Of a stretch of 33,337 bases of DNA, positions 1 through 33,337 are shown piece after piece. A model generated the notes under the pieces. It was not told where the DNA came from. It worked only from the letters and a program-made list of their open reading frames with translations, and ran no database searches. The stretch spans positions 1 through 33,337 of the forward strand of contig JAPPPZ010000139.1 in NCBI GenBank assembly GCA_028817275.1, in the 5' to 3' direction. Numbering within the stretch: position 1 is the stretch's first letter; every line of letters starts with the position of its first letter. This DNA is from Gammaproteobacteria bacterium. GTDB taxonomy: Bacteria > Pseudomonadota > Gammaproteobacteria > Arenicellales > Spongiicolonaceae. The position numbers were made by a program, and so were the translations under genes.

Positions 1-18
1 AAAACGGCGCGCGGCAGT

Positions 19-24
19 TACAAT
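19..24 (+). promoter_or_regulatory. Predicted -10 box of a leaderless promoter (murU)
   Basis: TACAAT lies exactly 6 nt before the ATG at 31, so transcription would be expected to begin at or within a base or two of the start codon. No purine-rich Shine-Dalgarno stands at the usual spacing. The same geometry recurs at 2598, 10263 and 30110. A -35 box cannot be judged because the window starts here. Confidence 0.5.
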
Positions 25-30
25 GGGGCG

Positions 31-705
31 ATGGACGCGATGATTTTGGCGGCCGGGCGCGGTGAGCGGATGCGGCCGCTGAGTGACCGCACGCCGAAAC
101 CGCTGCTGATGGCCGGCGGCAAACGTTTAATTGAGCATCAACTTTTGGCGCTGGCGCGCGCTGGCGTCAAAGGCGTGGTGGTGAACTGCGCGCACCTTGG
201 CGGGCAGATTGAAGAGGCGCTCGGCGGCGGCGCGCGTTACGGTTTGCGCATTCGGTATTCGCATGAGGCCGGCGGCGCGCTTGGCACCGGCGGCGGCGTG
301 GCGCGCGCGCTGCCGTTGTTGCGGGGCGATTTTTTTCTGGTGGTGAACGGCGATGTGTGGTGCGACTTTGCGCTGGGCGAATTGCGCATCGGTGAGGGCC
401 TGGACGCTTGCATCGTGCTGGTGAAAAATCCGCCGCACAATCCGCGCGGGGATTTTGCGCTGGACAACGGCGCGGTGCGGCTGCTTGATGCCGGCGAAGG
501 TGAGGGTTTGACTTTCAGCGGCATCGGCGTTTATGCGCGGCGTTTGTTCACGGATGCGCCGGGCGAAAAATTTTCCCTGGGCGAGGTTTTGCGGCGCGCC
601 GTGGCCGGCGGCCGGGTGGGCGGCGTGTTACACCGCGGCCGGTGGATGGACGTCGGCACGCCGGCGCGGCTCGCCGCACTCGGCGCGCTGCTGGACGGCG
701 CTTAG
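31..705 (+). CDS. murU: MurU-like N-acetylmuramate-1-phosphate uridylyltransferase (nucleotidyltransferase)
   Basis: This 224-residue cytoplasmic protein is a sugar-1-phosphate nucleotidyltransferase. The N-terminus carries the signature LAAGRGERMRPLSDRTPKPL (residues 7-26), the nucleotide-binding loop with the PKP lysine. The metal-binding aspartate is in VVNGDVWCD near residue 108. Length and the absence of a C-terminal hexapeptide or mannose-isomerase domain match MurU of Pseudomonas-type peptidoglycan recycling, which makes UDP-MurNAc from MurNAc-1-P. A hexose-1-P or GDP-mannose-type uridylyl/guanylyltransferase is the alternative, because the partner kinase AmgK would lie upstream, outside the window. 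The ATG at 31 directly follows a -10-like box. The last 78 bp overlap lipB, which converges from the opposite strand. Confidence 0.8.
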   Translation: MDAMILAAGRGERMRPLSDRTPKPLLMAGGKRLIEHQLLALARAGVKGVVVNCAHLGGQIEEALGGGARYGLRIRYSHEAGGALGTGGGVARALPLLRGDFFLVVNGDVWCDFALGELRIGEGLDACIVLVKNPPHNPRGDFALDNGAVRLLDAGEGEGLTFSGIGVYARRLFTDAPGEKFSLGEVLRRAVAGGRVGGVLHRGRWMDVGTPARLAALGALLDGA

Positions 706-1374
706 TTGCGGCAAGGCATTCCCGGGGCGCAAGTCACCGTAACCGAACACCGCGGCCAGATGTTTCAGCAGCCGCTCCTCCACTTCGGCGATGTCAACAC
801 TGCAACCGTCACCCGCGACGGTGCATAAATCGGTCACTTCCAAACCGCGAACACCGCACGGATCAATGGCGGCGAATGCATCGCGGTCAATGTTGACATT
901 GAAACTTAAACCATGGGTTGTGCACTGCCGGCGGACGCGCAATCCGAGGGCGGCGATTTTTGCGCCGCCAACGTACACCCCGGGTGCACCATCCATGCGC
1001 CCGGCGGTGACGCCGTAGCCTTTGATGCAGGCAATCACGGCTTGCTCCAGCCCGCGCACCAGTTGGCGGACGCCGAGCCCGGCGCGGCGCAGGTCCAGCA
1101 GCAGGTAGGCGACGATTTGCCCCGGCCCGTGCCAGGTGAACAGGCCGCCGCGGTCACTGGCCACCAGCGGGACGCCGTTGATGTCACCACGGCCGCCGAT
1201 GGCGGTGCGGCAGCGCAGGCCGCCGGTGTACACCGCCGGATGCTGCAGCAGCCAGACCTCGTCCACGGTGGAGGGGCCGCGGGCGGCGGTGAAAGCCCGC
1301 ATGGCAACGGCGGCGGCGGCGTAGTCCACCACGCCGAGTCGGCGAACGGTGAGTGCGGCGGCCGGGACGGTCAC
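628..1374 (-). CDS. lipB: Lipoyl(octanoyl) transferase LipB
   Basis: LipB moves octanoyl groups from acyl-ACP to lipoyl domains of dehydrogenase complexes in the cytoplasm. Family motifs are clear: TVDEVWLLQHPAVYTGG near the N-terminus, the RGGLFTWHGPGQIVAYLL block, GGAKIAALGLRVRR with the catalytic lysine, and IDPCGVRGLEVTDL with the catalytic cysteine. An in-frame TTG lies upstream at 1416, but the GTG at 1374 forms a 4-bp GTGA overlap with the dacA stop codon, and homology begins shortly after it, so I choose the GTG (248 residues). The gene is therefore translationally coupled to dacA, a common dacA-lipB arrangement in proteobacteria. The C-terminal 25 or so residues are read through the 3' end of the convergent murU gene and look non-conserved. 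Confidence 0.93.
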   Translation of the reverse strand: MTVPAAALTVRRLGVVDYAAAAVAMRAFTAARGPSTVDEVWLLQHPAVYTGGLRCRTAIGGRGDINGVPLVASDRGGLFTWHGPGQIVAYLLLDLRRAGLGVRQLVRGLEQAVIACIKGYGVTAGRMDGAPGVYVGGAKIAALGLRVRRQCTTHGLSFNVNIDRDAFAAIDPCGVRGLEVTDLCTVAGDGCSVDIAEVEERLLKHLAAVFGYGDLRPGNALPQLSAVQQRAECGEPRRRADVHPPAAV

Positions 1375-2531
1375 CGAAACCACAGCCGCACGTGGTCCAC
1401 CATCCGCCCGAACCACGACGCCGCTTTGGCCTCGCGCAACGCCACTAAGGGCGCCTCGGTGAACACCTCGCCGCCGACGGTGACGGTGACAGTGCCGACA
1501 ACAGCGCCTTGGGCCAGCGGCGCTTCAAGATAGTCGGGCAGGTCCACGCGGGCGCGCAAATTTCTAACCTTGCTGCGCGCCGCCAGCACGCGCAGGCCGC
1601 CGGCCACGCCCACCGGCAGCGAGTCAGCGGCGCCGAACAGGACTTTGGCCTCGGCCACGGCCTCACCGTCGGCAAACATTTCGCGGGCGCGGTAATTGGC
1701 GTAGCCGTGGCGCAGCAGAGCGCGCACGGCGCGGGCGCGGGACTGTTCACTTTCGGCGCCCACCACCGAGGCGATAAAGCGCAAACCGTCGCGCAGCGCC
1801 GAGCCGATTAAACAGTAGCCGGCGCTTTCGGTGTGGCCGGTCTTGACGCCGTCCATGGTTTCGTCCTGCCACAAAAGTTGGTTGCGGTTGTTCTGGGTGA
1901 TGTTGTTGTGGGTGAAAGTTTTCTCGCGGTGCCAGCGGTAGTAGTCGGGGAAATCGGCAATCATGCGGCGCGTCAACAGCGACAGGTCGCGCACCGTGGA
2001 GTAGTGTTCGGCATCGGGCAGGCCGGTGCTGTTGGTGAAGTGCGAGTTGCGCATGCCGAGTTCACCGGCGATGGCGTTCATCTGTGCGGCGAATGCCTGC
2101 TCGGTGCCGGAGAAGTGTTCGGCGAGGGCGACCGCGGCGTCGTTGCCGGACTGGATAATCACGCCTTTCAGCAAATCCTCCACCGTCACCATGCTGTTCA
2201 CCCGGATAAACGTGCGCGAGCCGCCGGTGCGCCAGGCGCGCTCGCTGACCCGCACCTCGTCGCTGAGTTTCAGGTCGCCCTCGCTGAGCGCGCGGAAGAT
2301 GACGAACACCGTCATGATTTTGGTCAAACTGGCCGGCTCAATGGTGCGGTCGGGTTCATGGGCGCCGATAATCCAGCCGCTGCCCTGCTCCATGAGCAGC
2401 CACGATTTGGCCGCAACCTCAGGCGGCGCGGCAGGCGAGCGGCCGGCCCCGGGAATGGTGTCAGCCGGCGCCGCAGTGATGGCGGCGGTGAAAAATAAAA
2501 ATGCGGTGAAAAAGATTCGAAACAATTGCAT
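1371..2531 (-). CDS. dacA: D-alanyl-D-alanine carboxypeptidase, PBP5/6 type
   Basis: This 386-residue low-molecular-weight penicillin-binding protein trims the terminal D-Ala of peptidoglycan pentapeptides in the periplasm. It has a hydrophobic signal peptide (about residues 1-23, ending near AAPADT). The three penicillin-binding motifs are SLTK (68-71, nucleophile S68), SGN (128-130) and KTG (230-232). After the peptidase domain comes a beta-rich PBP5_C-like domain, and the protein ends in the amphipathic segment WFGRMVDHVRLWFR, the usual membrane anchor. The ATG at 2531 has no obvious Shine-Dalgarno. A TATGTT-like box sits about 40 nt upstream on the minus strand, in the region shared with the divergent flavodoxin gene. 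lipB follows with a 4-bp overlap. Confidence 0.93.
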   Translation of the reverse strand: MQLFRIFFTAFLFFTAAITAAPADTIPGAGRSPAAPPEVAAKSWLLMEQGSGWIIGAHEPDRTIEPASLTKIMTVFVIFRALSEGDLKLSDEVRVSERAWRTGGSRTFIRVNSMVTVEDLLKGVIIQSGNDAAVALAEHFSGTEQAFAAQMNAIAGELGMRNSHFTNSTGLPDAEHYSTVRDLSLLTRRMIADFPDYYRWHREKTFTHNNITQNNRNQLLWQDETMDGVKTGHTESAGYCLIGSALRDGLRFIASVVGAESEQSRARAVRALLRHGYANYRAREMFADGEAVAEAKVLFGAADSLPVGVAGGLRVLAARSKVRNLRARVDLPDYLEAPLAQGAVVGTVTVTVGGEVFTEAPLVALREAKAASWFGRMVDHVRLWFR

Positions 2532-2597
2532 GGCGCGGGCCGGTCAGTGAGGGTGGGGGTGGCGTGGCGCAAACATAACACAAAAACCGCCGCGTGT

Positions 2598-2603
2598 TAC
2601 AGT
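2598..2603 (+). promoter_or_regulatory. Predicted -10 box of a leaderless promoter
   Basis: TACAGT is followed by 6 nt (CGCGCC) and then the ATG at 2610. This predicts a transcript starting at or next to the start codon. No Shine-Dalgarno is visible. Confidence 0.5.
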
Positions 2604-2609
2604 CGCGCC

Positions 2610-3089
2610 ATGGCCGCGGCCAAACATCTGCTGGTGGTTTCCCATGTGCCGGCGGCGTCGGCGAACATGCGGAAGTTGACCGATGCGGTGGCGCGCGGCG
2701 CGATGCATGAGGACATCGGCGGCGTGGAGTTGCGGGTCTGCCAGCCGCCGGAGGCCGGCGTGGACGAGGTGCTGTGGAGCAGCGCCGTGATTATCGGCAC
2801 CATGGCCAACAACGGCTACATGAGCGGCTTGACCAAGGATTTTTTCGACCGCATTTACTACCCGTGCCTGGAAAAAACCCAGGGCAAACCATATGCGCTG
2901 TTCATCCGCGCCGGCCTGGGCGATGAGAGCGGCGCGGTGGCCGGCGTGGAGCGCATCGTCACCGGCCTGCGCTGGCAGCGGGTGCAGGCGCCGCTGGTGG
3001 CGCGCGGCGAATTCCGCGATGAGTACACCGCGCGGTGCGAGGAACTCGGCATGACTTTGGCCGCCGGCCTTGAGGCCGGGGTTTATTGA
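2610..3089 (+). CDS. Flavodoxin-like / NAD(P)H-dependent FMN oxidoreductase family protein
   Basis: This 159-residue cytoplasmic protein looks like a flavodoxin-fold protein. A beta strand and phosphate-loop-like segment (LLVVSHVPAASANMRKL, residues 6-22) is followed by a second strand ending in VIIGTMANNGYMSGLTKDFFDR, which resembles the FMN ring-contacting loop of WrbA-like and short flavodoxin-like proteins. The physiological electron donor or acceptor cannot be read from the sequence. In-frame sequence extends upstream to 2526, but the ATG at 2610 is where recognisable fold starts, and it follows a -10-like box by 6 nt. The gene is divergent from dacA and runs into the dioxygenase-like gene, which has its own TATAAT. 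Confidence 0.75.
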   Translation: MAAAKHLLVVSHVPAASANMRKLTDAVARGAMHEDIGGVELRVCQPPEAGVDEVLWSSAVIIGTMANNGYMSGLTKDFFDRIYYPCLEKTQGKPYALFIRAGLGDESGAVAGVERIVTGLRWQRVQAPLVARGEFRDEYTARCEELGMTLAAGLEAGVY

Positions 3090-3096
3090 AAACAAA

Positions 3097-3102
3097 TATA
3101 AT
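3097..3102 (+). promoter_or_regulatory. Consensus -10 box upstream of the PhyH-family gene
   Basis: A perfect TATAAT lies 48 nt before the ATG at 3151, just after the stop of the preceding gene. In contrast to the leaderless-looking starts, this gene would have a leader of about 40 nt, and it does carry a Shine-Dalgarno (GGAGAA at 3140-3145). No convincing -35 box is seen. Confidence 0.55.
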
Positions 3103-3150
3103 GCGCGCACCGGAACCCGCCGCCCTCACCAAGCAAACCGGAGAACCGCC

Positions 3151-3957
3151 ATGAATGCGCCGCGAGAATTCTGCGCCGATGAGTACCGCCGCGACGGTTT
3201 TTTCTTTCCGCTGCAAATCATGAGCGCCGCCGAGGCCGCCGGCCACCGGCGGCGGCTGGAACAGGCCGAGGCGCGCCATGGGCCGATGCATTACCGTTCC
3301 AAACCGTTTCTGCTGCTGGCTTCGGCCATGGAGTTGGGGCGCCACCCGCGGCTGCTGGATGCGGTGGAAAAAATTATCGGGCCGGACATCCTGCTGTGGG
3401 AGGGCGCCTACATCATCAAGGAGGCCGGCGACCCGCGCTTTGTCAGTTGGCACCAGGACTTGACCTACTGGGGCCTGGACGACGGCGCCGGTGAGGCCTG
3501 CGTGTCGGCGTGGATTGCGCTCAGCGAGGCCGGCGCGGCCAGCGGCTGCATGCGCGCGCTGCCCGGCACCCACACCATGGGAAAGTTGCGCCACCGCGAC
3601 ACCGGGGATGACCAGAACATTCTGCACCGCGGCCAGGAAGTGGTGGCCGACATTGACGAGGCGCAGACCGTGGACTTGTGCCTTGCGCCGGGCCAGGCCT
3701 CGCTGCACCACGGCTGGGTGATGCACGCCTCCAAACCCAACACCGGCAGCGACCGCCGCATCGGCCTCAACCTGCAGTTCCTCGCGCCGGCGGTGCGGCA
3801 GTTGGTGATGAAAGGCGACAGCGCGACGCTGGTGCGCGGCCGTGACCCTCACCGCCACTTCCGCCCCGACCCGGCGCCGCGCGGCGATTTTGACCCGGCG
3901 GCGGTGGACTTCCAGCGCGAGATGGAGCGGCGGCGCAAGGAAGTGTGGAGCGCATGA
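3151..3957 (+). CDS. Phytanoyl-CoA dioxygenase (PhyH) family Fe(II)/2-oxoglutarate oxygenase
   Basis: The 268-residue product has the facial-triad pattern of the PhyH family: H101-x-D103 in SWHQDLTYWG and a distal histidine, probably H192, in HHGWVMHASKPNTGSDRR. The following arginines (R202/R203) are placed to bind 2-oxoglutarate. CMRALPGTHTMG matches the conserved 'G.l..ipGSH' block. Such enzymes hydroxylate very diverse small molecules, so the substrate is unknown. The start is the ATG at 3151, supported by GGAG about 8 nt upstream. Its stop lies 29 bp before the LeuA/CimA-like ATG. A functional link to that synthase is possible, but the -10-like box between them suggests separate initiation. 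Confidence 0.85.
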   Translation: MNAPREFCADEYRRDGFFFPLQIMSAAEAAGHRRRLEQAEARHGPMHYRSKPFLLLASAMELGRHPRLLDAVEKIIGPDILLWEGAYIIKEAGDPRFVSWHQDLTYWGLDDGAGEACVSAWIALSEAGAASGCMRALPGTHTMGKLRHRDTGDDQNILHRGQEVVADIDEAQTVDLCLAPGQASLHHGWVMHASKPNTGSDRRIGLNLQFLAPAVRQLVMKGDSATLVRGRDPHRHFRPDPAPRGDFDPAAVDFQREMERRRKEVWSA

Positions 3958-3971
3958 GCCGCCGCAGCGGT

Positions 3972-3977
3972 TACAAT
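3972..3977 (+). promoter_or_regulatory. Predicted -10 box before the LeuA/CimA-like gene
   Basis: TACAAT stands 9 nt before the ATG at 3987, giving at most a leader of one to three nucleotides. The spacing is slightly longer than at the other leaderless-looking starts (6-7 nt). No Shine-Dalgarno is visible. Confidence 0.4.
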
Positions 3978-3986
3978 AAACCGGCC

Positions 3987-5558
3987 ATGAACAAAGCGCG
4001 CCACATCGCCCTGATGGACACCACGTTGCGCGACGGCGAGCAGACCCAGGGGGTTTCGTTCAGCCACGCCGAGAAAACCGCCCTGGCCGAGGCGCTGCTG
4101 AAAAAATTAAAAGTGGACCGCATTGAAGTCGCCTCGGCCGGCATTTCCCAGGGCGAAAAAGACGCGGTGGCGGCCATCCAGGCCTGGGCCGCGAGTGAAA
4201 AAATGCAGGACCGGGTTGAGGTGCTCGGCTTCGTGGACCACAAGCGCAGCGTGGACTGGATTGTGGACAGCGGCGGCCGGGTGATGAACCTCCTGACCAA
4301 GGGCAGCGAGCGGCACTGCCGGGAGCAACTGCGCAAATCGCTGGCCGAACACCTGAAAGACATCGGCAAAACCGCCGCCTACGCCGCGCGCCGGGGGGTG
4401 ACGGTGAATGTTTACCTGGAAGACTGGTCCAACGGCTACCGCAACAGCCCGGACTACGTTTATGAACTGGTGAAAAATTTATGCGCCATGAAAGTGCACC
4501 GCATCATGCTGCCCGACACCCTCGGCGTGCTGGCGCCGGACGAGGTGGAATCCAGTCTGCGCGACATGACCGGGCGCTTTCCCGATGCCGCGTTTGATTT
4601 CCACCCGCACAACGACTACGGCCTGGCCACCGCCAACGCCATGGCCGCGGTGCGCGCCGGGGTCAGCGCCATTCACTGCACCGTCAACTGCCTCGGCGAG
4701 CGCGCCGGCAACGTTTCCCTGGCCGAAGTGGCGGTGGCGTTGCGCGACAAAATGGGCATGAAACTTTCGGTGGACGAAAAAAACATCTACGCCGTCAGCC
4801 GCATGGTGGAACGTTTCTCGGGCAAAAACGTGCCGGCCAACGCGCCCATCACCGGCGACGATGTGTTCACCCAGACCAGCGGCATCCACGCCGACGGCGA
4901 CCGCAAGGGCGGCCTGTACCAATCCGAACTCAGCCCGCGCCGCTTCAGCCGCAAGCACAGTTACGCCCTCGGCAAGATGAGCGGCAAAGCCTCCCTGCTC
5001 AAGAACCTGGACGATCTCGGCATCAGCCTCAGCGCCGAGCAGCGCGCCATGGTGCTGGCGCGGGTGGTGGAACTCGGCGATTCCAAGGCCAGCATCACCA
5101 TCCACGACCTGCCGTTCATCATCACCGAGGTGCTGGAGAGCAAAAGTGAACAGCGGCTCACCCTGGTCAACTGTTCCATCACCAGCGGCCTCGACCTGGC
5201 CTCCATCGTCAGCATCAAGGTGAACCTGGACGGCGAGATGATCCAGTCTTCCGGCGACGGCAACGGCGGTTTCGACGCCTTCATCGCCGCCATGCGCAAA
5301 GTGCTGGAGCCGCGCGGCTGGGCCATGCCGGAGTTGGCGGACTACCGCCTTCACATCCCGCGCGGCGGCCGCACCAGCGCGCTCACCGAGTGCATCATCA
5401 CGTGGAAAGACGGCGCCCGCACCGTGCGCACCCGCGCCCTGCACCCCAACCAGGTCTTCGCCGGCATCTACGCCACCCTGCGCATGCTCAACATGAAAAT
5501 GAGCGGCGCGTGGACCGCCGAGGAAAAAAGCCCGGCCACTGCGGCGCCCATGGCGTGA
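3987..5558 (+). CDS. 2-isopropylmalate synthase / citramalate synthase family protein
   Basis: The 523-residue protein has a DRE-TIM metallolyase barrel: MDTTLRDGEQTQGVSF (residues 10-25, with metal-binding D11 and R15), the metal ligands H206 and H208 in FDFHPHNDYGLATAN, and NCLGERAGN at about 234-242. The C-terminal part (about 390-510) resembles the LeuA regulatory (allosteric) domain. These enzymes condense acetyl-CoA with a 2-oxoacid in leucine or isoleucine synthesis. The DGEQTQGVSF form and the DRIEVASAGISQGE segment recall the CimA-like/LeuA-like branch rather than the classic LeuA1, so citramalate synthase is a serious alternative; substrate cannot be assigned by eye. The ATG at 3987 is preferred over an in-frame ATG at 3954 because it follows a -10-like box and matches the family N-terminus. 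Confidence 0.85.
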   Translation: MNKARHIALMDTTLRDGEQTQGVSFSHAEKTALAEALLKKLKVDRIEVASAGISQGEKDAVAAIQAWAASEKMQDRVEVLGFVDHKRSVDWIVDSGGRVMNLLTKGSERHCREQLRKSLAEHLKDIGKTAAYAARRGVTVNVYLEDWSNGYRNSPDYVYELVKNLCAMKVHRIMLPDTLGVLAPDEVESSLRDMTGRFPDAAFDFHPHNDYGLATANAMAAVRAGVSAIHCTVNCLGERAGNVSLAEVAVALRDKMGMKLSVDEKNIYAVSRMVERFSGKNVPANAPITGDDVFTQTSGIHADGDRKGGLYQSELSPRRFSRKHSYALGKMSGKASLLKNLDDLGISLSAEQRAMVLARVVELGDSKASITIHDLPFIITEVLESKSEQRLTLVNCSITSGLDLASIVSIKVNLDGEMIQSSGDGNGGFDAFIAAMRKVLEPRGWAMPELADYRLHIPRGGRTSALTECIITWKDGARTVRTRALHPNQVFAGIYATLRMLNMKMSGAWTAEEKSPATAAPMA

Positions 5559-5562
5559 CCGC

Positions 5563-5626
5563 GGAAAGCGACGGTGTGGACTCCGGAAACGGTGGCTGCG
5601 ACTCCGGGAATGATGGCGGTGACTCC
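5563..5626 (-). repeat. Imperfect 21-bp tandem repeats (3 units)
   Basis: Between the synthase stop and the exporter ATG are three consecutive units at 5563-5584, 5585-5605 and 5606-5626. Read on the minus strand each begins GGAGTC and ends near CACCGTTTCC or a variant. The same unit recurs as a longer array at 15849-16008 on the plus strand. Period 21-22 bp, with roughly two thirds identity between neighbours by eye. Confidence 0.7.
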
Positions 5627-5647
5627 CGAAGTGCCGGCGCCGCCCCG

Positions 5648-6547
5648 ATGAAAAAACTGCCGCGCGTCAACCTGCTGCTCGCCGTCATCGTGGTGGGCAT
5701 GCTGTGGGGGCTGGTGCCGGCGCTGGGCAAAATTGCCATTGAGGCCGGCGCCAACCCGCTGGGCCTCACCCTGTGGCAGGGGCTCGGCGCCGCCGTTCTG
5801 CTGCTCGCCCTCACCTTCGCCCGCGGCCGCCGCCTGCCCCTGGGCCGGCCGCACCTGGTGCTGTACGTCATCGGCGGCGTCACCGGCACCGCGCTGCCCA
5901 CTTTCGTCATCTTCACCGCCACCCAGCACATCTCCATCGGCGTGATTTCCATTCTCATCGCGCTGGTGCCGCTCTTGACCTACGCCGCCGGCCTGCCGCT
6001 GCGCATTGAAACGGTGTCGGCGGGGCGCCTGGCCGGCGTCGCCCTCGGCTTCACGGCGGTGGTGATGCTGGCCCTGCCGGGGGCGGCGGTGAGCGCGACT
6101 GCGGCCGCCGGGCTGTGGGTGATGATCGGGCTGCTGGTACCGCTGTCATACACGGTGGAGAACCTGTACGTCGCATTGCGCCGCCCGCCGGGCACCGACC
6201 CGGTGGCCATCGTCGCCGGCATGGCGGTGTTCAGCGTCTTGGTGCTGGCGCCGCTGACGGCGGCCGGCGGCAAGTTCACCGCGCTCAGCATCAACCCCGC
6301 CGCCATGGGCAAACTGGAACTCGCGGTGGCCGGAATCATGGCGATTAACGCCGCTTGCTACGTGGCGTTTGTGCACATGATTAAAATCAGCGGCCCGCTG
6401 TTCGCCTCACTCATCGGCTACGCCATCATGCTGTTCGGCGTCCTGTGGGGAATCTGGCTGTTCAACGAAAGCCACACGCCGTGGGTGTGGACCGCCATGG
6501 TCGCCATGCTCACCGGCATGGCCCTGGTGCGCGAGCGGCCCGTTTAA
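5648..6547 (+). CDS. EamA/DMT-superfamily membrane transporter
   Basis: This 299-residue inner-membrane protein has about ten hydrophobic segments in two homologous halves, as in EamA (RhaT/YdcZ-like) exporters. The first half begins at VNLLLAVIVVGMLWGLVPAL and contains LTLWQGLGAAVLLLAL and LPTFVIFTATQHISIGVISI. The second ends SLIGYAIMLFGVLWGIWLFNE, the typical EamA terminal motif region. Substrates in this family are metabolites or amino acids, and none is indicated. The ATG at 5648 begins the first membrane helix; the reading frame is open farther upstream, but that part overlaps the synthase gene and the 21-bp repeats. The gene may be co-transcribed with the LeuA/CimA-like gene 89 bp upstream, which would fit export of a related metabolite, but that is speculation. 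Confidence 0.87.
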   Translation: MKKLPRVNLLLAVIVVGMLWGLVPALGKIAIEAGANPLGLTLWQGLGAAVLLLALTFARGRRLPLGRPHLVLYVIGGVTGTALPTFVIFTATQHISIGVISILIALVPLLTYAAGLPLRIETVSAGRLAGVALGFTAVVMLALPGAAVSATAAAGLWVMIGLLVPLSYTVENLYVALRRPPGTDPVAIVAGMAVFSVLVLAPLTAAGGKFTALSINPAAMGKLELAVAGIMAINAACYVAFVHMIKISGPLFASLIGYAIMLFGVLWGIWLFNESHTPWVWTAMVAMLTGMALVRERPV

Positions 6548-6559
6548 GGCCTGAAAAAA

Positions 6560-6648
6560 TGGCGGAGAGGGAGGGATTCGAACCCCCGGAGGGCAATGCC
6601 CCCTGCGGTTTTCAAGACCGCCGCTTTAGACCGCTCAGCCACCTCTCC
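6560..6648 (-). tRNA. tRNA-Ser(UGA)
   Basis: On the minus strand the acceptor stem GGAGAGG (6648-6642) pairs with CCTCTCC near the 3' end. The D arm TGGCTGAGCGGTC, anticodon arm GCGGT-CTTGAAA-ACCGC (anticodon TGA), a long class II variable arm and the T arm GGTTCGAATCC are all readable. The genome encodes the terminal CCA (plus-strand TGG at 6560-6562). The long variable arm and UGA anticodon identify a serine tRNA reading UCA codons. It lies immediately downstream of the DNA methyltransferase gene on the same strand and converges with the exporter. Confidence 0.97.
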
Positions 6649-6656
6649 GGATTTGG

Positions 6657-6662
6657 ATTATA
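6657..6662 (-). promoter_or_regulatory. -10 box of the tRNA-Ser promoter
   Basis: Minus-strand TATAAT ends 8 nt before the first base of the tRNA, the right distance for transcription to start at or just ahead of the mature 5' end. It includes the TAA stop codon of the methyltransferase gene (6658-6660). No convincing -35 hexamer is seen. Confidence 0.6.
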
Positions 6663-7791
6663 ACACCGCCTCTCCCGGCAACTTCCTCATCAAAACAACC
6701 CGGTTCGTATTCGTCCCCCTGGTATTGTTGGAGACATTCCAGCAGTTTGCGGTCTTGGTGAACCGCTGCCGGTTTATGTAAATTTTTTCCACCCGCAGGG
6801 GCAGGCCGGCGGCGGCGTTCATCACATCCTCCTCCAACATGGTTTTGCCGCCCTGAATTTCGCCCACTTCAAAGGCGACGGTTCCGCCGGCGACGGTCAC
6901 CCGCTGGATTTCCCGCAGCGTTTTGCGCACGAATTTTCCCCAGTTTTCTTTTTTGCCGTGGTGGTCAAAGGGAATCTTCGCCGGGTCAATGCCGGCAAAC
7001 CAGCACCGCAGCCAGTTGTCTTTGGCGTAGTCCACCACATTCATAAACGGCGGCGAGGTCACGGTTAAGTCCACCGACTCATCCGCTATCCAGCCGAGGT
7101 CGCGCGCCGAGGCGCATTTGAATTGCGTTTTCTGTTTCATCTCCGGCATGGGCGAGCGCAGCAGACTCCGGGTTTTTCTGAGGATGATTTCCTTCACATC
7201 CTTGTCCTGCGGCCGGCGGTTGTTTTTGCGGTTGATTTTTTCCTGCGCCTCAACCGAAACCGCCTGATTGGGCGGCATGGTGCGCACCGAAAAAAACCCC
7301 GGCGAATGGCCGCTCATGCGGTTGATGCAAATCATCCGAATCCAGTCGTCAACTTCATCATATGCCTTGTCTTTTTCCCGCCGCTGAATCCATTCCTTGA
7401 TGGAAACAATTTTCTGCAGCACCCGCGGGTGGTAAAACACCAGCAATTTTTCCGCCGCCGCGTCCACCGCCCCATCCAGCGGAATCTCATCCAGCCGCCG
7501 CGCCACCATGCCGGGCTTCGGCGGATTCAGTCTCGGGCGGGTGAGCATCAGCGACAGCGGATTGACGTCGCTGCCGATGACTTTTCTTCCCATCAGCGAC
7601 GCTTCAATGGGCGTGGTGCCGCGGCCCATGAACGGGTCCAGAACCGTGTCGCCGCGCCCGCTGAAGCGGGTGATAAAATAATTCGGCAGTTGCGGCTTGA
7701 AGCAGGCGCGGTAACTGATTTCATGAATGCTGTGGCCCTGGCGCTGCTTCGCCGTCCACAACTCGCCGCTGATGTATTCCGGTTTTTTCAT
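6658..7791 (-). CDS. Site-specific DNA methyltransferase, N4-cytosine/N6-adenine class (solitary)
   Basis: The 377-residue protein has the AdoMet-binding motif I LDPFMGRGTT (residues 51-60) and the catalytic motif IV TSPPF (245-249). An SPPF/Y-type motif IV is typical of N4-cytosine methylases, so m4C is the likeliest product, with m6A the alternative. The long region between motifs I and IV (about 85-240) probably contains target recognition. The frame is open to 7908, but conserved sequence starts at MKKPEYISGELWTAKQRQGHSIHEISYR, so the ATG at 7791 is chosen. It has no good Shine-Dalgarno. No restriction endonuclease gene is adjacent, so it looks like an orphan methylase. Its DNA seems somewhat poorer in G+C than its neighbours, consistent with transfer. 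Confidence 0.88.
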   Translation of the reverse strand: MKKPEYISGELWTAKQRQGHSIHEISYRACFKPQLPNYFITRFSGRGDTVLDPFMGRGTTPIEASLMGRKVIGSDVNPLSLMLTRPRLNPPKPGMVARRLDEIPLDGAVDAAAEKLLVFYHPRVLQKIVSIKEWIQRREKDKAYDEVDDWIRMICINRMSGHSPGFFSVRTMPPNQAVSVEAQEKINRKNNRRPQDKDVKEIILRKTRSLLRSPMPEMKQKTQFKCASARDLGWIADESVDLTVTSPPFMNVVDYAKDNWLRCWFAGIDPAKIPFDHHGKKENWGKFVRKTLREIQRVTVAGGTVAFEVGEIQGGKTMLEEDVMNAAAGLPLRVEKIYINRQRFTKTANCWNVSNNTRGTNTNRVVLMRKLPGEAVL

Positions 7792-7834
7792 CGCCCCGCA
7801 CAACCGCCGTTTTATTCCACAGTTCCCCCGCGCG

Positions 7835-9073
7835 CTATGCCGCAACTTCCCGCGCAAAATCTTCGGCGGCGCGGGCGATGCGGGACATGCCCTCTTCCAA
7901 CTCGGCATCGCCGAGGTTGAGCGGCGGCAGCAGGCGCAGGACGTCTTTGCCGGCGGCGAGGGTGAGGATGCCGTGGCGGCGGCAGCATTCCATCAAATCG
8001 GCGGCGCGGCCGGCGTGGGCGGCGGTGAGTTGCGCGCCGAGCATTAAACCCCGGCCGCGCACCTCGGCGAACAGGCCGTGGCGGCGGCCGGTGTCGCGCA
8101 AAAATTCGGCCAACGCCCCGCCCTGGCGCCGCACTTTTTGCAGCAGCGCATCATCATTGATTTGGTCAAACACGGCGCAGGCGGCGGCACAGGCCACCGG
8201 GTTGCCGCCGAAAGTGGAGCCGTGGCTGCCGGGCTGCAATGCCTCGGCGGCGCGCGCCGTTGCCAGCATGGCGCCGATGGGCAGGCCGCCGCCGAGGGCT
8301 TTGGCGAGGGTCATGATGTCAGGGGTGATGTCGCCGCCGCCGCCGGGGCCGGGCCACTGGTGGGCGAACAGGTTTCCGGTGCGGCCGAGACCGCATTGAA
8401 TTTCGTCGACCACGAGCAGCGCATTGTGGCGGTCGCACAAATTGCGCAAGTGGCCCAGGAAGCCGGGCGCGGCCGGGTGGATGCCGCTTTCACCCTGCAC
8501 CGGCTCAACCATGACGGCGCAAGTTTTTGCGCCGATGGTTTTTTCCGCGGCGGCAAAATCGTTAAACGCGCACGACACAAAACCGCCGGGCAGCGGGCCG
8601 AAGCCCTCTTGATAGGCCGGGTTGGCGGTGGCGGTGAGGGCGGCGAGGGTGCGGCCGTGGAAAGCGCCGCTGAAGGTGACAATCTCGCGCTTGTGGTTGG
8701 CGTGGTGCAGCGAGGAAAATTTGCGCGCAAGTTTAATCGCCGCCTCGTTGGCCTCGGAGCCTGAGTTGCAGAAAAAAACGCGCTCGGCAAAACATGCGCC
8801 CAGCAATTTTTCGGCAAGCGCGATGGACGGGCGGTTGTAATACAGGTTGCTGACGTGGTTCAGCGCGGCGGCCTGGTTGGTGACGGCCTGGGTCACCCCG
8901 GCGTTGCAGTGGCCGAGGGAGTTGACGCTGATGCCGGCGCCGAAGTCCAGATATTCGCTACCGGCGCCGTCCCACACCCGGCAGCCGCGGCCGCGCTCCA
9001 GCACGATGGCGGCCGCGGCGTAGTTGGGGACAAACAGGCGGCGCGCGGCGGCTTTGAGTTTTTCCTGGTTCAT
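7835..9073 (-). CDS. argD: Acetylornithine / succinyldiaminopimelate aminotransferase (ArgD/DapC)
   Basis: The 412-residue protein is a class III PLP aminotransferase: SGSEANEAAIKLAR (104-117), FHGRTLAALT, the cofactor-binding VVDEIQCGLGRTG (221-233) and the Schiff-base lysine K258 in TLAKALGGGLPIG. ArgD uses glutamate to aminate N-acetylglutamate semialdehyde in arginine synthesis, and in many bacteria it also performs the DapC step of lysine and diaminopimelate synthesis. The ATG overlaps the dapE stop codon by 4 bp (ATGA at 9070-9073). That coupling to the very next enzyme of the succinyl-DAP route suggests the DapC role is physiologically important here. Confidence 0.92.
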   Translation of the reverse strand: MNQEKLKAAARRLFVPNYAAAAIVLERGRGCRVWDGAGSEYLDFGAGISVNSLGHCNAGVTQAVTNQAAALNHVSNLYYNRPSIALAEKLLGACFAERVFFCNSGSEANEAAIKLARKFSSLHHANHKREIVTFSGAFHGRTLAALTATANPAYQEGFGPLPGGFVSCAFNDFAAAEKTIGAKTCAVMVEPVQGESGIHPAAPGFLGHLRNLCDRHNALLVVDEIQCGLGRTGNLFAHQWPGPGGGGDITPDIMTLAKALGGGLPIGAMLATARAAEALQPGSHGSTFGGNPVACAAACAVFDQINDDALLQKVRRQGGALAEFLRDTGRRHGLFAEVRGRGLMLGAQLTAAHAGRAADLMECCRRHGILTLAAGKDVLRLLPPLNLGDAELEEGMSRIARAAEDFAREVAA

Positions 9074-10224
9074 TTTTGCGCCGCCAGAAGTTTGTCCAGC
9101 ACGCGCGCGTAGACTTCGGTGGCGGCGTCCAGTTCGCTCAGGAGGGTGTGTTCGTCCACCTGGTGCACGGTGGCGTTCACGGTGCCGAACTCCACCACCT
9201 GCGCGCCGGTGGGGGCGATGAAGCGGCCGTCGGAAGTGCCGCCGACGGTGGACAACTCCGGGTCAAGCGCGGTGACTTCGCGCACGCTGTCCACCAGCGC
9301 GCGCAGCAGTTCACCGTCGGGAGTCTGGTACGGCTTGCCGTGCGACTCCCAGTGGATGGAAAATTTTTCCAGATGTTCACGGCAGATTTTTTCCAGCCGC
9401 ACCTTCAACGTCGACGGCGGCGAGGCCGGGGCGTAGCGAAAATTAAACCACACATCCACGCTGCCCGGAATCACATTGTGCGCGCCGGTGCCGCCGCTGA
9501 TGTTGGAGATCTGGAACGCGGTGGGCGGGAACCGGCCGTTGCCGCGGTCCCACTCGGTGCCCACCAGCGCGGCGATTAACGGGCCGACGCGGTGCACCGG
9601 GTTGTCGGCCAGTTGCGGGTAGGCGACGTGGCCCTGCTTGCCGTCCACCGTCAGCCGGCCGCTGAGGGAGCCGCGGCGGCCTACTTTGATGGTGTCGCCC
9701 ACCGCAGCGGCGCATGACGGCTCGCCGACCACGCACCAGGTAATTTGCTCGCCCTCTTCGGTGAGCGCCTCCACCACTTTGGCGGTGCCATCCTCGGCCT
9801 TGTCCTCTTCGTCGCTGGTAATCAGCAGCGCAATGCTGCCGGCGTGGCCGGGACAGCGGAGGGCGAATTGCTCGCAGGCCACCACCATCGCCGCCACGCC
9901 GCCCTTCATGTCCGCCGCGCCGCGCCCGTACAGCGCGCCGTCCACAATGTCGCCGGCAAACGGCGGCGAGCGCCACCACGATTCCGGCCCGGCCGGCACC
10001 ACGTCGGTGTGGCCGGCGAAAACCAGCAGCGGCTGGGCATCGCCATGGCGCGCCCACAGGTTGGAAACATCGCCGAAAGGCATGGAGCGGCAGGTGAAGC
10101 CGGCGCGTTGCAGGCGCGCCGCCAGCACTTGCTGGCAACCGCCGTCGTGCGGCGAAACCGACTCCCGCCGCACCAGGTCGCGGGCCAGCGCGGCGGTGGC
10201 GGACAAGGCGGAGGGCGGATGCAT
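9070..10224 (-). CDS. dapE: Succinyl-diaminopimelate desuccinylase DapE
   Basis: This M20 metallopeptidase-family enzyme (384 residues) removes succinate from N-succinyl-LL-2,6-diaminopimelate, feeding lysine and peptidoglycan synthesis. Zinc-site motifs are intact: LVFAGHTDVVP, the bridging aspartate in GRGAADMKGG, the catalytic pair in LLITSDEED, and the late histidine in NATVHQVDEH. GGTGAHNVIPG lies in the dimerisation/substrate domain. The frame is open to 10293, but the ATG at 10224 is chosen because family similarity begins there and a TATATT box lies 7 nt upstream. dapE leads a two-gene operon with argD and is divergent from maf. Confidence 0.93.
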   Translation of the reverse strand: MHPPSALSATAALARDLVRRESVSPHDGGCQQVLAARLQRAGFTCRSMPFGDVSNLWARHGDAQPLLVFAGHTDVVPAGPESWWRSPPFAGDIVDGALYGRGAADMKGGVAAMVVACEQFALRCPGHAGSIALLITSDEEDKAEDGTAKVVEALTEEGEQITWCVVGEPSCAAAVGDTIKVGRRGSLSGRLTVDGKQGHVAYPQLADNPVHRVGPLIAALVGTEWDRGNGRFPPTAFQISNISGGTGAHNVIPGSVDVWFNFRYAPASPPSTLKVRLEKICREHLEKFSIHWESHGKPYQTPDGELLRALVDSVREVTALDPELSTVGGTSDGRFIAPTGAQVVEFGTVNATVHQVDEHTLLSELDAATEVYARVLDKLLAAQK

Positions 10225-10231
10225 GGCGCGG

Positions 10232-10237
10232 AATATA
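10232..10237 (-). promoter_or_regulatory. Predicted -10 box of a leaderless promoter (dapE)
   Basis: Minus-strand TATATT is followed by 7 nt and the dapE ATG at 10224. There is no Shine-Dalgarno. It sits in the 50-bp divergent spacer that also holds the maf -10 box. Confidence 0.5.
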
Positions 10238-10262
10238 GCAGAACTGCGCGGGTTTTGCGGTG

Positions 10263-10268
10263 TAAAAT
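10263..10268 (+). promoter_or_regulatory. Predicted -10 box of a leaderless promoter (maf)
   Basis: TAAAAT is followed by GCGCGA and the maf ATG at 10275, the same 6-nt spacing as at murU and the flavodoxin gene. No Shine-Dalgarno is present. Confidence 0.5.
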
Positions 10269-10274
10269 GCGCGA

Positions 10275-10844
10275 ATGCTGGTGCTCGCATCAAAATCGCC
10301 CTACCGGCGCAAGTTGTTGCAACAACTGGGGCTTCGGTTTCATTGCGCGGCGCCGGCGGTGGACGAGACCGTGCGGGCGGGCGAATCGGCGGACCGCCTG
10401 GTGGTGCGGCTGGCAGTGGAAAAGGCGCGCGCCGGGGCGGCCGAGTGGCCGGGGGCGGTGGTCATCGGCGCCGACCAGGTGGCCGAATGCGGCGGCGAGA
10501 TTTTCGGCAAGCCGGGAACGGCGGAGGCGGCGGTGAACATGCTGCGCCGCTCATCCGGAATGGAAGTGAAACTTTATACCGGGCTTGCACTCATCGGCAC
10601 AAGTGGCTGTGAACAAACGAAAATAGAAATCTTCCACGCCAAATTCCGCCCGCTGGACGAGGCCACGATTCAACGCTACGTGGCGCGGGAAAAACCGCTG
10701 GACTGCGCCGGCGCGGTGCGCGCCGAGGGGCCCGGAATCGCCCTGCTGGAACACCTGCGCGGCGACGACCCGAACACGCTGATTGGCCTGCCGCTGATTG
10801 CTTTGGTGCGGATGCTGGAGGCGGAGGGGGTGAGGGTGGTTTAG
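10275..10844 (+). CDS. maf: Maf/YceF-type nucleoside triphosphate pyrophosphatase
   Basis: The 189-residue cytoplasmic protein hydrolyses non-canonical or modified NTPs to monophosphates. It shows the Maf signatures LASKSPYRRKLL (residues 4-15), VDETVRAGES, the catalytic-aspartate segment VVIGADQVA and the C-terminal DDPNTLIGLPLIAL. The pattern LDCAGAVRAEGPGIALLEHL and the overall sequence are closer to the YceF branch (7-methyl-GTP pyrophosphatase) than to the dTTP/UTPase YhdE branch, though subfamily assignment by eye is tentative. It is divergent from dapE; its stop codon overlaps the stop of the convergent racemase-like gene by 4 bp. Confidence 0.92.
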   Translation: MLVLASKSPYRRKLLQQLGLRFHCAAPAVDETVRAGESADRLVVRLAVEKARAGAAEWPGAVVIGADQVAECGGEIFGKPGTAEAAVNMLRRSSGMEVKLYTGLALIGTSGCEQTKIEIFHAKFRPLDEATIQRYVAREKPLDCAGAVRAEGPGIALLEHLRGDDPNTLIGLPLIALVRMLEAEGVRVV

Positions 10845-11581
10845 AACGCCGGCGGGCGGACCGCGGCGTACAGCCATTGCACCAAATTAAACATGGAAAA
10901 CACCGGCAGGCCGGTGGCGGCCTGGACGGCGCGGGCGTAGGGAATCATGTTGGTGCATTCCAAAACGATGGCGCCGGCGCGGGGGTGGTTGGTGAGGGTT
11001 TGGGCGGCGGTGACGATTTCGGCGCGGGCGCGGTCCACATTGAAATGCGCCCGGTCACCGACGATGGCGCGGGTGAACTCGGCGGCGTCTTCGGTGCCGG
11101 CGATGGGCGTGTCCGCCGGGACGCCGGCGCAATGCAGGTGTTCTTCGGTGAGGGCGGCTTTGTGGACAGTGAGGATGGCACAGCATTTTTGCGGCGGCAG
11201 CGCGGCGTTAATGACCGGCACTTGCATCAGTGCGGAAGCCGCCACCGGCACTTTTGCCGCCGCTTGCAACTCTTCCTGCAGCAGCGACAGAAATCCGCAA
11301 CTGGTGGTGATCGCCGCTGCGCCCTCCTCCACCAATTCACGCGCGGCCCGGGTGAAGACGCCCACCAACCCGGCGCTTTTGTGCAGCACCACGCGCTCCG
11401 GAGTTGCGCCTTGCACAACTTTGTAATGCACCGGGAAGGGCCAGGTCACCGGGTTGCCGATGTCACCGGGGATGCGCGGGAAGCGCGTCTGCAGCATCAG
11501 GATTCCGACCGCCGCGCCGGCGCCGGCGCCGGCACTTTCGCCGGCGGCGTGGCCAGACTCAGAGAATTGTTTTGCAACCAC
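10841..11581 (-). CDS. Aspartate/glutamate racemase family protein
   Basis: The 246-residue protein belongs to the Asp/Glu/hydantoin racemase superfamily, which uses two cysteines as acid/base pair. Candidates are C95 in AITTSCGFLSLLQEEL and C209 in IVLECTNMIPYA. GILMLQTRFPRIPGDIGNP near the N-terminus is typical of a frequently annotated but uncharacterised branch. The substrate is unknown; racemase, decarboxylase and maleate-isomerase activities all exist in the superfamily. The start is the GTG at 11581; the first 20 residues (Ala/Gly-rich) are not conserved, so a downstream start is possible. The gene is divergent from a DadA-like dehydrogenase, which together suggest interconversion and oxidation of D- or L-amino acids taken up by the adjacent TRAP system. 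Confidence 0.82.
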   Translation of the reverse strand: MVAKQFSESGHAAGESAGAGAGAAVGILMLQTRFPRIPGDIGNPVTWPFPVHYKVVQGATPERVVLHKSAGLVGVFTRAARELVEEGAAAITTSCGFLSLLQEELQAAAKVPVAASALMQVPVINAALPPQKCCAILTVHKAALTEEHLHCAGVPADTPIAGTEDAAEFTRAIVGDRAHFNVDRARAEIVTAAQTLTNHPRAGAIVLECTNMIPYARAVQAATGLPVFSMFNLVQWLYAAVRPPAF

Positions 11582-11614
11582 GGCGCGCCCCGGCTAACAT
11601 CGCGTTATCCTCGC

Positions 11615-11650
11615 ATGTCCCCGCGCGGGATTCCAGCGGGGCGCCCGTGA
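11615..11650 (+). other. Possible 11-codon upstream ORF coupled to the DadA-like gene
   Basis: ATG at 11615 opens a short frame (MSPRGIPAGRP) whose TGA at 11648-11650 overlaps the ATG at 11650 as TGATG. This could be a translational-coupling leader, because the main ATG lacks a clear Shine-Dalgarno. It is equally likely to be chance in GC-rich DNA. Confidence 0.2.
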
Positions 11651-12888
11651 TGAAGTTAACCGTGGCCGTCATCGGCGCCGGCATTGTCGGCGTTTCCTGC
11701 GCCGAGCATTTGCGCCGCGCCGGCTGCACCGTCACCCTGATCGAGCGCGGCACCGCCGGCGGCGCCACCTCCTCCGGCAACGCCGGCATCCTCGCCGCCT
11801 GCAGCGTCATTCCGGTGGCCACACCCGGCATTATCGGAAAAATCCCGCGCCTGGTACTGGGGCCGCGCCAGCCGGTTTTTGTGCGCGCCGCCCATGTGCC
11901 GCGGCTGCTGCCCTGGGCGCTGCGCTATTTGCGCAATGCCAGCGCCGGCCGGGTGGAAAAAATCGCCGCCGCGCTGGCGCCGCTGGTCACCGACACGGTT
12001 GCCGAACACCGCGCCCTCGCCGCCGGCAGCGGGGCTGAAGAATTGCTGCGCGAGTCGGATTATGTGTATTTGTATTCCGGCCGCGCCGATGCCGGGGGGG
12101 AGGACTGGAACTGGCGGCTGCGCGCGCGCCACGGCATCACCGCCGATCTTCTCGGGCGCAGCGCGCTCACCAATGCCGACGCTGCACTCGGCCCGCGCTA
12201 CCAATTGGGCCGGCGCATGGGCGGACACGGCTACCTGCTGGACCCGGAGGAATACGTGAAACGCATCGCCGGCTTCTTTTGCCGGCACGGCGGAGAATTT
12301 CTGCATGCCGACGCCACCGACTTGCGCCCCGGCGATGCAAAAGTGACGGTGGCATGGCAAGGCGGCGAAAAAACGTTTGACCGCGCGGTGCTCGCCTGCG
12401 GCATCTGGTCGCAAAAATTTGCGGCACAACTGGGCCACAAAACCATGCTGCAAAGCGAGCGCGGCTACCATCTGGATTTTCACGGCGCCAGCCATGTCCC
12501 GCCCCACCCCTACATGCTGGCCGACACCAAGGCGGTGCTGACGCCCATGGCGTGGGGCTTGCGCGCCGCCGGGCTGGTGGAGTTCGCCGGCCTGGCGGCA
12601 AAACCCAAGCCGCGCGCCTTCCGTCTGCTGGCACGGGCGGTGCGTGCAATCTATCCCGATTTTACATATGATAAGCGCGTGGAATGGATGGGACACCGCC
12701 CGTCCACACCGGACAGCCTGCCGTTTATCGGCGCATTGCCGGCGCACCCGCAGGTGCTGTTTGCTTTCGGCCACCAGCACCTGGGCCTGACCATGGGCCC
12801 GAAAACCGGGCGCATCATCGCCGCGTTAATTTGCGGCGGCGGGGCTCCTTGCGACCTGCGCCCCTACCGCGCCGGGCGCTTTGACTGA
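11650..12888 (+). CDS. FAD-dependent oxidoreductase, D-amino-acid dehydrogenase (DadA)-like
   Basis: The 412-residue protein has an N-terminal Rossmann FAD site, VAVIGAGIVGVSCAEHLRRAG with the acidic residue of TLIERG after it, then SGNAGILA, a flavin-contacting segment typical of DadA/DAO-family enzymes. The C-terminal VEWMGHRPSTPDSLPFIG and FGHQHLGLTMGPKTGRI are the conserved DAO-family substrate/FAD closure motifs. It probably oxidises a D- or imino-acid at the inner face of the membrane, passing electrons to quinone. It begins a probable operon with dctP (29 nt downstream), so the oxidised compound may be the transporter's cargo. The ATG at 11650 is chosen at the start of the Rossmann strand. 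Confidence 0.85.
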   Translation: MKLTVAVIGAGIVGVSCAEHLRRAGCTVTLIERGTAGGATSSGNAGILAACSVIPVATPGIIGKIPRLVLGPRQPVFVRAAHVPRLLPWALRYLRNASAGRVEKIAAALAPLVTDTVAEHRALAAGSGAEELLRESDYVYLYSGRADAGGEDWNWRLRARHGITADLLGRSALTNADAALGPRYQLGRRMGGHGYLLDPEEYVKRIAGFFCRHGGEFLHADATDLRPGDAKVTVAWQGGEKTFDRAVLACGIWSQKFAAQLGHKTMLQSERGYHLDFHGASHVPPHPYMLADTKAVLTPMAWGLRAAGLVEFAGLAAKPKPRAFRLLARAVRAIYPDFTYDKRVEWMGHRPSTPDSLPFIGALPAHPQVLFAFGHQHLGLTMGPKTGRIIAALICGGGAPCDLRPYRAGRFD

Positions 12889-12907
12889 AAACTTAACCAA
12901 CCAACTC

Positions 12908-12914
12908 GGAGGAG
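12908..12914 (+). promoter_or_regulatory. Strong Shine-Dalgarno of dctP
   Basis: GGAGGAG stands directly before AAAATG at 12918. It is one of the few near-consensus ribosome binding sites in the window and contrasts with the leaderless-looking starts, matching the high expression expected for a periplasmic binding protein. Confidence 0.7.
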
Positions 12915-12917
12915 AAA

Positions 12918-13898
12918 ATGAAAACATCAAAATACACCGCCGCCCTCACCCTCGCCGTGTGCGGCGCGCTGGCCGGCACTGCTGTGGCCGATGAGAAGTG
13001 GGACATGCCCATGGCCTACGCCGACTCCAACTACCACACGCAAAACGGCAAACTGTTCGCCGAGGCGGTGAACATCGCCACCGGCGGCGACCTGGAAATT
13101 GTGGTGCACGGCGGCGGCTCGCTGTTCAAGGGCGGCGACATCAAGCGCGCGGTGCAAACCGGCCAGGCGCAAATCGGCGAGCGCCTGCTGTCGGCGCACC
13201 AGAATGAGGTGGCCATGTTCGGTTTTGACTCGGTGCCGTTTCTGGCCACGTCGTTTGAGGCCTCGGAAAAACTGTGGCAGGCGGCGCGGCCGGCGATTGA
13301 AAAACTTCTCGCCGAACAGAATTTAGTGCTGCTGTATTCGGTGCCGTGGCCGCCGCAGGGTTTGTATTTCAACAAGCCGGTGGACGACGTGGATGACATG
13401 CGCGGCGTCAAGTTCCGCTCCTACAACTCGGCCACCGCGCGCCTGGCCGAACTCACCGGCATGGTGCCAACGCAAATTGAAGCCGCCGAAATCACCCAGG
13501 CTTTCGCCACCGGCGTGGTGGAATCCATGGTGTCCTCCGGCTCCACCGGCTACGACCGCAAACTGTGGGAGCATGTGTCGCACTTTTACGAAGTGAACGC
13601 CTGGCTGCCGCGCAACTACGTTTTTGTGCACGCCGACGCCTGGGAGGACCTGGACGAAGACACGCAAAACATCGTGCGCGGCGCGGCGCTGCTGGCCGAA
13701 AAAGCCGGCACCGCCAAAGCGCAGCAGTTGTCCGACTGGTATGTGGCGCAACTGGCGGCCAACGGAATGAAAACCCAGACGGCCAGCCGGCAGTTGCGCA
13801 ACAGCCTGGAAAAAGTCGGCGAAACCATGACCCGCGAATGGCTGGACAAAGCCGGCGCCGCCGGCCGCGCGGTGGTGGAGGACTACCAAAGCATGTGA
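12918..13898 (+). CDS. dctP: TRAP transporter substrate-binding protein DctP
   Basis: The 326-residue periplasmic solute receptor begins with a Sec signal peptide (MKTSKYTAALTLAVCGALAG, cleavage probably after TAVA at about residue 24). The mature part has the DctP-family fold signatures: the GQAQIGERLL element, FLATSFEAS, and VKFRSYNSATARLAELTGMVP with the conserved arginine that binds the ligand carboxylate. EITQAFATGVVESMVSSGS fills the position of the usual family motif near the hinge. The ligand is not determined; neighbouring racemase and DadA-like genes point to an amino acid or related carboxylate. It is followed by the small and large membrane subunits. Confidence 0.92.
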   Translation: MKTSKYTAALTLAVCGALAGTAVADEKWDMPMAYADSNYHTQNGKLFAEAVNIATGGDLEIVVHGGGSLFKGGDIKRAVQTGQAQIGERLLSAHQNEVAMFGFDSVPFLATSFEASEKLWQAARPAIEKLLAEQNLVLLYSVPWPPQGLYFNKPVDDVDDMRGVKFRSYNSATARLAELTGMVPTQIEAAEITQAFATGVVESMVSSGSTGYDRKLWEHVSHFYEVNAWLPRNYVFVHADAWEDLDEDTQNIVRGAALLAEKAGTAKAQQLSDWYVAQLAANGMKTQTASRQLRNSLEKVGETMTREWLDKAGAAGRAVVEDYQSM

Positions 13899-13925
13899 CC
13901 CGGTGAGGGCGGCGACGGTGGTGCG

Positions 13926-14531
13926 ATGCTGAGCGCGCTCACCGCCGGGTGGCGGCGTGCCGCGCGCGTTCTGGACCGCGTCTACCTCGCCGCCGGCGTC
14001 ACCGCCGCCGCATTTTTAGTTCTGCTGCTGGCGGCGGTGGCGTTGCAGGTGACGGCGAGGTGGGCCGGCGTTGGCTTTCCCGGCTCCACCAACTACGCCG
14101 GCTACTGCATGGCCGCGTCGTCGTTCCTGGCCCTGGCCTTCGCGCTCAGCCGGGGCGCGCACATTCGCGTGCACTTCATGCTCAACGCCCTCGGCAGCCG
14201 CCGCGCCATCGGTGAGGCTTGGTGCTATCTGGTCGCCGCGCCGCTGGCCACTTGGTTCGCCTGGTTCGCGCTGCGCGGCAACTATTTTTCGCGCGCGCTG
14301 AACGACATCAGCCAGGGCCAGGACGCCACGCCGCTGTGGATTCCCCAACTCGCCATGTCGGCCGGCGCGGTGCTGGTGGCGGTGGCGCTGTGGGACGGGC
14401 TGCTGCGCGTTCTGTTGTTCGGGCCGGCGCCGCCATCTTCAGCGCGGCAACCGTCACCTTCCACGTTGCAACCGTCACTTTCGACGCCGCAACCTTCACC
14501 TTCAACGGCGAAACCGCCGCCGCCAAAGTAG
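13926..14531 (+). CDS. dctQ: TRAP transporter small membrane subunit DctQ
   Basis: The 201-residue protein has four hydrophobic segments (about 20-45, 55-75, 95-115, 135-160) and the DctQ-type charged loop ALSRGAHIRVHFML. It couples the receptor-loaded state to the DctM channel in the inner membrane. The C-terminal tail after residue 170 is unusual: a Pro/Ser/Gln-rich stretch with a seven-residue period (QPSPSTL, QPSLSTP, QPSPSTA) encoded by 21-bp tandem repeats, which looks like a repeat array that has invaded the 3' end of the gene. The tail is probably not functional. Confidence 0.88.
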   Translation: MLSALTAGWRRAARVLDRVYLAAGVTAAAFLVLLLAAVALQVTARWAGVGFPGSTNYAGYCMAASSFLALAFALSRGAHIRVHFMLNALGSRRAIGEAWCYLVAAPLATWFAWFALRGNYFSRALNDISQGQDATPLWIPQLAMSAGAVLVAVALWDGLLRVLLFGPAPPSSARQPSPSTLQPSLSTPQPSPSTAKPPPPK

Positions 14532-14548
14532 ACGCCGCAACCGTGGAC
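14447..14548 (+). repeat. 21-bp in-frame tandem repeats across the dctQ/dctM junction
   Basis: Units start with GCAACC at 14447, 14468 and 14489, with period exactly 21 bp, followed by a decayed unit at 14510. A further partial unit with GACGCCGCAACC at 14531-14542 ends right at the GTG start of dctM. The repeats encode the PST-rich tail of DctQ. The unit resembles the 5.6-kb and 15.9-kb arrays in length and in the CAACC...TTTC core, but less closely than those two resemble each other. Confidence 0.7.
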
Positions 14549-15850
14549 TACCTCGCCCTCAGCGCCATTTTTATCTTCGTCCTGTTCCTGCTGCTCGGCA
14601 CCGGGGTGTGGGTGGCGCTGGCGCTGCTGGGCGCGGCGCTGGTGGGCATGGAATTGTTCACCACGCGGCCGGCCGGCGATGCAATGTTCACCACGGTGTG
14701 GACGTCGTCCTCCAGTTGGTCGCTGACCGCGCTGCCGCTGTTCATCTGGATGGGCGAGATTTTGTACCGCACGCGGCTGTCCGAGGAATTGTTCCGCGGC
14801 CTGGCGCCGTGGATGGCGCGGCTGCCGGGCGGGCTGCTGCACACCAACATCCTCGGCTGCACGGTGTTCGCCGCAGTCTCCGGCTCGTCGGCGGCGACGC
14901 TCACCACCGTCGGCCGCATGTCCATTCCCGAACTGCGCAAACGCAACTACCCGGAGGCGATGATTATCGGCACATTGGCCGGCGCCGCCACCTTGGGACT
15001 CATGATTCCACCGTCGCTCACGCTCATCGTCTACGGCGTCACCATCAACGAATCCATTTCCAAACTGTTCATCGCCGGCGTGCTGCCGGGGCTGGTGCTG
15101 TCGCTGCTGTTCATGGGTTATGTCGCGGCGTGGCATTTCGCCCGCCCGGCGCAGCGGCCGGCGGCGGAGCCGAAGATGCGCTTGGTCGACAAAATTAAAA
15201 ACTCGCGCGCGCTGATTCCGGTGGTGTGCCTGGTGGCGCTGGTGATTGGCGCCATGTATTTGGGTTTCGCCACCGCCACCGAGGCCGCCGCTTTCGGCGT
15301 CGCCGGCGCCCTCGCACTGGCCGCGCTGCAGGGCGAGTTAAACTGGAAAAGTTTCAGCGCCAGCGTGATGGGCGCCACCGCCACCTCGTGCATGGTGGCG
15401 TTCATTTTGATGGGCGCGGCGTTCCTGTCGCTGTCCATGGGCTTCACCGGCCTGCCGCGCGCGCTGGCCGACTGGATTGCATCATTGCAACTCTCCCCGG
15501 TCATGCTGATCGCCGCGCTCACCGTGTTCTACATCATCATCGGCTGTTTTTTGGACGGCATCTCGGCGGTGGTGCTGACCATGGCCGTGGTGGAGCCCAT
15601 GATTCGCGCCGCCGGCATCGACGTAATTTGGTTCGGCATCTTCATCGTGGTGGTCGTGGAAATGGCGCAAATCACCCCGCCCATCGGCTTCAACCTGTTC
15701 GTCATGCAAGGCCTCACCGGCCACGACATCACCTGGATCGCCCGCACCGCGCTGCCCATGTTTCTGCTGATGATGGTGATGGTGGCGCTGCTGGTCGCCT
15801 TCCCCGAAATCGCAACCTGGCTGCCGCAAACCATGCGGGGGGTGGGGTGA
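14543..15850 (+). CDS. dctM: TRAP transporter large permease DctM
   Basis: This 435-residue inner-membrane protein has about 12 hydrophobic segments and forms the Na+-driven transport channel of the tripartite system. Typical DctM blocks include SGSSAATLTTVGRMSIPELRK, GAATLGLMIPPSLTLIVYG and the late EMAQITPPIGFNLFVMQ. The frame is open back to 14219 inside dctQ, but that part has no membrane character. The GTG at 14543 starts VDYLALSAIFIFVLF, the first helix, and gives normal family length. It lies inside a 21-bp repeat unit 11 nt after the dctQ stop. A second tandem-repeat array begins at its stop codon. Confidence 0.9.
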   Translation: MDYLALSAIFIFVLFLLLGTGVWVALALLGAALVGMELFTTRPAGDAMFTTVWTSSSSWSLTALPLFIWMGEILYRTRLSEELFRGLAPWMARLPGGLLHTNILGCTVFAAVSGSSAATLTTVGRMSIPELRKRNYPEAMIIGTLAGAATLGLMIPPSLTLIVYGVTINESISKLFIAGVLPGLVLSLLFMGYVAAWHFARPAQRPAAEPKMRLVDKIKNSRALIPVVCLVALVIGAMYLGFATATEAAAFGVAGALALAALQGELNWKSFSASVMGATATSCMVAFILMGAAFLSLSMGFTGLPRALADWIASLQLSPVMLIAALTVFYIIIGCFLDGISAVVLTMAVVEPMIRAAGIDVIWFGIFIVVVVEMAQITPPIGFNLFVMQGLTGHDITWIARTALPMFLLMMVMVALLVAFPEIATWLPQTMRGVG

Positions 15851-16008
15851 CGGCCGCGGTTTCCGCACTCAAATCACCGTTCCCGCACTGCAAGCCACCG
15901 GCCCCGCCCCTCAAACCCCATTCCGGCATCTGCAACCACCGTTTCCGCACTCCAGACCACCGTTTCCAGAGTCCCGTCCACCATTCCCTGGGTCCCGGCC
16001 ACGGTTGC
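15849..16008 (+). repeat. Imperfect 21-bp tandem repeat array (about 8 units)
   Basis: Beginning at the dctM stop, units follow at 15865, 15885, 15906, 15926, 15947, 15968 and 15989, each 20-21 bp, preceded by a partial unit. Most start GCACTC or a variant and end CCACCGTTTCC or a variant; the best matches are at 15926-15946 and 15947-15967. Unit sequence and length match the inverse-oriented array at 5563-5626. Spacers are absent, so it is a minisatellite-like array and not CRISPR. No gene is seen in it. It may act as a transcription/RNA processing boundary after the TRAP operon, but that is a guess. Confidence 0.75.
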
Positions 16009-16039
16009 AGACCATCGGGAAAGCAGGTACGCTCCCCAC

Positions 16040-16166
16040 CACGAAGAAACGCAAGGCCTCCGGCAATGCCGGGTGGCCTGCTCAATACAACACCCGGCAA
16101 AGAGCAGGAAGTCATGAGCCTGCTCCGGGAAATAAGCGGGAAAGTCACACCTTGTGTTTCTTCGTG
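16040..16166 (+). repeat. 127-bp element with 17-bp terminal inverted repeats and internal foldback (MITE-like or structured RNA)
   Basis: CACGAAGAAACGCAAGG (16040-16056) is complementary to CCTTGTGTTTCTTCGTG (16150-16166) at 16 of 17 positions, and the exception can pair as G-U in RNA. Inside, GCCGGGTG (16068-16075) pairs with CACCCGGC (16091-16098). GAGCAGG (16102-16108) can pair either with CCTGCTC at 16077-16083, making a pseudoknot with the first stem, or with CCTGCTC at 16119-16125, making a simple hairpin. A separate perfect inverted repeat, CCGGCGCC/GGCGCCGG, follows at 16172-16189. No ORF or target-site duplication is evident. It could be a miniature mobile element or the leader of the lipoprotein gene at 16215. 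Confidence 0.5.
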
Positions 16167-16214
16167 TCCGCCCGGCGCCTCGGCGCCGGCAGATTCACCA
16201 CACGGAGAAGCCAC

Positions 16215-16601
16215 ATGTTCAATCAAGCCAGGAAAATCATGGCAATCCTGACCACGGCTCTGCTGACGGGCGGGTGCGCCACCCTCACCGAAGACGCCAT
16301 GACCCCGGTCACGCTGACTTTCAGCAGCGGCGAAAACGGCAGTTGCAAACTGACCAACAAACGCGGCGCCTGGGAAACCCCGGTGCCGGCGACCGTTTCC
16401 ATTCGCAAATCAGACGACGCGCTGCTTTATGACTGCAAAACCGACGGCGGCAAAACCGCTTTCGGCTCCATTCCAAGCGAGATGGGCGGCAAAATTGTCG
16501 CCAGCGCGGTGTTTCTGGATTTCGGCATCACCGACGCCATCACCGACAAGCACCGCCGCTATCCGGCAAACTTCGTGATTGTCGTTCCGGCGGAAAAATA
16601 G
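16215..16601 (+). CDS. Small putative lipoprotein, uncharacterised
   Basis: This 128-residue protein has a basic N-terminus, a hydrophobic stretch and a cysteine at residue 21 in ALLTGGCATL. This is a lipoprotein-like signal, although the residue at -3 is threonine rather than the usual leucine. The mature part NGSCKLTNKRGAWETPVPATV followed by IRKSDDALLYDCK resembles a widespread uncharacterised proteobacterial lipoprotein pattern with two cysteines, a central tryptophan and a Pro-x-x-V segment. No enzymatic motif is seen. The ATG at 16215 is supported by GGAGAAG at 16204-16210. It stands alone between the foldable element and the convergent TRAP operon. Confidence 0.7.
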   Translation: MFNQARKIMAILTTALLTGGCATLTEDAMTPVTLTFSSGENGSCKLTNKRGAWETPVPATVSIRKSDDALLYDCKTDGGKTAFGSIPSEMGGKIVASAVFLDFGITDAITDKHRRYPANFVIVVPAEK

Positions 16602-16641
16602 AATCGCCCCGGGGCTTAAACCCTCACCGTCGGCGGCGGTT

Positions 16642-17910
16642 TTACCTCAGCACTCCCGGCAGCCAGGTCGCCGCCGCCGGAAAGGCTATCATCAGCAGGC
16701 CGTAAACAATCCCCAGCGCGACGAAAGTGGGGACTTCGCGGAAAGCCTGGTCGGCGCCTTCACCGATGACGCCGGCCGAGGTGTAGATGCCGACGCACAC
16801 CGGCGGGGTGATCATGCCGATGCCGGCGAAGGCGACGAATATTACGTACAGGTTGAGCAGGTCAAGGCCCAGGCTTGCGCAAATCGCGGCGAACACCGGC
16901 ACCGTCAGGTAGAACACCGGCACAATCTCGACGAAAGTGCCGAGGATTAAACAAATCACCGCGACCATGATCCAGAACATCAGCGGCGTCACGCCGAAGG
17001 CGGTGAAGTAGGCGATGATTTCCTGTGGCAGGCGGGTGTAGGTGAGCACCACCGACAGGAACGTGGCCATGGCGATGATGGAAAAAATGGCGGCGGTGAT
17101 GGTTGCGGTGCGGCACAGTGATTCCAGCAGCCCGCGCAACGTCAACTCGCGGTGCACACAGGCGCCGATGAGCATTGCCCACACTCCGGCCACCGCCGCG
17201 GTTTCCGACGGCGTCATCAGCCCGCTGTAGATGCCGCCTAAAATGACCACCGGGGTGACCAGCGCCGGCGCCGCCCGCCATGCGGCGCGCACGACCTCGC
17301 TTGTTGCAGCGCGGCGGCCGGCCGGCATGCTGCGGCAGCGCCACACCACCAGCAGCACCAGCATCAGCAGCAGCGCGATTCCGGGCAGCACGCCGGCGGC
17401 AAAAGTGTGCGACACCGGCACGCTGGTCAGCGCGCTGAACAGGATGGCGGCGTTGGACGGCGGGATCAGCGCCTCCAGCAGGCCGGCCGAGGCGGCGAGC
17501 ACGATGACGAACGGTTTCGGGTAGCCCTGCTCGATCATCTTCGGCATCATGATGGTGCCCACGGCGGTGATGGCGGCGAGAATGGAGCCGCAGAAAGCGG
17601 CGAAGAACCCCATGGCGATGGCCATGGCGATGCCCAGCCCGCCGGGCCAGTGCCCCACCAGCGCCACCGCCAGGTTGACCAGCCGCGCCGCCATGCCGCC
17701 GCGCAGCATCACCATGCCGGCAAAAATAAACAGCGGCACCGCCACCAGCACGTGCTTGGTGACGGCGCCGAAGGCGACCTGGATTAAAGTTGACCACGGC
17801 AGGTTCAGGGTGAGGATTGCCGAGGCCGCGCCGCCAATTCCGAACACCAGAAAAATCGGCAGCGACATAAACAGCAGCGCCGCCGCGACGATGACGGTGG
17901 CGGTGTTCAT
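16642..17910 (-). CDS. dctM: TRAP transporter large permease DctM (second system)
   Basis: The 422-residue inner-membrane permease has about 12 hydrophobic segments. DctM-type blocks include AAFCGSILAAITAVGTIMMP, GLLEALIPPSNAAILFS, PSETAAVAGVWAMLIG and GIGMITPPVCVGIYTSAG near the end. It is clearly diverged from the DctM at 14543, so the two systems probably carry different substrates. Its ATG overlaps the dctQ stop by 4 bp (ATGA at 17907-17910). It is the last gene of the long minus-strand cluster and converges with the lipoprotein gene 40 bp away; no good terminator is visible between them. Confidence 0.92.
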   Translation of the reverse strand: MNTATVIVAAALLFMSLPIFLVFGIGGAASAILTLNLPWSTLIQVAFGAVTKHVLVAVPLFIFAGMVMLRGGMAARLVNLAVALVGHWPGGLGIAMAIAMGFFAAFCGSILAAITAVGTIMMPKMIEQGYPKPFVIVLAASAGLLEALIPPSNAAILFSALTSVPVSHTFAAGVLPGIALLLMLVLLVVWRCRSMPAGRRAATSEVVRAAWRAAPALVTPVVILGGIYSGLMTPSETAAVAGVWAMLIGACVHRELTLRGLLESLCRTATITAAIFSIIAMATFLSVVLTYTRLPQEIIAYFTAFGVTPLMFWIMVAVICLILGTFVEIVPVFYLTVPVFAAICASLGLDLLNLYVIFVAFAGIGMITPPVCVGIYTSAGVIGEGADQAFREVPTFVALGIVYGLLMIAFPAAATWLPGVLR

Positions 17911-18488
17911 GACGACGGCGGCGGGCCGGCGGGCTTCAAAAAAACCTCAACCAGGTCGCGCAGTATTAACTCCAGCGCGAAACTTGCAAAAACAACAAAG
18001 CCCACCGGGAAAGCCAGATACATGTACCAGATGGGAAACTCCACCTCCAGTTCCGCGACTTGGCCCAGCGCGCGAAACAACGCCACCGCCTCCACCCCGG
18101 CGATCATGAAAACCGCGGCGGCAGCCAGCGCGACCACGTTGCACAACAGCCGCAGCATGGCGCGGCCGCGCGGTTTCAGCATGGCGGGCAGCACATCCAC
18201 CCGGATATGCGCGCCCTGCCGCAGCAGTTGGCCGAGCAGCGGAAACACCAGCCACGGAATCAGCATCGGCGGCAGCTCCACCAGCCAGTCGTAACCGGTG
18301 CCGGTAACATAGCGCGTCGCGGCGCTGCTGAACAAAGCCAGCATAATCACCGCCACGATGGCCGCGCTCAGCACCGTGACCACGGCGGCAACGGCGGCGT
18401 TGATGCGGCCGACAACCCGCAGCAGAATTCGCAGCAGGATTTCGGCGCCAGCCGCCAGCGCCGGCCGCCGCCGGTCAGCGGCCGACAA
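17907..18488 (-). CDS. dctQ: TRAP transporter small membrane subunit DctQ (second system)
   Basis: The 193-residue protein has four hydrophobic segments and the DctQ hallmark LLRQGAHIRVDVLPAML in the loop after the second segment, with the preceding ELPPMLIPWLVFPLLGQ helix. It links the periplasmic receptor and DctM. The longest version starts with TTG at 18488 and overlaps dctP by 14 bp; the true start is uncertain, because the first 15 residues are polar and arginine-rich. It overlaps dctM by 4 bp downstream, so the P-Q-M genes are tightly coupled. Confidence 0.88.
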   Translation of the reverse strand: MSAADRRRPALAAGAEILLRILLRVVGRINAAVAAVVTVLSAAIVAVIMLALFSSAATRYVTGTGYDWLVELPPMLIPWLVFPLLGQLLRQGAHIRVDVLPAMLKPRGRAMLRLLCNVVALAAAAVFMIAGVEAVALFRALGQVAELEVEFPIWYMYLAFPVGFVVFASFALELILRDLVEVFLKPAGPPPSS

Positions 18489-19500
18489 AATCCTGCGCCG
18501 CCTTCAGCACCGCCGGGTCCACCATCTCGGTCATGCGCGGCAGAATGCTGTCCTGCATGAGTTCATCAAACTCGGCCTTGCGGCGGCCGCTGAGGGTGGT
18601 GACGACTCCGCCGCGCTGTTTGAATTCCGCCAAAATGCCCTCGGCGGTTTGCATGATGGTGTCGGTGGAACGCTGGCCCATGTCGCGGCCCACTTCCAGC
18701 ATCAGTTCACGCAAGTCGCGCGGCAGATTGTTGAACCATGCGCGGTTGGCCATGAGGTAGGCATCGGCGAAATACTGGTAGGGCAACTGGCCGAACTTGA
18801 GAAACTCCCACCAACTGTAGGCCTTCACCCCGATGGGCGGGCTGTTGATGGTGTCGATTAAACCGGACTGCAGCGAAGTGTACACCTCGCCGGTGGGCAG
18901 CGACACGGCGTTGGCGCCGAGGGCCTTCCAGCGCGGCCGTTCAAGTTTAATCAGCGCCCTCGCCTTCAGCCCCTTCATCGCCGCCACGCTGTCCAGTTGC
19001 CGGGCCGCGCTGAACGTCATCACCGGGCCCACCGGGTCGTACATGATCAACGTGGCGTTGGCTTTTTCCTCCATGCCGCGCCACATGCGGCGGCCGGTTT
19101 CGGTGTCGGTGAAGAACCTGCGCTGCTGCCGGTAACTGTCAAACATGTCGGGGAAGTTGGCGATGTTGAAATTCTTGTCAATGGGCGGAAAACTGACCAC
19201 GCCAAGAATGCCCCCCATCTCCACCGAGCCGGCGGTCACCGCGCCCATGATTTCGCGGACGCCGAACAACTGCTTGGACGGAAACACCTCAATGCGCAGG
19301 CGGCCGGCGGCGCGGCGGTTAACCTCGTCGGCAAACATCTGCGCATGCACCGCGCTGTGGTGCGTCGGGCTCCAGTGGAACGCGAGGCGGGCGACGATTT
19401 CCTCGGCGGCGGCCGACTGCAAACCGGCGGCGGCCAGCAACAGGGGAACAAGCAGCGCCCGCAGGCGCATGGGTTTAATTTTGCTGGTTTGATTTTTCAT
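18475..19500 (-). CDS. dctP: TRAP transporter substrate-binding protein DctP (second system)
   Basis: The 341-residue periplasmic receptor has a signal peptide (MRLRALLVPLLLAAAGLQSA region, cleavage probably after SAAA near residue 32). DctP-family features include HHSAVHAQMFADEVNRRAAG, VFPSKQLFGVREIMGAVTAG and the ligand-arginine region MKGLKARALIKLERPRWKAL. The ANAVSLPTGEVYTSLQSGLI segment is the typical motif near the hinge. The ATG at 19500 is chosen over an upstream in-frame start because GGAG lies 8 nt before it and the signal peptide begins there. It lies 56 bp downstream of the transthyretin-like gene and is probably part of the icmF-led cluster. Ligand unknown; a 2-hydroxy- or 2-oxo-acid is a reasonable guess from the neighbours. 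Confidence 0.9.
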   Translation of the reverse strand: MKNQTSKIKPMRLRALLVPLLLAAAGLQSAAAEEIVARLAFHWSPTHHSAVHAQMFADEVNRRAAGRLRIEVFPSKQLFGVREIMGAVTAGSVEMGGILGVVSFPPIDKNFNIANFPDMFDSYRQQRRFFTDTETGRRMWRGMEEKANATLIMYDPVGPVMTFSAARQLDSVAAMKGLKARALIKLERPRWKALGANAVSLPTGEVYTSLQSGLIDTINSPPIGVKAYSWWEFLKFGQLPYQYFADAYLMANRAWFNNLPRDLRELMLEVGRDMGQRSTDTIMQTAEGILAEFKQRGGVVTTLSGRRKAEFDELMQDSILPRMTEMVDPAVLKAAQDFVGR

Positions 19501-19556
19501 GATGATTCTCCGGTGAAAGTGTTGGCCCGCAACGGGCGGCATGTGGCGCGGGTAGT

Positions 19557-19904
19557 TTACCAGCCCGACCACCAGACCGCATAACTGTGGGGCGACAGCA
19601 TGACGGGAATGTGGCAGTGCTGGTCGGCATCGGTGACGGCAAAGCGAAAGACGATTTCGGAAACCATGCGCCGGCCATCCGCCGCCGCTCCATGGGCGGT
19701 GAAGTATTCGCCGACTTTGAGCACCATTTCATAGCGGCCGGCGCCGGCTTGCAATTGTTCACTGAGGCGGCCGTGCCCGTCGGTCACCGTTTCCAGCGCC
19801 AAACAGCGCTCGCCGCCGGCGGCGACCCGGTAAATCTCGACCGCAACGCCGCCGGCATGGCCGCCGTTGACGCAGTCAAGAACGTGGGAGGTGACCAGCG
19901 CCAT
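19557..19904 (-). CDS. Transthyretin-like / 5-hydroxyisourate hydrolase family protein lacking the YRGS motif
   Basis: The 115-residue protein aligns with 5-hydroxyisourate hydrolases: H7 in TSHVLDCVNG, the TDGHGRL segment with R46, and H98 in QHCHIPVMLSPHSY correspond to catalytic His, Arg and His of the family. The hallmark C-terminal tetrapeptide YRGS is absent: the protein ends VWWSGW, so the family serine and the arginine before it are replaced. It may therefore be a divergent hydrolase acting on a different substrate, or not an HIU hydrolase at all. No other urate-pathway gene is in the window; instead it sits 4 bp downstream of a TPP enzyme in a 2-hydroxyacid-type cluster. The ATG at 19904 gives a full-length family N-terminus. 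Confidence 0.75.
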   Translation of the reverse strand: MALVTSHVLDCVNGGHAGGVAVEIYRVAAGGERCLALETVTDGHGRLSEQLQAGAGRYEMVLKVGEYFTAHGAAADGRRMVSEIVFRFAVTDADQHCHIPVMLSPHSYAVWWSGW

Positions 19905-19908
19905 GCAA

Positions 19909-21654
19909 TTACTCAATGGAGGCTTTTTCACGTTTGTCGGCGGTGGCCAGGACGATGGGGCTGATGGCCCCTTTCGCCTTGACATTAACGCAGGCGGTTT
20001 TGCCGCTGGCCATGGCGCGGCGCAGGGCGGGAAGCAGTTGCTCCCTGGTTTCCACCAGTTCACCGTGGCCGCCCAGCCCTTCAAACATGGAGTGAAAGGG
20101 AATGTCGCGGAAGTCGGTGGCGAAGTGCGCGCCGCTTGCAAACAGCCGCTCCTGCTGCTGGGCGATGCAGCCGAGTCCGCCGTTGTTGTCGATGACCACC
20201 ACAACCGGCAATTTTTCCTGAAAAGCGACCTCCACCGAAAGCCCGCCGGAGAGAAACGCGCCGTCACCGCTGAGCAAAACCACAGTGGACTTCGGGTGCA
20301 CGTTCTTCGCCGCAACCGCAAAAGCAACGCCGGCGCCGAGCATGCTGAACGCGCCGGGGTGCAGAATACCGCCCAACTTTTTCCCCTGCCAGCCGGCCAG
20401 GTTCACCGCAATCTCCGACCAGAAATGCGTGTTGCCGCCGTCAATCACCAGCCAGTCCCCACCGCCCATGGCCGACTGCACATCAAGGGCAAGTTGCAGC
20501 GGGTGAATCTTCCCGCCATCCGCCTCGGCCCGGGCGGTTTCTTTTTTCAAGTCGGACAAAGTGTGCTCGGCCCAGGCGCGGCGTTTTTCGCGGTTAAGGC
20601 CAAGCCAGTCCGCGGCCAGATTCCACCGGCCGTTTTTTTCGGCGTCAAGCAAAGCGTCCAAAAACGCCCCGGGGTCGCTCAGCAAAGTGCAGTCGGCGGC
20701 GCGGTTGAGATCCACCTCCTCGTGGGAGCCGTTGACGCAAATTAATTTTGCCGTCTTTGGTATCAATGGCGGGTTGCCGAAATTCATTTGGTTGTCCAGC
20801 CGCCCGCCGCACATCACCACCACATCCGCTTCTTCCAGCGCAAACTTCGCCGGCGGGTATTGGTGAATGTCGGCCAGGCCCATGTGCGCCGCGGATTCCG
20901 CGGGCAGGAGTTTCCGGTGGTACGGAATATTAAAAACCGGAATGCCCAGCCGCGCGGCGGCTGTTTTCAGTTGGTCTTCCCGCCCCGACCACCAGACGCC
21001 GTGGCCGCCAATCAGCAGCGGGCGTTTTGCCTCCGCCACCAGGCCAACGGCTTCCGCAAGCCGGGCCGGCTCGGGCCAGGCGCGGGCCGGCGGCCGGTGC
21101 GCCCGCTCAAACGGCCGTTCCGCCAGCCCGGCATCCTCGTCAAAAGAGGAAAACATGATGTCCACCGGCAAACTTAAATGAACCGCACCGGGATAACCGC
21201 TTTGTGCAATCTTAAAAGCGCGGTCCACAAACTCGCTGATGCGGGCGCCGTCGGTGATGCTTGCGCTGAACTTGGTGAGGGGCGCGGCGATGGCGACATC
21301 GTCGATTTCCTTGAAACCGCCGGCGCCCCGCCGTTTAAGGGTGCTGGAGCCGGTGACAAAAATCACCGGCGAGCGCTCCCCCCAGGCCTCCATCATCGCC
21401 GGCACCGCATTGGCGAAACCTTCGGGGCCCACCAGGCACACCGCCGGCCGGCGGGTGATTCGCGTGTGCCCATCGGCGAGGTGGCCGGCGGTTTGCTCGT
21501 GCGGGCAGTTGATGATGCTGAGGCCGCATTCCATGAATCCCTCCAGCGCCGGGTTGCAGAAACCGCCGGCCAGGGTGAACACGTGCTCCACGCCTTTGCG
21601 GTGCAGCGCACGCGCCAGAAGAACGCCGCCGCGGACCCGTTTTTTCTCAGCCAT
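19909..21654 (-). CDS. Thiamine-pyrophosphate-dependent enzyme, acetolactate synthase/benzoylformate decarboxylase-like
   Basis: The 581-residue protein has the three-domain TPP-enzyme layout. The N-terminal pyrimidine-binding domain carries the catalytic glutamate E53 in CPHEQTAGHLADG. A central domain includes RPLLIGGHGVWWSG. The C-terminal pyrophosphate domain has GDG (463-465) and the NN end of the metal-binding motif (490-491). It could be a 2-oxoacid decarboxylase, a carboligase or a lyase; the family cannot be narrowed by eye. The neighbouring FMN 2-hydroxyacid dehydrogenase would supply a 2-oxoacid, recalling the MdlB/MdlC pair of mandelate degradation. The ATG at 21654 is chosen at the conserved start and overlaps the dehydrogenase gene by 8 bp. 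Confidence 0.85.
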   Translation of the reverse strand: MAEKKRVRGGVLLARALHRKGVEHVFTLAGGFCNPALEGFMECGLSIINCPHEQTAGHLADGHTRITRRPAVCLVGPEGFANAVPAMMEAWGERSPVIFVTGSSTLKRRGAGGFKEIDDVAIAAPLTKFSASITDGARISEFVDRAFKIAQSGYPGAVHLSLPVDIMFSSFDEDAGLAERPFERAHRPPARAWPEPARLAEAVGLVAEAKRPLLIGGHGVWWSGREDQLKTAAARLGIPVFNIPYHRKLLPAESAAHMGLADIHQYPPAKFALEEADVVVMCGGRLDNQMNFGNPPLIPKTAKLICVNGSHEEVDLNRAADCTLLSDPGAFLDALLDAEKNGRWNLAADWLGLNREKRRAWAEHTLSDLKKETARAEADGGKIHPLQLALDVQSAMGGGDWLVIDGGNTHFWSEIAVNLAGWQGKKLGGILHPGAFSMLGAGVAFAVAAKNVHPKSTVVLLSGDGAFLSGGLSVEVAFQEKLPVVVVIDNNGGLGCIAQQQERLFASGAHFATDFRDIPFHSMFEGLGGHGELVETREQLLPALRRAMASGKTACVNVKAKGAISPIVLATADKREKASIE

Positions 21655-22783
21655 GGTTTGCCTCCGGCGCCAAAATGTTTGCGCTGATGTCCGCAACCCG
21701 GCGCAGGCCGGTGAGGGCGAGGGTGAGGCTCACCTCTTCGGCAAGGATGTCCACGATTCTCACAAGCCCCTTTTCTGCGGCGGCGCCGATGGCGAACAGC
21801 AGCGGACGGCCCACCATGACGTAATCAGCGCCGCAGGCCAGCGCCTTGACCACATCCTCGCCGCTGCGGATGCCGCTGTCAAACACCAGCGGATAGCCGC
21901 CGCCCACCGCCCGGCGGATCCCAGGCAGCGCCTGGATTGCCGGCGGCGCGCTGTTGAGTTGGCGGCCGCCATGGTTGGATACGTAAACCCCGTCGGCGCC
22001 GGCGTCGCGAATGCGCAGCGCATCATCCGCCGACATCACGCCTTTAACCAGCAACTTGCCCGGCCACCGGTCGCGCAACCGCCTGAGAAATCTCATGTCG
22101 GCGGCGCGGCTCTCGGCGCGCACAAAATCGCGGCCGGATTCCGAGGTGGCATAATTCATCGGCCGGGCAACGCCGGCGGCGGCAACGGCCAGCGACCAGC
22201 GCGGGCGGGCGGCGAAGTCCGCCAACTGTTTCAGCCCCATGCGAAACGGCACCTTAAAACCGTTGCGCTCATCGCGCCGCCGCCAAGCCAATACCGGCAC
22301 GTCGGCGGTCAACACCAGCACCCGGTAGCCGGCATCGCGCGCGCGGCGCACCAGTTCCATGGTGAACTCTTCGGCCAGGCCGGCATACAATTGAAACCAC
22401 GCGCGCCCGCCGCTGTGGCGGTGCATTTCCTCAAGGGAAGTGGACGCCGCGGTGGCCGTGCACAGCGGCACGCCGCGCCGCCGCGCCGCCCGCGCCAGCA
22501 TCATGTCGGCGCCGGGCCAGGCCAGATTGCACATGCCCATGGGCGCAAAGCCAAAAGGCAAGTCCATGGTCATGCCGAGCAGCGGCGTCCGCAGGTCGCG
22601 CGCTTCCACATCCGCCAGCACCCGCGGCAGCAGGCGGATGCGCCGCAGCGCATGCCGGTTAAGCATGCTCAGACTCTCATCGCCGGCGGCGCCGTCGACA
22701 AAATCAAACACCATCCGCGGCACCCGCCGGCGCGCCAGCCGCCTGGCATCGTCCACACTGTGAATCAAAGGCCCGCGATTCAT
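21647..22783 (-). CDS. FMN-dependent alpha-hydroxy-acid oxidase/dehydrogenase (LldD/MdlB family)
   Basis: The 378-residue TIM-barrel flavoprotein oxidises an L-2-hydroxyacid to the 2-oxoacid. Family markers are PRMVFDFVDGAAGDE near the N-terminus, PFGFAPMGMCNLAWPGAD, QLYAG (Y133 region), K247 in KLLVKGVM, and the catalytic H271 with R274 in YVSNHGGRQLNS. FDSGIRSGEDVVKALACGA binds the FMN phosphate. The SNHGGRQ block is complete, so the enzyme should be active; lactate, glycolate, mandelate or a longer hydroxyacid are possible. The frame runs on upstream through the MFS gene, but the ATG at 22783 forms a 4-bp overlap with the MFS stop and matches the family start. Confidence 0.9.
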   Translation of the reverse strand: MNRGPLIHSVDDARRLARRRVPRMVFDFVDGAAGDESLSMLNRHALRRIRLLPRVLADVEARDLRTPLLGMTMDLPFGFAPMGMCNLAWPGADMMLARAARRRGVPLCTATAASTSLEEMHRHSGGRAWFQLYAGLAEEFTMELVRRARDAGYRVLVLTADVPVLAWRRRDERNGFKVPFRMGLKQLADFAARPRWSLAVAAAGVARPMNYATSESGRDFVRAESRAADMRFLRRLRDRWPGKLLVKGVMSADDALRIRDAGADGVYVSNHGGRQLNSAPPAIQALPGIRRAVGGGYPLVFDSGIRSGEDVVKALACGADYVMVGRPLLFAIGAAAEKGLVRIVDILAEEVSLTLALTGLRRVADISANILAPEANHG

Positions 22784-23964
22784 GACTGCGCCCGCACCCA
22801 TGGCCGCCGGCGCAGCAGCAGCCACAGCGTCAACAGCAGCGCCACGCCGATGAACGGCAGCGCCGCCAGGTTCAAGGCGTGCCAGCCGAGGCCGCTGTAC
22901 AGGGCGGCGGTGCTGAGGGCGGTGGCGGTGGTGGCGCCGCTGACCAGGAAATCGTTGACGCCCTGGGTCTTGGCTTTTTCGCTGGGACGGTAAACCTCGG
23001 TGAGCAACGTGGTGCCGCCGATGTAGAGGAAGTTCCAGCCGACGCCAAGCAGCACCAGGCCGCTCCAGAAGTGGGCGACGCTGGTGCCGGTGTAAGCGGC
23101 GGTGACGGCGGCGAACAGCAGGACGGCGCCGGCGGCCATCACCGCCAGCACGCCGCAGCGGCGGATGAGGCGGCCGGTGAAGAAGGACGGCGCAAACATG
23201 CCGAGCACATGCCACTGGATGGCGAAAGCGGCGTCGGTGAAGCCGTGGCCGTGGTGCTGCATGGCGAGGGGGCTTGCGGTCATCAGCACGTTCATCACGC
23301 CGTAGGCGATCATGGCCCCGGCGGCGGCGACGATGAAGGCCGGCTGGGCGGCGATGGCCGCCATGGCGCGGCCGCCGCCGGCGCGCTCCTCCATGCCGGG
23401 GCGCGGAATGCGCGTCCACCACAGCAGGGCGAAGGCAACGGAGTAGAGAATGGCGATGGCAAGGTAGCCGCCGGCGAACTCGGCGCCGCCGAACCAGTCG
23501 CGGGTGGCGCGCGCCAGGTTGGGCCCGGTGAACGCCGCCACCACGCCGCCGGCCATGACCAGGGAAATGGCGGTGCTTTTGAAGTCGGCCGCGGCCGCAT
23601 CGGCGGCGGCGAAGCGGTAGAAGACGGCGAAGGCGCCGCACACGCCGAGCAGGCCGTGGCCGATGCAGAACAAAATAAAACTCTGCCCGGCGATGCCGGT
23701 GGCTGCGACCGCGCCGCCGGCGATGCCGAGGCCGGCGCCGAGCAGGAAACCGCTGCGGCGGCCGGCGTACTTCATGAACAGCGAGGCCGGAATGGTGCTC
23801 AGCATATTCATGCCGAACATCAGGCCCAGCGGAACGGTGGCCAGCGCCGGAAAACCGCCGGGCGCGAGGGCGGCGCCGACCAGAAACGAAGTGGCAATCA
23901 TCAGCGAGTTGGACGACATCCACAGCGCCTGGCACGACGAGAGGAGGAAAATATTGCGTTTCAT
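22780..23964 (-). CDS. Major facilitator superfamily transporter
   Basis: The 394-residue inner-membrane protein has about 12 hydrophobic segments with the MFS motif-A-like loop MKYAGRRSGFLLGAGLG between helices 2 and 3, and a second-half equivalent FTGRLIRRCGVLAVM. Substrate unknown; uptake of the compound degraded by the downstream dehydrogenase and TPP enzyme is plausible. The stop overlaps the next gene's ATG by 4 bp, and icmF ends 52 bp upstream. The GAGGAGG sequence on the minus strand shortly before the ATG at 23964 could not be confirmed as a well-spaced ribosome site. Confidence 0.87.
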   Translation of the reverse strand: MKRNIFLLSSCQALWMSSNSLMIATSFLVGAALAPGGFPALATVPLGLMFGMNMLSTIPASLFMKYAGRRSGFLLGAGLGIAGGAVAATGIAGQSFILFCIGHGLLGVCGAFAVFYRFAAADAAAADFKSTAISLVMAGGVVAAFTGPNLARATRDWFGGAEFAGGYLAIAILYSVAFALLWWTRIPRPGMEERAGGGRAMAAIAAQPAFIVAAAGAMIAYGVMNVLMTASPLAMQHHGHGFTDAAFAIQWHVLGMFAPSFFTGRLIRRCGVLAVMAAGAVLLFAAVTAAYTGTSVAHFWSGLVLLGVGWNFLYIGGTTLLTEVYRPSEKAKTQGVNDFLVSGATTATALSTAALYSGLGWHALNLAALPFIGVALLLTLWLLLRRRPWVRAQS

Positions 23965-24016
23965 TTGCGCTCAGAAAGCGGCGGGGGGCGGTGAGGGTGA
24001 GGGCGGCGCCGGCCGC

Positions 24017-27000
24017 TTACATGTTTCTGCGGTATTCCCCGCCGACGGCGAACATGGCATCGGTGATTTGGCCGAGGGAGCAGCAGCGGACGGCGTGCAT
24101 TAACTCGGCGAACACGTTTTTGCCGCCGGCCGCGGCCTGTTGAATTTTGCGCAGGGCGGCATCGCTTTCATTCGCATGCGCTTTGGTGAAGGCGCGCAGC
24201 CGTGAAATCTGGTCGTCCTTTTCCTCATCCGAGGAGCGCGCCAACTCCATCGCCGCACCCTCGCCCTCCGCCGGCGCCGCCGGGTTGAGAAACGTGTTGA
24301 CGCCGATGATTGGCAGGCTGCCGTCGTGCTTTTTGCGCTCGTAGAGCATGGACTCGTCCTGAATTTTGCCGCGCTGGTAGCCGGTCTCCATGGCGCCCAG
24401 CACGCCGCCGCGCTCCGACAGGCGGCGGAACTCGGCCAGCACCGCCTGCTCCACCAGGTCGGTCAACTCGTCAATGATGAAACTTCCCTGCAGCGGGTTT
24501 TCGTTGCGCGCCAGGCCCCACTCGCGGTTGATGACCATCTGAATTGCCAGCGCGCGGCGCACCGAATCCTCGGTGGGGGTGGTGAATGCCTCGTTGTGGG
24601 CGTTGGTGTGCAAACTGTTGCAGTTGTCGTAAACCGCGATCAGCGCCTGCAGCGTGGTGCGGATGTCGTTGAAGTTCATCTCGCGCGCGTGCAGCGAACG
24701 GCCCGAGGTTTGGATGTGGTATTTCAATTTGCAACTGCGCTCGGCGGCGGCGTATTTATCGCGCAGGGCCACCGCCCAGATGCGCCGCGCGACGCGGCCC
24801 ATGACGGTGTATTCCGGATCCATGCCGTTGGAAAAAAAGAACGACAGATTCGGCGCAAAGTCGTCGATGCGCATGCCGCGCGCCAGGTAACTTTCGACGT
24901 AGGTGAAGCCGTTGGCCAGGGTGAAGGCGAGTTGGGTGATGGGATTGGCGCCGGCTTCGGCGATGTGGTAGCCGGAAATGGACACCGAATAAAAGTTGCG
25001 CACTTCATAGTCGGTGAAGAACTGCTGAATGTCGCCCATCATGCGCAAACTGAATTCGGTGGAGAAGATGCAGGTGTTCTGCCCCTGGTCCTCTTTCAGG
25101 ATGTCGGCCTGCACCGTGCCGCGCACATTGCGCAGCGTCCACGCATGAATTTCCGCGCGCTCTTTTTCATGCGGCGCGCGGCCGTGCTCTTTTTCAAAGC
25201 GCGCCTCCTGCTGGGCGAATGCGGTGTTCAAAAACATGGCCAAAATGGCCGGCGCCGGGCCGTTGATGGTCATGGACACCGAAGTCAGCGGGTCGCACAA
25301 GTCAAAACCGCCGTACAGAACTTTCATGTCGTCCAGCGTGGCGATGGACACGCCGGAGTTGCCGACTTTGCCGTAAATGTCCGGGCGCTCGTCGGGGTCG
25401 CGGCCGTACAGCGTCACCGAGTCAAAAGCCGTGGACAAACGTTTGGCCGCCGAATTCTGCGACAGGTACTTAAAACGCTTGTTGGTGCGCGCCGGCCCGC
25501 CCTCGCCGGCGAACATGCGCGTCGGGTCCTCGTTGCCGCGCTTGAAGGCGAACACCCCGGCGGTGTAGGGAAAACGCCCGGGCAAATTTTCCCGCATCAG
25601 CCAGCGCAGCAAATCGCCGTCATCGCTGTAATGCGGCAGCGCAATTTTCGGCACCCGCAGGCCGGCCAGGGAAACCCCGGCCAGGGCCGATTCAGCCTCA
25701 CCCTCGCCGCCGGCACGGTAGCGCCGCGCCACCGCCGGCCACTCGCGCAGCATCTTGCGGCTGTTTTCATCCAGCGCGGTTTCGCTGTCGGCCAGCGCGG
25801 CTTCCATCTCGGCAACAGCGCCCCCGGCGGCCCCGCGCTCGCGCAGTAACTTCACCGACTCGCGCAAGTGCAGCAGGCGGCGGGCGGCGGCGGCCTGCTG
25901 TTCGGCGCGGGCGTGGTATGCGTCGACGGCGCCGGCGATTTCCAGCAGATACTGCTGCCGCGCCGGGGGGATAATTGTCTTCTGCGCATCGTCCGCCGCC
26001 GGCGCGGGAAGTTTGCCCGGCGATTTCGGCAGCCCGCGCCCGGCCAGCGCCGCGACTAATGCGCGGTATAAAACGGTCACGCCGGCATCATTAAAATGCG
26101 CGGCCATGGTGCCGAACACCGGCATCGACTCGGCCGGCTCGGCGAAGTCGCCGCGGTTGCGCTGCACTTGCTTGCGCACGTCGCGCAAGGCATCGGCGGC
26201 GCCTTTGCGCTCAAATTTGTTGATGGCGACAAAGTCGGCGAAATCCAGCATGTCGATTTTCTCCAGTTGACTCGCCGCGCCGAACTCCGGGGTCATCACG
26301 TACAGTGACAGGTCCGCTTTTTCCGCAATGGCCGAATCGCCCTGGCCGATGCCCGGCGTTTCCACAATCACCAGGTCAAAGCCGGACACTTTGGCCAGGT
26401 TCACAACATCATCCAGCGCCGCCGGCATGCCGCCGCGCGCGCTGCGGGTGGCGAGGGAGCGCATGTAAATTTGCGGCGCGTTGATGGCGTTCATGCGGAT
26501 GCGGTCGCCGAGCAGCGCGCCGCCGCTCTTGCGCCGCGACGGGTCCACGGCGAACACGGCGATGCGCAAACCGCCGCCATAGTCCAGCCGGAAGCGGACG
26601 ATTAACTCATCGGTGAGCGAGGACTTGCCGGCGCCGCCGGTACCGGTGATGCCGAGCACCGGAACGGTGGACTTTTTTGCCTGGGCCTCCAACCGCTTAA
26701 GCGCGGCGGTGGTTGCAGCGGCGTTTTCAATGGCGCTGATGCACCGGGCGAGGCTCGGGAAGCCGGATTCGCCACCGTCACCGTGGAAGTCGTGAACTTG
26801 ACCGTCCCAATGACGGTGGCGCGGCGAGACTCGTGACAGCATGTCGTCGATCATTCCCTGCAGGCCCAGGGTGTGGCCGTCCTCCGGCGAATAGATGCGC
26901 GCCACGCCGTAGTCGTGCAGCGCGGCGATTTCGGCATCGGTAATGACGCCGCCGCCGCCGCCGAACACGCAAACCTCACCGCCGCCCCCGGCGCGCAGCA

Positions 27001-27292
27001 TGTCCACCATGTAGCGGAAATATTCCACATGGCCGCCCTGGTAGGAACTGACGGCGATGGCATCGGCGTCCTCTTGCACCGCGGCGGTGACGATCTCGCG
27101 CACCGAACGGTTGTGGCCGAGGTGGACCACTTCCGCGCCCGAGGCCTGCAGCAGGCGGCGCATGATGTTGATGGATGCATCGTGGCCGTCAAACAAACTG
27201 GCGGCGGTGACAAAGCGCGGCGCGCGCGCCGCTTCAGCCGGGGCGATGGCGCCCGCGACGGCGGCGGATTTGACGGTGCTGGCAACTCTCAT
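24017..27292 (-). CDS. icmF: Fused isobutyryl-CoA mutase IcmF (B12 domain, G-protein chaperone and mutase)
   Basis: This 1091-residue adenosylcobalamin enzyme interconverts isobutyryl-CoA and n-butyryl-CoA (some members act on isovaleryl/pivalyl-CoA). The order is that of IcmF: B12-binding domain first (residues about 25-155; base-off ligand H37 in FDGHDAS), then a MeaI-type GTPase with P-loop GITGTGGAGKSS (214-225) and SFDL-like switch regions (IVETPGIGQGDSA), a linker, and a C-terminal TIM-barrel mutase beginning near LPGRFPYTAGVFAFKR. GTVQADILKEDQGQNTCIF carries the glutamine typical of isobutyryl-CoA mutases, not the arginine of methylmalonyl-CoA mutase. The built-in GTPase protects and reloads the cofactor. 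A MerR gene is divergent and the catabolic genes follow, so icmF probably heads the operon. Confidence 0.93.
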   Translation of the reverse strand: MRVASTVKSAAVAGAIAPAEAARAPRFVTAASLFDGHDASINIMRRLLQASGAEVVHLGHNRSVREIVTAAVQEDADAIAVSSYQGGHVEYFRYMVDMLRAGGGGEVCVFGGGGGVITDAEIAALHDYGVARIYSPEDGHTLGLQGMIDDMLSRVSPRHRHWDGQVHDFHGDGGESGFPSLARCISAIENAAATTAALKRLEAQAKKSTVPVLGITGTGGAGKSSLTDELIVRFRLDYGGGLRIAVFAVDPSRRKSGGALLGDRIRMNAINAPQIYMRSLATRSARGGMPAALDDVVNLAKVSGFDLVIVETPGIGQGDSAIAEKADLSLYVMTPEFGAASQLEKIDMLDFADFVAINKFERKGAADALRDVRKQVQRNRGDFAEPAESMPVFGTMAAHFNDAGVTVLYRALVAALAGRGLPKSPGKLPAPAADDAQKTIIPPARQQYLLEIAGAVDAYHARAEQQAAAARRLLHLRESVKLLRERGAAGGAVAEMEAALADSETALDENSRKMLREWPAVARRYRAGGEGEAESALAGVSLAGLRVPKIALPHYSDDGDLLRWLMRENLPGRFPYTAGVFAFKRGNEDPTRMFAGEGGPARTNKRFKYLSQNSAAKRLSTAFDSVTLYGRDPDERPDIYGKVGNSGVSIATLDDMKVLYGGFDLCDPLTSVSMTINGPAPAILAMFLNTAFAQQEARFEKEHGRAPHEKERAEIHAWTLRNVRGTVQADILKEDQGQNTCIFSTEFSLRMMGDIQQFFTDYEVRNFYSVSISGYHIAEAGANPITQLAFTLANGFTYVESYLARGMRIDDFAPNLSFFFSNGMDPEYTVMGRVARRIWAVALRDKYAAAERSCKLKYHIQTSGRSLHAREMNFNDIRTTLQALIAVYDNCNSLHTNAHNEAFTTPTEDSVRRALAIQMVINREWGLARNENPLQGSFIIDELTDLVEQAVLAEFRRLSERGGVLGAMETGYQRGKIQDESMLYERKKHDGSLPIIGVNTFLNPAAPAEGEGAAMELARSSDEEKDDQISRLRAFTKAHANESDAALRKIQQAAAGGKNVFAELMHAVRCCSLGQITDAMFAVGGEYRRNM

Positions 27293-27359
27293 GGCGCAAA
27301 CTTGAAACGGCGGCTGGATAAAAATAAACTATAACCCACGCCCGCCGCAAGCCGCCGCC
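27293..27359. promoter_or_regulatory. Divergent icmF/merR regulatory region
   Basis: The 67-bp spacer holds an A+T-rich core (27317-27335) in otherwise GC-rich DNA. Plus-strand TATAAC (27330-27335) could be the merR -10, 24 nt before its ATG. Minus-strand TATAGT (27333-27328) could be the icmF -10. The two boxes overlap, so one regulator bound here could control both directions. An imperfect inverted repeat, GGATAAA/TATAACC (27316-27337), is a candidate operator. Confidence 0.4.
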
Positions 27360-27737
27360 ATGAGCAAGAAAACCTTCACCATCACCGACCTGTCGCGGGA
27401 GTTTGACCTGACCACCCGCGCCATTCGCTTCTACGAGGACTGCGGCCTGCTCTCCCCCGGGCGCAAAGGCCGCACCCGCATCTACAGCCCCCGCCAGCGC
27501 GTGCGCCTGAAACTGATTTTGCGCGGCAAGCGGCTCGGCTTTTCGCTGAAAGAAATTCAGGAAGTGCTGGACATGTACGACGCCGACTGCGGCGAGGCCG
27601 GGCAGTTGAAATTTCTCATGCAGAAAATCCGCGAGCGGCGCGATTATCTGCATGTGCAGAAACAGGACATTGAGGCGACGTTGCGCGATTTGCGGGAGAT
27701 TGAGGAGGAGTGTTTGCGGCGGTTGCACTCCATGTAA
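27360..27737 (+). CDS. MerR-family transcriptional regulator, LiuR-like
   Basis: The 125-residue protein has the MerR winged helix-turn-helix at the N-terminus (FTITDLSREFDLTTRAIRFY, then GLLSPGRKGRTRIYSPR), the conserved RLKLILRGKRLGFSLKEIQEVL block, and a C-terminal antiparallel coiled coil (about 85-120). It lacks a cysteine pair typical of metal sensors in the C-terminal loop. It resembles the LiuR/PA2016-type group that regulates branched-chain acyl-CoA catabolism in gammaproteobacteria, which fits the divergent isobutyryl-CoA mutase. It probably controls icmF and itself from the shared 67-bp spacer. The ATG at 27360 has no Shine-Dalgarno. The type I restriction locus begins 10 bp after its stop. 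Confidence 0.88.
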   Translation: MSKKTFTITDLSREFDLTTRAIRFYEDCGLLSPGRKGRTRIYSPRQRVRLKLILRGKRLGFSLKEIQEVLDMYDADCGEAGQLKFLMQKIRERRDYLHVQKQDIEATLRDLREIEEECLRRLHSM

Positions 27738-27747
27738 CGGTGGCGCA

Positions 27748-28401
27748 ATGCCGCTCAGCGAAGCCGACACCCGCGCCAAACTCATCACGCCCGCGCTGCA
27801 CCGGCGCGGGTGGGGGGAGGAGCATATCCGCCGCGAGCAGACGCGCGGGGCGGTTGAACTGGTGGGCAGAACGGCGCGCCGGCGGCGGCGCGGGCGCACC
27901 GATTATGTGCTGCGCATGAAAGTCCGGGGCGGCGGGCAGCCGGTGGCGGTGGCGCTGCTCGAGGCGAAGAAGGAAAGCGAATTGCCGGGCCATGGACTGG
28001 AGCAGGCGAAGAAATACTGCGCGCTGTTTCATGTGCGGTTTGCGTTCTCGTCCAACGGGCATCAGTTCGTGGAATACGACCACTCCACCGGCAAGACCGG
28101 CAAAGCGAAGCCCATGGAGCAATTCCCCCGCCCGGAAGCGCTGCGCCGCCGTTATGAAGCGGGCCTGGATTTCAGTTTGAGCGACGCCGCGGCCAAACCG
28201 TTGCTGAATGCCCTACGCCGGCGGCGAGGGCACCCGGCGTTATTACCAGGACGCCGCCATCCGCGCCGCGCTGGAAAAAATCGCGCGTTGCGAAAAGCAG
28301 GGCGAAGCCAAACGCCTTCTGCTCAGCCTGGCCACCGGCACCGGCAAAACCTTCATCGCCGTGAATTTGTTGAAGCGCATCGCCGACGCCGGGCAACTTA
28401 A
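27748..28401 (+). CDS. hsdR: HsdR N-terminal part (type I restriction nuclease domain), frameshifted
   Basis: The first ~153 residues are the N-terminal nuclease domain of a type I restriction subunit: SEADTRAKLITPALHRRGW at the start and the PD-(D/E)xK site with D52 in TDYVL and E72-A-K74 in ALLEAKKE, followed by the EQAKKY motif. From about 28207 this frame becomes meaningless (RRRRGHPALLPGRR) while the +1 frame continues the protein at MPYAGGEGTRRYYQDAAI. Removing one base around CTGAATGCC (28204-28212) would fuse the two into one ~785-residue HsdR. There is no homopolymer at the junction. The end at 28401 is therefore artefactual. The ATG at 27748 lies 10 bp after merR. Confidence 0.8.
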   Translation: MPLSEADTRAKLITPALHRRGWGEEHIRREQTRGAVELVGRTARRRRRGRTDYVLRMKVRGGGQPVAVALLEAKKESELPGHGLEQAKKYCALFHVRFAFSSNGHQFVEYDHSTGKTGKAKPMEQFPRPEALRRRYEAGLDFSLSDAAAKPLLNALRRRRGHPALLPGRRHPRRAGKNRALRKAGRSQTPSAQPGHRHRQNLHRREFVEAHRRRRAT

Positions 28402-30103
28402 GCGCGCATTGTTTGTCTGCGACCGCGACGAATTGCGCGCCCAAGCCAACGCCGCCTTCAACAATGTGTTCGGCGCCGACGCGGCGATTGCCGAGCGCGA
28501 CACCGACGGCGGCAACGCGGCCCGCAACGCCCGCGTGCATATCGCCACCTACCAGACCCTCGGCGTGGACTTTGATGACGGCGATGCGAGTTTTCTTTCC
28601 AAACACTACCCGCCCGACCATTTCAGCCACATCGTCATCGACGAATGCCACCGTTCGGCGTGGAACAAGTGGTCGCAGGTGCTGACGCGCAACCCAAACG
28701 CGGCGCATATCGGCCTCACCGCCACCCCGCGCATCGTCACCGGGCGCGGCGACGACGCGCAACTGGACGCGGAAATCACCCGCAACAATCTGGACTATTT
28801 CGGCGCGCCGGTGTACGAATACGGCATCACCCAGGGCACCGAAGACGGCTACCTGGCCGCCTGCGTCATTCGCAAAAAGCGCGTCAATTTGGATGCGCGG
28901 GACATCACCCGCCCGGAAATCATCGCGCGCGAGCCGCGCCATGCGGGAACCGGCCGCCGCCTCAGCGCAGAGGAAGTCAAAGAGTGGTACAACCGCTACC
29001 GCTACGACGACATTCTCATGCTGCCCGACCGGGTGCGGGAAATGTGCGCCGACTTTTTCAACGCCCTGCTGGAAAGCGGCGGCGGCCCGGAACAAAAGAG
29101 CATCATTTTCTGCGTGCGCGATTCGCACGCCGATGCGGTGGCCGCGGCAATGAACAACTTATACGCCGATTGGTGCGGGCAAAACCGCCGCGCGCGCAAA
29201 GCGACTTACGCTTTCAAATGCACCGCCGCCGCCGACGGCAACCGCGAACTGCCCGACTTGCGCGCGGCAAGCAACCACCACTTCATCGCCGCCACCGTCG
29301 ACCTGCTGAGCACCGGCGTGGATGTGCCGTGCGTGAACAACATCGCGTTCTTCCGCTACCTGCGCTCGCCCATCAGTTTGTACCAGATGCTCGGCCGCGG
29401 CACGCGCATCGACGAAGCCAGCGGCAAGTTGATGTTCACCGTCCACGACTACACCGACGCCACCGACCTGCTCGGCCGCGATTTGGCAACGCCGCCGCCA
29501 AGGCAGTCGGCCGGTGGCGGCGGCGGCGATGCGCCGGTCACCGTGTCGGTGGAGGATTTTGAAGTGCATGTCGCCGACACCGGCAGTTATGTCATGGCGC
29601 GGGAAAACGGCCGCGAGACGCGCATCCCGATGGACGAGTACTTGCGCCGTTTCGCCGCGCGCCTGATTGCGGAAGCGCCCACCGTGGACGAACTGCGCCG
29701 CCGCTGGGTGGCGCCGGCGGCGCGCCAGCAGTTGCTGGAAACCCTGCGCGCGGTCGGCTGCTCGGCGGCGGTGGTGCAACTGTTGCGGCAGATGGAGGAC
29801 TACGACCTCTACGACATCCTCGCCGACCTCGGCTTCGGCCTGTCGCCCCGCACCCGCCGCGAGCGCGCCGGCGCCTTCACCTACAAAAACCAGCCGTGGC
29901 TGGCCAACCTGCCGCCGCAAACCGCCGCCGCCGTGCGCGCCATTGTCGGCCAGTTCGAAAAAGGCGGCACCGACGAGTTGGAAAACCAGCGCATCTTCCA
30001 AACCCCGGCCGTGGCCGCGGCCGGCGGAATGGCGGCGTTGCGCGCCGGCGGCGAGCCGGGGCGGCTGCTGGCGGAGGCGAAAAGGCGGGTTTTTGCGGCT
30101 TGA
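28208..30103 (+). CDS. hsdR: HsdR motor and C-terminal part (DEAD-like translocase of type I restriction enzyme)
   Basis: The 631-residue frame holds the helicase-like motor: Walker A LATGTGKT (41-48), DECHRS (145-150), GLTATPR (169-175) and QMLGRGTRIDE (motif VI). A C-terminal domain ends in the family-typical K-R-x-F-A-A (AKRRVFAA). The motor pulls DNA through the complex before cleavage. The nuclease domain is encoded in another frame upstream, so as written this is either half of a frameshifted hsdR or, if translated from the ATG at 28208, a nuclease-less translocase. The DNA at its 3' end is one copy of the direct repeat that flanks the next two genes. Confidence 0.88.
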   Translation: MPYAGGEGTRRYYQDAAIRAALEKIARCEKQGEAKRLLLSLATGTGKTFIAVNLLKRIADAGQLKRALFVCDRDELRAQANAAFNNVFGADAAIAERDTDGGNAARNARVHIATYQTLGVDFDDGDASFLSKHYPPDHFSHIVIDECHRSAWNKWSQVLTRNPNAAHIGLTATPRIVTGRGDDAQLDAEITRNNLDYFGAPVYEYGITQGTEDGYLAACVIRKKRVNLDARDITRPEIIAREPRHAGTGRRLSAEEVKEWYNRYRYDDILMLPDRVREMCADFFNALLESGGGPEQKSIIFCVRDSHADAVAAAMNNLYADWCGQNRRARKATYAFKCTAAADGNRELPDLRAASNHHFIAATVDLLSTGVDVPCVNNIAFFRYLRSPISLYQMLGRGTRIDEASGKLMFTVHDYTDATDLLGRDLATPPPRQSAGGGGGDAPVTVSVEDFEVHVADTGSYVMARENGRETRIPMDEYLRRFAARLIAEAPTVDELRRRWVAPAARQQLLETLRAVGCSAAVVQLLRQMEDYDLYDILADLGFGLSPRTRRERAGAFTYKNQPWLANLPPQTAAAVRAIVGQFEKGGTDELENQRIFQTPAVAAAGGMAALRAGGEPGRLLAEAKRRVFAA

Positions 30104-30116
30104 AATTGGTATACTG
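30092..30116 (+). repeat. Direct repeat copy 1 (end of hsdR plus promoter)
   Basis: The sequence TTTGCGGCTTGAAA-TTGGTATACTG covers the last three codons and stop of hsdR and a -10 box. Copy 2 at 30841-30867 differs by a 2-nt insertion and one A/G change. The two copies bracket exactly the genes at 30122 and 30598. Confidence 0.75.
30110..30115 (+). promoter_or_regulatory. Predicted -10 box of a leaderless promoter
   Basis: TATACT is followed by GAACGA (6 nt) and the ATG at 30122. No Shine-Dalgarno exists. The box is within direct repeat copy 1. Confidence 0.5.
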
Positions 30117-30121
30117 AACGA

Positions 30122-30601
30122 ATGTCAACCGAACGCAAAAACACCGTCGCCGAACAGGCCGCCCTCGCCTATTCCGCCGAGCCGCGGGATTTGGACGAGT
30201 CGGCGGCTTTTGAAGAAATCTTTCTGTCTTTAAGGCACCAGGGCCTTGGCGAGTGTGCCGAGTGTCTGGCTTATCTGCGCTCAACTGAGGATATGGAAGA
30301 GGACGACGCGCCCCTTTCGCTGGAATCCGCCCGGGGGTTTGTTAAATTTATGAAAGACTTTCCGGATTTGGGAGAGCCTTTACTCGGACTTTTTTCGGGG
30401 GGGACTCTTTCCGCGGGATGGCGGGTTGCAGACAATAAACACCTGCTGGTTGAGCCGCTGGATGGCAAAAATGCGGCTTTCGCGTTTATTGGCCCGTCGG
30501 ACCAGCCCGGTGAAAAATCCCGCCTGAACGGCCGAGGCACAATTGCCGAAATTATTCATACCTTGCGGGAGCACGGCGTCGACAAGTGGAGAGATGCGTG
30601 A
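30122..30601 (+). CDS. Uncharacterised 159-residue protein in the type I RM locus
   Basis: I do not recognise a named family with confidence. The protein is acidic and soluble, with no signal peptide or membrane segment. The first half is helical and acid-rich (AAFEEIFLSLRHQGLGECAE, then LRSTEDMEEDDAPLS). The second half has LESARGFVKFMKDFPDLGEPLLGLFSGGTLSAGWRV, a 'pro-x-leu ... G-x-L-x-x-x-W' pattern seen in small hypothetical proteins that accompany defence loci, then two probable beta strands (LLVEPLDG, AAFAFIGPSD). It is translated with the next gene through a 4-bp GTGA overlap, so the two products probably work together. A toxin/antitoxin pair, or an accessory of the restriction system, is possible but unproven. 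Confidence 0.75.
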   Translation: MSTERKNTVAEQAALAYSAEPRDLDESAAFEEIFLSLRHQGLGECAECLAYLRSTEDMEEDDAPLSLESARGFVKFMKDFPDLGEPLLGLFSGGTLSAGWRVADNKHLLVEPLDGKNAAFAFIGPSDQPGEKSRLNGRGTIAEIIHTLREHGVDKWRDA

Positions 30602-30852
30602 AAACCCCTAAAAATATTCCTGATTCCAATCATGTTTTACGGTATTGCAAACCCAGAACGGTAAAAGGCGGAAGGATCGCCGAGTCTGCTTTTGAGTTTC
30701 GCCCGGGCGAAGAATTCCTTTCTGTCAATTGGGCGGAATACTTCGGGGCGGATATCACGGTAAACGCCCAAGTGGAAAAAGTGCGGGAGGATATGAGCAA
30801 ATCGTTCAAACTCAGCGCCAACGGGCGGTTTGCCAAGGTGTTTGCGGCTTGA
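30598..30852 (+). CDS. Uncharacterised 84-residue protein, coupled to the preceding gene
   Basis: The start is taken as the GTG at 30598, which overlaps the previous stop by 4 bp (GTGA); an upstream in-frame start at 30586 would add four residues. The product begins KTPKNIPDSNHVLRYCKPRT and has the segment AFEFRPGEEFLSVNWAEYFG, a pattern I associate with small hypothetical partners of the preceding type of protein, although I cannot name the family. It is basic near the C-terminus (KSFKLSANGRFAKVFAA) and has no membrane segment. Codon and base composition are less GC-rich than the core genes. The final codons are part of direct repeat copy 2, so its C-terminal KVFAA matches the end of HsdR. 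Confidence 0.7.
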   Translation: MKTPKNIPDSNHVLRYCKPRTVKGGRIAESAFEFRPGEEFLSVNWAEYFGADITVNAQVEKVREDMSKSFKLSANGRFAKVFAA

Positions 30853-30867
30853 AAATTTGGTATGCTG
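30841..30867 (+). repeat. Direct repeat copy 2 (end of the 84-residue gene plus promoter)
   Basis: TTTGCGGCTTGAAAATTTGG is followed by TATGCTG. It repeats 30092-30116 with a 2-nt insertion and one substitution, again joining an FAA-stop gene end to a -10 box. Confidence 0.75.
30861..30866 (+). promoter_or_regulatory. Predicted -10 box of the XRE-ImmA gene
   Basis: TATGCT lies within direct repeat copy 2, 33 nt before the ATG at 30900. The leader would be about 27 nt, A-rich just before the start, and without a Shine-Dalgarno. Autorepression by the encoded XRE domain would be typical. Confidence 0.4.
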
Positions 30868-30899
30868 GAAACACACTCGCCAGTCGGCAACAAAACAAA

Positions 30900-32090
30900 A
30901 TGACCCAACAAATGCTTATTAACCCGGAAATCGTGGACTGGGCGCAGGCGCGCGCCGGTTTGACTGTGGATGGCCTGGCGAAAAAAATGGGCGTTGGGCC
31001 GGACCGTCTCATGCAGTGGAAAACCGGCAGGGAGGCCATGACTTTCAAGCAGGTGAAAAAACTGGCGGAGAAGACATATACCCCGCTCGGGTACCTGTTC
31101 GCCGAAAAACCGCCGGAGGAATCTCTGCCTGTTCCCGACTTTCGCACTTTTGGCGACCGCGACTCCGCCCGCGCAAACCCCAGCGTGGATTTGCTGGACA
31201 CGATATACGGCATGCAGCGCCGCCAGAACTGGTTTCGCGATTACCTCGTTGAAATCGGCGCTGCTCCCCTGCCTTTTACGCAGCGCGATACGCGGCGGCA
31301 AAATGTCCCGGAAGTTGCGGCGTCCATACGGGAACTTCTTCAAGTGGAAAAAAACCAAGGCATCGCCGAACCTTTCTCCGGCAGGGAAGCGGCGATGCGC
31401 GGACTGCTCGAATCCGTTGGCGACAAGACCGGCATTCTCATCATGCGCAACGGCGTGGTCGGCAACAATACCAGCCGCCCGCTCAATGTAAAAGAATTTC
31501 GCGGGTTTGCGTTGTATGACGAATACGCGCCGTTGATATTTATCAACGGCAAGGATGCAAAAGCCGCCCAGATTTTTACGCTGGCGCATGAGTTGGCGCA
31601 CATTTACCTTGGGGAAGGCGGGGTTTCCAATCTGGATTTCGGCACCATGGACAAAGCGGACAAATTGGAAAAATTCTGCAACGCGGTGACCGCCGAACTG
31701 CTGGTGCCGGTTAAACCTTTTCTTTTGCGCTGGGAAAAAGGAAAGACTCCCGGACGGCAAATCGCCGCGATTGGCAAAAAATTAAATGTCAGCGGTTTGG
31801 TTGTTGCGCGGTGCGCGCTGGACAACAAACTCGTGAGCCGCGACTGGTACTGGGATTTCTACAAGGCGCAGGAAAAGCGCTCCCGCGAAGGCGCCGATGC
31901 CGCTGATTCCAAAAAGGGCGGAGGCGGAAATTTCTACGCCGCCTATTTTCACCGCGCCAACCGCCGTTTTGCTGCGGCTGTGGTCGTGTCCGCGCTTGAA
32001 GGCCGGTTGTCTTACCGCGACGCGCACAACCTTTTGGGTGTGCGCAAAACGGAAACATTCAACAAAATCGCCAAACAACTCGGTTATTGA
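30900..32090 (+). CDS. XRE-family HTH regulator fused to ImmA/IrrE metallopeptidase
   Basis: The 396-residue protein starts with an XRE helix-turn-helix (about 10-65: RAGLTVDGLAKKMGVGPDRLMQWKTG split across two helices). A linker begins with ESLPVPDFRTF. The ImmA/IrrE zinc protease domain has HELAH (230-234) and a downstream acidic ligand candidate E257 in EKFCNAVTAELLVP. The C-terminal part (about 300-396) resembles the tail of COG2856 proteins. Such proteins act as antitoxins or repressors or cleave a repressor. The ATG at 30900 has no Shine-Dalgarno. The following PIN gene starts inside its stop codon (TTGA overlap), the usual layout of this protease with a DUF4411-type PIN protein; I infer a toxin-antitoxin-like pair. 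Confidence 0.9.
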   Translation: MTQQMLINPEIVDWAQARAGLTVDGLAKKMGVGPDRLMQWKTGREAMTFKQVKKLAEKTYTPLGYLFAEKPPEESLPVPDFRTFGDRDSARANPSVDLLDTIYGMQRRQNWFRDYLVEIGAAPLPFTQRDTRRQNVPEVAASIRELLQVEKNQGIAEPFSGREAAMRGLLESVGDKTGILIMRNGVVGNNTSRPLNVKEFRGFALYDEYAPLIFINGKDAKAAQIFTLAHELAHIYLGEGGVSNLDFGTMDKADKLEKFCNAVTAELLVPVKPFLLRWEKGKTPGRQIAAIGKKLNVSGLVVARCALDNKLVSRDWYWDFYKAQEKRSREGADAADSKKGGGGNFYAAYFHRANRRFAAAVVVSALEGRLSYRDAHNLLGVRKTETFNKIAKQLGY

Positions 32091-32584
32091 TTGTGCCTCA
32101 CCTGCTGGACACCAACACGCTCATCAGCGCGCACAGGCAATACTACCCTTTTGATTTTTGCCCGGGGTTTTGGACCTGGCTGGAACAAAAGCACAAGCAA
32201 AAACGCATATTCAGCGTTGATGCCGTTTATGTGGAATTGCAACCGGGCGGTGATAAACTCTCCCGATGGGCGAAAACCATGAACCGGCGGGGATTTTTTC
32301 TCAATGCCGGCAAGGCGGATATTACCCCGGCCATCACCAGGTTAACCCAATGGGTCAATGCGTCCGACTTCACGCCGGAGGCCATTCATGAACTTAATGA
32401 TTCAGCCGACCTGCTCCTGATCGCTTTCGCAAAGACGCACGGTTATACAGTGATAACAGACGAAAAATCCGAACCCCATAGGAAAAACAAAGTCAAAATC
32501 CCGGACGCCTGCAGTGCGCTTCAATTGCAATGCATCAATCTTTTCGACCTGATGCGGGCGGAAGGGATTCGACTTGTTGTTTAA
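32087..32584 (+). CDS. DUF4411-like PIN-domain protein (putative RNase toxin)
   Basis: The ~165-residue protein matches the DUF4411 pattern: HLLDTNTLISAHRQYYPFDF at the N-terminus (D8 begins the PIN acidic cluster), PGFWTWLE, VDAVYVELQPGGDKLSRWAK with the second acidic residue, SADLLLIAFAKTHGYTVITDE with the third and fourth, and KIPDACSALQLQCIN. PIN proteins are Mg2+-dependent ribonucleases, often toxins. The start overlaps the XRE-ImmA stop (TTG at 32087; GTG at 32093 is the alternative), so synthesis is coupled to the likely antitoxin. The ORF ends 6 bp before hsdS. All usual acidic residues seem present, so activity is expected. Confidence 0.85.
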   Translation: MIVPHLLDTNTLISAHRQYYPFDFCPGFWTWLEQKHKQKRIFSVDAVYVELQPGGDKLSRWAKTMNRRGFFLNAGKADITPAITRLTQWVNASDFTPEAIHELNDSADLLLIAFAKTHGYTVITDEKSEPHRKNKVKIPDACSALQLQCINLFDLMRAEGIRLVV

Positions 32585-32590
32585 ATAACA

Positions 32591-33223
32591 TTGAATAAGC
32601 AGACAGTTAATAAACAACTCCCGCACGATTGGCGGCAAATTGCGCTTGGGGAAATCACCCGCATATTTGCCGGCTCGTCGGCGCCGCAGGGGAAGGATTT
32701 TTTCTCCGAGTCGGGGGCGCCGTTTGTGCGCGTCAGCGATTTGGGCAACTGCAATGCGGCGGGGATTCTTGAAACGACCCGCGACCATCTTTCGCAGCAA
32801 GCGGTTGCCGAATGCCCGCTGGTCAAGGCGCCGAAAGGCGCGGTGCTTTTCCCCAAAAGCGGCGCGGCAATCGCTACCAACCGGCGCGCGGTGCTCGGAA
32901 TGGACGCTTACATCGTGGGGCATCTATTCGCGCTGGTGGCGAACTCCGAAGCGGTCACCATGGAATGGCTTTATTCCGCCATGCGCCAAATCGACATGAT
33001 GGAGCACAGCGATAATGTCGGCTACCCCTCGCTTAAAAAATCGGCGGTGGAAAAAATCACCATCCCCCTCCCGCCCCTTGCCGAGCAGGGGCGAATTGTT
33101 GCCGTGCTGAATCAGAAGATGGCGGCGGTGGAGAAAGCGCGGATAGCCGCCGGAGCCGAATTGGAGGCCATCACCGCCCTGCCCGCGGCCCTGCTGCGGG
33201 AGGCGTTCAGCGGCGCGCTTTGA
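32591..33223 (+). CDS. hsdS: Type I restriction-modification specificity subunit HsdS, single-TRD (half-size)
   Basis: The 210-residue protein has one target recognition domain: LPHDWRQIALGEITRIFAGS at the start, GAPFVRVSDLG, and PKGAVLFPKSGAAIATNRRA, a classic HsdS TRD stretch. One central conserved helix region follows (IPLPPLAEQGRIVAVLNQKM, then an Ala/Glu-rich coiled-coil-like segment AVEKARIAAGAELEAI). Normal HsdS has two TRDs and about 400 residues. Half-size subunits are known to dimerise and recognise symmetric sites, so this may be complete and not truncated: the end LPAALLREAFSGAL is the usual HsdS C-terminus. The start is TTG at 32591 (weak). hsdM follows after 2 bp. Confidence 0.88.
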   Translation: MNKQTVNKQLPHDWRQIALGEITRIFAGSSAPQGKDFFSESGAPFVRVSDLGNCNAAGILETTRDHLSQQAVAECPLVKAPKGAVLFPKSGAAIATNRRAVLGMDAYIVGHLFALVANSEAVTMEWLYSAMRQIDMMEHSDNVGYPSLKKSAVEKITIPLPPLAEQGRIVAVLNQKMAAVEKARIAAGAELEAITALPAALLREAFSGAL

Positions 33224-33225
33224 CC

Positions 33226-33337
33226 ATGCCGAAACCCATGCCGAAACCGCGGCGACAACCCGGCAACCGCAACGGCCGCCATTCGGTGGATGCGGCGGTG
33301 AAGGCGATTTGCGACATCATGCGGCGCGGCAACATGG
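33226..33337 (+). CDS. hsdM: HsdM, type I DNA methyltransferase subunit (5' end only)
   Basis: The frame from the ATG at 33226 runs off the window after 37 codons. The readable part is a basic leader (MPKPMPKPRRQPGNRNGRHS) followed by VDAAVKAICDIMRRGNM, which matches the N-terminal helical domain of HsdM proteins ('vk.icD.mRr.n..g'). The AdoMet motifs would lie outside the window. With hsdS directly upstream (2-bp gap) the M and S subunits are coupled, while hsdR is separated by four other genes. Confidence 0.75.
   Translation, partial: MPKPMPKPRRQPGNRNGRHSVDAAVKAICDIMRRGNM

Follow-up and report, generated by a model that had tools for sequence, protein, structure and literature searches.

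The element that begins at position 16040 of the window (the whole stretch of 33,337 nt analysed here, with all features on its + strand) is, judged from its sequence and its relatives, a structured leader RNA with a C4-like logic, forming a new branch beside sRNA-Xcc1. We consider it likely, if not beyond doubt, that it is the 5′ leader of a lipoprotein-gene messenger and works like a C4 antisense RNA. Computation recovered a family of such leaders with covarying stems, in which an arm pairs cognately with two segments, U at the 5′ end and D over the ribosome site, and which is linked to translation starts. According to this model, the family probably exerts translational control over genes of exported proteins. 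The initial annotation had left the choice between a MITE-like element and a structured RNA that precedes the lipoprotein gene and might act as a switch; the latter is supported by the copies, the covariation and a conserved alternative pairing.

All repeats described in that annotation are present. U (16040..16056), the 5′ arm of the outer stem P0, pairs with the arm (16150..16166), its 3′ strand, over 17 of 17 pairs when one G-U is counted, just as had been claimed. The interior holds the inverted repeat GCCGGGTG (16068-16075)/CACCCGGC (16091-16098), as well as GAGCAGG (16102-16108) with copies of CCTGCTC at 16077-16083 and 16119-16125, and a further inverted repeat, CCGGCGCC (16172-16179)/GGCGCCGG (16182-16189), follows the arm. 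The predicted fold of 16036-16240 reaches -80.1 kcal/mol, where shuffled sequences average -61.0 (z -4.24) and 0/200 of them were as good. The putatively controlled gene, an ORF at 16215..16601 with its start at 16215, encodes a 128-aa lipoprotein-like protein (MFNQARKIMAILTTALLTGGC...), for which no Pfam match was obtained at E 0.01. Its Shine-Dalgarno GGAGA (16204-16208) lies under segment D (16200..16216), assigned as the target of the arm from the arm x D test and the fold. A degenerate 21-nt tandem repeat (15859-16006) stands immediately upstream of the leader; repeats of this type recur 28 times in the own genome, counting that of the window, and were also seen before several other leader copies.

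A BLAST search with the window region returned six places in its own genome, the window included, and five in the sole other genome of the genus, and 0/39 further genomes matched. In the aligned copies the promoter region, the core, a GC hairpin, the ribosome site and the ATG are largely kept, and the arms of the outer stem differ. Two covariance models, R1 and R2, raised the count in the own genome to seven leader copies, each standing before a different gene. Model R1 matched 11/109 genomes of the order, among them G347 with eight copies, and 3/369 genomes of the class, the own one included. Model R2, which represents the core and was built from 71 sequences without any sRNA-Xcc1 sequence, found the same seven copies and matched 3/398 sampled genomes of the phylum, again including the own.

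A scan of genome contigs with a core pattern yielded at least 114 stretches. Among the matches listed, 107 places had enough flank, a P1 partner was present in 101 of these, and 96 also showed a U x arm energy below -15 kcal/mol; two Rhodothermales places, likewise among the matches listed, missed or barely missed this energy limit. The hosts among the matches listed comprise sponge and other Gammaproteobacteria, Novosphingobium, Nitrospirales, Gemmatimonadota, Latescibacteria and Limisphaerales, together with Acetobacteraceae (Gluconacetobacter, Komagataeibacter, Nguyenibacter and Novacetimonas). The leader was also seen on plasmids of Komagataeibacter and Gluconacetobacter (L171, L207-L210; 10/72,556 plasmid records), and two of these loci, L208 and L210, have no annotated same-strand gene directly behind the leader. 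The window query gave zero matches to the plasmid records, and the sole match on a viral contig (L206) was judged by eye from its sequence to be a chance match, so derivation of the window copy from a plasmid or a phage was rejected.

Other copies and covariation in the stems, the absence of which the initial annotation would have taken as refutation, were both found. Among the 11 near copies 98.0% of the cells pair, 41 cells are changed on both sides, and both-side changes occur in 10/12 pairs of P0; none of five covariation measures was reached by any of 500 shuffles, with the structures for these and the following counts chosen by reading the alignments. A MITE-like element that had lost its transposase would explain dispersed copies with inverted ends, several of them in one genome, and is nevertheless extremely improbable. 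Its inverted ends should be common to the copies, whereas the terminal arms vary freely yet remain complementary; the complementarity moreover extends beyond the element to the ribosome site, and promoter, ribosome site and ATG stand in register around the near copies. Because the changes at the ends are compensated between copies, this reading was rejected. We give next to no credence to a chance fold in GC-rich DNA either; short GC-rich palindromes are common and at least one of the pairings initially proposed is unconserved, but the z of -4.24 for the fold and the covariation, which 0/500 shuffles equalled in each of two alignments, argue against it.

The conserved core (16077..16140) comprises P2a (16077-16082/16135-16140), an internal loop in which CAATACAACA (16083-16092) faces AAATA (16130-16134), P2b (16093-16096/16126-16129) and P2c (16102-16108/16119-16125). 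It is flanked by P1, whose 5′ strand GCCGGGTGG (16068..16076) pairs with the 3′ strand CCGCCCGGC (16168..16176). From the matches listed, 79 non-redundant cores were obtained, of which 71, from several phyla, were aligned and eight omitted as misparsed or superfluous. Over the 71 cores, P1, P2a and P2b together have 97.2% paired cells and 11/17 pairs changed on both sides (0/500 shuffles), including 6/6 pairs of P2a and 2/3 of P2b. The internal loop AAUACAA/GAAUA is near-invariant over these cores, although AATAC and the last A were prescribed by the search pattern. As to the pairings proposed earlier for the interior, GAGCAGG does pair with the second CCTGCTC, as P2c, in 11/11 near copies, whereas the first CCTGCTC forms P2a together with 16135-16140. 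The 8-bp stem GCCGGGTG/CACCCGGC did not hold up over the family, with 58.0% of its cells paired and zero pairs changed on both sides; GCCGGGTG belongs instead to P1, with its partner at the distal 16168-16176.

The inverted repeat at 16172-16189 proved to be real and is conserved as an alternative to P1, overlapping its 3′ strand. An exact complement of the P1 3′ end occurs within the next 34 nt in 58/102 copies, compared with a shuffled mean of 6.7 and a maximum of 16 in 500 shuffles, and it covaries with the P1 3′ end (association of GGC/GCCGG versus GAC, p = 2.4e-5). Since the exact complement is common and changes together with the end of P1, P1 and the 16172..16189 hairpin, hereafter anti-P1, are taken to be mutually exclusive. 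The internal pairings originally described as mutually exclusive are therefore mostly other than the conserved ones; the conserved alternatives are pairing of the arm with U versus D, and formation of P1 versus the anti-P1 hairpin.

The complementarity of the arm to the ribosome site of the following gene was seen by eye and then tested. Duplex energies were computed for every arm with every D, and own pairs were compared with foreign pairs after double-centring. For 36 copies the own D was better by 3.47 kcal/mol (z -7.2, 0/10000), and for 56 non-redundant broad copies from the matches listed by 4.94 kcal/mol (z -11.2, 0/10000); reversed-D controls gave z -1.3 and z -1.6, respectively. The 25 farther copies give z -6.7, and among the 11 nearest copies alone the own D is not significantly better (z -1.1, 1477/10000). 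In the window, 16152-16166 of the arm pairs with 16200-16216 at -17.3 kcal/mol, for which its own site was the best of the 36 ribosome sites tested. U pairs with its own arm at z -23.8 (36 copies), and U x D pairing gave z 0.4 in the same copies. The broad-set value for U x arm, z -29.0, is biased since a U x arm energy below -15 kcal/mol was itself the condition for retaining a copy, a selection of which the broad arm x D test is free. As the arm pairs cognately with both D and U, U is similar to D, and either one can serve as the partner of the arm. Two loci with an unclear ORF (L067 and L068) were excluded from the 36-copy set, in which two arms, and the start codons at four loci, were placed manually. 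From the broad set L119, L108 and L095 (judged chance) and L114 (misparsed) were excluded, 19/92 copies without an ORF preceded by a ribosome site were removed, and then 17 near-duplicates. The two sets partly overlap, as L094, L128, L156, L158, L180 and L182, for example, come from the same genomes.

A probable promoter of the leader was placed at 16005..16033 (TTGCAG 16005-16010, 17 bp, TACGCT 16028-16033) by alignment to the better promoters of other copies (TTGACA-17-TATCTT). The window boxes are themselves weak, with the best pair matching 6/12 consensus positions and 98.5% of shuffles equal to it. A significant promoter was found in 24/36 family copies, with the -10 box ending a median of 35 nt before P1. 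In the window, transcription is expected to start near 16040. In the fold predicted for a transcript from U onward, P0 and the anti-P1 hairpin are formed and the ribosome site is largely free; from P1 onward, the arm is paired with the ribosome site. The predicted openness of the window Shine-Dalgarno is 0.56 with U, 0.01 without U and 0.01 with U shuffled. Across far copies it is 0.49 with and 0.34 without U (p 8.8e-5), and across broad copies from the matches listed 0.40 and 0.31 (p 6.6e-5). For the 11 near copies deletion of U had no significant effect on predicted openness (0.52 versus 0.46, p 0.58), and shuffling of U gave p 0.04 for predicted access.

A signal-peptide-like start was found in 28/35 downstream proteins of the order and class set and in 35/56 of the broad set drawn from the matches listed, compared with 33/282 control ORFs of at least 150 aa from the broad loci, the calls being made by a simple home-made rule and not by a trained predictor. 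Pfam assigned 23 families to the 35 downstream proteins, each in no more than three of them, including outer-membrane beta-barrels (3), OmpA_membrane (3), DNA methylases (2), MORN (2), BamE (1) and others. At two loci, L072 and L080, family leaders precede DNA methyltransferase genes and not exported-protein genes. A 33-aa fragment behind the L083 leader, in a genome of another family, is 79% identical to the product of the window gene (16215-16601), and the arms of the two leaders are quite different. Arm, U and D thus seem to change even where the gene is retained.

In the mechanism that we propose, the arm (16150-16166) would pair with D, in the same molecule or in another copy, covering the Shine-Dalgarno and keeping translation low. 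U (16040-16056), a mimic of D and the better partner, would capture the arm in the intact transcript and so leave the ribosome site open. Which pairing wins would be decided by the core (P1, P2 and the AAUACAA/GAAUA loop) together with the P1/anti-P1 alternative. Transcription from the putative promoter and the ON/OFF direction are presumed in this scheme, as is the notion that loss of U, for instance by cleavage 5′ of P1 as carried out by RNase P on C4, would turn the gene off.

The strong conservation of the internal loop, which a pure antisense model does not need, suggests a ligand or a protein. In a riboswitch-type leader, a small molecule at the AAUACAA/GAAUA loop would stabilise P1/P2 and shift the arm from one partner, U or the ribosome site, to the other, with arm, U and D as the expression platform. 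The computations would indeed credit the family with both a conserved core and a switching expression platform, as expected of a riboswitch, and sRNA-Xcc1 has the same core; the loop is nearly invariant over the 71 cores (in a search whose pattern demanded AATAC and the last A), the exclusion of P1 and anti-P1 is conserved, and the downstream genes belong to one class, that of exported proteins. We nonetheless regard a riboswitch as unlikely, given that these genes lack a pathway theme (23 Pfam families among 35 proteins, none in more than three), that the sRNA-Xcc1 branch precedes quite other genes (SymE 5/27, P22_AR_N 1/27 by Pfam), and that C4 has the same U-arm-D logic on a different core. 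Less likely still is a protein-dependent leader, whose core would bind an RNA-binding protein or ribonuclease signalling, for example, the state of the envelope to a regulon of exported proteins. It would suit the same gene class in distant hosts, the several copies per genome (seven in the own, eight in G347) and the promoter spacing common to the copies, but a universal host protein would not predict a distribution as patchy as 2/397 other sampled genomes of the phylum.

The C4-like leader is thus preferred, and we see about an even chance that it represents a large, unlisted, multi-phylum class of leaders combining an antisense strip, a ribosome-site decoy and a core that perhaps senses a ligand or protein, placed before exported-protein genes, with sRNA-Xcc1 as its mobile branch. 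sRNA-Xcc1 is reportedly described as trans-acting by Chen in 2011; if it is the mobile branch, that annotation would be incomplete and the RNA would be a self-targeting C4-like leader. C4 and sRNA-Xcc1, which are filed separately, would then be joined by a common working principle, and the present family would contribute a further branch, mostly chromosomal and found in little-studied symbionts, acetic acid bacteria, Nitrospirales and Gemmatimonadota, covered by no Rfam family at cut-off in the loci scanned. Because arm, U and D are rewritten at each locus yet remain matched, the evolution of cis antisense control becomes directly testable, and the near-invariant internal loop offers a target for ligand or protein discovery.

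Compared with known RNAs, no Rfam family reached its cut-off over the element in the window or in 10 related loci, and none except tRNAs did so in 18 broad loci. The only Rfam lead is sRNA-Xcc1 (RF02221), with a window score of 32.5 bits below the cut-off of 53; three near copies score 27.6-29.1 bits and the relative L123 40.7 bits. PMC2996969 presents it as an 88-nt sRNA, and PMC12444791 describes an sRNA that lies upstream of symE in cassettes of Xanthomonas; no link between this RNA and its own gene's ribosome site emerged from the portions of the literature covered, and Chen 2011 may say more. Integrons, transposons and plasmids are carriers of sRNA-Xcc1. The likeness lies in the common core GGC..GC..AAUACAAyACCCG...GGGGAAUA plus P1. 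Since model R2, built without sRNA-Xcc1, recovers 22/31 RF02221 loci at E ≤ 1, with E below 0.001 for 12, the cores are homologous. RF02221 matches occur in 19/274 genomes of the class and 1/60 relatives. An ORF with a ribosome site follows closely in 27/31 loci, and after removal of four of the 31 without a suitable start and one near-duplicate, 26 non-redundant loci gave z -8.0 for arm x D and z -9.9 for arm x U. Unlike the window family, sRNA-Xcc1 precedes SymE, antirepressor or unknown genes, with exported starts in 1/25, and many of its loci carry, by eye, a hairpin with a T run after it, placed between U and the core; U might accordingly end as a short decoy RNA of its own.

With C4 the window family shares its layout, namely U (a1, b1), a core with P1, the arm (a′, b′) and D (a2, b2) over the ribosome site. 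In both, the complementarity of the arm extends to a segment upstream of it and to the ribosome site behind it, and for seven C4 loci the own pairing was equalled by 2/5040 permutations for arm x D and 1/5040 for arm x U. According to PMC5320573, C4 has stems P1-P3, is cleaved by RNase P 5′ of P1 and carries the loops a′ and b′, the latter of which covers ribosome sites; Rfam lists its partner segments as c4-a1b1 (RF03163), 'a1, b1 targets of C4 antisense RNA'. The core, however, is different: C4 (RF01695) was not matched in the window or the related loci scanned, and model R2 found 0/7 C4 loci. The targets of the window family are chromosomal exported-protein genes, whereas those of C4 are phage immunity genes or the antirepressor operon, and in the window copy no hairpin resembling a terminator separates U from the core. 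One C4 locus (L218) precedes, by eye, a SymE-like gene, and C4- and sRNA-Xcc1-type leaders coexist in genomes G115, G136 and G150 (loci L213-L219). The RNA known upstream of C4, isrK (RF01394), gave sub-threshold matches at two C4 loci, where they cover the U region, and none in the window. Another Rfam family of similar name, c4-2 (RF02944; PMC11701678), was matched neither in the Rfam scans of the window nor in any of 274 genomes of the class. The window element, which reaches the cut-off of neither family, shares its core with sRNA-Xcc1 and, on the best reading of these comparisons, would work like C4.

Follow-up and report, generated by a model that had tools for sequence, protein, structure and literature searches.

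The question raised by this locus is whether two small genes, lying between the type I restriction gene hsdR and a gene for an ImmA-type protein, form a cassette that can be gained or lost through the direct repeats on either side of them. The stretch of DNA analysed here (hereafter the window, 33,337 nt) is an entire contig (C159) of its genome. A preliminary description had read the two genes as a cassette in a modular slot for defence cargo. We compared the genes, the repeats and their surroundings with those of related and unrelated loci, and the results point to a locus in which one of the two genes is broken and the repeats would be traces of older junctions.

Gene content of the restriction locus

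All the window features described here are on the forward strand. HsdR carries ResIII/SWI2 helicase and EcoEI_R_C domains, which places the system in type I (EcoEI-like), and HsdS is encoded in the same locus; no hsdM was seen in the part that precedes the contig end at 33337. The main hsdR frame (28208..30103), assigned by profile matches and orthologue comparison, ends in RRVFAA*. An N-terminal frame with an HSDR_N domain (27748..28401; PF04313; REase_I 4.8e-19) was recognised also by tblastn with the HsdR of G324, a genome of the same class and another family. The two frames overlap, the split lying at 28190-28215 (near 28205), whereas the G324 orthologue is an intact protein of 789 aa; the frameshift may mark a true pseudogene or an error of assembly.

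Behind hsdR follow gene 1 (159 aa, 30122..30601), gene 2 (84 aa, 30598..30852), an HTH + ImmA/IrrE gene (Peptidase_M78; 30900..32090) and a DUF4411 PIN-domain gene (32087..32584) that overlaps the end of the ImmA gene. The last gene encodes an HsdS with one Methylase_S domain (210 aa, 32591..33223). The GC content of the cargo is 0.49-0.56, compared with 0.66 for hsdR.

The ImmA protein is antitoxin-like (RmrA-like; PF06114 5.8e-14, PADLOC RmrA 7.5e-13), and the PIN protein, identified by its domain match, is a putative toxin paired with it. The pair recurs in relatives (L044-L051), several times beside type I restriction genes. In two of these loci (L050 and L051), we confirmed that hsdR stands right after the ImmA-PIN pair. 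ImmA-type antitoxins form a family within the RosmerTA (RmrTA) toxin-antitoxin defence systems (PMC10440598). The window resembles these systems in having an HTH + ImmA protease gene, of the kind expected for the antitoxin, with a separate putative toxin gene next to it; it differs in the partner, which is here the DUF4411 PIN protein, a toxin candidate by its domain.

A gapped direct repeat carries the end of hsdR

Both copies of the repeat reported in the preliminary description, at 30092-30116 and 30841-30867, were confirmed: TTTGCGGCTTGAAA is identical at 14/14 positions and is followed, after a 2-nt indel, by TTGGTAT(A/G)CTG, identical at 10/11. The similarity extends 5' by GGTn, from 30088 and 30837, which gives an 18-mer at 94% identity. 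Thus, the full repeat reads GGTnTTTGCGGCTTGAAA(nn)TTGGTATrCTG, with copy 1 at 30088-30116 and copy 2 at 30837-30867. In both copies, the left half comes from the coding sequence of hsdR. In copy 1, it is the native hsdR 3' end (RRVFAA*, stop at 30103), which runs into the gene 1 promoter; the G324 orthologue, 79% identical, ends alike. In copy 2, hsdR tail sequence precedes the upstream/promoter region of the HTH-ImmA gene.

Exact 14-nt direct repeats are ordinary in this DNA, with eight others, 60-1500 nt apart, in the same window. The repeat stands out by its extension and its cross-genome context, not by bare 14-nt identity. The gapped pattern had two matches in the window and none in 100 shuffles, and two matches in the whole 2.0 Mb genome, with none in the controls; no third copy was found in the genome with up to three mismatches allowed. 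The local alignment of copy 1 with copy 2 scored 41, while the maximum of 3,323 random windows was 22-26.

Two candidate explanations for the motif were tried and rejected. The first was a genome-wide promoter motif: the repeat is uncommon as a promoter both here and in G063, the gammaproteobacterial MAG STY2_bin_1 (samples of 253 and 209 kb, and whole-genome patterns). The second was a dispersed recombination site: when 2 mismatches are allowed, the 20-mer of the hsdR tail is found roughly once in every six genomes among 145 genomes, somewhat more often than the reversed control. These occurrences look like chance, and none of them, outside the window, was followed by the promoter half in the 145 genomes.

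As regards the promoter half, gene 1 of the window and its two G063 copies (L038 15241 and L038 17653) all have a -10-like TATACT or TATAAC at a distance of exactly 6 nt from the ATG; the probable -10 of the window is TATACT at 30110..30115. This constant spacing of the putative -10 element in three close copies suggests that the gene 1 mRNA is leaderless.

Gene 2 is truncated at the second repeat copy

Gene 1 and gene 2 matched no family of Pfam, NCBIfam or PADLOC. Homologues of gene 2 were found at 51 loci (L096-L146) in many phyla, mostly with gene 1 directly before them and often with a TIGR04255 gene in first position. This is an unnamed and widespread gene set, composed of a TIGR04255 gene (or a different first gene of ~215-240 aa), gene 1 and gene 2, and hosted by MAGs of Acidobacteria, Chloroflexi, Bacteroidetes, Proteobacteria, Spirochaetia and others. 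At some loci (L118, L132), type I restriction genes lie next to the set. In the window, gene 1 is homologous to the second member of the set and gene 2 to the last; the window differs from the set in that the first gene is absent and gene 2 is truncated. Among viral contigs, we found one distant match for gene 2 and none for hsdR.

The preliminary description had treated the end of the 84-residue gene as its natural end. This did not hold: 39 of the 43 homologues extracted, most of them, as the other cargo loci compared, from draft metagenome assemblies, are 125-164 aa long (38 of 141-164 aa and one of 125 aa), and the stop codon of the window gene lies inside copy 2. The four exceptions measure 84, 93, 107 and 112 aa (L140, L144, L145 and L146), and such short homologues could mean that a short gene 2 keeps some function.

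The closest relative of gene 2 is the first of the two copies in G063 (g2a), a full-length gene of 137 aa, 85-87% identical. The DNA similarity between the window and this G063 contig (C34) ends at window position 30836, just 5' of the hsdR tail sequence GGTGTTTGCGGCTTGA (30837..30852). Gene 2 is homologous to its family over residues 1-80, is cut after residue 80, and takes its last four residues and stop (VFAA*) from the hsdR piece. The C-terminal 40% is lost exactly at copy 2, including H106, which is nearly invariant in the family. In the AF2 model of the full-length protein, a single compact domain (pLDDT 95), the cut is predicted to fall in strand 77-82, so that about half of the predicted core fold would be missing, with two helices and three strands gone. 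Neither this model nor that of gene 1 (pLDDT 84) has a fold match in the PDB at E<=0.001; the predicted fold of gene 1 resembles type III secretion chaperones only weakly (TM 0.3-0.4).

On the basis of the family length, of the full-length gene 2 in G063, and of the lost histidine and fold parts, the proposed cassette includes a gene that is broken and that ends at a stop codon provided by copy 2. What lies between the repeats is, accordingly, not intact cargo.

Different cargo lies behind hsdR in relatives

A search of the class for hsdR and ImmA orthologues returned only G324 and G422 at 79% identity and G231 at 48%; the G422 contig breaks inside hsdR. The same-genus genome G001 had no hsdR, gene 1, gene 2 or ImmA match above thresholds, and gave no informative locus alignment. 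In G324, hsdR is followed by ~190 nt, a Fic gene, DUF6978, DUF1828, and then the upstream region and start of an ImmA gene at the contig end. In G231, by reading of the locus, an hsdS-like gene comes directly after hsdR. On a Carboxydocella plasmid, hsdS lies immediately 3' of hsdR and the gap is empty, and on a Meiothermus plasmid (L206 7966-13646) TnpB and a PDDEXK nuclease stand between hsdR and hsdS. The opposite strand of the same Meiothermus locus carries a tyrosine recombinase gene, which overlaps the hsdM gene at its end. The hsdR products end in KETKRRVFAA* in G324, RETKERMFVA* in Carboxydocella and RQTKERMFEA* in Meiothermus.

In G063, an hsdR-tail remnant is followed by the hsdR-Fic intergenic region (77% identical to that of G324 over 279 nt), an internally deleted Fic gene, the first copy of gene 1 (g1a) and the full-length g2a, across contigs C96 and C34, which overlap by 55 nt. 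A second pair, g1b-g2b, precedes an hsdS fragment of which 161 bp are 94% identical to the hsdS of the window. With two diverged gene 1-gene 2 pairs, an hsdS fragment, an hsdR-tail remnant and a deleted Fic (L038 15000-17687 and L037), the G063 island is a decaying defence island.

The same place is thus occupied by different cargo in different relatives. The modular slot of the preliminary description agrees with this, as different genes stand behind hsdR and ImmA follows different cargo in G324; a clean cassette did not emerge from the comparison. In the window, hsdR meets the gene 1 promoter through a single repeat, while the relatives have Fic between two repeat-like sequences. The hsdR-gene 1 junction of the window therefore resembles the product of a loss of Fic between repeats.

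Sequences resembling the hsdR tail at cargo boundaries

The tail in copy 2 matches the hsdR tail of G324 at 16/16 positions and the window's own hsdR tail at 15/16. The gene end in copy 2 is a displaced hsdR tail and not a natural one.

We then scanned the last 58 nt of hsdR along each island. In each island scanned, a top or near-top match fell at a cargo boundary: at 30837 in the window; at 5601-5614 in G324, where GGCGGGTTTTTGCG lies just 3' of the Fic stop and has a homologue in G063; at 17614 in G063 C96, just after the Fic remnant and before g1a; and at 19777-19817 in G063 C86. The post-Fic sites of G324 and G063 are homologous and were counted once. The tail-like sequences of these two genomes are short (14-40 nt), with p ~0.0006-0.01 per site for sites chosen after the pattern was seen, and equally good matches occur elsewhere in some regions (e.g., G063 C34). 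The junctions do not all share the same core: the tail-like sequences diverge, and the ImmA junction of G324 carries no repeat. Overall, this is moderate evidence that sequence resembling the hsdR tail recurs at cargo boundaries.

The C86 site concerns the ImmA gene of G063 (84% DNA identity), which has a decayed hsdR-tail-like sequence on its 5' side with no hsdR there, the preceding gene being FRG-TPR. The ImmA upstream region on this contig begins, as in the window, with a sequence of the TTATGCTGGAAACGC type. The likeness to the tail has p 0.001-0.01 locally and 0.017-0.09 over ~100 nt, and the element points, with moderate strength, to an older hsdR-ImmA neighbourhood.

Origin of the repeats

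The explanation that we favour, with little more than even confidence, is that the type I restriction locus contains a hotspot for cargo, reshuffled by recombination at short similarities, many of them within the hsdR end. Copy 2 would be a scar left by an earlier junction of hsdR with ImmA, and gene 2 would have been truncated on joining. We infer the order of events and the recombination route as follows. The gap between hsdR and hsdS of an EcoEI-like locus would have served as a cargo slot, and in an older arrangement the ImmA-PIN pair would have stood directly behind hsdR, leaving copy 2 as its scar. Later, other cargo, namely Fic in relatives and then gene 1 and gene 2, would have been placed between hsdR and ImmA. 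In the lineage of the window, Fic would have been lost, joining hsdR to the gene 1 promoter through one repeat, and the 3' 40% of gene 2 would have been deleted on joining, at a short patch of similarity, the displaced hsdR tail. The repeats would then record several rounds of short-homology (illegitimate or homeologous) recombination among island haplotypes that have the hsdR end in common.

A rather unlikely alternative is that, in these Gammaproteobacteria, small defence cassettes have repeatedly been acquired at the 3' end of hsdR, and that every acquisition restored hsdR and left a copy of its tail, with the order hsdR-Fic-g1-g2-ImmA-PIN-hsdS. In a more specific version, possible but unlikely, the hsdR end would be an attachment site for site-specific integration, and the displaced tails would separate stacked cassettes. 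This would fit with the tail or tail-like sequence that, in three genomes, stands on the 5' side of Fic, gene 1 and ImmA and also on the 3' side of Fic, and with the hsdR end regenerated in the window and in G324. It fits less well with the divergence of the tail-like copies and with a motif that is not dispersed elsewhere; moreover, no recombinase was recognised among the cargo genes examined, and an insertion would leave the truncated gene 2 unexplained. Staphylococcal SCC elements integrate at the 3' end of rlmH, their direct repeats contain the gene end, and the cassettes can stack. The window is similar to such elements in its direct repeats containing a gene end and in the possible stacking of several cassettes; it differs from them in the lack of a recognised recombinase, in the imprecise junctions and in that no inverted repeats were shown.

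The reading of the preliminary description, in which gene 1 and gene 2 are a functional cassette cleanly gained or lost by homologous recombination between the direct repeats of an active modular slot, is also unlikely. Two direct repeats do stand at the right places, and the content of the slot varies between relatives. An event of this kind would be the deletion of Fic between two sequences that resemble the tail. On paper, recombination between the repeats would leave hsdR and the ImmA promoter intact, as had been proposed. Against this reading, gene 2 is truncated exactly at copy 2. An identity of 16-18 nt is short for RecA-mediated recombination. The suggested comparison of orthologous loci did reveal other cargo in the slot, but no empty site of the form hsdR-TTTGCGGCTTGAAAATTTGGTATGCTG-ImmA, with one repeat, in the genomes searched, which included two close hsdR orthologues, one of them on a contig broken inside hsdR; the repeat is absent also from the ImmA junction of G324.

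We regard as improbable a local duplication or gene conversion, by which the hsdR tail and promoter of copy 1 would have been copied into gene 2, truncating it and giving ImmA its promoter. It would account for the likeness of both repeat halves within the window, where the score of 41 exceeds the background maximum of 26. It would also agree with the promoter halves of gene 1 and ImmA, which are alike in both the window and G063 (p ~0.003-0.006, 341 upstream regions); with gene 1 as the query, none of the 341 sampled upstream regions reached the gene 1-ImmA score. These promoter halves may share descent or may only be of the same type. Against a copy made within the window, the copy 2 tail fits the hsdR of G324 better than the window's own, and the ImmA upstream region of G063 already has the orthologous, decayed element on C86 with different flanks.

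Finally, a coincidence of a common protein end (VFAA*) with a common extended -10 promoter, with no shared history, is very improbable: near matches of the VFAA* type do occur in other genomes at low, chance-like rates, and this GC-rich genome has many short exact direct repeats, but the gene 2 family has no VFAA end, the promoter score stands above all the upstream regions sampled when gene 1 is the query, and the genome contains the combined repeat nowhere else.

Implications for type I restriction loci

Type I loci are known to gain extra defence genes, and the route by which these arrive is rarely visible. Accessory genes inside them are documented, as prrC in ecoprrI (PMC12707154), and in Campylobacter jejuni M1 the locus numbers of rloA-rloB fall between hsdR and hsdS (PMC2928727). 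The locus studied here is similar to these in carrying extra defence-like genes inside the hsd locus; it differs in the nature of the cargo, gene 1-gene 2 and ImmA-PIN, and in the displaced hsdR tails at the junctions. No description of such displaced tails was found in the titles and passages of the literature available to us.

Genes flanked by repeats can be misleading when they are read as intact cassettes: at this locus, only a broken piece remains of one of the two. Under the scenario that we favour, of a cargo hotspot reshuffled by short-homology recombination, fragments of the hsdR end displaced to cargo boundaries would leave a trace from which the joining, exchange and decay of cargo can be read.
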